This document shows, one piece after another, positions 1 to 64,000 of a stretch of 64,000 bases of DNA; positions within the stretch are counted from its first letter, which is position 1; every line of letters starts with the position of its first letter. The position numbers and the translations under genes were made by a program. The notes beneath the pieces were generated by a model. That model was not told where the DNA came from. It searched no databases and was given only the letters and a program-made list of their open reading frames with translations. Where the stretch lies: positions 280,924-344,923 of the forward strand of contig JACRJL010000003.1 of assembly GCA_016215445.1 (NCBI GenBank). Direction: 5' to 3'. Source of the DNA: Candidatus Roizmanbacteria bacterium (GTDB taxonomy: Bacteria > Patescibacteriota > Microgenomatia > UBA1406 > GWC2-37-13).

Positions 1-1587
1 TTCAGCACGAGATAATATTTTTCCACTTTTTGAAATAAGAGTTCCATAAGAACCTTCTTCATATTTAGTTATGATTTGGTCTTCGAAATCAAAGTTATTA
101 AGTAGTAAGGAATCCTGCCAATTAATTTTCCAAGAATTGTTTTCTCTAACAAAAATTATTTTTTTCTTGTTTGTAACCGTTCCCAGAAAAGTTTTATAAG
201 TAATAACTAGGTCGCCTTTTGCATAATTTTGCCAGAAGTAAGTTATAGGAAGGTAAATAACTATTTTTTTGTCAGTGGCACCTAAATTTTTTTCAAAAGT
301 TTGACCTAAACGCCAAAAAGCAGACCTTGAAAACCTGTCTTTCGTTTTATTGTCAAGATAACTATATAAATCTTGATAAGCGCTATTTTTCCATATTTCC
401 TTTATCGTTTGACTAACATCATTAGGAGCCGGTTTCAAGAAAAAAACAATCTGAAAGAAAAAAACTATAACTAAGGGAATCAAAATTAGACGGTTGACAG
501 TTTTTATGAACCCGGCCGATAGAACTATTAAAAAAGGAATTACTAAGACAAGATAGCGGGCATTAAATGGAACGAATGCATACATGAGTATAAGAAATAA
601 GGAAATGGTAGTGAGATAGAGTTTTCTATCGTCAATTTCTTTTAATCTTTTGGCGACTAAAGCTGTAAAAAAAATCAAGTAAAGAGGCCAAAATATTGTC
701 CATTCTTTTACTCTTTCCCAAGTGCTCCCCTTATACCAACCTTTTATGAAACCGGTTAAAGTTGATAAGAAAACCATTCCCAATATGGGTTGAGACTTTG
801 AAGAAAGCCAATAAGAAACAATAATCCATTTTTGATTTCTTAGGAACTCAAGAAACGAATGATTCATCAAAAAGTACGGGAAATAAGAAAATATATAAGT
901 AATAAAAGATATGAAAACTATAGGTAAAAGATAAATCGTTTTTTTATTCTTATAAAGAAATATTAGGTCGGCTATAACAATAGCTGCAGAGAAGAACCCT
1001 ATTTTTATAGATATAAAACCTCCAAGTGACAAACCGGCGATAACTAACCAGAAAAAAAACCTCGATTTTTTATTTTGTCCCTGCAGTTTTAACAGGGAAA
1101 GAACATGAACTAATAAAAAGAATAGTTGGGGAAGATCAAGCATGCTTTGAGAAATCTGATAAAAAATTATCGGCTCCATAGTAAATAAAAATAACGATAA
1201 TTTAGCCAAGTAGTCGTTTTTTAACACCAACTTGGAAATTTGATAAAAAACGAGCATTGTAAGAAGTAAAACAAAAATCAGTATTGTTTCCGCGTTTTTA
1301 AATATGGAAATTGAAAGACCATATAAATACTTACCTAAGACGGGTGTTTGTGGATCTATTTTAAAAAAACTCCAATTATGGACAAGGTCGAATGCCGTCA
1401 CTTCATAAACAATATTGTCGCTTACAGGCCTTTTGCTTATTGCCATGTTCCATTGAGAGTGGTCATATAAATCTCTAAGGTAACTATTATCGTATGGTGT
1501 CAGGAAGATTGTTCGATATGAATAGACAACGAAAATAAGGAAAAAGAAAATAAAAACATAGAATAGCCAATCACTTAACTTTTTCAT
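1..1587 (-). CDS. PMT-like membrane glycosyltransferase with C-terminal NTF2-like domain, 3' end outside window
   Basis: The frame opens at ATG 1587 (MKKLSDWLF) and stays open to the window edge, 529 codons. Residues about 8-385 are a chain of hydrophobic helices with an acidic first loop, as in PMT/ArnT-type transferases that use polyprenyl-phosphate sugars. From about residue 390 the protein becomes soluble: a helical start (SQTIKEIWKNSAYQDLYSYL), then beta-like segments ending in SWKINW (485-490) and YGTLISKSGKIL. That tail resembles the NTF2-like domain found in front of class B penicillin-binding proteins (MecA_N). The start overlaps the 3' end of the upstream transferase by 17 bp, so the two are probably co-transcribed. 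The membrane-enzyme call is fairly safe; the domain identity is inference. Confidence 0.75.
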   Translation of the reverse strand, partial: MKKLSDWLFYVFIFFFLIFVVYSYRTIFLTPYDNSYLRDLYDHSQWNMAISKRPVSDNIVYEVTAFDLVHNWSFFKIDPQTPVLGKYLYGLSISIFKNAETILIFVLLLTMLVFYQISKLVLKNDYLAKLSLFLFTMEPIIFYQISQSMLDLPQLFFLLVHVLSLLKLQGQNKKSRFFFWLVIAGLSLGGFISIKIGFFSAAIVIADLIFLYKNKKTIYLLPIVFISFITYIFSYFPYFLMNHSFLEFLRNQKWIIVSYWLSSKSQPILGMVFLSTLTGFIKGWYKGSTWERVKEWTIFWPLYLIFFTALVAKRLKEIDDRKLYLTTISLFLILMYAFVPFNARYLVLVIPFLIVLSAGFIKTVNRLILIPLVIVFFFQIVFFLKPAPNDVSQTIKEIWKNSAYQDLYSYLDNKTKDRFSRSAFWRLGQTFEKNLGATDKKIVIYLPITYFWQNYAKGDLVITYKTFLGTVTNKKKIIFVRENNSWKINWQDSLLLNNFDFEDQIITKYEEGSYGTLISKSGKILSRAE

Positions 1588-2812
1588 AAGGATTCTTCAT
1601 TTTAATTGCTTTTTCCAAGGGATATTTGATTTCAAACGAATCATCAAAAACAATCTTCTGATATTTAAAATAAGTTCTCAGTTCGTAAAGGGAAGAGATA
1701 ATTATTAAAAAGAAAAATAAGTAGACATATTTGATCTTTAATTTTTCAGTTATTGAAACTGCGGCCAAACCGATAAAGTAAATGAGAGGAAGAATGACAG
1801 TAAAAGTTCTTAGCATATTAGGGTTTTCCCAAGGATAAGTCATAAGAGTGGGAAATAGGGAAAGAATAAAATAGAGAAGAAATAATTGGCTGTGAAAGCT
1901 TTTTTTATTTTTTATAGCAACTATAATTCCAAAAATAAACAAGATTGCCAGGATCGGATTTAAAGCTGGTTTTCCTGGATAGTTGTGGCGTCCGTTCATA
2001 TCACCTTTGGTAAAGAACATTAAAGCAGTCGAAGAAATGTTATGCCAGAGGCCGTCGACTTTTTCATCGATTGTCATCTCTGAGTTTCTTAAGAAAAATT
2101 GCTGATCGATACGGGTGTCTTTAATTGTTGATAAATGAATTATGAGAGGTGCGATGATAATTAAGAAAGGAATGATAAAGTATGACAGTTTATAGAGTTT
2201 CCAAGTTTGCAAAGTTTTTAAAGTTAAGAAAAACAATGGAAGAAGAAAAAAAATCCGTCCGGGAGTATAGGAATTGAATGCTAATCCGGCAAATAATCCA
2301 CAGGAAATTAAATACTGCCATTTTAATTCTTTAAAATATTTGAGTAAAAAATATATTGAAGTCAATTCTAAAAATAATAAAAAAGTCGGTTCAAAAGCAA
2401 AACGGGAAAAGTTAAGAAACCATCTTGATGACAAAAGGATAGTTGTCAGTAAAAAAGGCAAGACATTATATTTTTTTATTTTCAATTCGTAATTTTTTAA
2501 TTCTCTGATAACAAAATAAAATAGAAAAACCGAAAAGAGTCCAAAGATCGCGGCCGGTAGTCTTAAGGCGAAAGCACTAACACCGAAAATTTTCAAAGAA
2601 AGTAGGATGATATAGAAATATAAAGTAGAGTGGCCGGTGGCGAGAAGAGAATAAGGAATATAAGGCTTATCCTGAAGGGATAGGGCTAATTTTGTGAACT
2701 CAATTTCGTCAAAAGTTAAGAATTTGGGAATGGCTGTAAAATTATAAAAAATAAAGAAAGCGGATAAGACAATAAGAATAATTACTTCCAGAAGGACGGT
2801 TTTTTTACTCAT
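1571..2812 (-). CDS. PMT-family membrane glycosyltransferase
   Basis: 413 residues with about ten hydrophobic segments. The first extracytoplasmic loop carries Asp35-Glu36 (LTFDEIEF), the acidic pair that serves as catalytic base in GT39/GT83-like transferases, followed by the family-like stretch SAFALRLPAAIFGL. Such enzymes move a sugar from a polyprenyl phosphate onto a lipid, protein or glycan outside the membrane. Its start overlaps the end of the GT2 gene by 8 bp and its end overlaps the next transferase, so it sits in the middle of a four-gene minus-strand operon (4999 down to 1). The acceptor cannot be predicted. Confidence 0.8.
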   Translation of the reverse strand: MSKKTVLLEVIILIVLSAFFIFYNFTAIPKFLTFDEIEFTKLALSLQDKPYIPYSLLATGHSTLYFYIILLSLKIFGVSAFALRLPAAIFGLFSVFLFYFVIRELKNYELKIKKYNVLPFLLTTILLSSRWFLNFSRFAFEPTFLLFLELTSIYFLLKYFKELKWQYLISCGLFAGLAFNSYTPGRIFFLLPLFFLTLKTLQTWKLYKLSYFIIPFLIIIAPLIIHLSTIKDTRIDQQFFLRNSEMTIDEKVDGLWHNISSTALMFFTKGDMNGRHNYPGKPALNPILAILFIFGIIVAIKNKKSFHSQLFLLYFILSLFPTLMTYPWENPNMLRTFTVILPLIYFIGLAAVSITEKLKIKYVYLFFFLIIISSLYELRTYFKYQKIVFDDSFEIKYPLEKAIKMKNPYEKVK

Positions 2813-3554
2813 TATATTTACCTGTAATATCTAGAAATTTTATTTTAAAAATATCTTTTAATGTTTCAGTTGTGTCTCTTATGAAGTTGACATTCTTAGT
2901 TTCGACGTGGCGCCAAATGACAGAAACTTCTTTTATCTTAAAATGAAATTTCGCCGCCAAAAATAAAAATTCCAAATCAAATCCAGCCGAAACAGAAGAG
3001 CCTTTGGCTTTTCGATTGTTATGAAAAACTTTAAGTTTATTGATAATTTTTATCGCCGCGTTTTTTTCAAATAATTTAAAACCACATTGGGTATCTCTTA
3101 TTCCTTTTAAACCGATAATTAAATTTCTAATCACAATAAAACCTTTGGCCATTATTTTTCTAAGAATTGGCGCACCTTGGCGATAGCTACTTCGTGACCC
3201 GATAACGACTTGAAAATTATTCTCGATTTCTTTTATCAACTTATTGGCTTCCTCGATCGGAGTTGCCAGATCGATATCGGAAAACATTACCCAATCGCCT
3301 TTGGCGTATTTGATGCCGGTGAGAATAGCGAATGCTTTGCCTTGATGGGAATTTTGAACCAGTTTGAATTTAGGAAAATTTTTCAAATATTTATTTTTAA
3401 CGATTAATCTGGATTCGTCGGTTGAACCGTCGTCGACAATTATAATTTCAAGGAATCGATTATCGTCGGCCGTAAAATTGCCGATTTTGTCAAGAACGCC
3501 TTTTTGGATGTTGGTTTCCTCGTTATAGCAGGGAACGATTAGGGAAATTTTCAT
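2805..3554 (-). CDS. Dolichyl-phosphate-glucose/mannose synthase-like GT2 glycosyltransferase
   Basis: 249 residues with a GT-A fold. It begins ISLIVPCYNEE, has the nucleotide-binding IIIVDDGSTDES (Asp41-Asp42), the metal-binding DIDLATP and the GIRDTQCGFKLF motif of the ALG5/DPM group. No membrane helices are seen, so it is probably a peripheral cytoplasmic enzyme that charges a polyprenyl phosphate with a hexose from a nucleotide sugar. It lies between two PMT-like transferases and overlaps both by 4-8 bp. That context fits a donor-making enzyme feeding the flanking membrane transferases. The family call is strong; the sugar is unknown. Confidence 0.88.
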   Translation of the reverse strand: MKISLIVPCYNEETNIQKGVLDKIGNFTADDNRFLEIIIVDDGSTDESRLIVKNKYLKNFPKFKLVQNSHQGKAFAILTGIKYAKGDWVMFSDIDLATPIEEANKLIKEIENNFQVVIGSRSSYRQGAPILRKIMAKGFIVIRNLIIGLKGIRDTQCGFKLFEKNAAIKIINKLKVFHNNRKAKGSSVSAGFDLEFLFLAAKFHFKIKEVSVIWRHVETKNVNFIRDTTETLKDIFKIKFLDITGKYNE

Positions 3555-4999
3555 CTAATTAATTTATAAATATTAATACTGTCTATTTGCCACTGCCCGA
3601 TCTTCTTATTTGGAGCAAAATAGGCAATATCCCATTGAGGATTGCCTATAACAGGTTCGCATTTTTTCTCACAAACAACGAACAGTTCGTCAGCTTTCAC
3701 TAAAGAATCTTTTTCAATTGCCCTTCTTTTCCAAAGTTCCAGATAGTATCGATAAGTTGAATCAGAATATTTTTCTGGCAAAGCTGTAACTGTGAATTTA
3801 CCCTTTTTTATATTGTCTAAGATAATCTGGGCTATTTTTTTTGATCTTTGCAACTGAGAATCTCCAGAAAATCTTAAAAAATTAAACTTCTGAAAATTTA
3901 GGAAAATAAAAGCGCTGATAAATAGATAACCGAGGTATTGCTCCCATCGTCCTTCAAAAAGAAGAGAGACAAAGTAACCAATGATGACAAAATATATCGG
4001 GTAAAGGACGCCGAAATAATGGGGATGCTTTTCTCCCGTATATAGGGAAAAACCGAAAATAACCCCGAGAAAAATAAAAAGAAATATAGATATAGGTCTA
4101 TTTTTTTTAATTAAGGTCAAAAAAACAATAGTAATGAGCAACAGAATAATTGAAGTTGAAACAAGGTCAAATTTAAAAGCAAAAGAAAATTGATTTAAAG
4201 ATTGGAAAGTTTCAAGCAGATTAGTTATTTTATTAACGGGATTGACAGAAGACGATTTGAATAAGTTTATAAAGTTTTTTGAATTTAAAAATTGATGGCG
4301 TAGGTCGAAAACTAGAAGAGGTAAGGTAAAGAAAAGAAAAGTAAAAGAAACCAAAACTAAATTTAAAATGTTCTGCTTTCTGGTTTTTGATTGTTTAATA
4401 AAATTGACAATATATAAAACGGCGATTGGCGGCAGTAAGAAAAGTCCTAAGTAATGGAGTTGGATTGTAAAAGATAAAAAAGCTCCTGATAGGGCATAAT
4501 AATACCGCTTGCTTGTTTTGACACTTTTTATAAAAAAGTAGATAGATAAAAGAGTAAAAAGTGGCATAAGGTTAGGATTCCATGAAAACCGTGACAGTTC
4601 GATTAGAACATAGGAAAAGCTAATAAGAAAAGTAGAAATGAAAGCGGTTTTTTTATCAAACAGCTCTTTAGAAATCAAGTAATTTAATACCAAATATAAG
4701 CATGAAAAAAAAACGACTCCAAAAGCCGGGCCGATCGGATTAAAACCTGAAAGGGCGAGCCAAGGAGCAATGAAATAATAGTAAAATGGCCCCAAATATA
4801 CCTGTCCAACAGATGTAGGAGCACCTATTGCCGGAAGATGTTCTAATGTGAGAATTCTTTTTAGAACTATTGCATCTCTTCCTTGGTCACCTAGAAAAGT
4901 GACATATTCAGGAAACTTATAAGTTCTTAGAAATATACCCGCTAAAACCACAACAATAACAAACCAATATTTTGATAAAATATTATTTATGCGGCGCAT
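3551..4999 (-). CDS. PMT-like membrane glycosyltransferase, first gene of the operon
   Basis: 482 residues, multi-spanning, with acidic residues Asp38 and Asp42 in the first loop (LGDQGRDAIVLKRI) and a soluble tail after about residue 380. It resembles the 460-residue protein at 30724-32106 in this loop and in the FDLRHNFLNSK-like stretch, so the two are likely paralogues. A Shine-Dalgarno-like AAGGA lies about 5 nt before ATG 4999. The start codon region overlaps the divergent gene at 4989 by 11 bp, and both proteins begin MRRI. It heads a minus-strand glycan operon whose genes overlap end to start. Confidence 0.8.
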   Translation of the reverse strand: MRRINNILSKYWFVIVVVLAGIFLRTYKFPEYVTFLGDQGRDAIVLKRILTLEHLPAIGAPTSVGQVYLGPFYYYFIAPWLALSGFNPIGPAFGVVFFSCLYLVLNYLISKELFDKKTAFISTFLISFSYVLIELSRFSWNPNLMPLFTLLSIYFFIKSVKTSKRYYYALSGAFLSFTIQLHYLGLFLLPPIAVLYIVNFIKQSKTRKQNILNLVLVSFTFLFFTLPLLVFDLRHQFLNSKNFINLFKSSSVNPVNKITNLLETFQSLNQFSFAFKFDLVSTSIILLLITIVFLTLIKKNRPISIFLFIFLGVIFGFSLYTGEKHPHYFGVLYPIYFVIIGYFVSLLFEGRWEQYLGYLFISAFIFLNFQKFNFLRFSGDSQLQRSKKIAQIILDNIKKGKFTVTALPEKYSDSTYRYYLELWKRRAIEKDSLVKADELFVVCEKKCEPVIGNPQWDIAYFAPNKKIGQWQIDSINIYKLIR

Positions 5000-6125
5000 A
5001 TATCCTTACTTAATTTTATCATTTATTGTTCTTATATCTACATTAATCCTCTGGTTGCCTTTTCTTGTAAAGGAGAATAATTGGTTTGACTTGAAGATAA
5101 GAAATTCTAGCCTTCTTTATATCTATAGTCATTACGACGGTCCTTGGTATATTGTACCTGCCAAGACTTTTTATGATCCGATAGCCATTAGAGGTCTTAA
5201 ATTAGAATCAACTCTCCCTGAAAAATATTTTGCTGCCCATTTGCCCTTGTATCCTATGTTAATAAGGGCGGTTAAGGAGGTAGGGGTTTTTGGAAATTTA
5301 GGGTATCTGAAGTCGATGGTGAGTGTGAATCTTTTGGCTACTGTTGGTTTGGTTATCTTTTTCTATTTTTTCTTAGTCAAGTTCAAATTAACTAAAAATC
5401 CCATATTATTGGTGACAATATTTTTGTTTTTACCAAGATTTTTAGTCGTTCGAAGCGTCGGCGCACCTGAGAGTTTATTTATCTTATTAATATTATTGTC
5501 ATTGTATTTTTTTGAAAAAGGAAAATTTTGGTGGTCAGGGTTACTCGGTGGTTTGGCTGTGATGACAAAGACTCCTGGCTTACTTTTATTTGCCGCTTAT
5601 GGGTTAGTATTTGTCGAAAGATGGTTAAAAGATAAAAGAATCAACTGGCATTGGTTGGGAATTTTACTTATTCCGTTAGGACTTTTGGTTGTATTTGGAA
5701 TATTTGGGAAACAGTATGGAGATTTCTTGGCTTATTTTCATTCCGGCGACAATATTCATTTGGTTTCTCCGTTTTCAGTTTTCAATTTCCAAAAACCCTG
5801 GGTCGGGACGGCTTGGTTGGAAGATGTTTTATTTTACTTCTTTCTTTATGGTTTGACTGTTGTCAATTTAAAACACTCAAAACAAAGGAGTCTTTTTTAT
5901 TTCTCCTCTATTTTTTTCCTCGTATTGATCTTTGTTGAGCACCGTGACATTGCCCGTTATTCACTGCCGTTGTGGCCAATGGCAATGATTGCCCAAGAAA
6001 AATTTTTCAGCTCAAAAAAATTCCTGATCGTTTTCCTAATTCTTCTACCGGCAATTTATTTTTATGCTTGGAATTTCTCTATATATAACATCATGCCTAT
6101 TGCCGATTGGACGCCTTTCTTGTAA
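4989..6125 (+). CDS. PIG-V-like mannosyltransferase family membrane protein
   Basis: 378 residues, about ten membrane segments. The loop after the first helix reads YSHYDGPWYIVPAK, like the HxD-WY region of PIG-V/GT76-type transferases, and is followed by AAHLPLYPMLIRAV, also typical of that group. It would transfer a sugar from a lipid-linked donor on the outer membrane face. No Shine-Dalgarno is visible before ATG 4989; a TAAAAT-like box about 10 nt upstream suggests a leaderless message. The 5' end overlaps the divergent transferase gene. The export operon follows after 11 bp and may be co-transcribed. Confidence 0.72.
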   Translation: MRRIYPYLILSFIVLISTLILWLPFLVKENNWFDLKIRNSSLLYIYSHYDGPWYIVPAKTFYDPIAIRGLKLESTLPEKYFAAHLPLYPMLIRAVKEVGVFGNLGYLKSMVSVNLLATVGLVIFFYFFLVKFKLTKNPILLVTIFLFLPRFLVVRSVGAPESLFILLILLSLYFFEKGKFWWSGLLGGLAVMTKTPGLLLFAAYGLVFVERWLKDKRINWHWLGILLIPLGLLVVFGIFGKQYGDFLAYFHSGDNIHLVSPFSVFNFQKPWVGTAWLEDVLFYFFLYGLTVVNLKHSKQRSLFYFSSIFFLVLIFVEHRDIARYSLPLWPMAMIAQEKFFSSKKFLIVFLILLPAIYFYAWNFSIYNIMPIADWTPFL

Positions 6126-6136
6126 AATTGAATTTA

Positions 6137-7165
6137 ATGATCAAATTTCTTAAGAGAAGATGGTATTTAGTTTTGATTGTCATTGCCGTCACTTTATTTA
6201 TCTTTATCCAAAACAGAAAAGCGGCGACCTCGGCCGAAAAAAAACTCAGTACTTATAAAATCAAAAAGGAAACATTAAAAGAAACTCTTTCGTTATCGGG
6301 TGAAATAGACGCGGAAGAAAAAGCGGTTTTGCGGTTTCAAACTTCGGGTCGTTTGGTTTGGGTGGGTGTTAAAGAGGGGGATATTGTCAATAAATATCAG
6401 ACGATTGCTACTCTTGACCAACGTGATATAAAAAACCGTCTCGGAAAATATCTAAATACTTATGCAATTCAAAGAAACACTTTTGAGCAGACTAAAGATG
6501 ACAATTGGAATGACCAATATGCTTTGGGTCAACCCATAAGAGACGAGGCAAAAAGGATTTTGGAAAGCAATCAACATAGCCTCAACAATACCGTCTTAGA
6601 CGTAGAATATCAAAATCTGGCAGTAGAGTATTCTAATCTCTGGACTCCGATCGAAGGAGTTATTACTAAGGTTTCCACGCCTTTTGCCGGAGTTAATATC
6701 ACTCCAGCCGGGTCAGAGTTTGAAATAGTCAATCCAAAAACTGTATTCTTATCTGTGACTGCTGAACAATCAGATGTAGTACTACTTAAAGAGGGGATGG
6801 AAGGTGAGATAGTTTTTGACGCTTACCCGGATAAAACGTTTACTGGCGTTATTGACTTTATTTCATTCTCTCCGAAAACAGGCGAGACAGGAACAGTCTA
6901 TCAGGTAAAACTTCTCCTTGATGAAGAAGGGCAAAAATTACCTTTAAAATTGGCAATGACAGGAGACGTTGAATTTATCTTGAGCGAAAAAAGAAATGTT
7001 TTGGCAGTGCCAATTCAGTTTGTTAAAAAAGACGACGAAGGGGATTATTTGATGAGAGAAAGAAAGGGCAAAAGAGAAAAAATATATGTCAAACGCGGAG
7101 AAGAGTTTGACAGTAAAGTTGAGATTAAAAATGGAGTTGGGGTTGGGGATGTTGTCTATGATTAA
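6137..7165 (+). CDS. MacA/HlyD-like periplasmic adaptor protein
   Basis: 342 residues from the preferred ATG 6137 (MIKFLKRRWYLV); an upstream in-frame ATG at 6107 lies inside the previous gene. One N-terminal membrane anchor (about residues 8-24) is followed by a half lipoyl segment (SGEIDAEEKAVLRFQTSGRLVWVGV), a short helical hairpin, the second half (WTPIEGVITKVSTPFAGVNI) and beta-barrel and membrane-proximal domains. In Gram-negatives such adaptors join an inner-membrane pump to an outer channel. In a cell probably lacking an outer membrane the role is less clear. It lies directly before, and overlaps, the ATPase and permease genes, forming a MacA-MacB-type set. Confidence 0.85.
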   Translation: MIKFLKRRWYLVLIVIAVTLFIFIQNRKAATSAEKKLSTYKIKKETLKETLSLSGEIDAEEKAVLRFQTSGRLVWVGVKEGDIVNKYQTIATLDQRDIKNRLGKYLNTYAIQRNTFEQTKDDNWNDQYALGQPIRDEAKRILESNQHSLNNTVLDVEYQNLAVEYSNLWTPIEGVITKVSTPFAGVNITPAGSEFEIVNPKTVFLSVTAEQSDVVLLKEGMEGEIVFDAYPDKTFTGVIDFISFSPKTGETGTVYQVKLLLDEEGQKLPLKLAMTGDVEFILSEKRNVLAVPIQFVKKDDEGDYLMRERKGKREKIYVKRGEEFDSKVEIKNGVGVGDVVYD

Positions 7166-7826
7166 ATTGGCTAATGTCTCAAAAGAATACGTAATCGATA
7201 ATGAATACACTTTCTACGCTCTGAAAAAAGCTAATTTAGAGATAAAAGAAAAAGAATTCGTGTCTATTATGGGTCCTTCCGGGTCTGGTAAATCAACATT
7301 AATGCACATAGTCGGCCTTTTGGATAAACCGACAACAGGTAAAGTCTATGTTGACGATAAAGAAATTTCAAGAATAAGCGATGACGAATTATCGAGATTA
7401 CGCAATGAATTTGTCGGTTTTGTCTTCCAACAATTTAACCTAATCAATAAGCTTACTGTTCTTGAGAATGTTATGTTGCCGACAATTTACTGTCGAAAAG
7501 AACTCAACTTTAATCCAAAAGAACGGGCGATTTCTATTTTAACAAGATTCGGGTTGGATAAAAAACTTAATTCCCGTCCGAATAAATTGTCAGGCGGTCA
7601 ACAACAACGAGTCGCCATAGCGCGTGCCTTAATCATGAAACCAAAGCTGATTTTAGCCGACGAACCAACTGGGAACCTCGATAGTAAAACAGGTCATGAA
7701 ATTATGGATTTGTTGACGGAGCTTAATAAAAAAGAAAGAATTACTGTGGTTTTGGTAACACATGAAATAGATATTGCTGAATATGCAAGAAGGATTATAA
7801 AGATTAGAGATGGAGAGGTGGTATGA
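7158..7826 (+). CDS. MacB/LolD-type ABC transporter ATP-binding protein
   Basis: 222 residues from ATG 7158 ([12 protein letters not shown]), chosen because the longer frame from 7086 runs inside the adaptor gene. All ABC ATPase motifs are present: Walker [11 protein letters not shown]-loop VFQQFNL, signature LSGGQQQR, Walker [13 protein letters not shown] and the switch histidine in VTHE. The GNLDS ending is typical of the MacB/LolD/FtsE group. It overlaps the adaptor by 8 bp and the permease by 4 bp (ATGA), so translation is probably coupled. It powers export by the neighbouring permease. Confidence 0.93.
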
Positions 7827-9028
7827 AAAATTTATTTTTCATTTTCAAATCTGCGATCGATGATTTCTCAAGAAACAAGATGAGAACTTTTTTAACATCT
7901 TTGGGAATCTTGATCGGGGTTTTTGCCGTAGTTGTTCTTATTGCTTTGGGTTTGGGGTTAAAAAAATATATTTCTGATCAATTTGAAGCGATGGGTAAGG
8001 ATACGATATTTCTTGTTCCAGGAAAAATCCTGTCTGGAGGAGGGTTCTCAGGAAGCGCTTCTTCTTTTACGGGAACATTTGATAATAGAGATATTGAGAC
8101 TTTAAAGAAAGTAAACAATGTAGTTAGCGTTGCGCCGATTGCTCTAAAATCGACAAAGATTAACGGTCTATTAAAAGAAGATTTTTCCGACATTATGTTT
8201 TCTTCAGAATCACTTCTTGATGTTATGGGTCTTGAGGTTGACGTCGGAAGATTTTTTGACAGATCAGATGTTTCTAAAAGAGCCAAAGTAGTTGTTATTG
8301 GTGGGAAGATAGCTAAAGATTACTATGGTAATGCCGAAGAGGCGATAGGCAAAAAAATTACAGTCGATGACGTCAAATTTACTATTATTGGTGTTTTAAA
8401 AAGCAAGGGCGGAGGAGGAATGGGGGGTCCCGACTATGATAGTTATCTTTACGGTCCTTATACGACCGGTTTTATTTTTAATCCTGATAAGAAATTTTTC
8501 CGTTTAAGTGTCAAAACAGTCAATGAGAACTACGTTCCGCAGGTAAAAGAAGACATTAAAAAAGAGTTTTTGAAAAGATATAAAGAAGAAGAGTTTAGTA
8601 TTATTGAGCCAACTGAACTTTTATCGGCTATCACTTCGATTTTTAATGTTTTGAATTTGATTTTGGTGGCCATTGCAGCAATTTCTCTTGTTGTTGGAGG
8701 AATCGGGATAATGAATATTATGTATGTAACTGTTTCCGACAGGATAAAGGAGATCGGCATAAGACGGGCGATCGGCGCCAGAAAATCAGACATCCTTTCC
8801 CAATTTTTAGCTGAAGCAGTACTTTTGTCGTCGATTGGAGGGATATTGGGTTTAGGTTTAGCCTACTTAGCAGTTCTTTCAGTGCAGAATCTATTTCCGG
8901 CGTACATAGACTTAACTTCGGTTCTTTTAGCTCTTGGAATATCTTCGGCAATAGGTATCACCTTTGGTGTTTTTCCGGCCAGAAAAGCTGCCAATCTCGA
9001 ACCGGTTGAGGCGATTCGTTACGAATAA
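7823..9028 (+). CDS. MacB/FtsX-family ABC transporter permease
   Basis: 401 residues. A first helix after MRTFLTSLGILIGVFAVVVL leads into a MacB_PCD extracytoplasmic domain (about 50-240), followed by three C-terminal helices with the FtsX signature ISLVVGGIGIMNIMYVTV and IGIRRAIGA. This is the usual MacB-permease layout but without a fused ATPase; that is the separate gene just upstream (ATGA overlap). The set probably exports a peptide, lipid or antimicrobial. Its stop codon abuts the stop of the convergent NUDIX gene with no spacer. Confidence 0.92.
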   Translation: MKNLFFIFKSAIDDFSRNKMRTFLTSLGILIGVFAVVVLIALGLGLKKYISDQFEAMGKDTIFLVPGKILSGGGFSGSASSFTGTFDNRDIETLKKVNNVVSVAPIALKSTKINGLLKEDFSDIMFSSESLLDVMGLEVDVGRFFDRSDVSKRAKVVVIGGKIAKDYYGNAEEAIGKKITVDDVKFTIIGVLKSKGGGGMGGPDYDSYLYGPYTTGFIFNPDKKFFRLSVKTVNENYVPQVKEDIKKEFLKRYKEEEFSIIEPTELLSAITSIFNVLNLILVAIAAISLVVGGIGIMNIMYVTVSDRIKEIGIRRAIGARKSDILSQFLAEAVLLSSIGGILGLGLAYLAVLSVQNLFPAYIDLTSVLLALGISSAIGITFGVFPARKAANLEPVEAIRYE

Positions 9029-9502
9029 TCACTTTCCCAGAATAGGAAGCTGAAAAGGGTTCTTTAAATGTTGAAGATAAAGATTAATATTATCTAAATG
9101 ATCAAAAGCGAATTCTTCAGGTTTCGGAAGTTTATCCAAGTCAAACCATTTAAGTTCTTTAACCTCGTGATCTGGGGCTCCGATTTTTTCTAACGGTTTA
9201 ACCAAATAGACAAAGGAAATATTCTGACGATCTTCGCCTCTTCTATCAGGATTATCAACGATTCGAAAAAGGCTGATTATTTCAGCTTTATATCCGGTTT
9301 CTTCCATAATCTCGCGTAAAGCAGCCTGTTTAGACGTCTCGTTTCTTTCCATAAATCCGCCGATGAGCGCGTATTTGTTTCCATTAGTTAGTTGAGGAGC
9401 CCGTTTAACAAGGAGAATTTGATTATCTTTGACAACAATCATGTCAACAACTACGTGACGAAGAGAGTTTTTATTATCGTTTTCAAAACTACAATTGATC
9501 AT
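9029..9502 (-). CDS. NUDIX hydrolase (MutT-like)
   Basis: 157 residues with a complete Nudix box: GFMERNETSKQAALREIMEE matches G-x5-E-x7-REUxEE, then TGY. Such enzymes cleave nucleoside diphosphates linked to another group. It follows mutM after 12 bp on the same strand. That pairing would suit the 8-oxoguanine defence in which a MutT enzyme cleans the nucleotide pool and MutM repairs DNA, but substrate cannot be read from sequence and an ADP-ribose or NADH-type activity is equally possible. Confidence 0.88.
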   Translation of the reverse strand: MINCSFENDNKNSLRHVVVDMIVVKDNQILLVKRAPQLTNGNKYALIGGFMERNETSKQAALREIMEETGYKAEIISLFRIVDNPDRRGEDRQNISFVYLVKPLEKIGAPDHEVKELKWFDLDKLPKPEEFAFDHLDNINLYLQHLKNPFQLPILGK

Positions 9503-9514
9503 AATGGCATTATA

Positions 9515-10369
9515 CTATTTTTGGCAGCTCGAACAAAAAAAAGAACTACGACCATGGTGTTTTATTCTCTTAATAAGAGATTTACAAACTAGACATGGTT
9601 GTTTTTCACGTTGATAAACTAAAAAATTTCGCTGGTGTTGACCTTTTGAACCATCGGGTAGAATAAAAGCTTCGTCGGCACCAGAGGATCCTTGATCTTC
9701 AATCCCGTCAAGGATAGTCTTTTTAATAGAGATATAGAGTTTATTGATTTCTAATTTGGTCAATGAATTGGCTAAGCGTTGAGGGTGAATTTTCGCCAAA
9801 AAAAGAGAATCGTTGGCATAGATATTGCCTATACCAGTAATTTTATTTTGATCCATCAGGGCTACTTTTATTGGACGTCGAGATGGAAGAACCTCTTCTA
9901 AATATTTGACGGTGAACTCTTTAGACAAAACATCAATTCCTTTAGGAATTAACGGTTTATTAGAGATTTTGATCCAGCCGAATTTACGCAAATCGTTGAA
10001 AAATAAGCCGCTTTTATCTTTAAATTTGATTATTATTCTTGTTGTGTTTGCTGGGAGAGTATTTCCTTTCGTAAAAGGGATTTTATTTTTGAAAACTGCA
10101 TTATTGACTTTATTTGCAAATAACATTTGGCCAGATAGTTTGAAATGAATATTTAAGTATTTTTTATTTGAGGATTTAGCGGGTTTAGCGAGTTTAAAAA
10201 CTAAAACTTTTCCATAGCGATCTACGGACATTATTTTTGACCCGATGACTTCTTTTTTGTTTCCGAGGAAGTTTTTAGGAGAGAGAATTTCTATTTCGGA
10301 AATAGTTTTGCTTATGATATTTGGCTTAAGATTTCTTTTTATGGTTTCAACCTCTGGAAGTTCGGGCAT
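9515..10369 (-). CDS. mutM: Formamidopyrimidine-DNA glycosylase
   Basis: 284 residues, the usual Fpg length. It starts MPELPEVE, where Pro2 is the Schiff-base nucleophile and Glu3 an essential acid. The helix-two-turn-helix region has GIGNIYANDSLFLAKIHP, and the C-terminus carries the zinc finger with cysteines in CLVCKS and CSSCQK plus the GRSSFFC motif. It removes 8-oxoguanine and formamidopyrimidines and nicks the abasic site. The start overlaps the upstream GT4 gene by 23 bp. Identification is near certain. Confidence 0.97.
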   Translation of the reverse strand: MPELPEVETIKRNLKPNIISKTISEIEILSPKNFLGNKKEVIGSKIMSVDRYGKVLVFKLAKPAKSSNKKYLNIHFKLSGQMLFANKVNNAVFKNKIPFTKGNTLPANTTRIIIKFKDKSGLFFNDLRKFGWIKISNKPLIPKGIDVLSKEFTVKYLEEVLPSRRPIKVALMDQNKITGIGNIYANDSLFLAKIHPQRLANSLTKLEINKLYISIKKTILDGIEDQGSSGADEAFILPDGSKGQHQRNFLVYQREKQPCLVCKSLIKRIKHHGRSSFFCSSCQK

Positions 10370-11477
10370 GAGTTTTTATAAAATTAAGAATATTTTTTTT
10401 GAAATTTTCTTCACTGAATCTTTCTGCTGTTTTCCTAGCTTCTTGTTTCATATTTAAGAGTTGTTCTTTATTAAGTTTTTCAAAATCTTTAATTTTGTTA
10501 ATGAGGTTTATGTGGTCTAATGAGTCAAATAGGAAGCCGTTGACGTTATTTTCAACATACTCTGGAATACCACCTGATTTAAAAGCGATAACTGGTAAAC
10601 CATATCCCATGGCTTCAACAACCGCGATACCAAACTCTTCATCCTTTGAAGCAAAAAGAAATGCTTCAGCATTTTTAAAAATGCTTTTAAACTCAAAGTC
10701 TGAAACGTTTCCTAAGAATTCAACTGTGGGGCCGGCGACTGACCTTAAATACTCCTCATCGCGGCCCGTGCCAATAATTTTAAGATTGAATTTCATCTTA
10801 TTAGCGGCATCAATTAGGACGTCAATGTGTTTTGCTTTAGCCAGTCGAGAAATGGTTATGTAATAGTTGTTTGGTTGACGAGTTAAAGAGTTAACGAGCT
10901 TGGAAGGAATATCAACAGGAGGATAGATAACAAAGGAATCACGACGGTAGAACTTTTCAATTCTTTTTTTTGTTTCATCAGAATTGGCGATTAAATAATC
11001 GGGGCGCTGACTAGATTGAAAATCCCAGATTCTCAAAAAATGATTGACTATATAAGCGTAAATTCTAACGAGCCAATATTTTTTCCATTCGACTGCGGTT
11101 TCATATCCGTAAAGATAACGGGGCGGGTGATGGATATAACTCAGGTGGACAGTAGGTTTTTTGGTTTTAATTCCTTTGCTCATCCATGACCCCGAAGATG
11201 AGATTACCAGGTCGTATTTTGAAAAGTCAAAGCTTTCCCAAATAAGCGGGGTCAGAAATCTGAAAGGAGAATAAAATCTGTTTATAAAAGGTATTTTCCC
11301 AAACCAAGAAACCTTAACTTTCCAGTTTCTTACCAGGTTTTTGTGAGATCCAAGGGAGTTTATGTCAAAAGTAGTGGTATAAATATCTGCTTTGGGAAAT
11401 ATTTCTTTTAAAGCGACTAAAACTCTTTCTGCTCCTCCAAATTCCCTTAGTTGATCGTGTACTAAAGCGACTTTCAT
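10347..11477 (-). CDS. GT4-family glycosyltransferase
   Basis: 376 residues with a GT-B fold. The N-terminus (VALVHDQLREFGGAERVL) is the acceptor side of GT4 enzymes. The C-terminal half has YYITISRLAKAKHIDVLIDA, the GTGRDEEYL donor segment and the E-x7-E motif in DEEFGIAVVEAMGYGLPVIA. It probably adds a sugar from a nucleotide sugar to a lipid-linked glycan in the cytoplasm. ATG 11477 lies 7 nt after a TATAAT box (11490-11485), so the message is likely leaderless. It diverges from uppP and heads GT4-mutM-NUDIX. Confidence 0.9.
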   Translation of the reverse strand: MKVALVHDQLREFGGAERVLVALKEIFPKADIYTTTFDINSLGSHKNLVRNWKVKVSWFGKIPFINRFYSPFRFLTPLIWESFDFSKYDLVISSSGSWMSKGIKTKKPTVHLSYIHHPPRYLYGYETAVEWKKYWLVRIYAYIVNHFLRIWDFQSSQRPDYLIANSDETKKRIEKFYRRDSFVIYPPVDIPSKLVNSLTRQPNNYYITISRLAKAKHIDVLIDAANKMKFNLKIIGTGRDEEYLRSVAGPTVEFLGNVSDFEFKSIFKNAEAFLFASKDEEFGIAVVEAMGYGLPVIAFKSGGIPEYVENNVNGFLFDSLDHINLINKIKDFEKLNKEQLLNMKQEARKTAERFSEENFKKNILNFIKTHARTSRG

Positions 11478-11484
11478 TTTTTAT

Positions 11485-11492
11485 ATTATACT
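11485..11492. promoter_or_regulatory. Overlapping divergent -10 boxes for the GT4 operon and uppP
   Basis: The 21-bp gap between two start codons holds TATAAT on the minus strand (11490-11485, 7 nt before ATG 11477) and TATACT on the plus strand (11487-11492, 6 nt before ATG 11499). Four bases are shared. No room remains for a ribosome binding site, so both messages should begin at or next to the start codon, and the two promoters should compete for polymerase. Confidence 0.65.
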
Positions 11493-11498
11493 TTATTA

Positions 11499-12275
11499 AT
11501 GAGTTTAATTAGCGCTTTGATCTTAGGAATTGTGGAAGGAATAACGGAGTTTTTGCCAATTTCTTCGACTGCCCACTTAATTATTACATCAAGACTACTT
11601 AATATTTCCCAAACAGAGTTTCAGAAATTTTTTGAAGTCTTTATCCAATCAGGAGCAATTTTGGCAGTGGTTCTAATATATGTAAAATATTTACTCAAGA
11701 ATTCTAAACTTATCAAAAATATAATAATTTCTTTTATTCCAACTGCGATAGTTGGAATTCTTTTACATAAAGTTATCAAAACATATTTTTTTGACTCACT
11801 TCGATTAATCGAAGTAGCCATGTTTAGCGTTGGAGTTTTGTTTATTTTATTTGAGCTATTGGTCAAGAACGGAAAAATAAATCTAAAAAAATCCATGAAT
11901 CAAATGACAATCTTTCATGCTATCGCGATCGGAATGGTGCAATCCCTAGCGGTTGTCCCGGGAGTCTCAAGAGCTGGTGCCGTGATGCTGGGAATGATGG
12001 GGATGGGATATAAACGGGATGAATCGGCAGTCTATTCATTTATACTGGCAATTCCGACGATTCTTGCTGCTTCTGCCTTTGACCTTTATAAGTCAAAAGA
12101 TTTGCTTATGTCTAATTTGGATAATGTTTGGATATTAATATTAGGTTTTTTGATTTCTTTTATTTTTGCCTTCGTTTCAGTTAAATGGCTAATAGGTTTT
12201 CTAAAAAATAATACTCTAATTGGGTTTGGGATTTATAGGGTCTTGATTTCTCTTACATTATTATTTATAAAATAA
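11499..12275 (+). CDS. uppP: Undecaprenyl-diphosphatase UppP/BacA
   Basis: 258 residues, about eight membrane helices. Both active-site signatures are present: EGITEFLPISSTAHLII and PGVSRAGAVMLGMMG followed by FILAIPTILAASAFDLYK. The enzyme hydrolyses undecaprenyl diphosphate to the monophosphate, returning the lipid carrier for peptidoglycan and glycan synthesis, which suits the many polyprenyl-sugar enzymes nearby. The start follows a -10 box by 6 nt with no Shine-Dalgarno, so it is probably leaderless. Confidence 0.96.
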   Translation: MSLISALILGIVEGITEFLPISSTAHLIITSRLLNISQTEFQKFFEVFIQSGAILAVVLIYVKYLLKNSKLIKNIIISFIPTAIVGILLHKVIKTYFFDSLRLIEVAMFSVGVLFILFELLVKNGKINLKKSMNQMTIFHAIAIGMVQSLAVVPGVSRAGAVMLGMMGMGYKRDESAVYSFILAIPTILAASAFDLYKSKDLLMSNLDNVWILILGFLISFIFAFVSVKWLIGFLKNNTLIGFGIYRVLISLTLLFIK

Positions 12276-12299
12276 AGGTAGAGAGTAGGTGATAAATAG

Positions 12300-12755
12300 A
12301 TGTTATTCTTTCCAAAAGTAAAAATCCGTTGGGGCAAAGTAATTCTCGTCTCAATTATTCTTCTTGTAATACAAATGATCATAATGAACGTCGAAGCTTT
12401 TTTTGACATGAAATATTATATTATGCCTCAGTACTTTCCTGTTTGGAGTAAATTGATGATGCCGAATGCTGGTCCGCCCCCAGCCGAATTTTTTATCATG
12501 TCGTCACTTTTTTCGTTATTAAGCGCTTTAGTATTAGCATGTGTTTACGAATGTTTTAAAGCAAGTTTGGACAAGAATTTTTGGTCAAGGGTGTTAGGTT
12601 TTACAAAGTTGATGGCGCTTCTAACTCTTGTTTTTGCTTATTTACCGATGTATCTAATGATTAATCTTCCTTTAGGCTTAATAGTCTCTTGGTTTGTCAG
12701 CGGTGTTCTGGTAATATTTTTAGGAACGATAGTTTTTGTTAAGATATTAAAGTGA
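12300..12755 (+). CDS. Four-helix membrane protein of unknown function
   Basis: 151 residues with hydrophobic segments near 15-32, 65-88, 100-128 and 130-150. I recognise no family. It follows uppP by 24 bp on the same strand and is probably co-transcribed. A weak AGAGTAGGTGAT stretch upstream of ATG 12300 may serve as ribosome binding site. No catalytic motif is evident. Confidence 0.7.
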   Translation: MLFFPKVKIRWGKVILVSIILLVIQMIIMNVEAFFDMKYYIMPQYFPVWSKLMMPNAGPPPAEFFIMSSLFSLLSALVLACVYECFKASLDKNFWSRVLGFTKLMALLTLVFAYLPMYLMINLPLGLIVSWFVSGVLVIFLGTIVFVKILK

Positions 12756-12801
12756 GGTTTTTCTGAAAAATGTATTGCATGATATATTATCATTTTTGTG
12801 T

Positions 12802-12807
12802 TATAAT
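12802..12807 (+). promoter_or_regulatory. Extended -10 promoter of the RRM gene with a long 5' leader
   Basis: TGT-TATAAT at 12799-12807 is an extended -10 element. The start codon at 12926 would then have a leader of about 110 nt, much longer than elsewhere in the window. The leader contains a small hairpin (AAACTG/CGGTTT, about 12836-12858), an open frame of 17 codons at 12880-12933 that overlaps the main start, and the strong Shine-Dalgarno AAGGAGGTG. Confidence 0.5.
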
Positions 12808-12925
12808 TAATAAAAGTTTGAGAAGACCCGATATTAAACTGCGTTTCGTTTCGGTTTATAGGAGCTTCTTTCAGATTACATGAAAATATCAAATTCAAAA
12901 AAAACTAAGAAAGGAGGTGAATATA

Positions 12926-13261
12926 ATGGATAAGAAAAAACTTTATGTGGGAAATCTTCCTTGGAGCATGACTAACGATTCCTTGAAGGAAATGTTTGCT
13001 TCTTATGGGGAAGTTGTTGAAGCTGTGATCATCACAGATAGAATGTCTGGCCGATCAAAAGGCTTTGGTTTCGTTACCTTTGCCGATGAAGCTGCTGCTG
13101 AAAAAGCTGCTGCTGAAATGAACGGAAAGACCGTTGAAGAAAGACAAATTGTTGTTAATGTTGCAAGACCTCGTGAAGAAAGGCCAGCCGGCGGAGGTTA
13201 TCGAGGCGGTGGAGGCGGTGGAGGTTTTAGACGAGACAATAATCGTAGACCAAGATTTTAA
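12926..13261 (+). CDS. RRM-domain RNA-binding protein with Gly/Arg tail
   Basis: 111 residues from ATG 12926, 6 nt after Shine-Dalgarno AAGGAGGTG (12911-12919); an in-frame GTG at 12917 is too close to that site. One RNA recognition motif carries RNP2 LYVGNLPW and RNP1 KGFGFVTF. The tail is rich in Gly and Arg. Similar proteins in cyanobacteria and CPR bacteria are small single-RRM RNA binders, often cold-responsive and abundant. It ends at a terminator hairpin, so it is probably a single-gene transcript. Role as RNA chaperone is inferred. Confidence 0.94.
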   Translation: MDKKKLYVGNLPWSMTNDSLKEMFASYGEVVEAVIITDRMSGRSKGFGFVTFADEAAAEKAAAEMNGKTVEERQIVVNVARPREERPAGGGYRGGGGGGGFRRDNNRRPRF

Positions 13262-13267
13262 AAAACA

Positions 13268-13335
13268 AAAAACACTATCTGATTTGCGCCTGTATTTTAT
13301 TATAATACAGGGTATAAAAGGGTAGTGTTTTTTTT
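13268..13335 (+). terminator. Rho-independent terminator after the RRM gene
   Basis: An outer stem (AAACACTA 13270-13277 with TAGTGTTT 13323-13330) encloses an inner perfect 8-bp hairpin (CCTGTATT/AATACAGG, 13289-13312), followed by a T run ending at 13335. The T run touches the first base of tRNA-Arg. A TATAAA box at 13313-13318 inside the structure could be the promoter for the tRNA cluster. Confidence 0.75.
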
Positions 13336-13407
13336 GCACCTGTAGTTCAACGGATAGAATGGGGGCTTCCGAAGCCTTTGATGGGAGTTCAATTCTCCCC
13401 GGGTGCA
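13336..13407 (+). tRNA. tRNA-Arg (anticodon CCG)
   Basis: Full cloverleaf: acceptor GCACCTG pairs with CGGGTGC (one G-T), anticodon loop TTCCGAA gives CCG for codon CGG, and the T arm is GGAG-TTCAATT-CTCC. CCA is not encoded. It is first in a three-tRNA cluster. Confidence 0.93.
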
Positions 13408-13414
13408 CAGGAAA

Positions 13415-13485
13415 GGGCCTATGGTTCAACGGAAGAACGTGGCATTCGCATTGCCAAGATCCGAGTTCAATTCTCGGTAGGTCCA
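13415..13485 (+). tRNA. tRNA-Ala (anticodon CGC)
   Basis: Acceptor GGGCCTA pairs with TAGGTCC. Pair 3-70 is G-T, the classic alanine identity element. Anticodon loop TTCGCAT gives CGC for codon GCG. CCA is not encoded; the discriminator is A. Confidence 0.93.
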
Positions 13486-13515
13486 CAAAAATTTGATATA
13501 CTTTAGAGGACGATA

Positions 13516-13587
13516 GCGTCCGTAGCTCAGCGGTAGAGCGCTACTCTTATAAAGTAGATGTCCTTGGTTCGATCCCAAGCGGACGCA
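13516..13587 (+). tRNA. tRNA-Ile (anticodon UAU)
   Basis: Acceptor GCGTCCG pairs perfectly with CGGACGC. The anticodon stem is CTACT/AGTAG with loop CTTATAA, so the anticodon is UAU for codon AUA. Most bacteria read AUA with a CAU tRNA modified to lysidine by TilS, so this is an unusual isoacceptor. CCA is not encoded. Confidence 0.92.
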
Positions 13588-13620
13588 CTCATTCTTACAG
13601 TCTTCTTACTCTATTATTAA

Positions 13621-13687
13621 CCTTTCTTTATAAAATCAACTTACACTCCTTTTATTATAAGTTTGAAGTTTAGTCTATAAAGAAAGG
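13621..13687 (+). promoter_or_regulatory. 12-bp inverted repeat covering the Shine-Dalgarno of the PATG peptide gene
   Basis: CCTTTCTTTATA (13621-13632) is perfectly complementary to TATAAAGAAAGG (13676-13687). The right arm contains most of the AAAGGGG ribosome binding site before ATG 13700. In RNA, folding would hide that site. The 43-nt loop has its own weak stem (AACTTA/TAAGTT) and a TATTATAAG that could be a promoter; a start there would leave the left arm out of the message. Confidence 0.5.
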
Positions 13688-13699
13688 GGTGATAAAAAC

Positions 13700-13828
13700 A
13701 TGATGAAAATCTCGTTTACAGCTTTTGTCATCGGCCTTGCGCTGTCTTTTATGGTTATTAGCGGAGTGATGGCTCAGTCACCGACAGAGGTGGTGCCAAC
13801 GACCGCGCCAGCTACCGGCCGTGGATAA
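13700..13828 (+). CDS. 42-residue exported peptide with C-terminal PATG motif, candidate sortase substrate
   Basis: The frame from ATG 13700 (second ATG at 13703) encodes 42 residues. Residues 3-25 are a signal peptide ending VMA, with likely cleavage before Gln26. The mature part is only 17 residues, rich in Pro and Thr, and ends APATG-RG, where Ala36-Pro37-Ala38-Thr39-Gly40 looks like an LPxTG-type sorting motif without the usual hydrophobic anchor. A good Shine-Dalgarno (AAAGGGGTG) lies about 8 nt upstream. The sortase gene starts 7 nt after the stop, so the two are almost certainly translated together. A role as substrate or regulator of the sortase is inference. Confidence 0.72.
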   Translation: MMKISFTAFVIGLALSFMVISGVMAQSPTEVVPTTAPATGRG

Positions 13829-13835
13829 ATAACAA

Positions 13836-14435
13836 ATGAAAAAATTAGTTATATTTGTTTTCTTATTTTTAGGAATCGGCAGCGGGATTGTTTTGGGGCA
13901 AAAAGTATTTTACAAACCCGAACAAACTGATCCAAAAATATCAGCAATAACAGCGGTAGTGAAAGATAATCGAGAAGAAGCAATCCCGGCAAAACCAGTC
14001 GAACTAGAGATTCTCAAACTAAACTTGAAAGGTGTTTTAGTGGAATATGTTGGTTTGGATAAAGAAGGTAAGATGGATGTTCCTAAGAATTCTGATAACG
14101 TTGCTTGGTTTGATTTGGGTTTCAGGCCAGGTAAAAAAGGCAATGCTGTTTTAGCAGGTCATTTTGACAAAGAAACCGGTGATCCGGCGGTTTTCTATAA
14201 CCTTAATCTACTTGAGACAGGGGATAGAATAAGTCTTGAAGATGAAAACGGCGAAGTGAAAATATTCGAGGTCAAAGACAAGAAATTATATTCTTACAAT
14301 GCCTTTCCTACCGAGTTTGTCTTCGGAAAATCAGAGAGAAGAATGCTGAATCTTATCACCTGCGACGGCACGTGGGATTCGGTGAGTAAAAATTACTCCA
14401 ACCGATTGGTCGTCTTCACGGAACTTATAGAATAA
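13836..14435 (+). CDS. Sortase family cysteine transpeptidase
   Basis: 199 residues. An N-terminal membrane anchor (about 4-20) is followed by the sortase beta-barrel with the catalytic triad: His109 in VLAGHFD, Cys176 in LNLITCDG and Arg190 in SNRLVVF. It should cleave a sorting motif between Thr and Gly and transfer the protein to an envelope acceptor. The class is uncertain (D/E/F-like; no long additions). It has no clear ribosome binding site of its own and follows the PATG peptide gene after 7 nt. No other sorting-motif protein was found in the window. Confidence 0.93.
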   Translation: MKKLVIFVFLFLGIGSGIVLGQKVFYKPEQTDPKISAITAVVKDNREEAIPAKPVELEILKLNLKGVLVEYVGLDKEGKMDVPKNSDNVAWFDLGFRPGKKGNAVLAGHFDKETGDPAVFYNLNLLETGDRISLEDENGEVKIFEVKDKKLYSYNAFPTEFVFGKSERRMLNLITCDGTWDSVSKNYSNRLVVFTELIE

Positions 14436-14470
14436 AGTCTTCTTAAGTGATAAAATACTTACTATTGTTA

Positions 14471-14543
14471 GCAGAGGTAGCCAAGGTGGTCACGGCGGGG
14501 GTCTGAAAAACCTCAGATGCGTGTTCGACTCACGCCCTCTGCA
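14471..14543 (+). tRNA. tRNA-Phe (anticodon GAA)
   Basis: Acceptor GCAGAGG pairs with CCTCTGC. The anticodon stem is GGGGT/ACCTC with loop CTGAAAA, giving GAA. The T arm is GCGTG-TTCGACT-CACGC. CCA is not encoded. The last 31 bases and one base beyond are repeated exactly at 14832-14863, on the far side of a GIY-YIG gene. Confidence 0.94.
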
Positions 14544-14544
14544 C
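14513..14544 (+). repeat. Direct repeat copy 1: 3' half of tRNA-Phe
   Basis: 32 bases (from the variable loop through the T arm and acceptor strand) are identical to 14832-14863. The copies lie 319 bp apart and bracket the GIY-YIG gene, the pattern left by insertion into or beside a tRNA 3' end. Confidence 0.85.
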
Positions 14545-14799
14545 ATGTTTTATTATGTTTATATCCTTCTCTCGTTAAAAGATAAAAATCTTTACGTAGG
14601 TTATAGTTCTAATTTAAAAAGAAGAATTCTTCAGCACGAAAACGGCAAGACAAATTCTTTGAAAAACAGAAGACCCTTAAAATTAATCTATTATGAAGCT
14701 TTCTTAAACAAAAAGGATGCACAAATAAAAGAAAAGTTTTATAAATCAGGTCGTGGTCATGAAGTAATTTATAAGATGTTAGCAAATGGTTTAAGTTGA
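14545..14799 (+). CDS. Small GIY-YIG endonuclease domain protein
   Basis: 84 residues from ATG 14545, two bases after the tRNA-Phe discriminator. The single domain has YYVYIL (GIY), LYVGYSSNLKRRILQH (YIG with the catalytic Arg), Glu in LIYYEAF and the C-terminal KEKFYKSGRGH. This is the YhbQ/UPF0213-type stand-alone nuclease common in CPR genomes. No ribosome binding site precedes it, so translation may need a processed transcript that begins after the tRNA. Flanking tRNA-derived repeats suggest a mobile or homing origin. DNA is the expected substrate. Confidence 0.88.
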   Translation: MFYYVYILLSLKDKNLYVGYSSNLKRRILQHENGKTNSLKNRRPLKLIYYEAFLNKKDAQIKEKFYKSGRGHEVIYKMLANGLS

Positions 14800-14803
14800 T
14801 TTT

Positions 14804-14863
14804 GTCACGGCGGGTCCTCCGAATCGGAGGATCAGATGCGTGTTCGACTCACGCCCTCTGCAC
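14804..14863 (+). repeat. Partial tRNA-Phe duplicate with replaced anticodon arm
   Basis: GTCACGGCGGG (14804-14814) matches the tRNA-Phe D arm at 14489-14499. It is followed by a perfect hairpin TCCTCCG-AAT-CGGAGGA (14815-14831) in place of the anticodon arm, then the exact 32-base 3' copy (14832-14863). The 5' acceptor strand is absent, so this is not a working tRNA. It is best read as the far junction of an insertion, with a GC-rich palindrome at its edge. Confidence 0.8.
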
Positions 14864-14872
14864 AAAACCTAT

Positions 14873-15256
14873 TCATAGAGATAGCTTAGAAGGTCGACTC
14901 AGATCGGATTTTACTTGTAGTTTCATCCAATTGTCTTTATATTCTAAGAAACTGGCGACGACTTCACAATCGTTAGCAACAAACCAGAGATAATGATCCA
15001 TGTAATTCAAATGAGAGTCTTTGGTTATTTTAAAACATCCTTGATGCAGAGCAACGATATAGTAACCGGCCTTGACGCTTCCTAAATCGTTGGATATCTT
15101 GACAATATCATACTCATATATTTCTTTGCCGTTCTTATCTTTAAGAGAAGTAAATGGTAATATAATCGTTCCGTTTTTTAAGCCATTAGGTAGGGATAGT
15201 GCCTTGGAGACCTTTTTTTTAGATTTGTGCCAGGACTTGTATTTTATCGAATGCAT
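14873..15256 (-). CDS. YopX-like protein
   Basis: 127 residues from ATG 15256, chosen because MHSIKYKSWHKSKKKV matches the usual YopX-family opening and because the promoter at 15297-15269 would start transcription near 15262, excluding the upstream ATGs at 15268 and 15289. The core reads FTSLKDKNGKEIYEYDIVKI, the family hallmark. YopX proteins are frequent in phages and mobile elements of Firmicutes; their function is unknown. The gene ends 10 bp from the tRNA-Phe duplicate, which supports foreign DNA here. Confidence 0.8.
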   Translation of the reverse strand: MHSIKYKSWHKSKKKVSKALSLPNGLKNGTIILPFTSLKDKNGKEIYEYDIVKISNDLGSVKAGYYIVALHQGCFKITKDSHLNYMDHYLWFVANDCEVVASFLEYKDNWMKLQVKSDLSRPSKLSL

Positions 15257-15268
15257 ATTTAGGCTCAT

Positions 15269-15297
15269 AGTATAGTCTAAAGTGAGCAAATAGTCAA
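15269..15297 (-). promoter_or_regulatory. Sigma-70-type promoter of the YopX-like gene
   Basis: TTGACT (15297-15292), a 17-bp spacer and TATACT (15274-15269) on the minus strand. The expected transcript start is about 6 nt before ATG 15256, so the message is almost leaderless. Confidence 0.8.
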
Positions 15298-15343
15298 CAT
15301 TCCTCTTGCAAACCTTGAAAAAAACCTTATTATTATAAAAACG

Positions 15344-16546
15344 ATGAAAACAATCAAATCTTCAAGTCGTCTTTCAAGAGTACCGGCCTCACCGATAAGA
15401 AAACTAGTTCCTTACGCAATTGAGGCGGAAAAAAAAGGCGCAAGAATATTCTACTTTAATATTGGAGATCCAGATATTGAAACCCCGAAAATCATGATTG
15501 ACGTCTTGCGCAACTGGAAGATGAATCCTATTCCATACGGGAGATCTCACGGCGACCCAATTCTCTTGAAGTCTTTAGTTTCTTACTACTTCAAACTTGG
15601 CGCTTCATTTATCAAGGAAGAAAATGTTTTAATCACAACAGGAGGAAGTGAGGCGATTTCGATGGCAATGTTTTCCGTCGCCGAACCGGGTGAAGAAATG
15701 ATTGTCTTTGAACCTTTTTATACAAACTATAATTCTTATGCAGCTGTAAACGGAATTAAATTAGTTCCTGTTAGGACTTATGGTAAAACTGGTTTTCACC
15801 TTCCCAATAGGGTAGAAATAGAAAAAAAGATCAGTAAAAAAACCAAAGCAATTTTAATCTGTAATCCTAATAATCCGACAGGAACCGCTTATACAAATGA
15901 GGAAATTGAGATGCTTGTTGATATCTCTGTCAAAAATAACCTATTTTTTATAAGTGACGAGGTCTATCGAGAGTTTGTCTATGACGGTAAAAAACACAAT
16001 TCTATTCTAAAATTTATGAAAAAATACCCGGACAAAATGATTCTTTTAGATAGTTTGTCAAAACGCTACAGTCTTTGCGGGGCCAGACTCGGAATGTTGG
16101 TTTCCTTGAATAAAGAAATAATGGATGGAGTTTTAAGAATCGCCCAAGGGAGGTTGTCCGCCGGTTTTATTGATCAAAAAGTAGCCGAGAATTTGACGGA
16201 AATTCCTGAAAGTTATTTCAAAAAAAACCACCAAGAATATCAAAGAAGGCGGGATACATTATACGAAGGTTTGAAAAAAATCCCCGGAGTATTTTTGGAA
16301 AAACCAGAAGGGGCTTTTTATGCCATTATTAAGTTACCAATCAAAGACAGTGAAAATTTTTGCAAGTGGTTACTAACAGATTTTCGTTATAAAAACGAAA
16401 CAGCTTTTTTTGCTCCTGCAGAAGGTTTTTACGCCACTCCCGGACTTGGAAAAAACGAGATAAGAATTGCCTATATTCTTAAGGTAGATTATATAAAGAA
16501 AGCGGTTGAGATTTTAAGACGGGCTTTGGTAAAATATAAAGGCTAG
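15344..16546 (+). CDS. Class I/II PLP-dependent aminotransferase
   Basis: 400 residues, standard length. The PLP-binding lysine lies in LLDSLSKRYSLCGARLG. CNPNNPTGTAY holds the Asn that contacts the cofactor, SDEVYREF the Asp and Tyr, and NEIRIAY the substrate-carboxylate Arg near the C-terminus. It transfers amino groups between amino acids and 2-oxo acids; an aspartate or aromatic aminotransferase is likely but not decided. A TATTAT box (15328-15333) after TTGCAA (15306-15311) lies close to ATG 15344 with no ribosome binding site. Confidence 0.92.
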   Translation: MKTIKSSSRLSRVPASPIRKLVPYAIEAEKKGARIFYFNIGDPDIETPKIMIDVLRNWKMNPIPYGRSHGDPILLKSLVSYYFKLGASFIKEENVLITTGGSEAISMAMFSVAEPGEEMIVFEPFYTNYNSYAAVNGIKLVPVRTYGKTGFHLPNRVEIEKKISKKTKAILICNPNNPTGTAYTNEEIEMLVDISVKNNLFFISDEVYREFVYDGKKHNSILKFMKKYPDKMILLDSLSKRYSLCGARLGMLVSLNKEIMDGVLRIAQGRLSAGFIDQKVAENLTEIPESYFKKNHQEYQRRRDTLYEGLKKIPGVFLEKPEGAFYAIIKLPIKDSENFCKWLLTDFRYKNETAFFAPAEGFYATPGLGKNEIRIAYILKVDYIKKAVEILRRALVKYKG

Positions 16547-16553
16547 GAAAACT

Positions 16554-16628
16554 GCGGGCGTAGTTTACCGGTAAAATGCTTCCTTGCCAAGGAAGAGACA
16601 ACGGGTCCAATTCCCGTCGCCCGCTCCA
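16554..16628 (+). tRNA. tRNA-Gly (anticodon GCC)
   Basis: Acceptor GCGGGCG pairs with CGCCCGC. The anticodon stem is CTTCC/GGAAG with loop TTGCCAA, giving GCC. Unlike most tRNAs here the CCA end is encoded (16626-16628). Confidence 0.94.
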
Positions 16629-16632
16629 GGAT

Positions 16633-17220
16633 TTATTTCAAATACCTTCCTATAAATATCATTAACCAAAAGAAGATGATAAACATGTAGGTAATTTCGA
16701 AGACGCCGTTAAAGTTGTTAGTCGAAATAAATAAGAAAATCGTCGCTAACTGGACTAATAGCAGATTATTTGTCAAAAATTTAAAATCTTCATTTTTAGT
16801 CAATCTGGCAAACAAGAATTCAGACAGTGTCCAGAAAAAAAATAATATATAGACGATTGCTAAGTGAATATAATAAAACTGGTTAGAGGGAAAAAAGCCG
16901 AGGAGTCCGAAAGAAAGAACCGCAATTAACCAGAAAATGGCTGTTGGCGAATAGACAGGAAGTTTAAAATGTTGAAAAACATAAAAAGTAAAGCTCAAGT
17001 CGAGAAAGCTTTTAATAATAAAGAGGAGATTAAAAAAAGACAGTTGATTTGGATTCAGGAAATAACTCATCTGAGAGATCGTAAATTGGGAAAAGCTAAA
17101 ATTGGGTATTTTACTGCTAAGGTAAAAGGCAGACCCTAAAAAAAACAGAATTGATAAAATAGCATTATATTTGAATATCTCTATACGGTTTTTCTTTTCT
17201 TTTTGATTGTCTGATTCCAT
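16633..17220 (-). CDS. Six-helix membrane protein, possibly DUF998-like
   Basis: 195 residues with six hydrophobic segments and a short charged N-terminus. The FTISQMSYFLNPNQLSFFNL loop vaguely recalls DUF998 membrane proteins, but the match is weak. It is last in the minus-strand cluster after a NUDIX gene. A TATAAT box (17233-17228) lies 7 nt before ATG 17220, so it may also have its own leaderless transcript. Function unknown. Confidence 0.65.
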   Translation of the reverse strand: MESDNQKEKKNRIEIFKYNAILSILFFLGSAFYLSSKIPNFSFSQFTISQMSYFLNPNQLSFFNLLFIIKSFLDLSFTFYVFQHFKLPVYSPTAIFWLIAVLSFGLLGFFPSNQFYYIHLAIVYILFFFWTLSEFLFARLTKNEDFKFLTNNLLLVQLATIFLFISTNNFNGVFEITYMFIIFFWLMIFIGRYLK

Positions 17221-17227
17221 GTAAGAA

Positions 17228-17233
17228 ATTATA
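17228..17233 (-). promoter_or_regulatory. -10 box (TATAAT) 7 nt before the start at 17220
   Basis: Consensus TATAAT on the minus strand, overlapping the last bases of the upstream NUDIX gene. The spacing predicts a leaderless message for the six-helix membrane protein. Confidence 0.55.
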
Positions 17234-17654
17234 GCTTTTTAAGAATATTTTCGAAAGCCTCTTTGTCGGATTTATAGTCAAGAGTTTTTCTGACTTCGTC
17301 AGTTGGAACGAATTTAGCGTCCATCATCTCCCAATCGTGATCTTTTGGATCTCCATTTTGATATTCCATTAAAAAGTAAAAAACGGTTTTTTTAATATGA
17401 TCACCAGCCCAGCGATATTGATAATGAGTCTCAACAGGTTTTTCATTGATAATTTTTGCTTTAATGCCGCCTTCTTCTTCAACTTCTCTTATTGCTGCAG
17501 TCTCCATCGATTCATTACTGTCTTTGTCACCGACAAGTCCTTTTGGAAATACCCAGCCTTTATGTTGTGAGTGTTGAGTAATCAACCATAGTATCTGGCT
17601 AGCTTCTTTTTTAAAAACAATTCCGCCCGCCGAAGTTTGATTAATTATTTTCAT
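17229..17654 (-). CDS. NUDIX hydrolase
   Basis: 141 residues from ATG 17654 (MKIINQTSAGGIVF); another ATG two codons earlier at 17660 is possible. The Nudix box is complete: GDKDSNESMETAAIREVEEE then GG. The SAGGIVFKKE opening and WVFPKGLV stretch resemble diadenosine-polyphosphate or diphosphoinositol-polyphosphate hydrolases of the Ap4A type. It overlaps the end of the VKOR-DHODH gene by up to 20 bp and is the third gene of that operon. The substrate is not certain. Confidence 0.88.
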   Translation of the reverse strand: MKIINQTSAGGIVFKKEASQILWLITQHSQHKGWVFPKGLVGDKDSNESMETAAIREVEEEGGIKAKIINEKPVETHYQYRWAGDHIKKTVFYFLMEYQNGDPKDHDWEMMDAKFVPTDEVRKTLDYKSDKEAFENILKKL

Positions 17655-19212
17655 AGCCAACTACCTGACTAATATTATTAAATCCATCTTTTTTAAGAAG
17701 ATCTATTAGTTCCAAATTGATTTGTGATACAAGCTGCGGTCCTTGGAAAATCATTCCAGTAATTAGTTGAACTAGTGAAGCGCCGAGTTTAATTTTTTTA
17801 TATGCATCTTCAGCTGAAAATATTCCTCCACAACCAATGATAACCAGTCTGCTCTTATATTTTTTGTAAGCAAGTTTTATTAACTCATTTGATCTTTTTT
17901 CTGTTGGTTTACCTGAAAAATTGCCGACTTTAAATTTTTTGACTTCAGCAGGTATTAAAGAAGGGTCTTTTCTGTTTTTTAAAAGATTACCGAATATTAC
18001 TCCTTTGATTGATTTGTGTTTAACTATTATTTCAAGCATTGAAATTACTTCAGAGTTAGTTTTTTCAATCGGCATTTTTATGTAAACTGGTTTTTTCAAT
18101 TTTAATTTGTCAACGGAAAAGAGTAGAAAGTCTAGATTATTAGGCGGATAGAAACTAATATTCTTGGCGTGGACAAGATTAGGGCAGGAAATATTTAATT
18201 CATAATAACTGTTTTTGATACCTGATTTTTCGAAGATATTAAAAGTGTTTATAACGTCTTTTACAGCTTCTTGAATAGTCTTGATATTTTCCGAGTGCGT
18301 CATACCGATGCTGACGCCAACGGGAATTTTAAAATGAAGTTTTTTTAATTGCTGTGAGATAATGACGGCTCCTTTGTTTTTAAACCCTTTATTGACCATT
18401 AAAGATCTTGATTTAATCAATCTTCCCAAGCGGGGATGGGGGTTGCCTTCGTAGGGAAGGTTTGTGATTGTTCCCACCGACTGGAAGCCGAAGTTCAAAA
18501 AATAAAGGGTTTGTGTCAGATTGGCATTATAATCAAATCCGGCAGCCAAGCCGACAGGGGAGTCAAAGTTTATATCAGAGATCTTTTGATGCAAAGTGTG
18601 ATCTTTGTAAATAATTAGTCCGGAGGCAAATTTGCTTAGAGGGAATTTTCCTATAAGTTCTCCAGTGAAGACCATAATATTATGGATGACTTCAGGATAA
18701 AGGAGAAAAAAAATCCACTTGATAAAATTCTGGTAGGAGAAAGCAAAAATTGAAAAAGCCAGTTCTAGTCTTTCTTTTTTTAAATTAAGAAAAACAATTA
18801 GTCCTAATGTAAAGCTGATTAAAGCAGATAAGGTGCAGTATATACAGATGCTTTTGATAATAACTAATTGGATGTACATAAAATAGAAAGAAGCAACTAC
18901 GCCAATAATTGATTGGATAATAATCCAATAGCGGTAGACCTTTTTTTTATAGATCAAAGCTCCGAGAATTCCTAAAGTTAGAAGCCCATAATGAAAAAGT
19001 CCGATGACAGCCAGTGGGACTCCGAACATAACAGAGTAAGGACTTTGCAAAACTTTACCACAGTCAGAAAGAATTGGTAGAAAACGGTTAATTGTGCAAG
19101 GTGGGAGAACGTTATTAAAATGTTCCCAAGTGAGATAGGCCGAATCAATCAGTCCTAATATTGATAAAAAAATTAATAAAAGCATTTTATATCCTGAGTT
19201 TATTCGCTTCAA
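17641..19212 (-). CDS. VKOR-dihydroorotate dehydrogenase fusion protein
   Basis: 523 residues. Residues about 8-145 are a vitamin K epoxide reductase domain: four to five membrane helices, loop cysteines Cys39 and Cys51, the SPYSVMFGVPLAVIG stretch and active-site Cys123-Ile-Tyr-Cys126. After a linker (150-212) that still resembles the membrane-associating helices of class 2 enzymes, residues 213-520 form a DHODH barrel: SPVGLAAGFDYNAN, GFQSVGTIT, GNPHPRLGRL, NKGFKN, NFSGKP and IIGCGGIFSAEDA. The catalytic position reads NISCPN (Cys343), as in class 1 DHODH; class 2 normally has Ser. The fusion could pass electrons from dihydroorotate through quinone to disulfide exchange, or simply share one quinone site. 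It lies between two NUDIX genes with overlapping ends. Confidence 0.9.
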   Translation of the reverse strand: MKRINSGYKMLLLIFLSILGLIDSAYLTWEHFNNVLPPCTINRFLPILSDCGKVLQSPYSVMFGVPLAVIGLFHYGLLTLGILGALIYKKKVYRYWIIIQSIIGVVASFYFMYIQLVIIKSICIYCTLSALISFTLGLIVFLNLKKERLELAFSIFAFSYQNFIKWIFFLLYPEVIHNIMVFTGELIGKFPLSKFASGLIIYKDHTLHQKISDINFDSPVGLAAGFDYNANLTQTLYFLNFGFQSVGTITNLPYEGNPHPRLGRLIKSRSLMVNKGFKNKGAVIISQQLKKLHFKIPVGVSIGMTHSENIKTIQEAVKDVINTFNIFEKSGIKNSYYELNISCPNLVHAKNISFYPPNNLDFLLFSVDKLKLKKPVYIKMPIEKTNSEVISMLEIIVKHKSIKGVIFGNLLKNRKDPSLIPAEVKKFKVGNFSGKPTEKRSNELIKLAYKKYKSRLVIIGCGGIFSAEDAYKKIKLGASLVQLITGMIFQGPQLVSQINLELIDLLKKDGFNNISQVVGYENN

Positions 19213-19606
19213 CGATCATTTCAATCGTATGAGGTAAAACTTTTAATTTAGAAGCCTCTTCTAGAGTAAACCAACCATATTCTTCAGATTCCTCGTTTAA
19301 AATTATTTCTTGATTGTAGTCCATTAGTGAGCACAAGAATAAAATAAAAACCCCCTGCCAGTTGCGCCGCGTATCTGTAAATGTTTTTGGAATAAGGATT
19401 GCACTGTGGATTTCTACTCCGAGTTCTTCTTTAATCTCTCTTTTTAGAGCTGTTTCGGAGTTTTCGTCTTTTTCTATTCCACCTCCAGGAAGATGCCAGA
19501 CAAATGGAGCATAGTCTACGTCTTCGGGATCCATCTTTACTCTCTTGGTCAAGAGATATTTATTTTCTTTTTTTATGGCAGCAATCGCCACCTGTTGGAT
19601 TCTCAT
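19187..19606 (-). CDS. NUDIX hydrolase
   Basis: 139 residues with a full Nudix box (GGIEKDENSETALKREIKEE then LGV). It is first in the minus-strand operon and overlaps the VKOR-DHODH start by 26 bp. The A of its ATG at 19606 is the last base of the encoded CCA of tRNA-Ser, so there is no room for a ribosome binding site; processing of a joint transcript would leave a leaderless or startless mRNA. The next in-frame candidate is a GTG five codons in. Substrate unknown. Confidence 0.86.
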   Translation of the reverse strand: MRIQQVAIAAIKKENKYLLTKRVKMDPEDVDYAPFVWHLPGGGIEKDENSETALKREIKEELGVEIHSAILIPKTFTDTRRNWQGVFILFLCSLMDYNQEIILNEESEEYGWFTLEEASKLKVLPHTIEMIVEANKLRI

Positions 19607-19695
19607 GGCGGAGAGGGCGAGATTCGAACTCGCGATGACGTTGCCGCCATGCAGGTTTTCAAGACCTGTGCATTCAACCGCTCTGCCACCTCTCC
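19606..19695 (-). tRNA. tRNA-Ser (anticodon TGA)
   Basis: Acceptor GGAGAGG pairs with CCTCTCC. It has a long class II variable arm (ATGGCGGCAACGTCAT), and the anticodon stem CAGGT/ACCTG with loop CTTGAAA gives TGA. CCA is encoded (19608-19606). Its final base is shared with the start codon of the following NUDIX gene. Confidence 0.94.
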
Positions 19696-19705
19696 TTTAA
19701 AAATG

Positions 19706-19778
19706 AGGCTTGGAGGGGAATCGAACCCCTGCAATAGGTGTTTTGCAGACACCTGCGTTTCCTCTTCGCCACCAAGCC
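19706..19778 (-). tRNA. tRNA-Cys (anticodon GCA)
   Basis: Acceptor GGCTTGG pairs with CCAAGCC. Anticodon loop CTGCAAA gives GCA, and the T arm is AGGGG-TTCGATT-CCCCT. Discriminator is T and CCA is not encoded. It lies 10 bp upstream of tRNA-Ser on the same strand. Confidence 0.92.
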
Positions 19779-19845
19779 TTTCGACTAATATTTTACCTCA
19801 TAGGCAGGCGTTTAACAATCAGCTTTGGTAGAATATGATAGTCAA

Positions 19846-19929
19846 GGAGGGTTGGCCGAGTGGCTTATGGCGCAGGTTTCGAAAACCTGTGAGCGAAAGC
19901 TCTCAGAGGTTCAAATCCTCTACCCTCCG
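19846..19929 (+). tRNA. tRNA-Ser (anticodon CGA)
   Basis: Acceptor GGAGGGT pairs with ACCCTCC. The variable arm is long (TGAGCGAAAGCTCTCA), and the anticodon loop TTCGAAA gives CGA for codon UCG. CCA is not encoded. A GC-rich palindromic element begins on its last bases. Confidence 0.93.
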
Positions 19930-19999
19930 CCTTCGCCCGCCGTAGCACTTAGTGCGAAGGCGGGCTTGCTACGTCGGGCTACGGCGGACACAGTCCGCC
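19928..19999 (+). repeat. GC-rich palindromic element with interleaved inverted repeats
   Basis: In an AT-rich genome this 72-bp block is strongly GC-rich. Arms occur in the order A-B-A'-B': CGCCTTCGC (19928-19936) with GCGAAGGCG (19954-19962), and CCGCCGTAGC (19937-19946) with GCTACGGCGG (19978-19987). A further hairpin is GGCGGAC-ACA-GTCCGCC (19983-19999). As RNA, A and B could form a pseudoknot. It resembles REP-like palindromic repeats, and sits between tRNA-Ser and a GIY-YIG gene. One copy only is visible here. Confidence 0.7.
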
Positions 20000-20072
20000 A
20001 AATCAATCCGGAACAATGTTTTTGTAGGTTATAGTCCGTTGACTATTTCTTTAGATCATTTTAGTGTTTGTT

Positions 20073-20309
20073 ATGTACTACGTTTATCTTTTGATATGTA
20101 AAAATAGTAGTTCCTATGTTGGATGTACAGATAACTTAAAAGCAAGGATTGAAAGACATAATAAAGGGTATGTTCCGGCAACAAAGTATTTACTCCCAAT
20201 AAAATTAATTTCTTACGTCTCTTTTTTAAACAAAAATACTGCTTTTAAGTTTGAAAAATATCTAAAATCCGGATCGGGAAGAGCTTTCATAAAGAAACAT
20301 TTTTTCTAA
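20073..20309 (+). CDS. Small GIY-YIG endonuclease domain protein
   Basis: 78 residues from ATG 20073 (MYYVYLL), preferred over GTG 20064 because stand-alone GIY-YIG proteins begin this way. It has YYVYLL, SYVGCTDNLKARIERH with the catalytic Arg, and the C-terminal KFEKYLKSGSGRAF typical of the family. It is a distant relative of the gene at 14545. Both lie directly downstream of a tRNA gene and beside a GC-rich palindrome. No ribosome binding site is visible. A nuclease role is expected, the target unknown. Confidence 0.85.
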   Translation: MYYVYLLICKNSSSYVGCTDNLKARIERHNKGYVPATKYLLPIKLISYVSFLNKNTAFKFEKYLKSGSGRAFIKKHFF

Positions 20310-20350
20310 TATTACTTCCTATGTATTAAGTAAGGTGTAATCGTCAAGCT

Positions 20351-20629
20351 TTAGAATATCTGGATTATAAAATAATTTAAAACAAGAGAAGTAGGTAAAC
20401 TTATTAAAAAAGCTATGAACCAACCTCTTTTCTTAGCTAAAAGCTTTGTGACCGCAATCCATGATCCTAAAAACATGATTCCGCTTAAAAAGTAAAATAA
20501 AGTTCTTAATCCGTTCATATTTCCACCAGTAAACATCGGTCTACCAATCCAAACATTAGCGAAATTAAAAATAACGTACCAAACTAAATTGTTAATAAAA
20601 TCCTGCTTCCAAGATAATTCATTAGGCAT
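20351..20629 (-). CDS. Small three-helix membrane protein
   Basis: 92 residues with hydrophobic segments near 12-28, 43-63 and 70-90 and positively charged KKR between the last two. I recognise no family. TATAAT (20641-20636) lies 6 nt before the ATG, with TGT in front of it (extended -10), so it is probably leaderless. It diverges from the alarmone synthetase gene across 61 bp; a functional link such as an effector or immunity partner is possible but untested. Confidence 0.6.
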   Translation of the reverse strand: MPNELSWKQDFINNLVWYVIFNFANVWIGRPMFTGGNMNGLRTLFYFLSGIMFLGSWIAVTKLLAKKRGWFIAFLISLPTSLVLNYFIIQIF

Positions 20630-20652
20630 AAAAAAATTATAACACTTTTAGC

Positions 20653-20680
20653 TTGACTTTTCTTACAAAAGTATTATTAT
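20653..20680 (+). promoter_or_regulatory. Promoter of the alarmone synthetase gene
   Basis: TTGACT (20653-20658), a 16-bp spacer and TATTAT (20675-20680). The predicted transcript start is a few bases before ATG 20691, giving an almost leaderless mRNA. The opposite strand carries the TATAAT of the divergent gene at 20641-20636. Confidence 0.65.
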
Positions 20681-20690
20681 TTTGTCAAAT

Positions 20691-21734
20691 ATGACAGTTA
20701 ATAAAGATAAAGCTGCTGAATGGTATAAAGAAAATAAATATATTTACGAACTTCTTACTAAAAAAGTTGAGTCACTTATACGAGAGATTTTAGAATTAAA
20801 TAAAATTGACTATCAAGTTATTCAATCTAGATGTAAGAGCCAATCTAGTTTTGAAAACAAAGTTGATAAAGAAGGTTTTAATTATGATTATAGAGATATG
20901 CAGGATTTAGCAGGAATTAGAATAATAGGTTACGTAAAGAACGACGTTTTAAAAATTTCTGAAATTATAAAAAAAGAATTTATAATTGATGAAAAAAGAT
21001 CAATTGACAAATCTAAGATCTTAGGTAGAGATAAAGTTGGTTACTCATCCTTACATTTTGTATCTAAATTTTCTGAAGAACGTATTAAATTACCCGAATA
21101 TAGTTTGTTTAAAGATATATATTTTGAAATTCAAATTAGAACAATTCTTCAACATGCTTGGGCTGAAATAGAACACGATAGGAATTATAAGTTTAGCGGT
21201 ATGTTGCCTGAACCAATCCAAAGAAATTTTTATTTAATTTCAGGCTTATTAGAAATCGCCGATAACGAGTTCAACCAAATATCAAATCAAATTGATGTAT
21301 ATTCTAAAGATGTATCAAATAAAACAAAGCAAGGAAATTTAAATATTCCAATAAATTCAACAGCTCTGACCCAATATTTTAAAGATACTTCTGGACAAAA
21401 CATTAATATTAATTTTAAAAACGGAGTAATGAGCGAAATTATTGAAGAGTTGAATGACATGGATATATTAATTTTGAACGATTTAGATAAAATTTTCTCA
21501 AAGAGAATTAAAAATAAGATAAACGAAATTAATTATCCAATAAATCTTAACACCATTATTAGACATGTTTTATTAGCTGACAATTCAAGTAAGTATTTTG
21601 AGAAAGCTTGGAAAAAACATTGGACTAAAATAAGAAATAATGAAGTAATCTTTCTTAAAGATATTGGAGTAAATATAGAAGATCTTTCTAAAAAATACGG
21701 ATTTACCATCTATTTTGATAAAAAAAATGATTAA
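20691..21734 (+). CDS. RelA/SpoT-domain alarmone synthetase with unusual C-terminal extension
   Basis: 347 residues from ATG 20691 (an in-frame TTG is at 20682). Residues about 10-190 form a complete (p)ppGpp synthetase: ATP site RCKSQSSFENK, RDMQDLAGIRII, GYSSLHF and the G-loop end FEIQIRTILQHAWAEIEHDRNYK. No hydrolase, TGS or ACT domain is present, so it is a small-alarmone-synthetase type. About 155 further residues are helical and unrecognised. The gene is more AT-rich than its neighbours, hinting at transfer. Some toxic or phage-defence synthetases have this shape, but a housekeeping SAS is equally possible. Confidence 0.88.
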   Translation: MTVNKDKAAEWYKENKYIYELLTKKVESLIREILELNKIDYQVIQSRCKSQSSFENKVDKEGFNYDYRDMQDLAGIRIIGYVKNDVLKISEIIKKEFIIDEKRSIDKSKILGRDKVGYSSLHFVSKFSEERIKLPEYSLFKDIYFEIQIRTILQHAWAEIEHDRNYKFSGMLPEPIQRNFYLISGLLEIADNEFNQISNQIDVYSKDVSNKTKQGNLNIPINSTALTQYFKDTSGQNININFKNGVMSEIIEELNDMDILILNDLDKIFSKRIKNKINEINYPINLNTIIRHVLLADNSSKYFEKAWKKHWTKIRNNEVIFLKDIGVNIEDLSKKYGFTIYFDKKND

Positions 21735-21772
21735 AAAACATTCCTATACCAGATTATATAGCTAATAATAGG

Positions 21773-21801
21773 TTGATATAAAAGTCCAAAAATGATAAAA
21801 T
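21773..21801 (+). promoter_or_regulatory. Promoter of the YkuK-like gene
   Basis: TTGATA (21773-21778), a 17-bp spacer and TAAAAT (21796-21801), 12 nt before ATG 21814. No Shine-Dalgarno is seen. Confidence 0.55.
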
Positions 21802-21813
21802 TTTAGTCAACTT

Positions 21814-22287
21814 ATGTTCTATCAAAGTCCGACCCATGGCAAGGTCGATTTAGAAAAACTCAAAACAATCGTTTCCAACTTCATGAAGGTTGACAAAAAA
21901 GCCAAATACGAGATAATCGTTGGTACAGACTCACAAAAAATCGAAAATAACAAGTATGATTTTGTCTCTGCTTTAATTATTCACCGCGTCGGTTGGGGAG
22001 GAATCTATTTTTGGAAAAGAATTCTTCAGGATAAGAAAATTTCCTTAAAGGAGCGGATTTACCAGGAAGCGACTATGTCCCTTGAAACTTCGGAAAACTT
22101 CGTCAATTTTTTCAAAACCAACGGCATTTCCAAATATAACATTCAAATACACGTCGATATTGGTCACAACGGCGAAACTCGTGATTTGATAACAGAAGTA
22201 GTTGGTATGGTCCGAGGTAGCGGCTATGAAGTCAAAATTAAACCCGATTCTTACGGAGCCTCAAAAGTCGCAGACAGATATACTTAA
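21814..22287 (+). CDS. YkuK/DUF458 RNase H-like protein
   Basis: 157 residues, full family length. The hallmarks are VGTDSQKI near residue 40 (first acidic residue of an RNase H-like core), HVDIGHNGETRDLI and PDSYGASKVADRYT at the C-terminus. The family is predicted to have a ribonuclease H-type fold, but its biochemical role is not established to my knowledge. The last 4 bp overlap the convergent protease gene. It is preceded by a near-consensus promoter and is probably leaderless. Confidence 0.85.
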   Translation: MFYQSPTHGKVDLEKLKTIVSNFMKVDKKAKYEIIVGTDSQKIENNKYDFVSALIIHRVGWGGIYFWKRILQDKKISLKERIYQEATMSLETSENFVNFFKTNGISKYNIQIHVDIGHNGETRDLITEVVGMVRGSGYEVKIKPDSYGASKVADRYT

Positions 22288-23135
22288 AAAGATAATCCAG
22301 TTTTTTCTTCGATCCAACTTTCATATGATGAGATATTGGCGTAAAAAGAATCATTCGATTTTTCAAATGTTTGATTTATCACACCGACGGCGTAAGCCGT
22401 TCCATTAAGTCTACTGATTAACGGCCCCCCAGAATCATAAGAGTAAGGTTTTGCGGGTGTGTTTGAAGTCAGATTTTTTGTGTCGGAATAGTAATCATAA
22501 GTGATATCCGCTTTTTGCAGTATATCAGATTTAGATTTTGAGTCGGAAGTTTTATACCCCCAACCCAAAATAGTACCGTTTTTATTAAATAAAGAAATAT
22601 CATTTTTATTAATACTGATTGGTAAAAAAGTTGTGAATGACTTATTAAGTTTGATTAAAGCAATATCATTAGGATTTATTTCGTTAAATTTCGGTTTATA
22701 ATCTTTATGGATTATTAATTTACTGACACTTCTTAGGTTATCATTGTCTACTTCGTCAGTTAATTTCAATACGTTGAAAGCGACACCGATATTTGATTTA
22801 CCATAATAATCAAAACAATGAGCGGCAGTTAAAACCCAATTTTTATCAATTAAAACTCCACCGCATAAGTGTTGTTCATATAAGTTTGGTTTTTTAGTAG
22901 AAAACAAAGGTTTGTAATATATACTAACCATAAAAGGAAATTCTCCGGCATAGGCATCTTGTCCGCCTATAATAGCTTTTGGTCTTAATCTGTAAGGTGA
23001 AATTCGTGGTGAGGCTTTGGTGTCGAATGAGTATTTGTTTAAAGAATTCGTAGTTTGAAAGACAACGATTATTGAAAGGAGAAGGATAATGAGTAAACTT
23101 ATAAAAAATAATAAAAATGTTTTTTTGTGTTTCAT
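22284..23135 (-). CDS. Membrane-anchored chymotrypsin-family (S1) serine protease
   Basis: 283 residues. Residues 5-26 are a membrane anchor or uncleaved signal. The catalytic domain begins at IIGGQDAYAGEFPF, like the activation site of S1 zymogens, with the triad His106 (TAAHCF), Asp157 (NDIALIKL) and Ser235 (YDSGGPL). The usual Gly before Asp-Ser is Tyr. The residue six before Ser235 is Lys if no gap is present, so cleavage is unlikely to be trypsin-like. It follows the Lon-type ATPase gene after only 3 bp, so the two are one operon. It should act outside the membrane. Confidence 0.92.
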   Translation of the reverse strand: MKHKKTFLLFFISLLIILLLSIIVVFQTTNSLNKYSFDTKASPRISPYRLRPKAIIGGQDAYAGEFPFMVSIYYKPLFSTKKPNLYEQHLCGGVLIDKNWVLTAAHCFDYYGKSNIGVAFNVLKLTDEVDNDNLRSVSKLIIHKDYKPKFNEINPNDIALIKLNKSFTTFLPISINKNDISLFNKNGTILGWGYKTSDSKSKSDILQKADITYDYYSDTKNLTSNTPAKPYSYDSGGPLISRLNGTAYAVGVINQTFEKSNDSFYANISSYESWIEEKTGLSF

Positions 23136-23138
23136 GAA

Positions 23139-24185
23139 TTAAGGCAAATACTCTCTTAAGTTACTTTCATCGATAGTAAATTTTTGACCTTCGCCAGAAA
23201 CTATCTTCAAAGCAACTCTTCTGACAATCCCTTCAATAGTTCTTTCGAGGCTCCTTATTCCAGCGTCAAAACCCATTGGTCTGGTTATTTTTGACCAAAC
23301 GTTATCTGCGACAATTAAATTCTCACCGTCCAAACCGGTTTCTTTAAAAAGTCTAGGTAGAATATATTTTTTAGCGATGGCGATTTTTTCGTCGTCAGAA
23401 TATGCAGGCATCTGTATAAATTCAAGTCTGTCCATAACAGCCGTGGAAATGTTGTTGGTATTATTTGCTGTGGCAATAAAGACAACTTTAGATAGATCAA
23501 ATGGGTAATCTATAAAATAATCAGTAAAATTTGAATTCTGTCCGGGATCGAGTAGTTCGATAAGCACACCCATGATGGCGGCTCGTGATTCTGGGGTAAT
23601 ACGATCCAATTCATCCAAAAGAATAACTGGATTATATGCTGCCGCTCTTCGTAACGCTTTTATTACCATGCCTGGCTCAGCTTCAAAAGAATTTTTTGAT
23701 TGACCACGTAGATCGAGAGCTGAAGACAGTCCACCGAAAGGAATTCGGACAAACTTTTTTCCAAGTGCTTCGGCGACGGATCTGGCGATAGTAGTTTTAC
23801 CTGTTCCTGCTAAACCAACAAAGAAAAGATTTGGCGCATGAAAGCTTTCTGTTTTCATAGTGTGTCTCTGTACGATTAAGACTGATAAGTATTCAAGTAT
23901 TCTCTTTTTAATTTGTTCAAGACCATAGTGGTTTTTATCTAAAACTTCTTTAGCTTTGGTGATATCTAATATATCTTCTGTTTTTTTAGCCCAAGGTAAG
24001 TGAGTGATCCAGTCGATATATTTAGTTGTAATGTCTAATTGGGAAAGATTTCCACCATATTTAAGCGCGAGGTTGATCCTTTCAATCTGTTCGGCAGCCT
24101 TTTCATGGAGGTTAGCAGGTAGATCCGAAGACTGCAAAGCAGTTTTTAATTTTTCTATTTCTGACAGGCTTTTTTGATCATCCAT
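23139..24185 (-). CDS. Lon-type AAA+ ATPase lacking the protease domain
   Basis: 348 residues. It begins in the helical region before the Lon AAA module (YIDWITHLPW at 57-65 matches the Lon YLDWL-x2-LPW motif), then Walker A GLAGTGKTT (124-132), Walker B VILLDE (187-192), ATAN sensor, MDRLEFIQM and the alpha-helical lid. It stops at NLREYLP, the point where Lon normally continues into its Ser-Lys protease domain. The N-terminal LAN domain is also missing. An S1 protease gene follows after 3 bp and groES diverges upstream, so a protein-quality role is likely. It could act as an unfoldase or chaperone. Confidence 0.88.
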   Translation of the reverse strand: MDDQKSLSEIEKLKTALQSSDLPANLHEKAAEQIERINLALKYGGNLSQLDITTKYIDWITHLPWAKKTEDILDITKAKEVLDKNHYGLEQIKKRILEYLSVLIVQRHTMKTESFHAPNLFFVGLAGTGKTTIARSVAEALGKKFVRIPFGGLSSALDLRGQSKNSFEAEPGMVIKALRRAAAYNPVILLDELDRITPESRAAIMGVLIELLDPGQNSNFTDYFIDYPFDLSKVVFIATANNTNNISTAVMDRLEFIQMPAYSDDEKIAIAKKYILPRLFKETGLDGENLIVADNVWSKITRPMGFDAGIRSLERTIEGIVRRVALKIVSGEGQKFTIDESNLREYLP

Positions 24186-24209
24186 ATCGTTAGCAGAGTA
24201 AACTTCCTA

Positions 24210-24238
24210 TTGACAAAAAGGAAAATTTCAATTATAAA
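24210..24238 (+). promoter_or_regulatory. Consensus promoter of groES-groEL
   Basis: TTGACA (24210-24215), a 17-bp spacer and TATAAA (24233-24238). The start of transcription should be near 24245, giving a leader of about 39 nt. I find no CIRCE inverted repeat between the promoter and ATG 24284, so HrcA control is not supported. Confidence 0.78.
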
Positions 24239-24283
24239 TATTGCACTGAAATTTAATTATAAATTCATTCTATCTAAATTCTT

Positions 24284-24613
24284 ATGTCAAAAACAACAGG
24301 TAATATTAAACCTCTTTTTGATTATGTATTAATTAAACCAATGGATGGTGAGACAAAAACTCCATCAGGAATTGTTCTTCCGGATTCAGCCAAGGAAAAA
24401 CCACAGGTTGGCGAAATCATGGCGGTTGGTCCAGGAAAAGGATGTTGCGGTGAAAGCTGTTGCGACGATGACAGCTGTGAAACCGATGAAATGGTTGTCA
24501 AGGTAGGTCAAAAAGTCCTCTATAAAAAATGGGGAGGTAATGAAGTGAAGGTAGGTCAGGAAGAATGGCTGTTAATAGAACAAAAAGATATTATGGCGGT
24601 CGTAGGGGTTTGA
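24284..24613 (+). CDS. groES: Co-chaperonin GroES with cysteine-rich insertion
   Basis: 109 residues, somewhat longer than the usual 95-97. The N-terminal core (PLFDYVLIKPMDGETKTPSGIVLP, mobile loop included) and C-terminal strands (VGQKVLYKKWGGNEV) are normal. The extra sequence follows VGPG and reads GCCGESCCDDDSCETDE (residues 53-69): five cysteines and many acids in the position of the roof hairpin. This could bind a metal or form disulfides; neither is shown. It caps GroEL and precedes groEL by 40 bp. Confidence 0.96.
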   Translation: MSKTTGNIKPLFDYVLIKPMDGETKTPSGIVLPDSAKEKPQVGEIMAVGPGKGCCGESCCDDDSCETDEMVVKVGQKVLYKKWGGNEVKVGQEEWLLIEQKDIMAVVGV

Positions 24614-24644
24614 TTTATCAAACTCGTACAATTATAAATTGTAA

Positions 24645-26318
<1,674 letters not shown>

Positions 26319-26366
26319 AGATTAAATAAATCTGCTACCATATTGTAAGAGGGGTGGTGAGAGATT

Positions 26367-26621
26367 ATGGCAGATCAAAAAGTGGGCACAGTTTCCCATT
26401 ATTATAACCATTTAGGAGTAGCCATTATTGAGGTTGAAGCTCCTTTTTCAGTCGGCGATACTTTAAAGTTTGTCAAACACGAAGAGGAACTATTTAAACA
26501 ACAGGTTGCCTCAATTCAGGTGGAACATAAACAGATAGTCAAAGCAGAGAAAAAAATGAGTGTCGGTATCAAAGTTGACAAACTGGTTCACGAGAACGTC
26601 GAAGTCTTTAAAGTAACTTAA
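26367..26621 (+). CDS. EF-Tu domain-2-like small beta-barrel protein
   Basis: 84 residues. GTVSHYYNHLGVAIIEV, FSVGDTLKFV and MSVGIKVDKLVHENVEVFKV match the translation-factor domain-2 barrel, which also occurs as a small stand-alone protein in archaea and CPR bacteria and as the C-terminal domain of U32 peptidases. No GTPase domain is present. A purine-rich AGAGGGGTGGTGAGAG stretch lies just upstream of ATG 26367. It follows groEL and may share its transcript. It could bind RNA or a modified protein; the function is not known. Confidence 0.82.
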   Translation: MADQKVGTVSHYYNHLGVAIIEVEAPFSVGDTLKFVKHEEELFKQQVASIQVEHKQIVKAEKKMSVGIKVDKLVHENVEVFKVT

Positions 26622-27457
26622 GAAAAGATTTTTTTATAAGCTCCAAGCAGTTTGTATTGAGTCTTCTTTAAGTTGTAAACTAGGTGTTTTATTTGATTGA
26701 ATTCCTTGCCATAGCCAAAGTTTTTGATCGGTCTGGTTAAATCTATCTGTCCGGCGTTATGAACTATGGCAATCTTTTTACCATTACTTTTATAAAAGAT
26801 GCCGTTTTTTACAATAAAACCCTTTTCTTCAGTACTCATCATAAAGTTGTATTTATTATCGATAAACTTGAATCCGGTTTGGTAAAGGAAATAATTGAGG
26901 ATTATCTGGTCAGGTCCCCAAGCATTTTTATCTTTTATCATTTTTTTCATCAGTTCACAAAGTTCAATAAATTTTTGGCAAGGAGCAAAGATAACGCCGG
27001 CGTTTATAACTGGTTTATTTTTGACGGTTTTCCAGATTTTTTCTTTTATTCCTTTTTTGAAATTATTGAATATAAACCATTCAAAAAATAGCACTTCCAT
27101 ACCTAAGGGTACTACTCGGAAAGTATCTTTGTTTTTCTCAAAAACAGAAGAAATTTCTTCCTGAAAGATAATGTCGCCCCCGTCGGCAAAAAGGACCTGA
27201 TCGTAGAATTTGTCTTTTAAATATTTAGCTGAATCGAAAAATCTTTTGTTGACGATATGGTATTTTTTTTCACCTGGAAATAAAATAACGCTTTGTTTCT
27301 TTAATTTATTTTTTTGCTCAACAGAGAGTCCATAGTCTATAACGACGACGTCGATATTAGTCAAATTGACATTGTTCTTGAGAGATTTATACCAATGATT
27401 GACGACAAAATCACCAGATTTATCATTAGAGCAGGTTATAATAACGTTTTTAGGCAT
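26618..27457 (-). CDS. Putative GT-A type glycosyltransferase
   Basis: 279 residues, no membrane helices. The layout suggests a nucleotide-sugar transferase: MPKNVIITCSNDK start, YDQVLFADGGDIIFQ (a possible Asp-x-Asp-like metal site), INAGVIFAPCQKF and WGPDQIILNYF, like GT8 or related enzymes in which a late Asn-Ala-Gly and Asp-Gln follow the metal site. The sequence is divergent, so the family is uncertain. It overlaps the C-terminal end of the EF-Tu-like gene by 4 bp and abuts the Cys-repeat protein gene upstream. Confidence 0.6.
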   Translation of the reverse strand: MPKNVIITCSNDKSGDFVVNHWYKSLKNNVNLTNIDVVVIDYGLSVEQKNKLKKQSVILFPGEKKYHIVNKRFFDSAKYLKDKFYDQVLFADGGDIIFQEEISSVFEKNKDTFRVVPLGMEVLFFEWFIFNNFKKGIKEKIWKTVKNKPVINAGVIFAPCQKFIELCELMKKMIKDKNAWGPDQIILNYFLYQTGFKFIDNKYNFMMSTEEKGFIVKNGIFYKSNGKKIAIVHNAGQIDLTRPIKNFGYGKEFNQIKHLVYNLKKTQYKLLGAYKKIFS

Positions 27458-28278
27458 TATTTAATTATATCGAGGATTTTTTGAAATAGAATTATGAAGA
27501 GATTCTCTTCGGTTGAAGCACCCTTTACTTCAGGCGTAATTGTTTTCTCTAGATTTATATTTATTTCGGTTGTTTTTGTTTCTTCAGCTAAAGAAGGCGT
27601 TGGAGTTGTTTTTAGTTCAATATTTTCTTCGGGTGATTTGCTAGCTGTTATTTCTTCCCGTTCGAGTTTTATTGGTTGAGGACTAATTCTTCTGAATCCT
27701 GTATCTTCAACTTTTTTTTCTTTACGTAGTCCTAATTGCCTAAAGAAGTCTGAACACCTTTTCTTATTATTTTCCTGTTCACATAACGATTTACAAGCTT
27801 CAGGAGTAGCACAGCCGATAAGCAATTTTGCTTTTGTCACCATTTCCTGGTTCAATATAGTTTTTACCCTTTCAGTTTCCGGTTTATATCTTTTTCGGAA
27901 AATATCACATTTTTCTGAATTTTCTTTTTGTTCGCAAAAGAATTTACAAGTTTCCTCGGTACAATTTAATTCAAGTTTGGCTTTTTGCAAAAGTAATCTC
28001 TTTTTATTTATTTCTTGTTGCTCATTATAAAAGCCTTTTTTCTTACCATAAGTTTTACAGGCATCAATATTTGCGGAGTCGGCGCAAAAAGTGTGACAGC
28101 TTATAAAATCAGCACAGTTTCCGAGTTCGGCAATCGGGAAAACCACTCCGTACTTTCTTAATTTTTCTGTATTACTTTGTTGATTAACGGATACAGTTTT
28201 AGTTTGGGCTTTAATTGAATTTACTAATCCGAATAGTGACAGAAAAATAAAAATGACTAAAATTAATTTGGTTTTCAT
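27457..28278 (-). CDS. Exported protein with three four-cysteine helical repeats
   Basis: 273 residues with a signal peptide (about 1-24, ending SIKA). Three repeats follow: NCADFISCHTFCADS...CKTYGKK, NCTEETCKFFCEQ...CDIFRKR and GCATPEACKSLCEQ...CSDFF. Each has four cysteines spaced about C-x4/5-C-x3-C-x8-C, probably a disulfide-locked helical hairpin. A charged, Thr/Pro-rich tail and a final hydrophobic segment (FIILFQKILDII) follow. I believe similar repeats occur in other CPR exported proteins. Formation of these disulfides would need an oxidase such as the VKOR domain encoded in this window. Confidence 0.75.
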   Translation of the reverse strand: MKTKLILVIFIFLSLFGLVNSIKAQTKTVSVNQQSNTEKLRKYGVVFPIAELGNCADFISCHTFCADSANIDACKTYGKKKGFYNEQQEINKKRLLLQKAKLELNCTEETCKFFCEQKENSEKCDIFRKRYKPETERVKTILNQEMVTKAKLLIGCATPEACKSLCEQENNKKRCSDFFRQLGLRKEKKVEDTGFRRISPQPIKLEREEITASKSPEENIELKTTPTPSLAEETKTTEININLEKTITPEVKGASTEENLFIILFQKILDIIK

Positions 28279-28766
28279 TGTAAGTTATCAAATGGATTAA
28301 CGTTTTCGTTAAAAGGATTGGATGACTGAGTATCCTCTTTAAATAAGTTTTGATATTCGGGTGTCGGAGTCGGTGTCAAGGTAACAGTTGGAATAAGAGA
28401 CGGTGAAGGAATCGGGCTAACTTTTATTTTGTATTTAGAGAGAACGTCTTGTCTATTTATTCGACCGGAAGCTTTAGTGTCATTGGCATTGTTTTGGGTG
28501 GAAGCATATCTATTAACAATTAATCCAAACATTGAGGCGGCAACAACCAGAAGTAGTACTAAAGCCTGAATTGGTACAGGAGGTTTCACTGAAGGTGGTG
28601 TTTCTGGTGGTGTAGTTACCGGAGGGGATGCAGGCGGCGGTGGGGGTGTTGGAGTTGAGGGTTGAACGGGTGGTGGAGGAACAGGATTTACCGGTTGTTC
28701 AATTGGGGGTGTTGGTGGAACGACTGGAGTTTGAGTTGTTGGGGTTTGATTAGTGTCGTCGATCAT
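28275..28766 (-). CDS. Proline-rich single-pass membrane protein
   Basis: 163 residues from ATG 28766 (MIDDTNQTPTTQTP); a longer frame from 28787 is less likely. An N-terminal proline-rich low-complexity region (about 6-65) leads to one membrane helix (VPIQALVLLLVVAASMFGLIV), then a linker and a Pro/Thr-rich stretch ending NPFNENVNPFDNLQ. It overlaps the Cys-repeat gene by 4 bp, so the pair is probably co-translated. No function can be given. Confidence 0.7.
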   Translation of the reverse strand: MIDDTNQTPTTQTPVVPPTPPIEQPVNPVPPPPVQPSTPTPPPPPASPPVTTPPETPPSVKPPVPIQALVLLLVVAASMFGLIVNRYASTQNNANDTKASGRINRQDVLSKYKIKVSPIPSPSLIPTVTLTPTPTPEYQNLFKEDTQSSNPFNENVNPFDNLQ

Positions 28767-28837
28767 GCTTATAACTAAGCATCTCAAAACATAAGCTTCC
28801 TGTCAAGTCTCAATCGTGTTTAGATATATAAGTTTTT

Positions 28838-29410
28838 TTATGGTCTTAATATTACTCCAGCAGAAACAATCAAAAAAATCCCTATCGAATTAAGAATAAA
28901 CGAAAGTAGAATAAATTGATTTGTCTTCAATTTTGAAATACCCATTAACCCTACACCTAATTCATCCGGCAAAGGAGAGGCAACAATAAGCGCTCCAAGT
29001 ATAGGAAGGGTCCAACTAAAGTATTTTGTATGAATTATGTGAGTTATTTTATCTCCACCGAGAACTTTAACCAAGTGTTTTATTTCAGCGTCCAGATTTT
29101 TATTCCTTATGTAATGAAATATTGTAAGATCTCCAATTACCGCGCCAATGCCTGCAATTATTCCAATTTCAACAGGATGAAGAGTTTCTGCCAATAAAAG
29201 AAGCAATGCGGTACCGATAGATACTGTAAAGGTTGAAACAAAAAGTATTCCGCCAAAAAAGGCACTGATATAACCAAGATTACCAATATTAAATATCAGT
29301 TCTCGAAAAAGCGTAGTATTAAGAAGAATTAACCCGATAATAATACTAAGGACAAAATATGTCAGGTTTTTAAAATGATATCTACGCCACCTTTTTTCTA
29401 ACAAGTCCAT
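28838..29410 (-). CDS. VTT/DedA-like membrane protein
   Basis: 190 residues with five hydrophobic segments. ETLHPVEIGIIAGIGAVIGDLTIFHYI and the later ASPLPDELGVGLMGISKL resemble the re-entrant loops of VTT (DedA/SNARE-associated) proteins, although the match is weaker than for the protein at 36033. Members scramble or transport lipids such as undecaprenyl phosphate. TATACT (29422-29417) lies 6 nt before ATG 29410, so the message is likely leaderless. Confidence 0.65.
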   Translation of the reverse strand: MDLLEKRWRRYHFKNLTYFVLSIIIGLILLNTTLFRELIFNIGNLGYISAFFGGILFVSTFTVSIGTALLLLLAETLHPVEIGIIAGIGAVIGDLTIFHYIRNKNLDAEIKHLVKVLGGDKITHIIHTKYFSWTLPILGALIVASPLPDELGVGLMGISKLKTNQFILLSFILNSIGIFLIVSAGVILRP

Positions 29411-29416
29411 TTAAAA

Positions 29417-29422
29417 AGTATA
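29417..29422 (-). promoter_or_regulatory. -10 box (TATACT) 6 nt before the start at 29410
   Basis: The spacing to the ATG leaves no room for a ribosome binding site and predicts a leaderless mRNA. Confidence 0.55.
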
Positions 29423-29464
29423 TCAAAAAGGTTCAAACGTCTATTCATCTCTCTAAAAAGCGGG

Positions 29465-29547
29465 TCCAGAGGGGAGGATTCGAACCTCCGAAGGGAAAAC
29501 CCAACAGATTTACAGTCTGTCCCCGTTGGCCACTTGGGTACCTCTGG
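29465..29547 (-). tRNA. tRNA-Tyr (anticodon GTA)
   Basis: Acceptor CCAGAGG pairs with CCTCTGG. The variable arm is long, the anticodon stem is ACAGA/TCTGT with loop CTGTAAA giving GTA, and the T arm is GGAGG-TTCGAAT-CCTCC. CCA is not encoded. Confidence 0.93.
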
Positions 29548-29583
29548 TTTATCACTAAATTATATCATGTCATTAAAGCCTTT

Positions 29584-30189
29584 TTAAGGCGTTGGAGTAG
29601 GAGTTGGGGTTAAGGTTAAGGTCGGCGTCGGCGTAGTTGTTGTTTGCGTTGTCGGTGTAGGACTTTGAGTTGGAGAAGCTGTTGGGGTGGGCGTTTCAAA
29701 TATTTTTCCACCTGTCGTTACAACTATATCAAACTCACTATCCTTATCAAGATTTGTCGAATCGATCTCTATTTCGTCAAAAGTCTCTTTTAAAGCATCT
29801 TTAATATTATTGGCAACGTCTTCAAAACCTTCTTTTGCCTGTATAGATGTAGACGTGTGATTGAATTCTTCAGCATTGGTTGATTTGATATTTTCAGCAC
29901 TATAACCTGCATCTTTGAGAAGCTCGACTGCTTCATTTGCTTGACCAGGCGTACCTGTTCCGTTTAATACTTGAATTTTAATGGATTCTTTATTAATTTT
30001 TGGTTTATCGGCTTGAGTTGGAGTAACGGTTTTAGTGATAACTACTTTAGTTTTTTCCGGTTCTTTTTTTTGTCTAAGTATTAACCAGCTACCGACAAGT
30101 GCAACAACTACGGCAACAAAAATCAATAAAGGGTATTTATTTTTTGGTTTTTGTGGTGAATTTAAAAAAGCTGGTTCTTGGTTTTGCAT
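29584..30189 (-). CDS. LytR_C-domain membrane protein with Pro/Thr tail
   Basis: 201 residues. One membrane helix (about 19-40) leads to a LytR_C domain with IKIQVLNGTGTPGQANEAVELLKDAGY, then DIVVTTGG and a low-complexity Pro-Thr tail of about 45 residues. LytR_C domains occur in envelope proteins, often beside LCP phosphotransferases that attach glycans to the wall; no LCP domain is present here. TATAAT (30203-30198) lies 8 nt before the ATG. Confidence 0.83.
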   Translation of the reverse strand: MQNQEPAFLNSPQKPKNKYPLLIFVAVVVALVGSWLILRQKKEPEKTKVVITKTVTPTQADKPKINKESIKIQVLNGTGTPGQANEAVELLKDAGYSAENIKSTNAEEFNHTSTSIQAKEGFEDVANNIKDALKETFDEIEIDSTNLDKDSEFDIVVTTGGKIFETPTPTASPTQSPTPTTQTTTTPTPTLTLTPTPTPTP

Positions 30190-30190
30190 A

Positions 30191-30514
30191 TTAGAATATT
30201 ATAACTAAAACAAGAATAATTAGAGTAAATAAGATTAGCCATCTGGCCGTGTAGACAACGAGCTTCACGGCAGACATTGTTTGTTTTTTCTCCCAGAAAA
30301 GAATAAAAGGAAAATACAAAGTGATAATGGCGCAGATCAATGCTGAAGTTGAAAAAAGAGTCAGAAAAAGTAACGGACCGAGATAATTAGGAACTCTTCC
30401 GAACCATCGGTCACCGTTTGCTAAAAGAAAAGCGATTAAACCAATATAAGCAAAAAGTGAAAAGGCCTGGATGAAAGACATGTACTTAAGCGATCTGTCA
30501 CTTATCCTTGTCAT
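30191..30514 (-). CDS. Small membrane protein of unknown function
   Basis: 107 residues with three or four hydrophobic segments (about 13-32, 42-72 and 88-107). No family is recognised. It lies immediately upstream of the LytR_C gene on the same strand and may be co-transcribed. GATAAT about 9 nt before ATG 30514 could be its -10 box. Confidence 0.62.
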   Translation of the reverse strand: MTRISDRSLKYMSFIQAFSLFAYIGLIAFLLANGDRWFGRVPNYLGPLLFLTLFSTSALICAIITLYFPFILFWEKKQTMSAVKLVVYTARWLILFTLIILVLVIIF

Positions 30515-30582
30515 TACATTAATATTATCATATTTATAATATATTTGAAAATATTACTATTTTTATATTAGTATTAAATAAT

Positions 30583-30720
30583 ATGAACATCTTATTGTTT
30601 CTTATTTTGGGGACTGTTTTGTTTTTCATATTTAATTTTCTCGTGGGTATTTTCGGTTTTCAGATGGTGATTTTAATCATGTTGGCGTTTATTCTTGCGG
30701 GAATCGTTCTCGGACACTGA
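30583..30720 (+). CDS. 45-residue hydrophobic membrane peptide
   Basis: The frame from ATG 30583 to TGA 30720 encodes two hydrophobic segments with a short turn (NFLVGIFGFQ) and few charges, ending GIVLGH. The upstream AT-rich TATATTAGTATTAAAT could be a promoter; no ribosome binding site is visible. It fills the gap between the divergent LytR_C-side genes and the next transferase. Coding status is plausible from composition but not proved. Confidence 0.45.
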   Translation: MNILLFLILGTVLFFIFNFLVGIFGFQMVILIMLAFILAGIVLGH

Positions 30721-30723
30721 TCT

Positions 30724-32106
30724 TTAAGGCAAAAGTTCAGGCGGAATTCTGATTCCTATTCTGCCGACGACTATGTCGTTTTTATGGGCAGGCATGTCCA
30801 ATATCACTAGAGGGTTTTTCGGGTTAGCAGATGGAAGAGCGTTATAGTATTCCAATAAATATTGATAGCCGTTATTTAAGCCTAAAGGCATATCATAGAC
30901 GAGGTTGTATTTTTTCCCTTTCAATACTTCTTTTAATTTAAATACGACTTTTTCCTTCGCCGACAGACCCAGTGAACTTGAGGCGGTTAATTTTTTAAAG
31001 TGACTAAAATTAACCAAAAGAAATAATATTGGCAAAATAATCAATAAAAGTCTGAGACGATTATAAAAAAAATCGATTAAGGAGATAGTAATTAGTGGAT
31101 ATAGATAGATAAAATAATATTCGGAAGGTCGTTGGTTATAGCGGAGAAAAGTAATCGTCGTTATTGTCCAGGTAATTAAGCTTGATAGATAAAAAATTTT
31201 CGTAAACCCATGTTTCTTTTTATAAAGATAGAATAACAGGCTGAAAATAACAAAATGGAAAATCAATGTTATATAAATACTATTATAAAAGAAAAACGGT
31301 TTTAGAAAATTTCCGTAGACTTCAAGGGTAGGTTTTATATCGATGCTGCCTCGGATTCTGCCTGTGAAATAACTGATGAATAATTTGCTGTTGAGAAAAT
31401 TATGTCTTAAATCGAAAATAAACAAGGGTGTAAAGTAAAGAAAAAAAGCCAAAATTAAAGAAAGCCATTTTTTTATTTCAAGAGGAAATTTTTTCTTATT
31501 GTGAAACCAAAGTCCTACTAAAAAAAATAATGCAAAGAGGTCGACCGGAAAAAAAAGCGAATGGATCTGCGTAAAAAAGCCCAAGACCAGTCCAAGGAGC
31601 AAATAATTTCCAATAGTCGATTTATTATAGATCCTCCATAAAGAATACCAAATAAAAATAATCCCCAAAGGGATCAAAACAGGTGCCCAAACTGTAGTGT
31701 CATAAGTAATAAATAAATAATTTGCTGCCCAGAAAAAAAGGAAGGCAAGAGCGATTAATGAATTAAATATTTTTTTTATTACAAAGTAAGAAAAAAAGAA
31801 AAAAATTATGTTTAAAAGATAGATAAAATTTATCAGCCCGCTTGGGTGCATTTTGGAAAAAATATAAAAAGGAACAAATAAGTATTCAAAATAGGGACCG
31901 AAGAAAAACCCTTTATCGCTTGTTGCCCTGTGACCGATCAAAATCAGATCGCGGTCGACGATAATTCTTTTTAAGAAATTAGATAAATATTCCTGGTCCC
32001 AGTCGAAGATGATTCTTTTGTCGAGATTATAGAAACGGAGGAAGGTGAATAAAGAAAAAATAAAGACCAAAAGAAAGATTTCAATAATTAAATGCTTCTT
32101 GCTCAT
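30724..32106 (-). CDS. PMT-like membrane glycosyltransferase
   Basis: 460 residues from ATG 32106 (MSKKHLIIEIF). The open frame continues upstream to 32589, but that part lies antisense inside the DipZ-like gene and is rejected. About ten helices; the first loop has Asp35-Trp-Asp37-Gln (IIFDWDQEYLSNFLKRI), parallel to the loop of the paralogue at 3551-4999, and both share FDLRHNFLNSK. The C-terminal soluble part is about 80 residues. It should use a polyprenyl-phosphate sugar. It diverges from the DipZ-like gene over a palindromic -10 region. Confidence 0.8.
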   Translation of the reverse strand: MSKKHLIIEIFLLVFIFSLFTFLRFYNLDKRIIFDWDQEYLSNFLKRIIVDRDLILIGHRATSDKGFFFGPYFEYLFVPFYIFSKMHPSGLINFIYLLNIIFFFFSYFVIKKIFNSLIALAFLFFWAANYLFITYDTTVWAPVLIPLGIIFIWYSLWRIYNKSTIGNYLLLGLVLGFFTQIHSLFFPVDLFALFFLVGLWFHNKKKFPLEIKKWLSLILAFFLYFTPLFIFDLRHNFLNSKLFISYFTGRIRGSIDIKPTLEVYGNFLKPFFFYNSIYITLIFHFVIFSLLFYLYKKKHGFTKIFYLSSLITWTITTITFLRYNQRPSEYYFIYLYPLITISLIDFFYNRLRLLLIILPILFLLVNFSHFKKLTASSSLGLSAKEKVVFKLKEVLKGKKYNLVYDMPLGLNNGYQYLLEYYNALPSANPKNPLVILDMPAHKNDIVVGRIGIRIPPELLP

Positions 32107-32119
32107 GTAAAAGTTAATT

Positions 32120-32131
32120 TTATTATAATAA
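32120..32131. promoter_or_regulatory. Palindromic shared -10 region for divergent genes
   Basis: TTATTATAATAA is a perfect 12-bp palindrome placed between ATG 32106 (minus) and ATG 32138 (plus). It offers TATAAT on both strands, 6-8 nt from the plus-strand ATG and about 15 nt from the minus-strand one. A similar overlap occurs at 11485-11492. Confidence 0.6.
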
Positions 32132-32137
32132 ATAATA

Positions 32138-33754
32138 ATGATTATTCTTATATCGTTTTCTTTTTTAGCTGGGATAGTGACCATTTTGTCTCCCTGCATT
32201 TTGCCGATTCTTCCCGTGGTTTTGTCAGGAGTAGTTGGAGAAGGAAAAAAAAGACCTTTGGGAATAGTGTCGGGTTTTATTTTGAGTTTTACTTTCTTTA
32301 CTTTGTTATTGTCAGCGATCGTTAAACAGATTGGTATCTCCGCTGATGTTTTAAGAAACATCTCCGTTTTTGTAATCTTCGGTTTTGGTTTAAGTATGCT
32401 CGTTCCGAGTCTCAAGATTATTATGGAAAGGTTTTTTTCCAGACTATCGGGTAATGTTTCGACCAATAATAAGGGGGGCGGTTTTTTGGGCGGCTTATTG
32501 ATTGGGTTGAGTTTGGGATTAATTTGGACTCCTTGCGTCGGACCGATATTGGCTTCAATAATTACTTTAGCCGCTTCGAATACGGTCAATAGCGCAACTG
32601 TTCTAATTACTTTTGCTTATTCTTTGGGGACAGCTATTCCTATGCTTTTAATTATGCAAGGAGGAAAAAGTCTTATCAATAAGGTTCCGTGGCTTTTGCC
32701 CAATGCAGGAAAAATCCAAAGAGCATTCGGTGTTTTAATGATGTTAACGGCATTGGCGATTTACTTTAACGTAGACAGAAAATTTCAAACATATATTTTG
32801 GAGAAATTTCCTAATTACGGGGTTGGTTTGACGAAAATAGAGGATAACCAATCCGTCAAAGAGCAGTTGAAGAAATTAAAATCAGAAAATGAAAAAGATT
32901 TACTAAGTAATCTAAAAAATAGTTTTTATCCAGTGGCGCCAGAGTTGATTAAAGGTGGGCAGTGGTTTAACAGCCAACCCTTGACAATATCTTCCTTAAA
33001 AGGCAAGGTTATTCTTGTCGATTTTTGGACCTATACTTGTATCAACTGTATTCGTACTCTTCCATATCTTAAATCTTGGTATGAAAAATACAAAGACAAA
33101 GGATTAGTGATAATAGGCGTTCATACTCCCGAATTTGAATTCGAGAAGAATCCTGATAACGTTGCCAAAGCTATTAAGGATTTTTCCATAAAATATCCAA
33201 TCATGCAGGATAACGATTATGCTACTTGGCGCGCCTACAATAATCACTACTGGCCGGCGAAGTATTTTATTGACAGGGACGGAAAAATCAGATCGAGTCA
33301 TTTTGGCGAAGGAGAATATGACGAATCAGAAAAACTTATTCAAGAGTTATTGAAAGAGATTGGAAAGTTAAAGGAGGATATGGTTATTGATAATCCTACT
33401 TACAATGTCGAAGCACGGACTCCGGAAACTTATTTGGGTTATAACCGAAGGATTGACGATGGTAATTTGACTTATTCCGGCTCGTGGAAGATAATGGAAG
33501 AGTTGGCTCTTCCAAGTAAAGGTGCTGGTCTCGAGTTTAATTTTGAAGCAAAAAATGTTTTCTTGGTGATGGGGTCGAAAAATAAAATTCCTGGAAAAGT
33601 GAAAATATACTTGGATGAAAAATTTATTGAGGAAATTGAAATCAACAGTTACAGATTATATGATTTGATTAAATTATCACAACCTGGTAAACATATACTA
33701 AGACTGGAGTTTTTAGACAGTAATTTGGAATTATATGCTTTTACCTTCGGATAA
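32138..33754 (+). CDS. DipZ-like CcdA-thioredoxin-CBM-like fusion protein
   Basis: 538 residues in three parts. Residues 1-230 form a CcdA/DsbD membrane domain with cysteines in SPCILPILP and TPCVGPILA. Residues about 265-415 form a TlpA/ResA-type thioredoxin domain with WTYTCINCIRTLPYL. The last 130 residues are a beta-rich domain as in mycobacterial DipZ. The membrane part would carry reducing power from cytoplasmic thioredoxin to the outer domain, which then reduces disulfides. It opposes the oxidising VKOR domain at 17641. The start lies close to a -10 box with no ribosome binding site. Confidence 0.9.
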   Translation: MIILISFSFLAGIVTILSPCILPILPVVLSGVVGEGKKRPLGIVSGFILSFTFFTLLLSAIVKQIGISADVLRNISVFVIFGFGLSMLVPSLKIIMERFFSRLSGNVSTNNKGGGFLGGLLIGLSLGLIWTPCVGPILASIITLAASNTVNSATVLITFAYSLGTAIPMLLIMQGGKSLINKVPWLLPNAGKIQRAFGVLMMLTALAIYFNVDRKFQTYILEKFPNYGVGLTKIEDNQSVKEQLKKLKSENEKDLLSNLKNSFYPVAPELIKGGQWFNSQPLTISSLKGKVILVDFWTYTCINCIRTLPYLKSWYEKYKDKGLVIIGVHTPEFEFEKNPDNVAKAIKDFSIKYPIMQDNDYATWRAYNNHYWPAKYFIDRDGKIRSSHFGEGEYDESEKLIQELLKEIGKLKEDMVIDNPTYNVEARTPETYLGYNRRIDDGNLTYSGSWKIMEELALPSKGAGLEFNFEAKNVFLVMGSKNKIPGKVKIYLDEKFIEEIEINSYRLYDLIKLSQPGKHILRLEFLDSNLELYAFTFG

Positions 33755-33758
33755 AAAT

Positions 33759-34676
33759 ATGGGCAATAACACAAAAGTATCGGTCGTCGGCTGCGGAAGG
33801 GTCGGTATTACAGCTGCGTATACGATGTATTTGAAAAATAACATAAACGAAATCGTTCTTTACGATAGAAACAAGGAAAAAATCGCCGCGGAGAGGCTTG
33901 ATTTTTTGCACAGTTTATCCTTTCTAGGAACGACTAAAGTCAATGTTGCCCAAGATATTAGCGACCTGAAAGACAGTGACATTATTGTTTACTCGGAAGG
34001 CGCCGCCCAAGCTCCTGGGGAAAGTCGTCTTGACCTTGTTAAGAAAAATACCGAGATCCTAGAATCAGTACTTCCTGAACTATTAAAGTATTCACCAAAC
34101 AGTACAATTATTATTGTTGCCAATCCGGTCGACATCTTAACTTACAAAGCCTATAAGCTGGCAAAAATAAAAAAAGGTAAGATCTTTGGGTCGGGAACAA
34201 CCCTCGACACGGCCAGATTTAGATATTACCTTTCGGAGACTTTGAAAGTCAGTCCTATCAATATCCACGGCTATATACTAGGTGAACATGGAGATAGTTC
34301 TTTTCCAACTGTCTCAACCGCCAACGTCGGCGGAGAACTTTTAGAAGCTCTTAAAGGTTATTCGAAAGAGATGGTTATGGAAGCTTATAAAAAAGCAAGA
34401 GATGCCGCCTATGAAATAATTGCCGGAAAAGGCGCAACTTATTATTCAATCGCCGTTGTCGTCGATCAGCTAGTACAGGTCTGTCTTAATGACAGCAAGA
34501 GAATTTTCCCAGTATCAGTTCCCTTAGAAGGAGAATATGGATTTAGTGACGTTTCATTGAGTGTTCCTTGTGTCTTGGGTAAAGACGGCGCAGAAAAAAT
34601 AATTGAACTTGGACTTTCTGATGAGGAAAAAGAAATGATGGAAAAGTCGGTCTTTATTTTGAAGAAATATCTTTAA
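33759..34676 (+). CDS. ldh: L-lactate dehydrogenase
   Basis: 305 residues from ATG 33759; an earlier in-frame start at 33735 lies inside the DipZ-like gene. The NAD-binding VSVVGCGRVGITAA comes first. AQAPGESRLDL carries Gln at the position that separates lactate (Gln) from malate (Arg) dehydrogenases. GTTLDTARFRYYL and GEHGDSSF hold the catalytic Arg and His. It reduces pyruvate to lactate and re-oxidises NADH, a fermentation end step expected in a CPR cell. Confidence 0.88.
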   Translation: MGNNTKVSVVGCGRVGITAAYTMYLKNNINEIVLYDRNKEKIAAERLDFLHSLSFLGTTKVNVAQDISDLKDSDIIVYSEGAAQAPGESRLDLVKKNTEILESVLPELLKYSPNSTIIIVANPVDILTYKAYKLAKIKKGKIFGSGTTLDTARFRYYLSETLKVSPINIHGYILGEHGDSSFPTVSTANVGGELLEALKGYSKEMVMEAYKKARDAAYEIIAGKGATYYSIAVVVDQLVQVCLNDSKRIFPVSVPLEGEYGFSDVSLSVPCVLGKDGAEKIIELGLSDEEKEMMEKSVFILKKYL

Positions 34677-34802
34677 GATATATAAGGATAATATCTTTGT
34701 GAAAAAAGAACAACAGTTCGCCCCGATTACTTTAAAACACAGGCTCCAATTGTCAAAGATATTTTTGAAAACGACCCAACGCTTATAAAACAAGTTGAGC
34801 AA

Positions 34803-35384
34803 ATGGTCGACTTATATTCAGAATCGGTCGAATTAATTTGGAGTGAAGCAGTGAGAAACCACGGTTTTGAAAATATGTTTCATATCCATAAATACAAAAA
34901 AAAGGTTGAAAGCATATATGTAAAGTCAGGCGAAGTTGCGCAAATGTTTGAAGAAATGTATCCGGAATTTGAACCGCTTCTGAGAGCTGCGCCAGAAAAG
35001 TTAGGTCAACTTTTTGGACACTTCGAAACAGAGAAATCAGCTCGAAGGTTGGAACCAGCATACGATATCATAAGTAATGTAGTTGCCCAGAGAGTTGCGG
35101 ATAAATTAAGAGACAATTTGATGGATTCGGAGCCATTAAAAAAAATGCCGAAAAAAAGAAGAAAGAATGCCGTTATAGAAAACGCCGAAAATATTGCTAT
35201 GGCAATGATTTTTGCCGGTACAGGTAAATTAAATGAGAAAGGGGATGATACATTACCGGACAAAGCTTTTAACTTTCATGCCGTTTTCGGCCAAAGTTAT
35301 CTGAAAGCAATGGCTGCAAAAGGACTAAAGCCAAATAGTTGGGCGAAAAGTAAAGTCAAGATAGAACCAGTAGGAAGAAAATAG
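34803..35384 (+). CDS. Unknown protein, possible 5' frameshift at 34702-34707
   Basis: 193 residues from ATG 34803; the protein is mainly helical and I recognise no family. The same frame is open back to 34692 and reads like protein (DYFKTQAPIVKDIFENDP) but has no start codon. A GTG at 34699 lies 6 nt after GATAAT and is followed by a run of six A. Adding one A would join this GTG to the frame and extend the protein by about 35 residues. So the true gene may start at 34699 with a frameshift (sequence error, slippage or decay), or at 34803 as given. Confidence 0.65.
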   Translation: MVDLYSESVELIWSEAVRNHGFENMFHIHKYKKKVESIYVKSGEVAQMFEEMYPEFEPLLRAAPEKLGQLFGHFETEKSARRLEPAYDIISNVVAQRVADKLRDNLMDSEPLKKMPKKRRKNAVIENAENIAMAMIFAGTGKLNEKGDDTLPDKAFNFHAVFGQSYLKAMAAKGLKPNSWAKSKVKIEPVGRK

Positions 35385-35386
35385 AT

Positions 35387-36070
35387 TTATTTTACCAATA
35401 TTGTAATCTCTCCTTTATATAGTTTACCTATCAATTCGTTAGCTTTGCCTCTAATTGTTTCTTCAAATTTTTTTGTCACTTCTCGACAGATAGAGATATC
35501 AGGATTCCAATTCAATGTCATAAAAGATTGCAAAGTTTCATCAATCCTTCGTGACGACTCATAAAAAGCGAAAACCATATCTGGAAAAAAAACTTTAATC
35601 GATTTTAATTTATTTATTAGTTTGTTTTTTTCAGACGGTTTTTTCGGAAGAAATCCTAAAAACATAAACTCGGATGGATCAAAACCAGAAAGGACAAGGG
35701 AACTGATCACAGCCGACGGACCGGGGACGACTGTTAAGGGAATCTTTTCTTTTATACAGGTTTTTACTAGTAGATATCCTGGGTCGCAGACTAATGGAGA
35801 TCCAGACTCGGAAATTAAGGAAACGTTTCTTCCTTGTCTCAAATATTCAATGACTTCTGGTAGTTTTTCAAATTCTTTTTCCTTGTAATAAGAAATCAAT
35901 TTTGTGTAACGTGGAGCGTGTAACGTGTAACGTGTCTTAATAGCTTCGAAAAGGATTTGCGCTGATCTAGTGTCTTCGGCAAGGATGACATCAGATGAAA
36001 CAAGAATCTTAGCTTGACGCAGAGAGATATCGTCAAGATTTCCGATTGGCGTTGCGACGATGTTTAACAT
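35387..36070 (-). CDS. rsmI: 16S rRNA (cytidine-1402-2'-O)-methyltransferase RsmI
   Basis: 227 residues from ATG 36070 (MLNIVATPIGNLDDISLRQ); ATG 36076 is also possible. The tetrapyrrole-methylase fold signatures are VATPIGNL, AEDTRSAQIL, SLISESGSPLVCDPG and VVPGPSAVISSLVLSGF. RsmI methylates the ribose of C1402 in the ribosomal P site. The C-terminal extra domain of longer homologues is absent. The start overlaps the DedA gene by about 38 bp. Confidence 0.95.
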   Translation of the reverse strand: MLNIVATPIGNLDDISLRQAKILVSSDVILAEDTRSAQILFEAIKTRYTLHAPRYTKLISYYKEKEFEKLPEVIEYLRQGRNVSLISESGSPLVCDPGYLLVKTCIKEKIPLTVVPGPSAVISSLVLSGFDPSEFMFLGFLPKKPSEKNKLINKLKSIKVFFPDMVFAFYESSRRIDETLQSFMTLNWNPDISICREVTKKFEETIRGKANELIGKLYKGEITILVK

Positions 36071-36680
36071 ATTCAATAATAATTGGTATTAGAGATATCA
36101 AGATTACTCCGATTATCACAAGAGAAAAATTTTCCTTAACGAATTTAATATTGCCGAAAAAATAACCCGCCATTACTCCAACAGTAACCCATAAAAAGCC
36201 TCCAATCAGATCATAAGAGATAAATTTTTTATAGCTCATTCTACTCACCCCGGCTACAAAAGGGGCAAAAGTCCTGAAAAAAGGCATAAATCTAGCCAAA
36301 ATTATTGTTTTACCTCCGTATTGATCAAAAAATTTTTTCGTTTCTTTTATATGTTTCTCATCAATCGGTATTTTTGGATGCGCGACAATTTTTTTTCCAA
36401 AAAAATAACCTATCCAGTAATTACTTGAATTTCCAATCCAGGCAGCTAAAAGTAAAATAATCCAAAGTACATAAACATTCAAAGAATTTAAAGCAGCAAA
36501 TGCTCCGGCGGCAAACAACAAGGAGTCTCCAGGTAAAAAAGGTGTAAAAACAAGGCCTGTCTCCATAAAGATAATTCCAAATAAAATAGCATATGTAACT
36601 ACACCGTAGGTTGAAATTATCTGCCCGAGATGAATATCAATGTGAATAATAAAATCGACGATGAATTTAATTAACTCCAT
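36033..36680 (-). CDS. DedA-family membrane protein
   Basis: 215 residues. It has the DedA/VTT hallmarks: TPFLPGDSLLFAAGAFAA, GYFFGKKI and ILARFMPFFRTFAPFVAGVSRMSYKKFISYD, then GGFLWV. Members move or flip lipids, including undecaprenyl phosphate, which fits the many lipid-carrier enzymes here. TATAAT (36692-36687) lies 6 nt before ATG 36680, so it is likely leaderless. It is followed by rsmI in an overlapping operon and diverges from uvrB. Confidence 0.92.
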   Translation of the reverse strand: MELIKFIVDFIIHIDIHLGQIISTYGVVTYAILFGIIFMETGLVFTPFLPGDSLLFAAGAFAALNSLNVYVLWIILLLAAWIGNSSNYWIGYFFGKKIVAHPKIPIDEKHIKETKKFFDQYGGKTIILARFMPFFRTFAPFVAGVSRMSYKKFISYDLIGGFLWVTVGVMAGYFFGNIKFVKENFSLVIIGVILISLIPIIIEYVKHRRNANRKS

Positions 36681-36686
36681 CTCACT

Positions 36687-36692
36687 ATTATA
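36687..36692 (-). promoter_or_regulatory. -10 box (TATAAT) 6 nt before the DedA start
   Basis: Consensus TATAAT on the minus strand just upstream of ATG 36680, giving a predicted leaderless message for DedA-rsmI. Confidence 0.6.
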
Positions 36693-36737
36693 GTTGTAAA
36701 TTAGACAAAAATTGAGGTAAAATTAAAGGTTGTTTTT

Positions 36738-38738
36738 ATGTTTAAACTCAAATCATCATTTAAACCAACCGGTGATCAACCTCAAGCAATTGAGAAACTT
36801 GTCTCAGGTGTCAATAAAAACCTAAAAAATCAGGTTCTGCTTGGTGTGACAGGATCGGGAAAAACCTTTACGATGGCCAATGTCATCCAGAAGTTGCAAC
36901 TGCCTACTTTGATAATTTCCCACAACAAAACTTTAGCCGGTCAACTTTATCAGGAGTTTAGGGATTTTTTTCCGGAAAATGCTGTCTCTTATTTCGTTTC
37001 CTACTACGACTATTATCAACCCGAAGCCTATATCCCGACGAGTGATACTTATATAGAAAAGGAAGCGGAGATAAATGAGTTGATTGATAAACTTCGCCTT
37101 AAATCTACAACTAATATTTTAACCAGATCGGATGTGGTCGTGGTTGCTTCGGTTTCGTGTATTTATAATATCGGATCTCCGGCAGAATACGGAAAATTCA
37201 TCTTGGAAATTGAAGTTGGTCAAGAGGTCATCTTAAAAAACATTCTTAGACGGTTGACTGAACTTCAGTATGACAGAAGCGAGTTTGAATTCAAACGGGG
37301 AACATTTAGAGTTAGAGGAGACAAGATCGATATCTATCCTGCTTATGAAGATTTTGGTTATAGATTGATATTAAAAGATGATTTAGTAAAAAAAATAGAA
37401 AAATTTGAACCTTTGAGTGGAAAACAAGTGACAAATAGTCAAACGTCACTAAATAAATTGATCGTATATCCAGCCAAGCATTACATGACAGACCCCAATA
37501 TTTTTAAAAATGTTGAACAGGCGATTAGGGATGATTTGAAAAAAGAATCGGAGCAGTTAAAAAGACAAAAAAGATTAGTCGAGGCAGAAAGATTAATTAG
37601 AAGAGTCAACTATGATTTGGAAATGATTAAAGAAATGGGATACGTCAATGGGATTGAAAACTATTCTCGTTACTTCGACGGTAGAAATATTGGTGACCCG
37701 CCTTATTCATTGATTGATTATTTTCGAGAAACATATATGGACGATTGGCTTCTTTTTATTGATGAATCTCATATGACTGTTCCCCAGATGAGGGGAATGT
37801 TTAACGGCGATTATTCCCGAAAAAAAACTCTTATAGATTTCGGTTTCCGTTTACGGGCTGCTTTTGATAATCGGCCGCTTAAGTTTGAAGAGTTTTATCC
37901 TATGGCAAAAAAAATCATCTATGTTTCTGCCACTCCCAACGATTGGGAGTTAAAAAGATCGACGGTGGCTGAACAGCTTATAAGGCCGACAGGAATAATC
38001 GACCCGGAAATAATTATAAGAAAGGCGTCTGGAGAAATAGAGGACTTAATTAAAGAAATAGAAATTCGGGCAAAGAAAAATGAAAAAATTTTAGTTACCA
38101 CTCTTACAAAAAAAACAGCCGAAGATCTCACGGCCTATCTTCTAGAAAAAAACATTAAGGCCTCTTATTTACATTCTGATATCCAGACTTTAGAAAGATC
38201 TGATATATTGGATAATCTAAGAAAAGGAGAGTTTGACGTTTTAATCGGAGTAAATCTATTAAGAGAAGGGTTAGACCTTCCCGAGGTTTCATTGGTTGCT
38301 ATTTTAGACGCCGACAAGGAAGGTTTTTTGCGGTCGAAAACCTCTCTAGTCCAGACCATGGGAAGAGCCGCAAGGAATATTTCCAGCCAGGTTATCCTTT
38401 ATGCAGATACGATTACAAAATCAATCAAAGAATCCACTTCGGAAATAAAAAGAAGAAGGCGATATCAGTTGGTTTATAACAAAAAACACAGAATCACTCC
38501 GAAAACTATTTATAAACCAATCAGGGAAAGGATTATTGATAAAGAAGAGGAGTTGCTGTTGTTTGATCGTCCGTTTGATCTTGGTGACATAGAAGGTCTT
38601 AAGGCCGAGGCGATGACACCTTATGATAAGAAAAAAACAGTTAAGAAATTGGAAAGTGAAATGAAAAAACAAGCAGAAGATTTGAACTTTGAGCTGGCGA
38701 TTAAAATTAGAAATAAAATTAATGAATTAAAAACTTAA
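36738..38738 (+). CDS. uvrB: Excinuclease ABC subunit UvrB
   Basis: 666 residues, normal length. It has Walker [10 protein letters not shown], the beta-hairpin region [13 protein letters not shown], the DEAD-like [14 protein letters not shown] and helicase motif [12 protein letters not shown]. The C-terminal UVR domain binds UvrC. It verifies damage during nucleotide excision repair. Its stop is followed at once by the uvrA start, so the two are co-translated. Confidence 0.99.
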
Positions 38739-41627
38739 ATGAATGATTTAATAAAAGTCCGAGGTGCCAGACAACACAATCTAAAAAATATCAATCTTGA
38801 TATTCCCAAAAATAAACTTGTGATAATTACAGGTATTTCTGGATCGGGGAAATCTTCTTTGGCTTTCGATACAATCTATGCCGAAGGACAAAGACGTTAT
38901 GTGGAGTCACTTTCTGCCTATGCGAGACAGTTCCTTGGCATTATGGATAAACCAGACGTTGATCTTATCGAAGGCTTGTCACCGTCAATTTCAATTGACC
39001 AAAAGACCGCTTCCCATAATCCCAGGTCTACGGTAGGAACGATTACGGAAATTTATGATTATTTACGCCTGCTTTTCGCCCGTGTCGGTCATCCTCATTG
39101 TCCGGAATGCGGCAGGGAAATAAACAAAATGTCTCTTGATGAAATTATTGATAAAATCGTCGAACAAATCGTTAAACGATTGCAAACGGAAAAGATAAAA
39201 CCGTTGACCTTTACGATTTTATCACCGGTTGCCCGGTCTAAAAAAGGGGAATTCAAAGATCTTTTTGCCAATCTGCAAATTAAGGGTTTCTCGACCGTAA
39301 GAGTTGATGGGAGTGAAAAAAAGTTAGACGAAGAAATTGATTTAATAAAAACTAACAAGCATGATATTGAAGTTGTCATAGACCAATTTTCATTAAATTA
39401 TAAGCAAACAAAAGACGCGGTTTTTTTGTCAAATCTTAAATCAAGAATGTCAACATCGGTCGAACAATCTTTGAATCTTTCCGACGGGTTGGTCCTTGTT
39501 GGTTTTGATAAAGAAGAACATCTTTATTCGGAAAAGTTTTCCTGCCCGATCGACAATATTTCCTTGCCGGAACTGGAGCCGAGGATGTTTTCTTTCAATT
39601 CTCCTCTTGGTGCTTGTGAGCAGTGTCGGGGAATCGGAACAATTTTTGCCGTAGACAAAGATTCTATACTCAATAAAAATCTGAGTATCTTAGAAGGTGG
39701 GATCCTACCTTTCAATAAATTCTTTTTTCATGAAACTTGGTATATAAGGCTGATAAAACAGGTAGCAGAAGAAGAAGGAATAGAGCTTAACAAACCGATA
39801 AACCAATTAACCAGTGAACAAATTAAGATTCTTCTTTACGGTACAGATAAAGTTTATAGGGTTCCCGGAACCAACCGTTTCGGAAAGCCAACTATCATCT
39901 ATGAAAAATATTCGGGAATTGTCTCTGAGCTTGAACGGAAGTATTTTGAGTCAACTGGCGACTATAGCAATTTTGAGATTCAAAAATATATGAAGGAAGA
40001 AACCTGCCCCAAGTGTAAAGGAGACAAATTAAAACCTGAGATATTATCAATTACTGTAGATAAAAAAAATATTGCTCAACTATCTCAAAATTCGATCGAT
40101 TTTCTAATCAATCATTTTCAGACGACTTTACCACCAGTTCTTTCTTTATATGAAAAACAAATTGCCAAACCGATTATTAAAGAAATTCTCTCACGTCTTA
40201 ATTTTTTGAATAATGTCGGATTGTCTTATTTGACAGTAGCAAGAACCGCCAAGACTCTGTCAGGTGGTGAGTTGCAGAGAATAAGATTGGCGTCTCAGAT
40301 AGGAACAGGTTTGACAGGAGTTTTGTATGTTTTAGACGAACCATCTATAGGGTTGCATCCGAAAGACGTTTCTTCTCTGATCGATACTCTTAAAAAATTG
40401 AGGGATTTGGGTAATAGTCTCATTATTGTTGAACACGATTGGGAAACTATAGAGTCGGGAGATCATATAATCGAGTTGGGACCAAAAGCAGGAAAGCATG
40501 GCGGAAAGGTGATTTTTAACGGTAGTTTGTCGGCAATTAAAAAAAATCCCTTTTCTTTAACCGGTCAGTTTTTATCGGGGAAAAGAAAAATAAAATTCCC
40601 TGAAAAAGAACTAAATAAACGCAATGGGGAAATTATTCTTAAAGGCGCGAAAGAACACAACCTAAAAAATATTACAATTAGATTACCATTGGGTAATTTG
40701 ATTGCCGTTACAGGCGTTTCCGGGAGCGGTAAGTCTACTCTTATAACAGAAACAATCTATCCTGGACTAAAGTATTATTTAGACGGTTATTATCAAGAAA
40801 AAATTGGAGAATTCACTAGTCTGGAAGGCTATCAATATATTGATAGGGTTTACTTAGTTGATCAATCTCCGATCGGTCGGACTCCAAGATCTAACCCGTC
40901 GACCTATGTTGGATTTTTTGATGAAATTAGGGAAATTTTTTCGGAAACTACAGATGCTCGGGTGGCTGGTTTTAAAAAAGGAAGGTTCTCTTTTAATATT
41001 AAGGGTGGCCGGTGTGAAAAATGTCAGGGTGCTGGAGTTCTTAGAATCGAGATGCAGTTTTTGAGTGATGTTTACGTTGTTTGCGATGTTTGCGACGGTA
41101 AAAGGTATAACAAGGAAACTTTGGAGATTAGATATAAGGGAAAAAATATTTATGAAATTTTAAAAATGACCGTCGACGAAGCCGCTGATTTTTTTACAAA
41201 TCATTTTAGGATTTTTGCCAAACTCAATTTTCTCAAAAAAACAGGTCTCGGCTATTTAGAATTGGGTCAGCCGGCCCCGACACTTTCAGGAGGCGAAGCG
41301 CAGAGGTTGAAATTGGTCAATGAGTTGTCGAGGCGTGAAACCGGACGAGCTTTATATATTCTTGATGAACCGACAACCGGTCTTCATTTTTATGATATAG
41401 AAAAATTATTAGAAACACTGCAAGAGTTAGTCAATCGCGGAAATACTGTAATTGTTATAGAACATAATTTAGATGTAATAAAAAACTGCCAGTATCTGAT
41501 TGATTTGGGGCCAGAAGGCGGAGATAGAGGAGGCAAGATTGTTTATCAGGGTGAACTTAAAGGTATAATAAATGTAAAGGAATCATATACTGGAGAATAT
41601 TTAAGAAAAATGTCAAATAACAAATGA
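38739..41627 (+). CDS. uvrA: Excinuclease ABC subunit UvrA
   Basis: 962 residues, normal length. Two ABC modules are seen: Walker [10 protein letters not shown] and GVSGSGKST, signatures [12 protein letters not shown] and [12 protein letters not shown]. Zinc-binding cysteines lie in HCPECG, EQCRG and CEKCQGAG...CDVCDG. It begins the base after uvrB ends and overlaps the next gene by 4 bp. It finds bulky DNA lesions and loads UvrB. Confidence 0.99.
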
Positions 41628-43489
41628 CAAATAACAAATCAATTTCAAATATAAAAATTAAAATTTTTAAACTCATTCTCTTTTTTTTACTTTTTTTCTG
41701 GTTTTCTTCGATAAAAAATGCTTACGCAGCTGATTTCAGGGCAGACTACGAAGTTGAATATAACTTATCGCAATTTAAGGAAAGTTTAAGTTCCAAAGTT
41801 AAGTTTAAAATCAAAATTACCAATTTAAGAGGAGACGTCTACGTTAATAAATTTGCCATTAGTTTTCCCAGGTCATTTGTCATTAGTAATATTCAGTCTT
41901 CTGACGATCACGGGACAATTGTTCCTGGCATAACTTCTGACGATGTAAATACTAAACTGGAAATGGAGTTCTCCCAACCCAATGTTGGTCGCGAATCAAT
42001 CAATAATTTTTATCTAAATTTTGATCAAACCAATCTTTTCAAAGCCAATGGGAATGTTTGGGAGGTGGCGTTACCCGTAATTGAAAATAGAAAAGGAGGG
42101 AGTTATAAGATAGTTGTTACCCTTCCTTCAGATACAGACAAGAAAATTTCCATTTCTAAACCTAAACCGGATTTAGTTTCAGGTAACCAAGTCATCTGGA
42201 ACAATCCACAAACAAAAACTATCTATGCAATTTTCGGTGACAGCCAAATCTACAGGACAGAGTTAACTTATCATCTAAAAAACAGCGAGATTTATCCAGT
42301 ATCGACAGAAGTGGCTTTTCCTCCTGATAGTCTATACCAAAAAATATTTATTGAATCGATAAATCCGGAACCGTCAAAAGTCTATCAAGATATAGACGGT
42401 AACTATTTAGGCAAATATTTGTTAAAACCTCTTGAATCAAAAACGATTATTTTTAGAGGTTTAATTGAGGTTTTTTCCGAGCCGAGAGAAGAAATGATGT
42501 CAAGAATGAGAAAAATGTTAATAAGCCAAAAAGACTACCTTTTGAGTCAACAGAAATTTTGGCAGATAAAAAGTCTCGATAAAATAAGTAATATGTCAAC
42601 CGCGGAGGGAGTATATAATTTCTCCGCTAACAGTCTAAAATACAATTATAAAAAAGTCAATTCCAACAACTCAAGATTAGGAGCAGAAGGAGTCTTGTTG
42701 AGGCCAGACCAAGCAGTCTGTCTTGAATTTACAGACTTATTTATTGCCACGGCTCGAGAAAAAGGAATTTTTGCCCGTGAAATAGAAGGTTATGGATTTT
42801 CATATGATCCTCAATTGCAACCTTTGTCTTTAGTCTCTGATGTTCTTCATGCCTGGCCGGAATACTACAGTAAAGAAGGCGAGCTGTGGGTGCCGGTTGA
42901 CCCAACCTGGGAAAATACTTCCGGAATTGATTACTTTTCTTCCTTTGACCTAAATCATATTGTTTTTGCGATCCACGGAAAAAAATCAGACTATCCTTTG
43001 CCGGCGGGAATGTATAAAACAGGAGATTCCAAGGATATTTCCATCAAGGCAACAACAGAGATTCCAGTTGACAAAAAAGAAGTCGGAATTGCAAATTTTA
43101 ATCTACCTTTGAGGATATCGGATAATAAAAAAGACTATAGAGGAAAGTTCTTTGTTAAAAATAACGGCAATGTTTATCTTTTAGAAATACCCGTTGAAGT
43201 TAAAGGAGAAAATTTGGAAATAGGCCAAAAAAAAATCTTCATAGATTCACTCGCTCCTTATGAAGAAAAAGAAGTTGATTTTACTTACAGAGTTTCAAGT
43301 GCAAACAAAAAAACGGGTAAGAGTCAGGGAAAAATAAGTATCTTTATTTATGGCAATAAGTTATTAGAAAGATATACGGAAATTATTCCGTTTGTCTACT
43401 TAGTTTTAATTATCGGCGCTTTTTCGGTTTTCGTGGTCGCGGCTGTTTTTTTGACTGGTAAGTTAATTCTTAAGAAAAGAAAAACATGA
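41624..43489 (+). CDS. Membrane-anchored transglutaminase-like protein
   Basis: 621 residues. A signal peptide ends in NAYAADF (about residue 37). A beta-rich N-terminal region is followed by a transglutaminase-like core with the triad Cys366 (AVCLEFTDLF), His409 (LHAWPEYY) and Asp426 (PVDPTW). Two beta domains and a C-terminal membrane helix with a KKRK stop-transfer follow. The active site should face outside, so a peptidase or cross-linking role in the envelope is likely. It overlaps uvrA and uvrC by 4 bp each, so it sits inside the uvr operon, an odd partner. Confidence 0.88.
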   Translation: MTNNKSISNIKIKIFKLILFFLLFFWFSSIKNAYAADFRADYEVEYNLSQFKESLSSKVKFKIKITNLRGDVYVNKFAISFPRSFVISNIQSSDDHGTIVPGITSDDVNTKLEMEFSQPNVGRESINNFYLNFDQTNLFKANGNVWEVALPVIENRKGGSYKIVVTLPSDTDKKISISKPKPDLVSGNQVIWNNPQTKTIYAIFGDSQIYRTELTYHLKNSEIYPVSTEVAFPPDSLYQKIFIESINPEPSKVYQDIDGNYLGKYLLKPLESKTIIFRGLIEVFSEPREEMMSRMRKMLISQKDYLLSQQKFWQIKSLDKISNMSTAEGVYNFSANSLKYNYKKVNSNNSRLGAEGVLLRPDQAVCLEFTDLFIATAREKGIFAREIEGYGFSYDPQLQPLSLVSDVLHAWPEYYSKEGELWVPVDPTWENTSGIDYFSSFDLNHIVFAIHGKKSDYPLPAGMYKTGDSKDISIKATTEIPVDKKEVGIANFNLPLRISDNKKDYRGKFFVKNNGNVYLLEIPVEVKGENLEIGQKKIFIDSLAPYEEKEVDFTYRVSSANKKTGKSQGKISIFIYGNKLLERYTEIIPFVYLVLIIGAFSVFVVAAVFLTGKLILKKRKT

Positions 43490-44769
43490 TCGAAAAAAAA
43501 CAGTCAGAAGTCCTTCCATCAGATATTGGTGTTTACCTTTTCAAGATAGGAGATGAAGTTCTCTATGTGGGAAAATCAATCAATATTAAGGCCAGGGTCA
43601 GATCGCATTTAGAAAACGCTAAACTGGACAGGAAAGAGTTTTTAATCGTCAATTCTTCTGACAGTATTGAGACAGTCATTGTTGATAGCGAGTTTAAAGC
43701 ATTGATTATCGAGTCTCAGTTGATTAAAAAATATCATCCAAAATACAATGTTATTTGGAAAGACGGTAAAAGCTATCTTTACATTAAAGTGACTGAGAGT
43801 GAAGTTTATCCCAAGATCCTTTTATCACGAAAGGAAAATGATAAGGAATCATTGTATTTTGGTCCGTTTTCTTCTGTAAAAGTAGCTGAGTCGTTGATTA
43901 ACGATGTAAGACACATTATTCCTTTTTGCACCCAAAAAAAACTTTCTAAAACTCATTGTTTTTATTCAAAAATAAATCTATGTCGGCCTTGTCCTAACCT
44001 GATAAACCTTAGGGACGGAGAAGAAAAAAAAGACTTGAAAAGCCTCTATCGGAAGAATATAAAAAAAGTGGTAAAAATATTAAAGGGAGGTGTAACCGAT
44101 ATACTGACCGGTTTATATCGAGAGTTAAAGAAATTGACAAAACTAAAGAAATATGAAGAAGCGATTCCCATAAGGAATAAAATTTTTAGATTAGAAAGGT
44201 TAATAAACCATCCTGTATCAAATCTTGATATTTTGAAGACAAATATGTCGAATACGGAGAATCTTGCCATTTTTTTTAAAGAGCTCAAAAAGTATTTTCC
44301 AGACCTGAAAAAATTAGCTAGGATTGAGGCTTATGATATTAGTAATCTAAGGGAATCAAATCAGGTCGGTTCAATGGTAGTTTTGACAAATGGTAGCGTT
44401 GATAAAAAAGAATACCGTCGTTTTCAGATAAAAAACCAAAAACTCAAGTCTGATTTCGAACGTCTTGTAGAGGTTATAGAACGCAGATTTAAAAATAACT
44501 GGCCTAAACCTGATCTGCTGGTCGTTGACGGTGGGCGGCCTCAAGTCAAAACAGTTATGGAAGTAATGAATAAAATTAAAATGGTGATTCCGATTTTAGG
44601 AATTGCCAAAAATCCGGACAGGTTAGTTATCGGTAGCTCTGGCTTTCCGACAGTTAGATTTCCACAGACTTATCCGGCTTTTAACCTTGTCAGATTAATT
44701 CGTGACGAATCGCACCGTTTTGCCAAAAAATATCACCTCTACCTTCGGAAAAGGGATTTTTTGGTATAA
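43486..44769 (+). CDS. uvrC: UvrC excinuclease subunit, shortened
   Basis: 427 residues against about 600 in typical UvrC. The N-terminal GIY-YIG nuclease (GVYLFK, LYVGKSINIKARVRSHL), a cluster of cysteines that could hold the UvrC iron-sulfur centre (PFC, THC, LCRPC), a UVR-like helix pair and the RNase H-like C-terminal nuclease (EAYDISNL, LLVVDGGRPQ, RDESHRFAKKYH) are present. The tandem helix-hairpin-helix domain is missing. Both incision domains seem intact, so dual incision is possible but DNA binding must differ. It overlaps the transglutaminase gene by 4 bp. Confidence 0.93.
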   Translation: MIEKKQSEVLPSDIGVYLFKIGDEVLYVGKSINIKARVRSHLENAKLDRKEFLIVNSSDSIETVIVDSEFKALIIESQLIKKYHPKYNVIWKDGKSYLYIKVTESEVYPKILLSRKENDKESLYFGPFSSVKVAESLINDVRHIIPFCTQKKLSKTHCFYSKINLCRPCPNLINLRDGEEKKDLKSLYRKNIKKVVKILKGGVTDILTGLYRELKKLTKLKKYEEAIPIRNKIFRLERLINHPVSNLDILKTNMSNTENLAIFFKELKKYFPDLKKLARIEAYDISNLRESNQVGSMVVLTNGSVDKKEYRRFQIKNQKLKSDFERLVEVIERRFKNNWPKPDLLVVDGGRPQVKTVMEVMNKIKMVIPILGIAKNPDRLVIGSSGFPTVRFPQTYPAFNLVRLIRDESHRFAKKYHLYLRKRDFLV

Positions 44770-44770
44770 T
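44765..44770 (+). promoter_or_regulatory. Extended -10 box (TGGTATAAT) before the holin-like gene
   Basis: TATAAT with TG one base upstream, overlapping the last codons of uvrC and 6 nt before ATG 44777. A leaderless transcript is predicted for the holin-like protein-secG operon. Confidence 0.6.
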
Positions 44771-44776
44771 GATTCA

Positions 44777-45175
44777 ATGAAAAAGATTTTCCGAAAGATA
44801 GTTTTCTCCGGAATAGCAATATACGTTACCTCACTTTGGAACAAAGGATTTATTATTCAAAACGACTGGATGTTTTATTTGAAAGCGTCTCTTGTGATTG
44901 CTTCTATCTATTATTTAATCGTGCCTGTTTCCAAGTTGGTTCTTTTGCCTCTTAATATTATTACTTTGGGATTGGTCTCAGTAGTTTTTTACGCTTTGGT
45001 TCTTTACTTTTTTATGGATAAGTTTTCCTTGATTCAAATCAAGCCTTGGGATTTTGACGGCCTAAAATTATTTGGTATGATTATAACTCCTTTAAAAATA
45101 AACCAATTGACTAACATTTTTTTATCGGCATTTTCTATCTCGACAATTATCAATTCGCTTGAAAAGATTCTATGA
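44777..45175 (+). CDS. Phage holin 4_2-like membrane protein
   Basis: 132 residues from ATG 44777 (MKKIFRKIVF); the longer frame from 44702 lies inside uvrC. Four hydrophobic segments; VPVSKLVLLPLNIITLGLVSVVFYALVLYFF matches the signature of the small membrane family labelled phage holin 4_2 (PF04020), which is widespread in bacteria and not necessarily phage-derived. It overlaps secG by 4 bp. Function unknown. Confidence 0.78.
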   Translation: MKKIFRKIVFSGIAIYVTSLWNKGFIIQNDWMFYLKASLVIASIYYLIVPVSKLVLLPLNIITLGLVSVVFYALVLYFFMDKFSLIQIKPWDFDGLKLFGMIITPLKINQLTNIFLSAFSISTIINSLEKIL

Positions 45176-45390
45176 AAAATATACTTTTATTAGTCAATAT
45201 TGTTTTAAGTGTTGCTATTGTCATTTTCATCTTGGTCCAGGGAAGGGGAGCTGGTTTAGGAAGTGCCTGGGGTGGCGGTGGAGAACGTTTCCAAACAAGA
45301 CGCGGTATAGAAAAAGCAGTTTTATTGCTGACGGGGATTGCCGTTTTTATTTTCTTGATAGTTTCTCTCGTTAATCTTTTTGTCAAGTAG
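45172..45390 (+). CDS. secG: Preprotein translocase subunit SecG
   Basis: 72 residues with two membrane helices and the diagnostic loop ILVQGRGAGLGSAWGGGGERFQTRRG between them. SecG joins SecY and SecE to speed protein export. It overlaps the holin-like gene by 4 bp and is 5 bp from the solute-binding protein gene. Confidence 0.94.
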   Translation: MKNILLLVNIVLSVAIVIFILVQGRGAGLGSAWGGGGERFQTRRGIEKAVLLLTGIAVFIFLIVSLVNLFVK

Positions 45391-45395
45391 GGTTT

Positions 45396-46757
45396 ATGGA
45401 TTCTAAAAGGAAGGTATTCCGTTATTACTACTGGTTGATTATCGAATTCTTTAAGAAGTATAGCCGTATTATCGCTATTAGCTTTTTTGTCAGTTTTATT
45501 GTCATTATCGGTTTTTTGTCAATTTCTCCTTATATTAAGATTGCTTTGACTAAAGAAGAAGTCATTGGAATGGTTGGTAATTTTGATCTCAATAACCCAC
45601 CCGAAGAATTGGCCTCAAGAATTTCTAATGGTTTGGTTACAGTTAGTGAAAAAGGTGAAATCATTCCCGTGATCGCCAACTCTTGGGAGGTCAAAAACGA
45701 TGGGAAAGAATATCGGTTTCACTTAAAAGATAATCTACTTTGGGGAGATGGTAAAAAGTTAATTGCAAACGATATAAAGTATCAATTTGATGACATAACA
45801 GTTAAACCAGTAGACGATAGAACTATTGATTTTTTTCTAGACAAACCTCTGGAGATTTTTCCAACTTACTTAAGTAAGCCGGTTTTAAAATACCCATTAA
45901 TTGGGGTAGCGGGTTACTATAAAATAGGAAAAATAAGGACCTCAGCCGGGGTTTTGAAAGAAATAGTTTTAACTCCAAATACTAAAAATATAGTTCCAGT
46001 CAAATATAAATTCTATGACAACGATTCACAACTTGTTAATGCTTACAAAAGAGGGGAGATAAATCAGATGACTATTTCCAAAAAAGCGATTGCCGACACG
46101 TTTTTGAATTGGAAGAATTCAGTCGTCTCCAAATCTATTGATTATACGCGTTTATTGACAATTTTCTTTAATTTTAAAAACCCTATATTAGCAAATAAGA
46201 ATGTCAGAGATGCCTTAACAATGTTGGTTGATATGGAGAAATTTGCTCAGTTCGGTGAAGTTGCCAAAGGACCGATCCCGCCTATTTCATGGGCTTACAA
46301 TCCAGACTTAAAAAATTACAACTATGACCTAGAAACGGCTAGTAAAATTATTCAAAAAGAAGGAATAGCTAGCGAATCGTCTCAACTAAATTTTGTGACT
46401 TTTTTCGACTATTATGATACGGCTGACGCCTTTGTTGGCGAAATAAAAAAAGCCGGTCTACAAGCTAACTTAAATCTTGCTTCCTTAGATAGACCTGACA
46501 ATTTTGATTTGCTTTTAGCTTTTTGGAAGGTTCCGGTAGACCCTGATCAATATTATTTCTGGCATTCTACGCAAAAAGCAGGAAATATAGGAAGCTATAA
46601 AAATGTTAGGGTTGATTTACTACTCGAAAAGGGCAGATCGACAATTAACATTGAAGATAGGGAAAAAAGTTATTTCGACCTTCAAAAAACTATGCAGGAT
46701 GACCCACCGGCGATTTTTCTCTACTACCCTTACGTTTACACGATTAAACGCAAGTGA
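45396..46757 (+). CDS. Family 5 extracellular solute-binding protein
   Basis: 453 residues. A membrane helix (about 25-45) anchors the protein instead of a lipobox. The fold signatures are LASRISNGLVTVSEKGEIIPVIANSWEV, YRFHLKDNLLWGDGKKL with IKYQFDD, and ANKNVRDALTMLVDMEKF, as in OppA/DppA peptide-binding proteins. No permease or ATPase gene is near, so it either works with a distant transporter or has another role. Its TGA stop is part of an extended -10 element for the next transcript. Confidence 0.9.
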   Translation: MDSKRKVFRYYYWLIIEFFKKYSRIIAISFFVSFIVIIGFLSISPYIKIALTKEEVIGMVGNFDLNNPPEELASRISNGLVTVSEKGEIIPVIANSWEVKNDGKEYRFHLKDNLLWGDGKKLIANDIKYQFDDITVKPVDDRTIDFFLDKPLEIFPTYLSKPVLKYPLIGVAGYYKIGKIRTSAGVLKEIVLTPNTKNIVPVKYKFYDNDSQLVNAYKRGEINQMTISKKAIADTFLNWKNSVVSKSIDYTRLLTIFFNFKNPILANKNVRDALTMLVDMEKFAQFGEVAKGPIPPISWAYNPDLKNYNYDLETASKIIQKEGIASESSQLNFVTFFDYYDTADAFVGEIKKAGLQANLNLASLDRPDNFDLLLAFWKVPVDPDQYYFWHSTQKAGNIGSYKNVRVDLLLEKGRSTINIEDREKSYFDLQKTMQDDPPAIFLYYPYVYTIKRK

Positions 46758-46865
46758 TATAATAAAACAATAAAATTTATCGTGGCGTGCCTATACAAGT
46801 GAATAGCCACGATACATTTAAGGAAAATCGTTGGGAAAAAACCATCGGTTTTGTCCCAAAAATAA
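46758..46865 (+). promoter_or_regulatory. Promoter and structured leader before tRNA-Leu
   Basis: TGA-TATAAT (46755-46763) is an extended -10 element. The following 100 nt hold two inverted repeats: TATCGTGGC (46778-46786) with GCCACGATA (46806-46814), and AAAATCGTTGG with CCATCGGTTTT (about 46824-46853, one mismatch). They could be a long tRNA 5' leader or a small RNA. No protein frame of interest lies here. Confidence 0.5.
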
Positions 46866-46949
46866 GTCGGGGTGGCGGAACTGGCAGACGCGCAAGCTTG
46901 AGGGGCTTGTGGCCGCAAGGCTGTGGAGGTTCAAGTCCTCTCCCCGACA
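46866..46949 (+). tRNA. tRNA-Leu (anticodon GAG)
   Basis: Acceptor GTCGGGG pairs with CCCCGAC. It has a class II variable arm (TGGCCGCAAGGCTGT), and the anticodon stem CAAGC/GCTTG with loop TTGAGGG gives GAG. CCA is not encoded. Confidence 0.93.
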
Positions 46950-46954
46950 CTTTT

Positions 46955-48328
46955 ATGAAAAAACTTATATCTACCAATCCTGCAAAGAATTACGAAAAAA
47001 TTGGCGAAGTAAATATTTCTTCGGTTTCAGAAATCAAAGAAAAAGTTTTTTCAGCTAATCAGGCAAAAAAAAGCTGGAGAGACCTGGGAATTAAAGAAAG
47101 AATTAAAAAAATCTCTCCATTTTATAAGATGGTTGAAAAGAGAAAAAAGGAAATTGTCTTACTCATTACTAAAGAAATCGGAAAGCCAATAACAGAGGCG
47201 ATCGATGATATAGATTGGGACCTGACTTATTTTAAATGGTACTTGGATAATAGTGAAAAATATTTAAGTGATGAAATTACTCATAAGGAAGGTAAAGTTA
47301 TCCATAGAGTTGTCTATGAACCGATTGGAACGGTTGCTTCCATTGTTCCCTGGAATTTTCCTTTTGGTAATTTTCTTTGGGGAGTCATACCCAATTTAAT
47401 TGCAGGTAATACTGTAGTTTTTAAACACTCTGAGGAATGCCCTTTAACCGGGAAGATGATTGAAGAGATGATTAGTATGTTAAATTTGCCCAAAGGAGTT
47501 TTTTCGGAAGTTTATGGAGACGGTAAAGTAGGTGAGCAGTTAGTTAATGAAAACATTAATTTAATATGGTTTACAGGTAGTTCAAAAGTTGGAAAAAAAC
47601 TTTATGAAATCGCCGGAAAAAAATTTGTCAAAGCTATTCTTGAGCTTGGCGGTTCAAATCCGGCAGTAATTTTTGACGACGTTAACATTGACGAAATAAA
47701 AAGTAAACTTTATTACAAAAGATTCTTGAACTGCGGTCAGGTCTGTGATGCAGTGAAGAGATTAGTTGTCCATCAATCAATTTTTGATAAAGTCGTTAAC
47801 GAATTAAAAAAAATAATAGAATCTAAAAAAGTTGGTGATCCGGAGAAGGAAGAAACAGACATAGGAAGTTTGGTGGCAAAAAGACAACTAGAGTTATTAG
47901 AGTCTCAAGTCAAAGACGCAGTTGAAAAAGGAGCAAAAATCATTACAGGAGGTAAAAAACCTGGACGATTAAAAGGCGCCTATTTTCTGCCGACAATATT
48001 GACAAATATTAATCAGGAGATGAGAGTCTGGCGTGAGGAAGTGTTTGGACCTGTTTTATCCGTTATTAGTTTCAAGACTGAAGATGAGGCAATTAGATTA
48101 GCCAATGATACTAATTATGGTTTGGGAGCAGAAGTTTACTCAAAAAATGAAAAGAGGGCTTTACGGGTATCTGCAGCTATAGAAGCTGGTACGATCAATG
48201 TCAACAAAGGCAATCATTGGTTGCCCTGCAATCCTTTCGGAGGTTATAAGGATTCAGGAATAGGCAGAGAACATGGAAAATGGGGTTTGCAGGAGTTATG
48301 CCAGATAAAAAATATTGCTATTGGCTAA
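46955..48328 (+). CDS. Aldehyde dehydrogenase (succinate-semialdehyde type)
   Basis: 457 residues from ATG 46955; the open frame continues upstream through tRNA-Leu and is not coding there. It has the NAD-binding VPWNFPFGNF and WFTGSSKVGKK, catalytic Glu230 (LELGGSNP) and catalytic Cys264 (NCGQVC), 34 residues apart as usual, and EEVFGPVL near the end. It oxidises an aldehyde to an acid; the short form suggests succinate-semialdehyde or a similar substrate, which is inference. Confidence 0.93.
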   Translation: MKKLISTNPAKNYEKIGEVNISSVSEIKEKVFSANQAKKSWRDLGIKERIKKISPFYKMVEKRKKEIVLLITKEIGKPITEAIDDIDWDLTYFKWYLDNSEKYLSDEITHKEGKVIHRVVYEPIGTVASIVPWNFPFGNFLWGVIPNLIAGNTVVFKHSEECPLTGKMIEEMISMLNLPKGVFSEVYGDGKVGEQLVNENINLIWFTGSSKVGKKLYEIAGKKFVKAILELGGSNPAVIFDDVNIDEIKSKLYYKRFLNCGQVCDAVKRLVVHQSIFDKVVNELKKIIESKKVGDPEKEETDIGSLVAKRQLELLESQVKDAVEKGAKIITGGKKPGRLKGAYFLPTILTNINQEMRVWREEVFGPVLSVISFKTEDEAIRLANDTNYGLGAEVYSKNEKRALRVSAAIEAGTINVNKGNHWLPCNPFGGYKDSGIGREHGKWGLQELCQIKNIAIG

Positions 48329-48337
48329 ATAAAAACT

Positions 48338-48565
48338 ATGTGCCCAGCATGTATTCTTACAATTGGTGGAGGATTATTGGTAGCCAAAAAACTTGGAGTA
48401 AATTATGTTTTGGCAATAGGCTTAATTACTATCGTTTTTTCTTTTATTTTGGATAAGTTTTTAAGAAAGATGAATGACGGTAAAGTTTTCTTCCCTTATC
48501 AAAAAATAGTTATTCCTCTTATTCTTCTTCTTATCGCTTTTGTCGTGGCTAAGTTTCTGCTATAA
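48338..48565 (+). CDS. Small two-helix membrane protein with CPAC motif
   Basis: 75 residues. It begins MCPACILTIGGGLLVAKKLG, with Cys2 and Cys5 as a CxxC pair at the very N-terminus, then two hydrophobic stretches (about 23-40 and 57-75). I believe similar short proteins occur in other CPR genomes. The CxxC could be redox-active or bind metal. It follows the aldehyde dehydrogenase by 9 bp. Confidence 0.68.
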   Translation: MCPACILTIGGGLLVAKKLGVNYVLAIGLITIVFSFILDKFLRKMNDGKVFFPYQKIVIPLILLLIAFVVAKFLL

Positions 48566-48572
48566 ATAAAGT

Positions 48573-48647
48573 ATGGATCTAGTTAATAGATTTTTACAAA
48601 CAGTCGCTAAAATCTTCAAAAAAATGTTCAGTTGTTGCCAGGACTAA
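48573..48647 (+). CDS. Possible 24-residue amphipathic peptide
   Basis: ATG 48573 to TAA 48647 fits tightly between two genes. The peptide has alternating hydrophobic and basic residues (RFLQTVAKIFKKMF) and ends SCCQD. No ribosome binding site is visible. It could be a real small gene or chance. Confidence 0.25.
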   Translation: MDLVNRFLQTVAKIFKKMFSCCQD

Positions 48648-48648
48648 T

Positions 48649-49695
48649 ATGACATTAACAGAACTTTCCTATAAAATCCGTAAACTACTGCCTTTTTTAC
48701 TTCTATTTGCTCTTATTTTTTTGATAATTTTTTATTCTTTTAAACTGCTTTTTATCTACTTAGAATCTAATCAGGAAAAACCTGCCATTGTTCCTAGAAT
48801 TTTTGGAAAAATAAGCTCACCGGAAGTATCTAATGCCACTTCGAGTGCGGGTTTTGAATTCAGCTTGGATACGGTTGAGGGTAAGCCGTTGACTTCAACA
48901 GATAGTGCCAAAGTCTACTTTTTACCAAAGCCGGCCACCCGTTTTGGATACAGGGAGAAAATCTATTTAATGGCAAAAACCTTGGGTTTTGATACAGAAG
49001 CTGTCAAGCATAGATTAGTCAATAACATGGCAACTTTTGACGATGGTAAACAGTTGTTGACAATTAATATTGGCAACTTTAATTTTAAATACGAGAGCAA
49101 GCCTGATTCAAATGCTTTATCAGTATCTGGCACTTTTATTCCTTCAAGAAAGGAAATAGAAAATAAGGCAACTGACTTTTTAAGAACGATCGGCCGATAT
49201 CCTGACGAACTGTCGACAGGGACAATCAATATAATTTACTTAAAATACAATCCAATTTCTGAAAGTTATACAAATGTTGTAAATAGGTCTGAGGCGAATT
49301 TGGTAGAAATTGATTTTTATAGACCTAATCCAGATAATGTTCCGGTTGCGACACCAAGATTTTTTAACAGTCAAAACTTTGTCGTGATGCTTTTTGATGA
49401 AAACGGTTATCAGGTGGTAAAATCGCAGATAGCTTTTTTTGAAAAATCGGAAACTCAAGTAGATTTGTATCCAGTAAAGTCCGGAGATATTGCTTGGCAA
49501 GAGCTCTTGAATGGCAAGGGTTCGGTCGTCGCCGCTACAATGGGAAAAAAAGACGTAACAATAAAAAAAATGTTTATCAGCTACTATGATCCTGAAATCT
49601 ATCAGAACTATCTTCAACCGGTTTATGTGTTTTTGGGAGACAATGATTTTGTCGCTTATGTGCCGGCAATCACAAGTGAATTCCTCAGCGAATAA
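48649..49695 (+). CDS. Single-pass membrane protein with large extracytoplasmic domain, unknown
   Basis: 348 residues. One membrane helix (about 14-36) is followed by roughly 300 residues of mixed alpha-beta sequence without cysteines or repeats. I recognise no domain. It is downstream of the CPAC membrane protein on the same strand and ends tail to tail with the DD-carboxypeptidase gene (11-bp overlap). An envelope role is inferred from topology only. Confidence 0.7.
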   Translation: MTLTELSYKIRKLLPFLLLFALIFLIIFYSFKLLFIYLESNQEKPAIVPRIFGKISSPEVSNATSSAGFEFSLDTVEGKPLTSTDSAKVYFLPKPATRFGYREKIYLMAKTLGFDTEAVKHRLVNNMATFDDGKQLLTINIGNFNFKYESKPDSNALSVSGTFIPSRKEIENKATDFLRTIGRYPDELSTGTINIIYLKYNPISESYTNVVNRSEANLVEIDFYRPNPDNVPVATPRFFNSQNFVVMLFDENGYQVVKSQIAFFEKSETQVDLYPVKSGDIAWQELLNGKGSVVAATMGKKDVTIKKMFISYYDPEIYQNYLQPVYVFLGDNDFVAYVPAITSEFLSE

Positions 49696-50593
49696 TAATA
49701 TAGTCAATATTTGAATCTATCCAAGCAATCACATTTGTCGTATCACTGAATCTGTCTAAGCTTTTCAAAATTACGATTATAAATTGGTGACCATTCTTTT
49801 TATAAAAGGAAACGAGGTTTTCTCCAGCTTCTTCGGTATAGCCGGTTTTCAAACCTCCTAGACCGGAAATTTCTCCAAGAAGTTTATTGACGTTTGTCAA
49901 AGTGTGAAAATATTTGAAGTCGACGTCGGAAATAATAATTTCTTTAGTTGAGACGATTTTTGAAAGGTAGGGGTTTTTGAGAAGCTCTCGTGCGGCTAAA
50001 GCAAGATCGAACGGAGTTGAGTATTGGCCGTTTTCATCAAGACCGGCCGGGTTTTTAAAGCGGCTATCGTTCATATGGAGATTGAGAGCCTTTTCATTCA
50101 TCAAATCGACAAATTTATCATAACCGAAGTTATCGGCTAGGGCATAAGCGGCATCGTTACCTGAGTGAACGAGGGTCCCGTAAAGGAGATTTTCCACTGT
50201 TATTTTTTCTCCGACAACGAGCCCCATGATTTGACCATCTTCGATTACTTTCTTTACAGTAATTATTTGGTCTGGTTTATATATGTCTAATGCGACTAAA
50301 GCCGTGATGATTTTTGTTGTCGACGCTGGGAGAAATTGTGAATGCTCGTTTCTTTTTAGAATTGGGGTAAACGATGGCAGATCAACAATATAAACACCTT
50401 CAGCTGAAGTTTGGGGAAAATAAAAAGGACTTTTTAGATAAGGCACTGGGTTGATTTCGATATCCCTTCTGGTTTCTTTTTTTTCGAAAAGGGGACGGTT
50501 GTAAGCAAAAAGGTTGTAGTAGTAAGTATCGCCCGGGTAAAATAAAAATAATAGAGTATAAAAAGCTAAAAGAAGATACGACCGTAATTTCAT
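49685..50593 (-). CDS. D-alanyl-D-alanine carboxypeptidase (S11 family)
   Basis: 302 residues, with an N-terminal membrane segment. The three penicillin-binding motifs are present: SxxK in PASTTKIITAL, SxN in VHSGNDAAYAL and KTG in GLKTGYTEEAGENL. It trims the terminal D-Ala from peptidoglycan stem peptides outside the membrane. The C-terminal amphipathic domain of PBP5 is missing. It overlaps aspS by 4 bp on the same strand, so expression is linked. Confidence 0.93.
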   Translation of the reverse strand: MKLRSYLLLAFYTLLFLFYPGDTYYYNLFAYNRPLFEKKETRRDIEINPVPYLKSPFYFPQTSAEGVYIVDLPSFTPILKRNEHSQFLPASTTKIITALVALDIYKPDQIITVKKVIEDGQIMGLVVGEKITVENLLYGTLVHSGNDAAYALADNFGYDKFVDLMNEKALNLHMNDSRFKNPAGLDENGQYSTPFDLALAARELLKNPYLSKIVSTKEIIISDVDFKYFHTLTNVNKLLGEISGLGGLKTGYTEEAGENLVSFYKKNGHQFIIVILKSLDRFSDTTNVIAWIDSNIDYIIIR

Positions 50594-51957
50594 TTTATTT
50601 TTATTCCTAATTCTTTCAATTTCTCTTCCTTTACTGTTGATGGCGCCTTCATTACCGAAGTCCTTCCTCCTGATGTCATAGGATAAGCGATTACTTCTCG
50701 AAGAGAAGGTTCACCTGTGATGCAAGTTAAAAGTCTGTCAAGCCCTGGAGCAATGCCGCCATGCGGAGGAGCGCCATAACCTAAGGCCTCTATCATATGG
50801 CCGAATTTGAGATTAATTTCCTCCTCTTTTAGCCCCATAATTTCAAACACCGCTTTTAATCCTTTTGGAGTATGGTTTCTGATACTGCCGCCCCCGACTT
50901 CGTAACCATTGCAGACAAGATCGTATTGGCTAGTTAATATTTTTTCGACATTTTTTTTGTTCAGAAGGTCATTCATGAATTTCGGAAGAGGGGCGGAAAA
51001 AGGATTATGGGTAAAGGTCCAACCACCTGTGTCAGTTTTTTCAAAAAAAGGAAAGTCAACTACCCAGGCAAAAGCCTGAATGTTTTTCTTTTTTTCCTCC
51101 TCGGTCCGCAGGTCAAATTTGTCGGCGTCGAATTTCTTTATCGCTTCCTGATAAGTGAAAACAGGAAAAGGTTTTTTTTGAATCGGGATTTTCAGTTTTT
51201 CATAGACGTCAATCACCATGCTTTCTATTAGATTCATTACGTCTTCCCGCTCCACGAAACTCATTTCTAAATCAAGTTGGGTGAATTCGCCATAGGCCCG
51301 GTCTGCTCGTGGATCTTCATCGCGAAAGCAGCGGGCAATCTGAAAATATTTTTCTACTCCAGCAATCATCAGAAGCTGTTTATACTGTTGAGGTGATTGG
51401 GGGAGGGCGTAAAACTTGCCCGGCTGAAGTCGGGAAGGGACAATAAAGTCTCGAGCTCCTTCGGGTGTCGTTTCCGAAAGAATAGGTGTTTCGATTTCCA
51501 GAAATCCCTGTTTAAAAAGATATTGGCGAATCAGATCAATGAATTTACTTCTTAGGGCAAGGTTTTTGTACATCCGCGGCCGACGCAGATCAAGGTATCG
51601 GTATTTTAATCTGACTTCTTCGTCGATTTCCAAGCCGTCTGTGTTGACGGGAATAGGAAGAGGCTTGGTTTTATTCAAGATTTTGACTTCTTTGGCCTCG
51701 ATTTCAATCGTTCCTGTTTTTAATTTAGAGTTAATGAGCTTTTCCGGTCTTTTTTTGACGAGTCCCTTAATCCAGATTACATCTTCGGTCGATAGCTCTT
51801 TGAAGTCCTCGCCTCCGACTACCTGGACGGTTCCTGTGCGGTCTCTTAAATCTATAAAAACTATTTTTTTGTGGTCACGCTTTGAATCAATCCAACCAAA
51901 AAGCTCGACAGTTTCCCCAATTTTATCAGGAGTTTGTTCGACGGATAAGGTTTTCAT
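50590..51957 (-). CDS. aspS: Aspartyl-tRNA synthetase, without GAD insertion
   Basis: 455 residues against about 590 for usual bacterial AspRS. The anticodon-binding OB fold (VELFGWIDSKRDHKKIVFIDLRDRTGTVQVV), motif 2 (FRDEDPRADRAYGEFTQLDLE) and motif 3 (GIAPGLDRLLTCITG) are clear. After KFDADKFDLR, where bacterial enzymes carry the GAD domain of about 130 residues, the sequence goes directly to AFAWVVDFPFFE. It may charge tRNA-Asn too if no AsnRS exists, which cannot be seen here. A TATCAT box lies about 12 nt before ATG 51957. Confidence 0.95.
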   Translation of the reverse strand: MKTLSVEQTPDKIGETVELFGWIDSKRDHKKIVFIDLRDRTGTVQVVGGEDFKELSTEDVIWIKGLVKKRPEKLINSKLKTGTIEIEAKEVKILNKTKPLPIPVNTDGLEIDEEVRLKYRYLDLRRPRMYKNLALRSKFIDLIRQYLFKQGFLEIETPILSETTPEGARDFIVPSRLQPGKFYALPQSPQQYKQLLMIAGVEKYFQIARCFRDEDPRADRAYGEFTQLDLEMSFVEREDVMNLIESMVIDVYEKLKIPIQKKPFPVFTYQEAIKKFDADKFDLRTEEEKKKNIQAFAWVVDFPFFEKTDTGGWTFTHNPFSAPLPKFMNDLLNKKNVEKILTSQYDLVCNGYEVGGGSIRNHTPKGLKAVFEIMGLKEEEINLKFGHMIEALGYGAPPHGGIAPGLDRLLTCITGEPSLREVIAYPMTSGGRTSVMKAPSTVKEEKLKELGIKIK

Positions 51958-51991
51958 AAGGATTCACTTATGATACAATCTTTTCTCTCTT

Positions 51992-52020
51992 TTGACAAGG
52001 CTGACTGTTTTTTATATAAT
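51992..52020 (+). promoter_or_regulatory. Full-consensus promoter of the 810-residue NUDIX protein gene
   Basis: TTGACA (51992-51997), a 17-bp spacer and TATAAT (52015-52020), an exact sigma-70 consensus and the best match I found in the window. It is followed by a Shine-Dalgarno AAGGGG (52043-52048) at good distance from ATG 52055. The transcript start should be near 52027. Confidence 0.82.
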
Positions 52021-52054
52021 AAATAACTTATAGTTATATTTAAGGGGATATAAT

Positions 52055-54487
52055 ATGCCAGAAAAAGTATGGAAAGAAATTCCAATAGTAGATGCCTCGA
52101 GAGCCTTTCCTTTTGCTTTTAGGACTCCAGAGAGTATTCTTAAAAGTTTGGATAATTATTTACAGCATCCCAACGGTGGAATACCTATAATTGAAGTTTT
52201 CCTTGCACACAAGACTAAAGAAAGCAAATATAGTTCCAATCATCTTGCCCCTATTGGCGGTAAAATGCTTCCTGGAGAATCAGTTATTCAAACAGCCTAT
52301 AGGAGAATCCACGAGGAGTCAACCCTAGTTTGTTCTCCGTTAAAAGAAAAAGAAGATAGTAGATTTGTTGTTGATGGATCTTTTAACTATGATGTCACAG
52401 GTAAAGATGAAAAGAACCCATATGAAAAAAGAAGAGTTTCTTTTACAGTTGTTCCGGTTGTTAATCCCCAGATTATGACTTCGATCTATCCGATACAGGA
52501 AGACAGTAAAATTGACGGTTTTTATGGTTTATCAATAGAAGAATTAAATTTAGCTTTTAATAGTGGTCATCACACCGACAGCATTAGTAATGAAACCTTT
52601 CCTTTACAAGGTCACATAACAAAGTTGAAAGATGCGCCAGACATGACAGACTCGAAAAGTAATAGGATTGAAAGAAGAAAAATGCTGGGAGAAGTTACCA
52701 GAATTTTGAGACAACAGGAACAAAGAGCCAGGAGTATTTTATATGATAATTTGGTTCTTTTAGCTTTGGGTAAAATGGGTTTTGCTGAAGAAAATCTTCC
52801 AATACCTGGGGCAGAACTGACAAAAAACGTAACTCCTGATGAGCAATTTCAAAGAATGAAGCTAAAATCGGAAAAACTTGAAGAGTTAATGGTTATCTTA
52901 AAAAATTCCTTAGGTGAAAATTTTAAAGAATTTTTTACCGAGGCCTACAGCAAGGTTTTGGGTCAGGTCTATATGACTCATTTTCGCGAAAATGAGGAAA
53001 AGCATTACACTCTAGCTGCAAAAGAAAAAAAACGTTTATCAGAAAGGTTATTAGCTTTTTTAAAAATTAAGAAAGAAAAACCGATTTATGGTGTTTTATT
53101 TAACGAAGCTGAAGTAATTAGAGAGAGAATGGTAAATGGCAATTTCTCAACCGATGTGCTTCATTTTTTGCCTTTATTTATCAATATGAAAGACAGTTTT
53201 AAAGGGAGAACAACGAGACTTATTATTGAGTTAGCTCGTTTTATGAGGGATTTAACAAAAGAAGCGATAATAGGTGGACCTTACAAGAGTCTTGACGAGC
53301 TGAGAGAATTTTTTGTAGATGATAATATCTTATTAGACACAAAGCTTTTTTATAGTCAAAGGTTTAACAAACGGTTAGTAGAAATTATTTCTAAAGTCTT
53401 TAATACCGACAAAAAAGCAGTAGAGGATGCTTGGACATTAGCTTCTCGTTTTATTCCGGAACTCGCCGAAGAAACAAAAAATGCAGATCCTAAACTTTCA
53501 AAGCTCTATCAATTCCACGAACTTAGAAATGAAGTCACCAACCTTTCTTTAGGAAATACACTTTTACTAGCTTTAGGAGTTGACATAAAAGATAATGGAA
53601 CAGATTGGCCGATCGTTAAATTTGAAGCCTTGAGGCAGTTGACTTTTTTTTTGAAAATTTTGCTAGAAAAACCGATTTATGAAAATATTATAAAGAAAAA
53701 ACCTCACCCGATCGATTTTAGCATCAATAAATTTTTTGGACCGGTGGTCGATAATAGAGTCATTATTTTGAATCATAATGGCGAACAGCGAAAAATGCCC
53801 ATTACTTACAGAAGGGGTTTGGACGGAAATGAATTCATTGTCGACGAGAAACCCTTGAAATCTTTAAGATCAGCAGTTAGAAAAAGTCTTGAGGAAAATA
53901 TTGAAGGGATTGCTGATATTCAAAGCTGTGCCGTAGTATTGCCCAATGAACTTTATGACCATTTGAATTCGGAGCAAAGAATAGGGTTCATTAATCAACA
54001 AGCTGAATCTTTTTTGGAATTTCTTAACGTAAACTATCCTAGTTGGGACATTGTTAAAATGGAAGACAAAAACACATTTGATAATTTCGAAGCTGCGATA
54101 AAAAATGAACAGGTCTCGGAGACTGGAAAAAGAACCGGGTCAAAAGGTGACTTATTAATTAGAAGAAAAATAAAGTTGAGGATGACGGATAGAAAAACAA
54201 GGGAAAGCTATAACTATGAATTAGTCTTTTATCCTTTTGAGGAATTTGATGGTGAGAATTATTATGAGAAAGAAGAAGAAAAGAGCCAGTCGAAAGGTTT
54301 AATGGGTTGGCGGGAAAAAATGGAAGATGACCCAGCTTACTCCTTAAGAAGATTAATTTTCCCTTTGAGAGGGGCATTGGGTTTAAAGTCCATTTACGAA
54401 TTATTATTTCCACCCTCTCTCTATCCAGAACTAGTAAAGGAAATGAGAGAATCAAATATAAACGTATATAGACATATTTCCTCTTAA
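52055..54487 (+). CDS. Large NUDIX-containing protein, otherwise unknown
   Basis: 810 residues, cytoplasmic, no membrane helices. Residues about 15-195 look like a NUDIX domain: APIGGKMLPGESVIQTAYRRIHEES corresponds to the Nudix box, but the central Arg-Glu is Arg-Arg and the final Gly is Ser, so catalysis may be altered. Residues about 205-520 are mostly helical. The last 270 are mixed, with SKGDLLIRRKIKLRMTD, YNYELVFYPFEEF and GWREKMEDDPAYSLRRLIFP, which I cannot assign. The exact consensus promoter and Shine-Dalgarno suggest strong expression. It is the largest unexplained gene here. Confidence 0.8.
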   Translation: MPEKVWKEIPIVDASRAFPFAFRTPESILKSLDNYLQHPNGGIPIIEVFLAHKTKESKYSSNHLAPIGGKMLPGESVIQTAYRRIHEESTLVCSPLKEKEDSRFVVDGSFNYDVTGKDEKNPYEKRRVSFTVVPVVNPQIMTSIYPIQEDSKIDGFYGLSIEELNLAFNSGHHTDSISNETFPLQGHITKLKDAPDMTDSKSNRIERRKMLGEVTRILRQQEQRARSILYDNLVLLALGKMGFAEENLPIPGAELTKNVTPDEQFQRMKLKSEKLEELMVILKNSLGENFKEFFTEAYSKVLGQVYMTHFRENEEKHYTLAAKEKKRLSERLLAFLKIKKEKPIYGVLFNEAEVIRERMVNGNFSTDVLHFLPLFINMKDSFKGRTTRLIIELARFMRDLTKEAIIGGPYKSLDELREFFVDDNILLDTKLFYSQRFNKRLVEIISKVFNTDKKAVEDAWTLASRFIPELAEETKNADPKLSKLYQFHELRNEVTNLSLGNTLLLALGVDIKDNGTDWPIVKFEALRQLTFFLKILLEKPIYENIIKKKPHPIDFSINKFFGPVVDNRVIILNHNGEQRKMPITYRRGLDGNEFIVDEKPLKSLRSAVRKSLEENIEGIADIQSCAVVLPNELYDHLNSEQRIGFINQQAESFLEFLNVNYPSWDIVKMEDKNTFDNFEAAIKNEQVSETGKRTGSKGDLLIRRKIKLRMTDRKTRESYNYELVFYPFEEFDGENYYEKEEEKSQSKGLMGWREKMEDDPAYSLRRLIFPLRGALGLKSIYELLFPPSLYPELVKEMRESNINVYRHISS

Positions 54488-54516
54488 TTTCTTACAGATT
54501 GTGGGATTATGTTCTG

Positions 54517-54522
54517 TATAAT
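54517..54522 (+). promoter_or_regulatory. -10 box (TATAAT) of the attenuator transcript
   Basis: TATAAT 7 nt before the leader-peptide ATG at 54530, with a weak TTACAG-like -35 further upstream. The spacing matches the leaderless pattern of other genes in the window. Confidence 0.55.
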
Positions 54523-54529
54523 CAATAAA

Positions 54530-54592
54530 ATGAAAATCAACAATATTTATTCGAGGATTATTTTCCTTTTTACCGCATATAGGCGGAGGTAA
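54530..54592 (+). CDS. Candidate 20-residue leader peptide
   Basis: ATG 54530 to TAA 54592. The peptide has a hydrophobic middle (IIFLF, residues 10-14) and ends Arg-Arg-Arg, encoded AGG CGG AGG. Its last codons form one arm of an RNA structure that competes with the terminator at 54615-54637. It starts 7 nt after a TATAAT box. It looks like the leader peptide of a transcription attenuator; whether it is translated is untested. Confidence 0.5.
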   Translation: MKINNIYSRIIFLFTAYRRR

Positions 54593-54637
54593 TTATAAAT
54601 TGTAAATTTATTACCCCGCTGAAAGGCGGGTTTTTTT
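54573..54637 (+). terminator. Attenuator: alternative hairpins ending in a terminator
   Basis: Four arms can pair in competition. Arm 1 CCGC (54573-54576) pairs with arm 2 start GCGG (54583-54586). Arm 2 GCGGAGGTAAT (54583-54593) pairs with arm 3 ATTACCCCGC (54610-54619), ten pairs with one bulge. Arm 3 CCCGC (54615-54619) pairs with arm 4 GCGGG (54626-54630) around a GAAA loop, followed by seven T (54631-54637). The 1-2-3-4 layout is that of a classic attenuator. The terminator may also end the upstream 810-residue gene. Confidence 0.62.
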
Positions 54638-54639
54638 AT

Positions 54640-54987
54640 ATGGTAGAAACAGGCAATTTTGGCAGTTGGCGAGAGAGAAAAAGAGCAGAATTGGTAACAA
54701 CAAAATTTATAGATTTGAGAAGCAGCATTTTGACAGATCCAAGAGACATATTCGTTGACAAAGAATCGGCGATTCAGATAAAAAGACAGATAGCGAACAA
54801 GGAAATTAAATGGATTGTTTATTATCATGGAGTTGTATTACCGGGAGATAACATTAACGATGACGGAGGAAAGGGTAAAAGTGAGAATTGTGTTGATGGA
54901 AGTTATACGAATTATTTTGTATTTAAAGCAAAAGATTTAGTCGATTGGTATGTTCTTTCACCGAATTATCAATATTTTTCCCCTTAA
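54640..54987 (+). CDS. Small protein of unknown function behind an attenuator
   Basis: 115 residues, starting two bases after the T run of the terminator. It is soluble, charged at the N-terminus (GSWRERKRAELVTTKFIDLRSS) and has IKWIVYYHGVVLPGD, YTNYFVFKAKDLVDWYVL towards the end. No family is recognised. There is no ribosome binding site apart from the GGCGGG within the terminator hairpin. Its 3' end overlaps the convergent recJ gene by 30 bp. Expression is presumably controlled by the upstream leader. Confidence 0.6.
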   Translation: MVETGNFGSWRERKRAELVTTKFIDLRSSILTDPRDIFVDKESAIQIKRQIANKEIKWIVYYHGVVLPGDNINDDGGKGKSENCVDGSYTNYFVFKAKDLVDWYVLSPNYQYFSP

Positions 54988-56616
54988 CTTTTCTCTTCCT
55001 CCCCATCTGTCAATTTCCAGAGTATAAACAATTTCGATTTTTTGTCCGCGGGAAAGTTCTTTTAATTTCTCGGCCTGGTTAAAGCCGATCAGTTCGAAGT
55101 TTTCAATATATACTTTCAGATGGGTGTTGGTTTTTCCAAATAGTTGTGCATTAGCTGCTTCGGTTTCACTGTAAAAAGTCGGTCGAGGATTGCCCATTCC
55201 GAAAGGTTCAAGAGATTCAAGACTTTTAACTATTTCTAAATTAATTTTTGGTACGGGTATTTTTATATCAACCAAAATAATTCTTTCCAAGTCCTTATCC
55301 TTTATTAATTTATTTTCCTGTTTTTCTATCTCCTTCTTAAACCCGTCTAGTTTTTTCGCTTCAATAGTGAAACCGGCTGCCTGGGCATGCCCGCCTACGT
55401 CAACTAAATATTTTTTTAAAGACCGCAGGAAGTTAGTAATATGAAAACTGGGAATTGATCTAGCTGAAGCTTTGTAAAACCCATCGTTTTTAGTCATGAT
55501 GATTGTCGGCCGGTAATATTTTTCCGCAAGTTTTGAAGCAATCAATCCTATAATTCCCTCATTCCAGTGATCTGATTTAAGAATGATGATTTTATTTATT
55601 TTTTTATTTTTGGAAAGTTCTTTTTCTGCCTCCTTTAGAGACGTTTCCACCAATTCTTGTCTTCGGACATTTGTACTGCCGATTTTTTGGGCTAGGTCGT
55701 ATGCTCGTTTTTCATCAACTGTGCAGAGTAATCTTAAAGCATCGATTGCATGTGATAATCGACCGATGGCGTTTATACGAGGAGCTATCATAAAGCCGAC
55801 TTCATAAGGTGTGATTTCTTTATTCTCAATCCCTGCTTGTTTGAGAATGTGTTTAATACCGAAGCGATTTACTTTGGGAAAAACAGAAAGACCATACTTA
55901 ACAACGCTTCTTGATGGTCCAACTAATGGAACAAGGTCAGCGATGGTGCCGATTGAGGCGAGAGCCAGGTAATCAAAGGAAAAATTATGAGTTAAAAGTG
56001 AAGAATGAAGAGTTTGGGATTTAAAGTGGGCAAAAACTTCCTTGGAAAAAAAATAGGCGACGCCGCTACCGGAAAGAGCTGAAATGTGGAAAATCGCATC
56101 TGCTTTAGGAATTTTTTCTGCTTTTAAATGGTGGTCTGTAACAATAACTTTAATTCTTTTATCTTTGGCGTATTTGATTTCTTTTGTTTTGGTAATTCCG
56201 TGGTCGACGCTTATTATTAAAACCGGATTATACTGTTTAATAACATTATCTATTCCTGTTATTGAAAATCCATAACCTTCTTTCTTTCTGTCCGGAACAT
56301 AAGGCATAACTTTAAAACCTAATAGGTGAAGCGTCTCCCAAAGAATGGCTCCTCCTGTGATTCCGTCTGCATCATAATCTGTATAGACTACAATCATCTG
56401 ATTTTGTTCTTTTATTTCATTGAGAAGTTTGATTACTTTATCAAATTGTTTTTTATATTTTAAATCAAAGTCCAAAAGAGAAATAGATGAAGGAAGAGGT
56501 GGATTGACAAACTCCTTAATATCTTTGATTTGACGATTCTTAAGAATAAGATTAAGAACTTGTTGAGGAGTAATTTTATCTTCAGATTTAATTTCGTGTT
56601 TGAAATCAATTTTCAT
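54958..56616 (-). CDS. recJ: Single-stranded-DNA-specific exonuclease RecJ
   Basis: 552 residues. The DHH phosphoesterase motifs are complete: VVYTDYDADGITGG, ISVDHGIT, VIVTDHHLKAE, and the DHHA1 motif VDVGGHAQAAGFTI. It degrades single-stranded DNA 5' to 3' in recombination and repair. It follows rmuC by 5 bp in a minus-strand operon. Confidence 0.96.
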   Translation of the reverse strand: MKIDFKHEIKSEDKITPQQVLNLILKNRQIKDIKEFVNPPLPSSISLLDFDLKYKKQFDKVIKLLNEIKEQNQMIVVYTDYDADGITGGAILWETLHLLGFKVMPYVPDRKKEGYGFSITGIDNVIKQYNPVLIISVDHGITKTKEIKYAKDKRIKVIVTDHHLKAEKIPKADAIFHISALSGSGVAYFFSKEVFAHFKSQTLHSSLLTHNFSFDYLALASIGTIADLVPLVGPSRSVVKYGLSVFPKVNRFGIKHILKQAGIENKEITPYEVGFMIAPRINAIGRLSHAIDALRLLCTVDEKRAYDLAQKIGSTNVRRQELVETSLKEAEKELSKNKKINKIIILKSDHWNEGIIGLIASKLAEKYYRPTIIMTKNDGFYKASARSIPSFHITNFLRSLKKYLVDVGGHAQAAGFTIEAKKLDGFKKEIEKQENKLIKDKDLERIILVDIKIPVPKINLEIVKSLESLEPFGMGNPRPTFYSETEAANAQLFGKTNTHLKVYIENFELIGFNQAEKLKELSRGQKIEIVYTLEIDRWGGREKLRGKILIIR

Positions 56617-56621
56617 TGGTT

Positions 56622-57584
56622 TTATTCTATCATTTTCGTTTCTTTATCTGAAAGTAAGTTTGTGGAAGTTAATTTTTGCCCAAGTGACTGAAAATTTTTG
56701 TTTACTTGGGAAGATTGGTTATAGGCATTTGTGATATGTTTATTCAAAACAAGAAGATTTTCTTCGGTTCTTTGGTAATCTTTTTTAATGGCGCTTAGAA
56801 GTATCATCACTTGTTTGGCTTTTTCTTCAATCTTCTGCCCTTCAAAAGATATTAAGATCGCTTTTATATAGGCATAAAAACTCATCGGAGATACAGGGAG
56901 TACCATTTTTGCTCCAGCGAAGTCGAAAAGCTCGTCGTCGTTGATTATTTCATAGTAGACGTTTTCTGATGGAATATACATCAGAGCATAGTCGACTGTT
57001 TTTTCATCAGGAACAATGTATTTTTTTGAAATGTCGATGATATGTTTTTTTACATCGGAAATGAATGACTTTTTAAATTCCTGTTTTTCTTTTAAGTCGG
57101 TTGTCTTTGTAAACTTTCGGAAATTTTCCAGAGGAAATTTAGAGTCAATAGGAATCAATCCTTGGGAAGTGACTATAACTGCGTCGACTTTTTCTCCTGA
57201 TTTGAAACTGTGTTGGAGTCTATATGAATCTTTGGGAAAGTATTGTTTTAATAGATCTTTTAAAATCTGCTCACCTATGTTGCCGCGGATTTTTGGTGAG
57301 GAGAGAAATTCCTGCAGTTCTTTCATGCTTCTTCCGATTTCTGAAAATTCGCCAATATTTTTTTGCACTTGGGCGATGACGTAGGCAGCTTTGTCGAGTC
57401 TACTATTAAAAGTATTCATTTGGTCAGACAATTTCCTATCTGTCTGGGCATTTGAAGATTTAAGCCATTGCATAAGTTCTTCGGAAATTTTTGTTTTTTC
57501 TTCGATTCTATTGAACCACAGACGGATAACAATGAGCAAAACTGCAACGCTAACGATAATAGTAATAATCAAAAGAAGATTCAC
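56622..57584 (-). CDS. rmuC: DNA recombination protein RmuC
   Basis: 320 residues, near the short end for RmuC. An N-terminal membrane helix (about 3-24) and coiled coil are followed by the nuclease-like core (RGNIGEQILKDLLKQYFPKDSYRLQHSF, VDAVIVTSQGLIPIDSKFPLENF, YALMYIPSENVYYEI, VLPVSPMSFYAYIKAI). RmuC limits inversions at short repeats; its biochemical activity is not well defined. It is placed between the DHH-like gene and recJ. Confidence 0.94.
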   Translation of the reverse strand: MNLLLIITIIVSVAVLLIVIRLWFNRIEEKTKISEELMQWLKSSNAQTDRKLSDQMNTFNSRLDKAAYVIAQVQKNIGEFSEIGRSMKELQEFLSSPKIRGNIGEQILKDLLKQYFPKDSYRLQHSFKSGEKVDAVIVTSQGLIPIDSKFPLENFRKFTKTTDLKEKQEFKKSFISDVKKHIIDISKKYIVPDEKTVDYALMYIPSENVYYEIINDDELFDFAGAKMVLPVSPMSFYAYIKAILISFEGQKIEEKAKQVMILLSAIKKDYQRTEENLLVLNKHITNAYNQSSQVNKNFQSLGQKLTSTNLLSDKETKMIE

Positions 57585-57591
57585 AAATCAA

Positions 57592-58542
57592 TTATATCAA
57601 ACCGCCGCCTTTGAAGATTTTAGGCTTTAACCAATCAGAAGGGTTTTTTTCCTCAAACTGTTGCTGACCGGCCTGTTTTTCCTGTTCTACCTTTTCGATT
57701 GGGGTAACAGGTTGAGTCTCAACTGACGGTCCGAAATTAGAATTTGGTTTAACTATTTGGGGAGTTGGCGGAATGAATCTTGGCGCCGGAGCGGAAACAG
57801 GTTTTTTAAAAGTTTTTTTAATGGCACCCATACGAAGTAGAGTAGCAATATTTTCAAAAGTGTCAGCATTAGTTGAATAGGAAGTAAAGTTATTTGTAGC
57901 AGAGGCGACTCCACTATAAAGGTTAGTGGCGATATCTCGATCAACTTCGACTTTTATATTCTGTAAAACAGTTAAAATCAACTCGGAAATAGAAGAAATG
58001 GTCTTATTGACAAAGTTAACTGTACCAAAATAGGCATTTGTTAGATGACGGTCTATGTTGATAATGTCGTGCCCTGTAAACTGGCTTTGATTATCATTAT
58101 AGATCTGTCCCAAGCTGTTTAGGGTCGGGGAGTCTATTACTATAATGAAGTCAACCACGCCCCCTGTATAAGAAAAAGAAACTTGGTTTTGGTTAAGTTT
58201 CGAAAATCCAGCTCGAGGGCTGACGATTAAATTGAAAAACTCACCCTGGATATTGTAATCGACTTTATCTATGGCTCCGTCTGTATAGGGAAAAGAGATC
58301 ATTAAAGAATCTCCTCCGGCTCCAATCCCGGTTTGAAACTTATCAGCTGCGGTTAGATCGGAGGTTGGTTTTTGAGAACAGGCTAAGGAAACGTTTTTCC
58401 CGCTTTTGGTCAAACCAAGATAAAGAGAAGTGGCGGCAGCAATCGCGTCAATTGTTGGATTGGGAGGGATAATTATAACGCCTGATTTGCCTTTGTTGAT
58501 AACCTCAAAGATTCGACTTAAAGTATTCTGTTGGTTATTCAT
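57592..58542 (-). CDS. Degenerate DHH-family protein with long C-terminal tail
   Basis: 316 residues. The pattern follows NrnA-type DHH phosphoesterases, but catalytic positions have changed: the HxxPDxD motif reads PPNPTIDAIAAA (first Asp replaced by Thr), VIDSPTLNSLG keeps an Asp, and the DHH motif reads NIDRHLTNAYFG. A low-complexity Pro/Gln tail of about 80 residues follows. It sits directly after infB, where many bacteria have rbfA-nrnA, so it is probably the local NrnA relative turned non-catalytic or altered in substrate. Confidence 0.75.
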   Translation of the reverse strand: MNNQQNTLSRIFEVINKGKSGVIIIPPNPTIDAIAAATSLYLGLTKSGKNVSLACSQKPTSDLTAADKFQTGIGAGGDSLMISFPYTDGAIDKVDYNIQGEFFNLIVSPRAGFSKLNQNQVSFSYTGGVVDFIIVIDSPTLNSLGQIYNDNQSQFTGHDIINIDRHLTNAYFGTVNFVNKTISSISELILTVLQNIKVEVDRDIATNLYSGVASATNNFTSYSTNADTFENIATLLRMGAIKKTFKKPVSAPAPRFIPPTPQIVKPNSNFGPSVETQPVTPIEKVEQEKQAGQQQFEEKNPSDWLKPKIFKGGGLI

Positions 58543-58544
58543 AA

Positions 58545-59993
58545 CTATAGGATAGATTTTACCACATCACCTACCCTAATGTCAAGTTTGGGATAAAACA
58601 TCATTCCCGCTTCCTGACCCTTCTTTACTTCAGAAACCGTCTTTGCACGAATCCTTAAAGATACCAGTTTAGTTTTTCCTATAAGTTTATTTTCTCGGTG
58701 ACATTCCAGTGGGTCGTTGAGGTTAAATTTACCTTTTATGACCTTGACTCCGGAAACATTTTCCTGCTCTATAATAAAGTTAGCTAGTATTTTAGCCTCA
58801 CCTTTTAAGTTTTTCTCTTTTTCCTCTTTTTCTTTAATCAGACTCGCTACTTCTGTAATTTCATCAAGGAGCTCGTAGATAATTTTGTAGGTTTTAATAA
58901 TGATTTTCTCCTGTTTTGCCAGATCTTTAGCTTCGGCGATAGGATTAACACCAAAACCGATTATAATTGATTTAGTGGCTTTTGCCAGGAAAATATCAGA
59001 TTTACTAATTTCACCGACTCCTTTGAGTGTTACTTCGATATCTTTGTTGTCTTTAATTGACTCTTCAATCGCTTCCAAACTTCCTTGGGAATCGGACTTG
59101 ATGATTATGGAAAGTTTTTTCTCTTTAGGTGTGGTGTTTAAAATAGCTTCAAGATTAAATGGTTTAGCCTCCGAGGAAGAAATCTTAGTCTGTGTACTTT
59201 GTTCGACGGATTCGATTTTCGAACCAACTTGGGGAAGTTCATTAAATCCCAAAAGTTCGAATGGGGTTGATGGAGTGACTTCCGATATACTTTGACCTAT
59301 ATCGTTATAGATTGATCTTACTTTTATCTTTTTTCCTGAAGCAAAAAGAGTGTCGCCGACTTTTATTTTTCCTTCTTTAATTACTGCGGAAACGACAATT
59401 CCTCGGCGGTCCTTTTTAGTTTCAATTATGAAAGCTTGAGGTGGCTTATTTAGATCATAGGTTAAATTAAGGTCATTAACTATTAGCAAGATAGTTTCAA
59501 GTAATTCCTTGATTCCTTGACCGGTTTTGGCAGAAACTAGAGAAACAGGAGTCTGACCGCCTTTACCTTCGACCATGACTTGGTATTTCAATAGATCATT
59601 TTTCACCTTTTCAGGATTGGTTTCGGGAAGGTCGACTTTGTTAATGACGACTACAAAAGGGATTTTAGTAGCTTTAATGTGAGCGATTGATTCGCTTGTT
59701 TGAGGCATTACCGAATCTTTTCCGTCAATAAGAAGTAGGGCTATATCGGCCACGTTGGCACCCCTCGATCTAAGGAGCGAGAAAGCTTCGTGGCCGGGAG
59801 TATCGATAAAAGTAATTTTATTCGTCTTATAATCTTTAAAATCTGTTTTGATTTCGTAAGCGCCAATCTTTTGGGTTATTCCTCCATATTCTTTTTCAGT
59901 TATATTGGTCTTTCTGATGAAATCAAGAAGGGTGGTTTTTCCGTGATCTACATGTCCTAAGATAGTGACTACTGGCGGGCGCGATTGGTTCAT
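58545..59993 (-). CDS. infB: Translation initiation factor IF-2, minimal form
   Basis: 482 residues. It starts at the GTPase domain (VTILGHVDHGKTTLLDFI; DTPGHEAF; NKVD; SAKTG) and ends with domain IV and the C2 domain. The IF2N and long linker segments of larger bacterial IF-2 are absent. It brings initiator tRNA to the 30S subunit. It follows nusA by 9 bp, keeping the common nusA-infB order. Confidence 0.97.
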   Translation of the reverse strand: MNQSRPPVVTILGHVDHGKTTLLDFIRKTNITEKEYGGITQKIGAYEIKTDFKDYKTNKITFIDTPGHEAFSLLRSRGANVADIALLLIDGKDSVMPQTSESIAHIKATKIPFVVVINKVDLPETNPEKVKNDLLKYQVMVEGKGGQTPVSLVSAKTGQGIKELLETILLIVNDLNLTYDLNKPPQAFIIETKKDRRGIVVSAVIKEGKIKVGDTLFASGKKIKVRSIYNDIGQSISEVTPSTPFELLGFNELPQVGSKIESVEQSTQTKISSSEAKPFNLEAILNTTPKEKKLSIIIKSDSQGSLEAIEESIKDNKDIEVTLKGVGEISKSDIFLAKATKSIIIGFGVNPIAEAKDLAKQEKIIIKTYKIIYELLDEITEVASLIKEKEEKEKNLKGEAKILANFIIEQENVSGVKVIKGKFNLNDPLECHRENKLIGKTKLVSLRIRAKTVSEVKKGQEAGMMFYPKLDIRVGDVVKSIL

Positions 59994-60002
59994 AGCTTGT
60001 AA

Positions 60003-61004
60003 TTATACTTTATTAGAAGCAGTTTCGGTAGTCGGTGTTTCTTCGGTTTTAGATTTTGTTTGGATAATATCTATTTCATATTCGGCTAATTTAGATGCTA
60101 GGTTAACGTTAATTCCACCCTTGCCGATAGCCAAAGGTGCTTCTTTTTCATCGACTGTGACACGGGCTTTTTTTGTCTTCTCGTCAATCTCTACTGCTTG
60201 GATTTTAGCAGGCGATAAAGCTGCAGTTAAAAAAAGCTTATTATCTTTGTTCCACTGAATTATGTCAATCTTTTCCGTTCCACCTAGTTCGTCCGTGACA
60301 GTCTGTACCCGAACTCCCTTTTGACCGACACAGGCGCCAACCGGATCAACGCCTCCTTGGGAAGAGTGAACAGCAATTTTAGCTCGTTCTCCTGGTTCAC
60401 GGGCGACTTTTTTGATCTCAACAGTATTGTTGGCGACTTCGGGGACCTCTCGTTTAAAAAGCTCCTCGATTAATTTAGGATCGGTCCGAGAAACGATTAT
60501 CCTCGGATTGCCGAATTTGTCATCTGCGATTTCTTTTAAGAAAACAATCAAGCTGTCGTTGACTTGATAACGTTCAGACCTAATCTGTTCTTCTTTGGGA
60601 AGAACGGCTTCGGCCCGACCGATATCAAGAAAAGCATTATAACCGTCATAACGAATTACTCTTCCTTTGACAATTGTTCCAACCTGAGATTTGTAATGGG
60701 TGGCTACAGTTTTTTTCTCAGCCTCTCTGATTTTTTGGAGAATGACTTGTTTGGCTGTTTGGGCAGCAATCCTGCCGAAACCAGGTGGAGTAATGTCTTT
60801 TCCATCCTTCATAATTTTCGTTTCACCGTTGTCTTTATTGACTTTGGAAATAATTGTTTCGTCTTCCAAAGTTTCTGGATATTCACGTTTATAGGCAGCG
60901 ATGACTGCGGCTTCTATTGAAGAAATAACATCGTCGGGAGAGATGCCACGTTCGGTGGCCACTTGATTTAATGCCAAAGCAAATTCGGTTTTAATAATAG
61001 TCAT
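60003..61004 (-). CDS. nusA: Transcription factor NusA
   Basis: 333 residues: the polymerase-binding N-terminal domain (NQVATERGISPDDVISSIEAAV), an S1 domain (IVKGRVIRYDGYNAFLDIGRAEAVLP) and two KH domains (GACVGQKGVRVQTV; APLAIGKGGINVNLASKL). The C-terminal acidic repeats are absent. It affects pausing and termination; that is relevant to the attenuator found at 54573. It lies between rplY and infB. Confidence 0.97.
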   Translation of the reverse strand: MTIIKTEFALALNQVATERGISPDDVISSIEAAVIAAYKREYPETLEDETIISKVNKDNGETKIMKDGKDITPPGFGRIAAQTAKQVILQKIREAEKKTVATHYKSQVGTIVKGRVIRYDGYNAFLDIGRAEAVLPKEEQIRSERYQVNDSLIVFLKEIADDKFGNPRIIVSRTDPKLIEELFKREVPEVANNTVEIKKVAREPGERAKIAVHSSQGGVDPVGACVGQKGVRVQTVTDELGGTEKIDIIQWNKDNKLFLTAALSPAKIQAVEIDEKTKKARVTVDEKEAPLAIGKGGINVNLASKLAEYEIDIIQTKSKTEETPTTETASNKV

Positions 61005-61026
61005 AAGTTACTATTCTATCAAATTT

Positions 61027-61794
61027 TTATTTCTGTTGGGGTGGAGTTTCTGGTTTACCGGAAGCGGGTTTACCCTTAGATTCGGGCTTGGCCTCAGATG
61101 GTTTACCTTTTGTATCGGCTGGAGCAGTTTCTCCAGCTTTGGCCTCTGTTCCTTCTTCGCCTTCAACCGGAGCTTCTGTGATAACCTCTGGAGCGGCAGC
61201 TGTCGTATCAGGTGTAACGCTTTCTTCTTTATGTTCGACGACAGAAACAAGTACTTTTTCTGGAGGTGTTTTGATTTCATACTTATCGGATTTTTTCATA
61301 TCACCGACTTTTATTTCTTGTCCGATGTCCTTAATGACGCTTATATCAACCTCAATTTGAGAAGGAATATCTTGTGGAAAAGCTTCGACCAATACTGTAT
61401 CGGTCTGAACAAGAAGGACTCCTGATTTTTGAGTAACTGCTTCAGAGGCACCAATAACTTTTACAGGAACTGCGGTTTCGATTTTTTTCTTCAAGTCAAT
61501 ATTTCTAAAATCAACATGCAAGATCATGTCACTTACAGGGTGTTTCTGAACGTTTTTAATAAGAACTGGAATTTCATCTTTATTCAGATTGAGATAGACA
61601 ACGGCTGTTTCTCGAGCGGTCCTGTAGGTTTTTGTAAAAGTTTTTAAATCGACGCTAACGGATTGAGATTTAAATTCAGGTCCATAAATATTAGCTAGTA
61701 CTAAACCTTCTTTTCTTAGTTTATTAGCCTTTTTACCTGTAAGTTCTCTGGTTTTGACATCAAGTGTCAATTTCTCCGCTGAGTTTTTTTTCAT
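61027..61794 (-). CDS. rplY: Ribosomal protein bL25 (CTC type)
   Basis: 255 residues. The N-terminal 5S-rRNA-binding domain (LTLDVKTRELTGKKANKLRKEGLVLANIYGP) and the TL5/CTC beta domain (IETAVPVKVIGASEAV, GVLLVQTDTVLVEAFPQDIP) are followed by an acidic then Lys/Pro/Gly-rich tail of about 60 residues. bL25 binds 5S rRNA. Its start overlaps the stop of the DUF4012 gene by 4 bp. Confidence 0.96.
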   Translation of the reverse strand: MKKNSAEKLTLDVKTRELTGKKANKLRKEGLVLANIYGPEFKSQSVSVDLKTFTKTYRTARETAVVYLNLNKDEIPVLIKNVQKHPVSDMILHVDFRNIDLKKKIETAVPVKVIGASEAVTQKSGVLLVQTDTVLVEAFPQDIPSQIEVDISVIKDIGQEIKVGDMKKSDKYEIKTPPEKVLVSVVEHKEESVTPDTTAAAPEVITEAPVEGEEGTEAKAGETAPADTKGKPSEAKPESKGKPASGKPETPPQQK

Positions 61795-63989
61795 ATTTGA
61801 TCGTTTGACAATTCCATAAAAAATATTTTGTCAGTCGATAGATTTGTATTATAAAGAATCTTATCGTCTTTGACAAGCGGAGAAAAATTTTGATTGACTA
61901 ATGAGATATTTTTGTTAAGTCTGAAGTCAACTATCAAATCAGAATTACTTGCTCCAATTTGTTTCTGGACTACTAATTGGTAAATCTGTCTTCCTTTTTT
62001 AATTGGATTTTCTAATTGATAGCTGATTTTAATCTCAACAGTTTTTTTCGGGGGCACTTCAAAGTAAAAACCAACTAATTTAAATTTATCATCTTTTTGA
62101 TCAAAGTCTTCAACAAGAATACCTTCTTTTGTAATTTGTTTTATTGTCGAATCTCTTGGAATTAGAATTTGAAAATAATTTCGATAAACTCCCGTAGGGA
62201 AAATCTCCGAAGGAGAGGTATTTTGGTATTGGATTGACAGTAAATGATTTATTTTCCCTTGAGAATCAATGTTAGTTTTGAAATAAAGCGATCGATTGAT
62301 AAAAAAATTGGCTTTATTGGCACCGACGTTGGCGTCGTAAGGAAATAAATAGTCAATTAGACAGTCATTTGGTCCAGCCAGACATTTGGGTTCTATAACA
62401 CGCCCCGACCAAAAAGAAGAATCAAATAATGCTTGGGCGGTTTCATCTTTGAGATAAACGACAACCTGTTTTTCGTCTAAGGATTTCTTTAAAGAGGTTA
62501 GAAATCTACTCAAGGAAATATTATCAAGATTCAGAATTATCTGTTGAACCACGGAAGATAAAAAAACTTGTTTTTGAATTGAGCCAGGAAAAAAATTCTT
62601 TTCCGCATAAAATTGGGTTTTCAGATAAAAATTCTTAGAATTAATATTTTCTTTAAAGTCAGGGAGAAAGATATTGTCAAAAGAGGAAAGAATGTTTTCG
62701 ACGGCAGAAGTAGTCAATAATACGCTGCCGTCAAAGCCAGTCATTCCTAGCTCTTTTTCAAGGAAAAAAAGCGCTTTTTCGTAATTTTCAAAGAAATCTG
62801 GTGAGAAGTTTGAATCGCGCAAGAACCAATGGGGGATATTGAGATATTGGGAAATCGGTTTTGGTGGGTCAATATGGGCTGTCAGCTGACCGTCAGCGTC
62901 ATAGACGTCGTAGATCTTGATTTCGCCAATTTCATAATTAGCAATATTGATGATAGCGAAAGAACCTAGAAAACCTCCCCCCGGGCGAAGCTCCATATTG
63001 TTGGCAAAAAAAAGTAAATACTTTGAAGAATTTGTTTTGGTGAGGGCTGTTTCGAAATATAAGAGTAGTTTTTTTGACTTATTTAGAAGGTCGGATGCTT
63101 CCGATAGTTTATTTTTTACCGGTTTAAAAAATTCATATTGAAAGTCAAGTTTTTGGTTAATAATTATTAAATTTTCCGTAATTTTTTCAAGAGAATCATC
63201 CAATTTAGAAAGACGTAGTTTCAAGTCATCTTCTTCAAGAGCTCCTTTATTTTTTGCAAATACTAGTCTTTGGATTTCTTTCGAGTTGACTAAAATTTTT
63301 GTAGTTTCTTCTATCGCTTCTATGCCATTATTATTAATTTCCATTAGGTTATCAGGAAAAAGGGAAACACCCAATAATCGGTATGTAGGACGGGAGAAAC
63401 TATATAATTTTTTGCTGATCTGATAGAAATAGCTTCCAGATTTAATACTATTTTCAGCTTTTGAAAAGTCTTCTTTTTTTAGGTCCTGGTAGCCTTGATA
63501 AACAAAATATGAAGAAAAAATAAGAAAAGGAACGAATAAAAGATGGAGAAGAACAAAAATGGAAACTATGAAAATTATTGAATTCTTCTTAGTGAAGTAT
63601 CGGCTGATAGTAAACTTTCTTTTTACAGATTGGTCCCGTTCGGTCTTTTGCAGCCAATTAATTTTGAGCAAAATTTCTTTTGTTGGAGAGAAAGCGAACC
63701 ATAGAATTTTGTCAATGTCTTGGGCGTTGAGATTTTCGCTGTTGATCGTCACTATTTTAATATTTTTTAATTGAGAACTTAATAGAGATGACGGGGCTTT
63801 ATTTCTAGAAAAGATAAAAATGAATTTCTTTTCTGGATTTTCCTTAATTTTTTGTATGGTAATGTGTGAATCGATGATAATTAAGTAGTCAAAAATATCT
63901 AGTGATTTTGGAAGAATAGATGAAAAAAAATGGTCAACGGAAAATTTTTTTAAGTGAGTTTTTAAGACTGTTATAAAAGCATAATTCAT
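61791..63989 (-). CDS. DUF4012 membrane protein
   Basis: 732 residues from ATG 63989. A cytoplasmic N-terminal part of about 125 residues and one membrane helix (about 134-160) lead to a large outside domain with the DUF4012 hallmark FFANNMELRPGGGFLGSFAI and NFSPDFFENYEKALFFLEKELG. The family is frequent in CPR and Gram-positive bacteria beside glycan genes; its function is unknown. The frame is open to the window edge upstream of this ATG, so an earlier start is possible. It overlaps rplY by 4 bp. Confidence 0.88.
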   Translation of the reverse strand: MNYAFITVLKTHLKKFSVDHFFSSILPKSLDIFDYLIIIDSHITIQKIKENPEKKFIFIFSRNKAPSSLLSSQLKNIKIVTINSENLNAQDIDKILWFAFSPTKEILLKINWLQKTERDQSVKRKFTISRYFTKKNSIIFIVSIFVLLHLLFVPFLIFSSYFVYQGYQDLKKEDFSKAENSIKSGSYFYQISKKLYSFSRPTYRLLGVSLFPDNLMEINNNGIEAIEETTKILVNSKEIQRLVFAKNKGALEEDDLKLRLSKLDDSLEKITENLIIINQKLDFQYEFFKPVKNKLSEASDLLNKSKKLLLYFETALTKTNSSKYLLFFANNMELRPGGGFLGSFAIINIANYEIGEIKIYDVYDADGQLTAHIDPPKPISQYLNIPHWFLRDSNFSPDFFENYEKALFFLEKELGMTGFDGSVLLTTSAVENILSSFDNIFLPDFKENINSKNFYLKTQFYAEKNFFPGSIQKQVFLSSVVQQIILNLDNISLSRFLTSLKKSLDEKQVVVYLKDETAQALFDSSFWSGRVIEPKCLAGPNDCLIDYLFPYDANVGANKANFFINRSLYFKTNIDSQGKINHLLSIQYQNTSPSEIFPTGVYRNYFQILIPRDSTIKQITKEGILVEDFDQKDDKFKLVGFYFEVPPKKTVEIKISYQLENPIKKGRQIYQLVVQKQIGASNSDLIVDFRLNKNISLVNQNFSPLVKDDKILYNTNLSTDKIFFMELSNDQI

Positions 63990-64000
63990 TTTAGAAATTA

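Follow-up and report, generated by a model that had tools for sequence, protein, structure and literature searches.

The 64,000-nucleotide stretch of DNA analysed here (the window) carries a gene whose single open frame encodes a four-cysteine VKOR domain followed by a class-2-type dihydroorotate dehydrogenase (DHODH) fold, and Pfam matches to both domains bear out the initial annotation of this layout. We tentatively read the product, with a probability of roughly 0.4, as one membrane enzyme whose two redox heads are linked by quinone, with a barrel that is likely not the cell's dihydroorotate dehydrogenase. The substrate pocket of the barrel and its distribution suggest a job different from that of DHODH, possibly electron exchange with VKOR via quinone. 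The features of the gene and its neighbours are listed in Table 1.

The fusion lies on the minus strand, which the earlier description had not specified, and has an AGGA close 5' of its ATG at 19185. The TTG at 19212 chosen originally adds nine residues, and the cysteines then numbered 39, 51, 123, 126 and 343 are Cys30, 42, 114, 117 and 334 from the ATG. In the TTG numbering, the Pfam domains cover residues 12-139 (VKOR, E 8.8e-26) and 207-506 (DHO_dh, E 1.5e-49) of the same uninterrupted frame, and the motifs GLAAGFDYNAN, GNPHPRLGRL and NISCPN are all present as described. The gene is single-copy in its own genome, a CPR assembly of 940 kb in 3 contigs that is 97% complete. The upstream NUDIX hydrolase gene is a probable operon mate, and the run NUDIX, fusion, NUDIX, membrane protein looks like an operon, as the genes share a strand, the first NUDIX gene adjoins the fusion 5', the second overlaps it and the membrane protein gene follows. 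The window also encodes a second thiol system acting outside the cytoplasm, a DipZ-like protein (DsbD_TM, AhpC/TSA and Thioredoxin_10) at 32132-33751 on the plus strand.

Table 1. Features of the VKOR-DHODH-like fusion and adjoining genes (window positions; residues numbered from the ATG).
Feature	Position	Strand	Details
VKOR-DHODH-like fusion gene	17641..19185	-	514 aa, ATG start, stop included; one open frame
VKOR domain, residues 3-130, four TM helices	18796..19179	-	PF07884 E 8.8e-26; hydropathy; AlphaFold helices 2-24, 58-79, 82-110, 115-134
Cys30, loop cysteine	19096..19098	-	Invariant, 36/36 aligned fusions
Cys42, loop cysteine	19060..19062	-	Invariant, 36/36 aligned fusions
Cys114-x2-Cys117, VKOR CxxC	18835..18846	-	Invariant, 36/36 aligned fusions
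Junction, residues 118-160	18706..18834	-	TM4 continues into long helix, no flexible linker; helices 115-134, 136-159 (AlphaFold)
Class-2-type membrane helical region, residues 136-188	18622..18780	-	Helices 136-159, 164-180, 183-188; aligns to E. coli PyrD N-terminus
His168, quinone site (E. coli PyrD His19)	18682..18684	-	Invariant in clade wherever region present
DHO_dh FMN barrel, residues 198-497	17695..18594	-	PF01180 E 1.5e-49; Foldseek TMt 0.94 to Mycobacterium DHODH 8ofw
Tyr219, at E. coli active-site Lys66 position	18529..18531	-	Tyr in all 36 aligned fused sequences and the fusion clade's unfused members; Lys elsewhere
Arg255, quinone site (E. coli Arg102)	18421..18423	-	100% conserved
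Val264-Asn265-Lys266, orotate carboxylate loop (E. coli Asn111-Arg112-Met113)	18388..18396	-	N111 to V/I in 92/92 clade sequences; M113 to K in fusion clade
Cys334 in NISCPN, catalytic-base position (E. coli Ser175)	18184..18186	-	Cys in 92/92 clade members, fused or not
NUDIX hydrolase, directly upstream	19187..19606	-	PF00293 E 6.8e-17; stop adjoins fusion ATG
NUDIX hydrolase, directly downstream	17229..17660	-	PF00293 E 3.9e-16; start overlaps fusion; relatives in 12 neighbouring loci
Membrane protein, same gene run	16633..17220	-	No Pfam match; relatives in 10 loci

Conservation of the fusion across CPR genomes, as anticipated at the outset, was confirmed: full-length fusions are found in about 35 of the 72 genomes of the family, at 47-71% identity, and also in three other families (G362, G074, G079/L069), whose fusions branch deepest in the same clade. 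The records concerned are labelled Roizmanbacteria, Microgenomates, Gottesmanbacteria, Levyibacteriota, Woesebacteria and WWE3, the named close relatives being mostly Candidatus Roizmanbacteria. In a few relatives the gene is broken into two frames (L051/G016, G003), as would be expected if an assembly or frameshift error had joined two genes, but the full-length frame is intact in dozens of independent assemblies; we rejected an artefact, whose chance we regard as negligible. Neither the frameshift or stop nor the always-separate homologues that had been raised as possible objections materialised. In the barrel tree every fusion falls within one clade (98% support) and several unrelated fusion events were rejected; as this clade also holds 13 unfused members, one ancient fusion followed by losses of VKOR is the simplest history. 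Unfused homologues of the barrel are widespread in CPR and DPANN. In another CPR family, members of this DHODH-like clade instead carry a PAP2 membrane phosphatase at their N-terminus (L155:1498-3150, PF01569 E 1.8e-19; L159:1498-3150; L166:1009-2676), and a contig labelled Bifidobacteriaceae (L110) holds a CPR-type clade member on a long branch, possibly through transfer or a binning error.

The VKOR half scores 91.1 bits with PF07884 (cut-off 27.5), and both AlphaFold and hydropathy give the four-helix transmembrane bundle of this family. The conserved Ser of VKOR (Ser48) is invariant in 36/36 aligned fusions. By family membership this half is predicted to be a quinone-dependent thiol oxidase, and the positive charges that follow TM2 and TM4 in the hydropathy analysis would place its cysteines outside and the barrel on the cytoplasmic side.

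The two halves are predicted to be joined rigidly through a helix, in a conserved join. The CxxC lies 51 residues from the quinone-site His168 in 30 of 32 sequences, despite a junction whose sequence shows only about 30-40% conservation (about 30% identity over residues 122-150); unlike the junction, the Cys loop and one barrel segment are free to vary in length. In the AlphaFold model (69-sequence alignment; pLDDT 95.5, pTM 0.92) TM4 passes almost without a break into the class 2 hairpin, and the membrane-associating helices reported earlier appear there as predicted helices 136-159 and 164-180.

By profile the barrel half is a class 2 protein. NCBIfam TIGR01036 (quinone DHODH) matches at 225.8 bits against a cut-off of 200, class 2 profiles give 225-268 bits versus about 69-72 bits for class 1, and the DHODH barrel fold is combined with N-terminal membrane helices, whereas class 1 proteins have no membrane-binding N-terminal domain and match a class 1 profile best. 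Both His19 and Arg102 of the E. coli quinone site are kept, and on these two residues the barrel probably binds quinone; the position of E. coli Tyr318 is Ile. The pyrimidine-ring contacts Asn172, Asn177, Asn246 and Lys217 are also kept.

The remainder of the pocket departs from class 2. Positions K66, N111, T178 and T247 (E. coli numbering), which from established knowledge of the DHODH family we take to be orotate contacts, are Y, V, L and L in the fusion. Human equivalents Lys100, Asn145 and Ser215 are listed as active-site residues (PMC12197698). Thr247 is replaced by Leu in nearly all of the 92 CPR/DPANN clade sequences, while K66Y, F101G and M113K mark the fusion-bearing clade and are not present outside it. 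The new Lys266 could partly stand in for Lys66, and altered binding of a pyrimidine acid is possible. In place of the class 2 catalytic Ser175 stands the class 1 Cys of NISCPN, as had been noticed, but this Cys is not a special mark of the fusion and was rejected as such, for all 92 homologues have it and most of these are unfused. The initial annotation had missed both its presence in unfused homologues and the Tyr for Lys66 in GFDYNAN.

These features have to be weighed against an unlikely alternative in which the barrel would be a true class-2-like DHODH that serves pyrimidine synthesis and shares with VKOR a quinone pool that both reduce. In its own genome the fusion is the sole DHO_dh-family protein beside carAB, pyrB, pyrC, pyrE and pyrF; the gene is commoner in genomes that have both pyrB and pyrE (18/41 vs 4/31, p 0.005); and the score above the TIGR01036 cut-off and the intact ring contacts also fit. 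Against it, the four orotate contacts are replaced, whereas the class-1B DHODHs of the same lineages retain Asn at the N111 position. Eleven of the 41 gene-bearing genomes are without both pyrB and pyrE, a count affected by MAG incompleteness, and could therefore not use orotate. Another DHODH, class-1B or class-1A-like, is present in 25 of the 41 (incomplete MAGs and relatedness affect these counts), and where the locus was read (L116-L119, L121, L135) it sits in or beside the pyr genes. Only 6 of the 41 have pyr genes without another DHODH, and in three of these six, ours among them, a gene for a TfrA/FrdA-like protein lies among the pyr genes or close to them. Across the 41 genomes the gene thus does not occur with and complete de novo pyrimidine synthesis as a class 2 gene would; it is not part of the pyr operon, and its presence depends little on pyr genes or other DHODHs. 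The genome's own pyr operon has a fumarate-reductase-like FrdAB pair instead, G007 and G028 manage without any DHO_dh-family protein, and two quinone reducers would need a quinol oxidase, with COX1 and CydA not found in 72 genomes. The orotate contacts and the two genome counts fail to support the proposed role in pyrimidine synthesis and, judged from sequence and gene content, the barrel most probably does not act as the dihydroorotate dehydrogenase of the cell.

The pyr loci show several other arrangements. The operon of this genome (L115:10041-12366 = G000:C2:168040-170365; also L134 and L131) encodes a TfrA/FrdA-like flavoprotein, a FrdB-like iron-sulfur protein and an AspA-like lyase, and contains no DHODH. 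Among pyr-positive genomes, a TfrA/FrdA-like protein occurs in six without a class 1 DHODH versus one with it (p 7e-4), and G007 and G028 have pyrB with the same kind of FrdA. The FrdAB of the pyr operon is possibly a non-orthologous dihydroorotate dehydrogenase. Elsewhere the pyr operon holds a divergent class-1-like DHODH of 358-379 aa (L117:4400-5473, L135:4570-5706), which adjoins an AspA-like lyase in L117; this suggests that the enzyme is linked to fumarate and has a dedicated source of it. G014, G036 and G054 may encode DHODH-PyrE fusions of about 636 aa. The pyr operon (L115:15024-16991) contains three tandem pyrE-like genes, as do G027 and G028, of which the third is divergent and possibly inactive as a phosphoribosyltransferase.

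Homologues of the barrel accompany VKOR even where the two are separate. Among 381 Patescibacteria genomes, incomplete MAGs included and phylogeny ignored, a clear VKOR is found in 62 of the 84 that bear the clade versus 94 of the 297 others, and with unfused genomes only, under the same limits, in 57/79 versus 94/297 (odds ratio 5.6, p 1.6e-10); a clear VKOR was not seen in 22 of the 84 clade-bearing genomes, incomplete MAGs among them. Separate clade and VKOR genes lie 0.8-9 kb apart in G075, G375, G298, G307 and G234, the two genes of G075 being the pair 0.8 kb apart. The neighbours of unfused relatives include nothing conserved and no pyr genes, with NUDIX and membrane-protein neighbours in near relatives only. 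This distribution bears on the possibility that two independent membrane enzymes were joined for anchoring or co-expression only and exchange no electrons. Unfused clade members are common, other relatives are fused to PAP2 and VKOR has been lost from several unfused proteins within the fusion clade, all of which would fit, but the length-locked rigid junction, the co-occurrence with VKOR when unfused and the residue changes specific to the fusion clade make anchoring alone decidedly unlikely.

VKOR and DsbB need their quinone to be re-oxidised by another component. Neither COX1 (haem-copper) nor CydA (bd) oxidases were found in the 72 family genomes, in searches that included positive controls, which supports the earlier suggestion of a cell without a respiratory chain. 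The sole UbiA protein of our genome is a decaprenyl-phosphate phosphoribosyltransferase and not a quinone prenyltransferase, and quinone biosynthesis through a universal UbiA protein was rejected for this genome. Two quinone reducers without a quinol oxidase would stall, from which we infer that one half should re-oxidise quinol; other quinol-oxidising routes, such as a fumarate reductase with a membrane anchor or an alternative oxidase, are possible. The link of both halves to quinone proposed at the start thus stands as a quinone-linked architecture, and the shared pool serving a pyrimidine DHODH probably does not.

In the two-headed enzyme that we favour, quinone or quinol would move between the VKOR and FMN sites, and one half would re-oxidise what the other reduces, with no need for a terminal oxidase. 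Less firmly, VKOR may draw electrons from exported protein thiols via a DsbA/MdbA-like partner and the FMN barrel may hand quinol electrons to a cytoplasmic acceptor, perhaps a pyrimidine-like one. This direction, from thiol through VKOR, quinone and FMN to a cytosolic acceptor, is favoured because bacterial VKOR works oxidatively, as has been proposed for CPR, where VKOR is linked to MdbA-like oxidoreductases (PMC6744442). Taken to its full extent, the scheme is a self-contained transmembrane relay for oxidative folding without respiration, in which VKOR would reduce scavenged quinone and a covalently joined, repurposed DHODH barrel would take the place of the terminal oxidase by re-oxidising it with an organic acceptor in the cytosol; we hold this fuller form to be rather doubtful. 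The favoured reading draws on the conserved fusion, the length-locked junction, the invariant cysteines and the predicted rigid join, on quinone-site residues kept while orotate contacts change, and on the co-occurrence of the clade with VKOR when unfused, the lack of COX1 and CydA, the non-quinone UbiA and the independence from pyr genes. The related clade fused to PAP2 counts against it, since membrane anchoring alone might be selected, as do the Ile at the Tyr318 position, the clade-bearing genomes without a clear VKOR and the unfused fusion-clade members that have lost VKOR.

Electrons could also run the other way, from a reduced cytosolic substrate through FMN and quinone into a VKOR working backwards, which would reduce extracytoplasmic disulfides and export reducing power. 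A dihydropyrimidine-level donor (about -0.25 V) could pass electrons to quinone as well as to a DsbA-type disulfide (about -0.12 V), and vertebrate VKOR couples thiols and quinones by the same chemistry. The reverse direction is a serious but less likely alternative, as bacterial VKOR, the CPR proposal included, works oxidatively (PMC6744442) and the DsbD/DipZ-like protein of the window could already fill a reductive role.

No published description of a VKOR-DHODH layout was found in the literature searched, in agreement with the initial impression. The fusion resembles class 2 PyrD in fold, N-terminal membrane hairpin, His19 and Arg102, FMN-barrel motifs and ring-contact Asn residues, but differs in the Cys for the catalytic Ser, the replaced Lys66, Asn111, Thr178 and Thr247, the VKOR domain and a gene that is not in the pyr operon and shows little dependence on the pathway. 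With class 1 DHODHs (1A and 1B) it shares the catalytic-base Cys; those enzymes are soluble and have no membrane hairpin, share only about 21-28% identity with the fusion, and coexist with it in many of these genomes. Like the VKOR-thioredoxin/DsbA fusions of cyanobacteria, plants and Clostridium it combines a VKOR core (loop Cys pair, CxxC, conserved Ser) with a C-terminal redox domain, although their partner is a thioredoxin-type thiol oxidoreductase and here it is an FMN barrel that follows four TM helices, probably on the cytoplasmic side. The CPR VKOR fam000898, linked to the MdbA-like fam000318, is likewise presumed to serve oxidative folding of exported proteins; there VKOR is a separate gene, with dihydroorotate dehydrogenase and quinone not mentioned (PMC6744442), whereas here it is fused.

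A clostridial study met the same puzzle of how VKOR quinone is re-oxidised without a respiratory chain, and suggested quinones from neighbours (PMC12453122). A VKOR joined to a quinone-site flavin enzyme, whose homologue travels with VKOR when unfused, is a concrete candidate for how VKOR works without a respiratory chain in CPR and other fermenters. A widespread CPR/DPANN clade that the curated TIGR01036 recognises as PyrD may not be PyrD.

Follow-up and report, generated by a model that had tools for sequence, protein, structure and literature searches.

Results

The locus between aspS and recJ

The window is a stretch of 64,000 nucleotides from a Candidatus Roizmanbacteria (Microgenomates, CPR) genome of 0.94 Mb (G000; assembly GCA_016215445.1, contig JACRJL010000003.1, here C3:280924-344923). 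It contains an 810-aa gene, a leader element and a 115-aa open reading frame, in this order, flanked by aspS (50590-51957) on one side and recJ (54958-56616) on the other, both on the minus strand. The 810-aa gene (52055-54487) matches NUDIX weakly in Pfam (E 0.00049) ahead of a long unclassified C-terminal part, and 29 bases separate its stop codon from the -10 box of the leader. An earlier note on this DNA had described here a TATAAT box, a 20-codon frame, four RNA arms and a run of seven T, and had read them as a candidate leader-peptide attenuator; direct reading of the sequence finds each of them in its place, as listed below.

54488-54496, plus strand: TTTCTTACA box, with CTTACA 20 nt 5' of the -10 element; common to the four closest aspS-recJ leaders
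54517-54522, plus strand: -10 element TATAAT, read from the sequence, 7 nt before the leader ATG at 54530
54530-54592, plus strand: predicted leader peptide ORF MKINNIYSRIIFLFTAYRRR, 20 codons, stop codon TAA at 54590-54592
54557-54571, plus strand: control codons ATT ATT TTC CTT TTT (I I F L F), codons 10-14, at slots -9 to -5 before arm 2
54573-54576, plus strand: arm 1 (CCGC), read from the sequence
54582-54593, plus strand: arm 2 GGCGGAGGTAAT, last Arg codons, stop codon and one base beyond; pairs with arm 3
54610-54619, plus strand: arm 3 ATTACCCCGC, common to antiterminator 2-3 and terminator 3-4
54625-54630, plus strand: arm 4 GGCGGG, read from the sequence
54615-54637, plus strand: intrinsic terminator from a terminator scan, hairpin 3-4 and seven T (54631-54637)
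54640-54987, plus strand: orphan 115-aa gene, start ATG at 54640, putative regulated gene

A short predicted ORF is therefore found between a promoter element and a terminator just before a gene. Helix 2-3 has ten pairs and one bulged A, and the final Arg codons and the stop codon lie inside arm 2 (54582 onward), both as the earlier reading had it. The element as a whole folds with a z-score of -3.28, none of 200 shuffles being as stable. By itself the leader hairpin is unremarkable, since the region 52000-58000 has two terminator-like sites, this one included, and its shuffles give 3.7.

Close relatives of the window leader

Two leaders can be aligned with that of the window from the ATG through the T run. 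One is a second copy in the same genome, found by a DNA search of that genome (C3:65342-65421, 78% identity over 80 bases; hereafter the paralogue), and the other, which carries a near-identical core in the same aspS-recJ interval, comes from genome G004 and was found by a pattern search of 144 genomes. The three peptides are MKINNIYSRIIFLFTAYRRR in the window, MKLNPNHFTFRILITAYRRR in G004 and MSLNKPFFLLINLIAA in the paralogue, and arms 2 and 3 covary among them. The G004 peptide has the same length as that of the window and the same ending TAYRRR before the stop, while G003, G005 and G012 carry shorter or variant forms. A terminator hairpin kept in relatives that had lost the small frame and arm 2 had been named as what would overturn the attenuator reading; in fact, both persist in the syntenic G004, and the scaffold persists in the paralogue. 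Four matches with three mismatches in the pattern search (L006, L007, L008 and L011, from G140, G128, G025 and G083) were taken as chance, the first three showing no terminator or leader in their printed sequence. The exact core motif gave no match in viral contigs and two records in genome contigs, one of them the G004 contig; an exact match in a Zixiibacteriota sequence was judged to be chance, as the raw, untranslated sequence looked coding and had no leader.

A family of leaders on one scaffold

A covariance model built from the three leaders (R1) matched 18 of the 20 genomes of the genus at E<=1 and 50 of the 72 of the family at E<=0.1, and most of the loci found with it read as classical amino-acid leaders. 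A second model (R2), built from 50 of these leaders, matched 69/72 family genomes at E<=0.01, and at E<=0.001 it matched 56/233 genomes of the class and 21/379 of the phylum; all these E-values rest on Infernal's shortened calibration, and the match between codons and enzymes described below is the independent check. R2, whose training set included the window leader, scores the window site at E 1.1e-17, and no other position in this stretch does better than E 0.37. From 141 R2 matches in two sets (60 + 81), 130 unique sequences were kept.

Across the family, a scaffold of about 110 nt precedes hisS, hisG-hisD, hutH, thrS, thrC, leuA, cysK, ilvB, ilvE, DAHP synthase, pheA and pheS, the downstream enzymes being identified by NCBIfam/Pfam. 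A leader with HHH stands before hisS in the genome of the window itself (L110). HH is found ahead of hisG-hisD (L126) and also ahead of an aromatic amino acid lyase (L141) that we read as histidine ammonia-lyase. TTT precedes thrS (L059, with L123, L128 and L133 assigned through similarity clustering), LLL precedes leuA (L022, with L050 assigned through clustering), C-T-C precedes a gene of the cysteine-synthase/cystathionine-synthase family (L028), and runs of I, L and V precede ilvE and ilvB (L024, L087). As for the aromatic amino acids, FYFYF stands before DAHP synthase (L016), and the genes for prephenate dehydratase (L108) and PheS (L105) likewise have aromatic residues in the leader ahead of them. 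Two further leaders come from CPR genomes that are more distant, a T-rich one preceding a thrS-like ORF (L161) and an aromatic one preceding a DAHP-synthase-like ORF (L159), both genes identified by eye only. Outside the control slots, the leader peptides vary freely. An integron-like or mobile repeat was also considered, because copies recur, and was discarded, since what recurs is a leader with its own promoter and with codons that fit the gene, not a repeat of cargo.

Some leaders of the family occur in series or before proteins of less clear function. The genome of the window contains two aromatic leaders in series (C2:28949-29489; L109:350-890), the first (FYFYF) ahead of a 93-aa orphan and the second (YYY) ahead of a 308-aa protein that weakly matches a methyltransferase. 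Tandem Cys/Thr pairs (L040, L042, L137, L147; for example ICTCTTTL then VCTTTTRL) precede one family of orphan proteins of about 250 aa, which suggests control by two signals. Tyr-rich tandem leaders (L134, L136) stand before a beta-eliminating lyase (Pfam PF01212), possibly a tyrosine phenol-lyase or tryptophanase, and ILV/F-type leaders such as LSIIFVLFILITA (L084, L119, L120, L145, L104, L140) precede large proteins (about 500 aa), most of which have no match in Pfam.

Control codons match the enzyme downstream

The control slots, -9 to -5 before arm 2, were defined from leaders standing before known enzymes. In the 36 leaders whose enzyme class could be assigned independently of the leader, residues cognate to the enzyme fill 130 of 180 slot positions, as compared to a mean of 38.7 (sd 9.3, maximum 80) in 20000 label permutations, and two or more adjacent cognates occur in 34/36 leaders (permuted mean 9.3, maximum 21), although these leaders are not independent, because there are orthologues and two tandem pairs among them. 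The permutations excluded leaders standing ahead of orphans, class I/II aminotransferases, pyruvate kinase, transaldolase, DeoC-type aldolase, epimerase and other genes, since no amino-acid class is known for these or one could have been guessed only from the leader; those of transaldolase and DeoC had counted as aromatic when the slots were defined. Relatives on the same scaffold thus carry control codons cognate to the governed pathway; in the window, the target with which the codons would have to agree is an orphan.

Pairing of the arms and the position of the ribosome

In 56 distinct family sequences, the antiterminator 2-3 has 86.9% of its cells paired and changes on both sides in 13/13 pairs, with a covariation score of 0.409 against 0.102 (0/500 shuffles equal; slid versions all below 0.08), in an alignment that was fitted to this helix and so favours it in the test. 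The terminator 3-4 has 83.8% of cells paired and double changes in 3/6 pairs. For the four pairs of helix 1-2, 77.0% of cells are paired, no more than in shuffles, and in the window this helix comprises just CCGC/GCGG and never formed in the fold. From the four-arm scheme of the earlier note, the pairings 2-3 and 3-4 consequently stand, and the weak 1-2 finds no support in covariation.

When the window leader was folded with a ribosome mask from -14 to +15 around the P site, the probability of helix 2-3 remained at or above 0.99 through P-site codon 13, and that of helix 3-4 was 1.00 from codon 14, so the predicted switch falls at the end of I-I-F-L-F. The predicted logic of read-through after an early stall and termination with a ribosome at the stop is reproduced by this fold, with one addition: without any ribosome the window leader is also predicted to read through, which implies that no translation would also mean 'on'. 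The same test covered 129 of the 130 leaders (one was lost). A mask at the last codon gave the terminator in 124/129, and without ribosome the terminator was absent in 52 and present in 77. A clean equilibrium switch, with no terminator when the ribosome is missing and a terminator when it is at the stop, was seen in 48/129, the paralogue and G003 leaders not among them; in 24 of these 48 the switch falls at slot -5, the most frequent position and the one where cognate residues end in family leaders. Both fold and covariation therefore describe an antiterminator and a terminator that are mutually exclusive.

Promoters and the start of the leader ORF

The TATAAT of the window has no TTGACA-like -35 and does not appear in the list of the promoter scan. 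Over the family, a hexamer matching the -10 consensus in at least five of six positions is located 6-14 nt before the ATG in 90/130 leaders (shuffles 22.2, maximum 30), and an SD-like sequence precedes the leader ORF in 6/130; with the -10 so close to the ATG, most leader ORFs look leaderless, and that of the window appears to be so too. Second leaders of tandem pairs, in those that were read, directly follow the first terminator and have no such promoter. CTTACA occurs within 45 nt upstream in five of the 130 unique leaders, those of the window, G004, G003, G005 and, displaced, the paralogue, and in none of the other 125. In four aspS-recJ leaders the TTTCTTACA box precedes the -10 by a nearly fixed number of bases, and in the paralogue it lies between the -10 and the ATG (the loci concerned besides the window are L014, L015, L017 and L031); it could be a regulator site or an unusual -35.

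A stable leader before changing genes

The product of the 115-aa gene has no Pfam or PADLOC match and a single homologue besides itself (31% identity, 96 genomes), the same one being recovered among 281 genomes of the class, so the gene is indeed of no recognised family. This sole relative (L004) shows by eye no leader in front. A structure model of the protein built from two sequences (pLDDT 41.7) was unusable, and no fold search was based on it.

A full aspS is present in 17 of the 20 genus genomes, and in ten of the 17 (the window and 9/16 others; R2, E<=0.01) a leader lies upstream of it, pointing away. This leader is followed by different genes, whose products measure 115 aa, 82+57 aa, 408 aa, at least 342 aa, at least 500 aa (the NUDIX-like one), 155 aa, 198 aa and 82 aa, among others. 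An all-against-all comparison links just the G005 gene with the 810-aa gene of the window, G004 with G002, and G004 with G001. Since these genes are mostly unrelated, the attenuator appears to be more stable than the genes it governs. The 810-aa NUDIX-like protein has matches in 13/72 genomes, its own included, one of which lies directly behind the attenuator in G005; G019 has a NUDIX gene at the aspS site but no R2 match there at E<=1. A second peptide type (e.g. MKVNTYQLITHLNLFIEVRTRCG) is found at the site in G015, G006 and G002; in G013 a frame of this type stops after 11 codons, and at the G008 site no leader ORF was found. A RelA/SpoT-like reading of the 408-aa gene of G003 was a guess and was dropped, as Pfam gave nothing.

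Discussion

The element of the window is probably a ribosome-mediated transcription attenuator, a reading that has passed the test on which it was to fail and has gained the backing of a whole family of leaders. From the arms, the family covariation, the slot rule and the codon-enzyme match of the relatives, all obtained by computation, we infer the following course. Transcription would start a few bases before the leader ATG or at it, and a ribosome would load on the leaderless 5' end and trail the RNA polymerase. Once past codons 10-14 and at the stop, the ribosome would cover arm 2, so that the 3-4 hairpin would form and transcription would terminate at 54631-54637. If it had to wait with one of codons 10-14 in its A site for want of charged tRNA, arm 2 would be free to pair with arm 3, the terminator would be broken and the 115-aa gene would be transcribed. 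Weighing against this reading are the small share of leaders with a clean switch (48/129), the lack of support for helix 1-2, the early stop in G013, the missing leader frame in G008 and the absent R2 match beside the NUDIX gene of G019.

The most likely signal would be a shortage of leucine or branched-chain amino acids, which we hold to be somewhat better than an even guess, because a leucine is constant at slot -6. The residues at slots -9 to -5 are I I F L F in the window, F R I L I in G004, L I N L I in the paralogue, I M K L Y in G003 and R I S L F in G005, with Leu at -6 in 5/5 leaders of this group; in the G012 leader MNVDIAKFYFKILGLTNPYGQG the Leu was placed at -6 by eye. The same residue occupies this slot in 6/8 ilvB/ilvE leaders, and in 5/5 leuA leaders, but also in 28/84 leaders before other genes. 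A single Leu among mixed Ile and Phe codons is, however, a weaker run than the HHH or TTTT seen elsewhere, and the signal cannot be matched to its target because the downstream gene is an orphan.

The alternative that survives best, though we consider it unlikely, is that the same switch senses translation in general (an antibiotic, few ribosomes, cold) and not a particular amino acid, so that transcription would go through whenever the ribosome is missing or is stopped ahead of codon 14. The fold that reads through without ribosome, or with one anywhere through P-site codon 13, is what such a sensor would give, as are the mixed control codons and the orphan target; yet sister leaders on the scaffold carry amino-acid-specific runs that match their gene, the Leu of slot -6 is constant, and the no-ribosome fold forms the terminator in 77/129 leaders. 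Considerably less probable is a product that acts in trans, the terminated transcript or the peptide itself working as a small RNA or micropeptide, with regulation of the next gene being secondary. That the leader persists at the aspS-recJ site while the genes behind it change, and that the window and G004 peptides end alike, would fit this idea, whereas the free variation of the peptides outside the control slots and the position of the scaffold before biosynthetic genes in relatives are those of cis-regulators. Lastly, a mere terminator of the upstream 810-aa gene, the small frame being a by-product of GC-rich arms, is suggested by the nearby stop codon and by how common terminators are, but is rejected as hardly credible, since in G003, G005 and G012 the leader and aspS point away from each other and are not separated by any co-directional gene, and since conservation extends to the frame, to arm 2 and to the control slot, and helix 2-3 covaries.

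If the attenuator reading holds, this tiny bacterium probably turns on an orphan gene when an amino acid runs short. We advance more tentatively, as a possibility with the odds somewhat against it, that the aspS-recJ site is a regulatory socket, in which a fixed, leaderless leucine/branched-chain attenuator, built on a scaffold codon-swapped for at least six specificities, would stay in place while the governed genes are exchanged. In such a case, amino-acid hunger would switch on fast-turnover orphan genes rather than biosynthesis, perhaps for scavenging from a host cell or interacting with it. Gene regulation in CPR/Patescibacteria is hardly known, and five codon slots on one scaffold would make the controlling amino acid readable from the sequence alone, also for many CPR orphan genes, so that the scaffold would predict physiology for mostly uncultured organisms.

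Comparison with known systems

The classical amino-acid leader-peptide attenuators are those of the his, leu, thr, phe, ilv and trp genes of Proteobacteria. The CPR leaders share with them a short ORF with control codons, an antiterminator and a terminator with one common arm, a stop codon in arm 2, and biosynthetic and tRNA-synthetase targets, and differ from them in the single scaffold of about 110 nt that serves all specificities, in the apparently leaderless leader ORF and, in the window, in the orphan target. None of the Rfam leader families (Phe_leader RF01859, Trp_leader RF00513 and others) reached its gathering score in the window, and L013 and L014 had no match at E<=1; the best scores of relatives were 41.7 of 55 bits for Phe_leader and 36.9 of 41 bits for Trp_leader.

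T-boxes likewise sense tRNA charging and can control a terminator. No T-box (RF00230) was found in the window at gathering score, and in none of 72 family genomes did one pass the cut-off. T-box-like RNAs scoring below the threshold are nevertheless present in 36/72 of these genomes, including that of the window (G000:C3:437657-437871; best E 1.1e-19, in G044), so CPR bacteria may have diverged T-boxes alongside their leader peptides. As for antibiotic-responsive attenuators of the erm or ABC-F type, which would have a resistance or ribosome-protection gene downstream, the gene found here is the 115-aa orphan, with no Pfam match.

A leucine-rich attenuator peptide has reportedly been found in Staphylococcus aureus (PMC5794164). 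Leader-peptide attenuators are described in Actinobacteria and Firmicutes, also before tRNA synthetase genes (PMC1262725, PMC2965389), and the second of these sources, in the passage concerned, presents the Firmicutes hisS/hisZ case and states that none was known at that date outside Proteobacteria and Actinobacteria; our leaders share with them the principle, again outside Proteobacteria, and differ in phylum. In Sinorhizobium meliloti, the relevant part of PMC7298713 places the 5' end of trpL, leaderless, at the leader ATG, as we infer here, and reports trans roles for rnTrpL and peTrpL; the likeness concerns this start, and trpL differs in being a tryptophan leader with trans roles. The supposition that peptide attenuators were undescribed in CPR agrees with a search of open-licence literature, which found no description for CPR/Patescibacteria: in the passages retrieved, the leaders meant in PMC7143001 are bacteriocin leaders, and PMC11665869 treats riboswitches as tools. 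In any case, the principle is that of textbook attenuation, and what is new, as far as we have seen, is that it occurs in CPR and has spread there, together with the use of codon swapping to give one scaffold new specificities, leader ORFs on this scaffold that appear leaderless, and what looks like a fixed attenuator over changing orphan genes.
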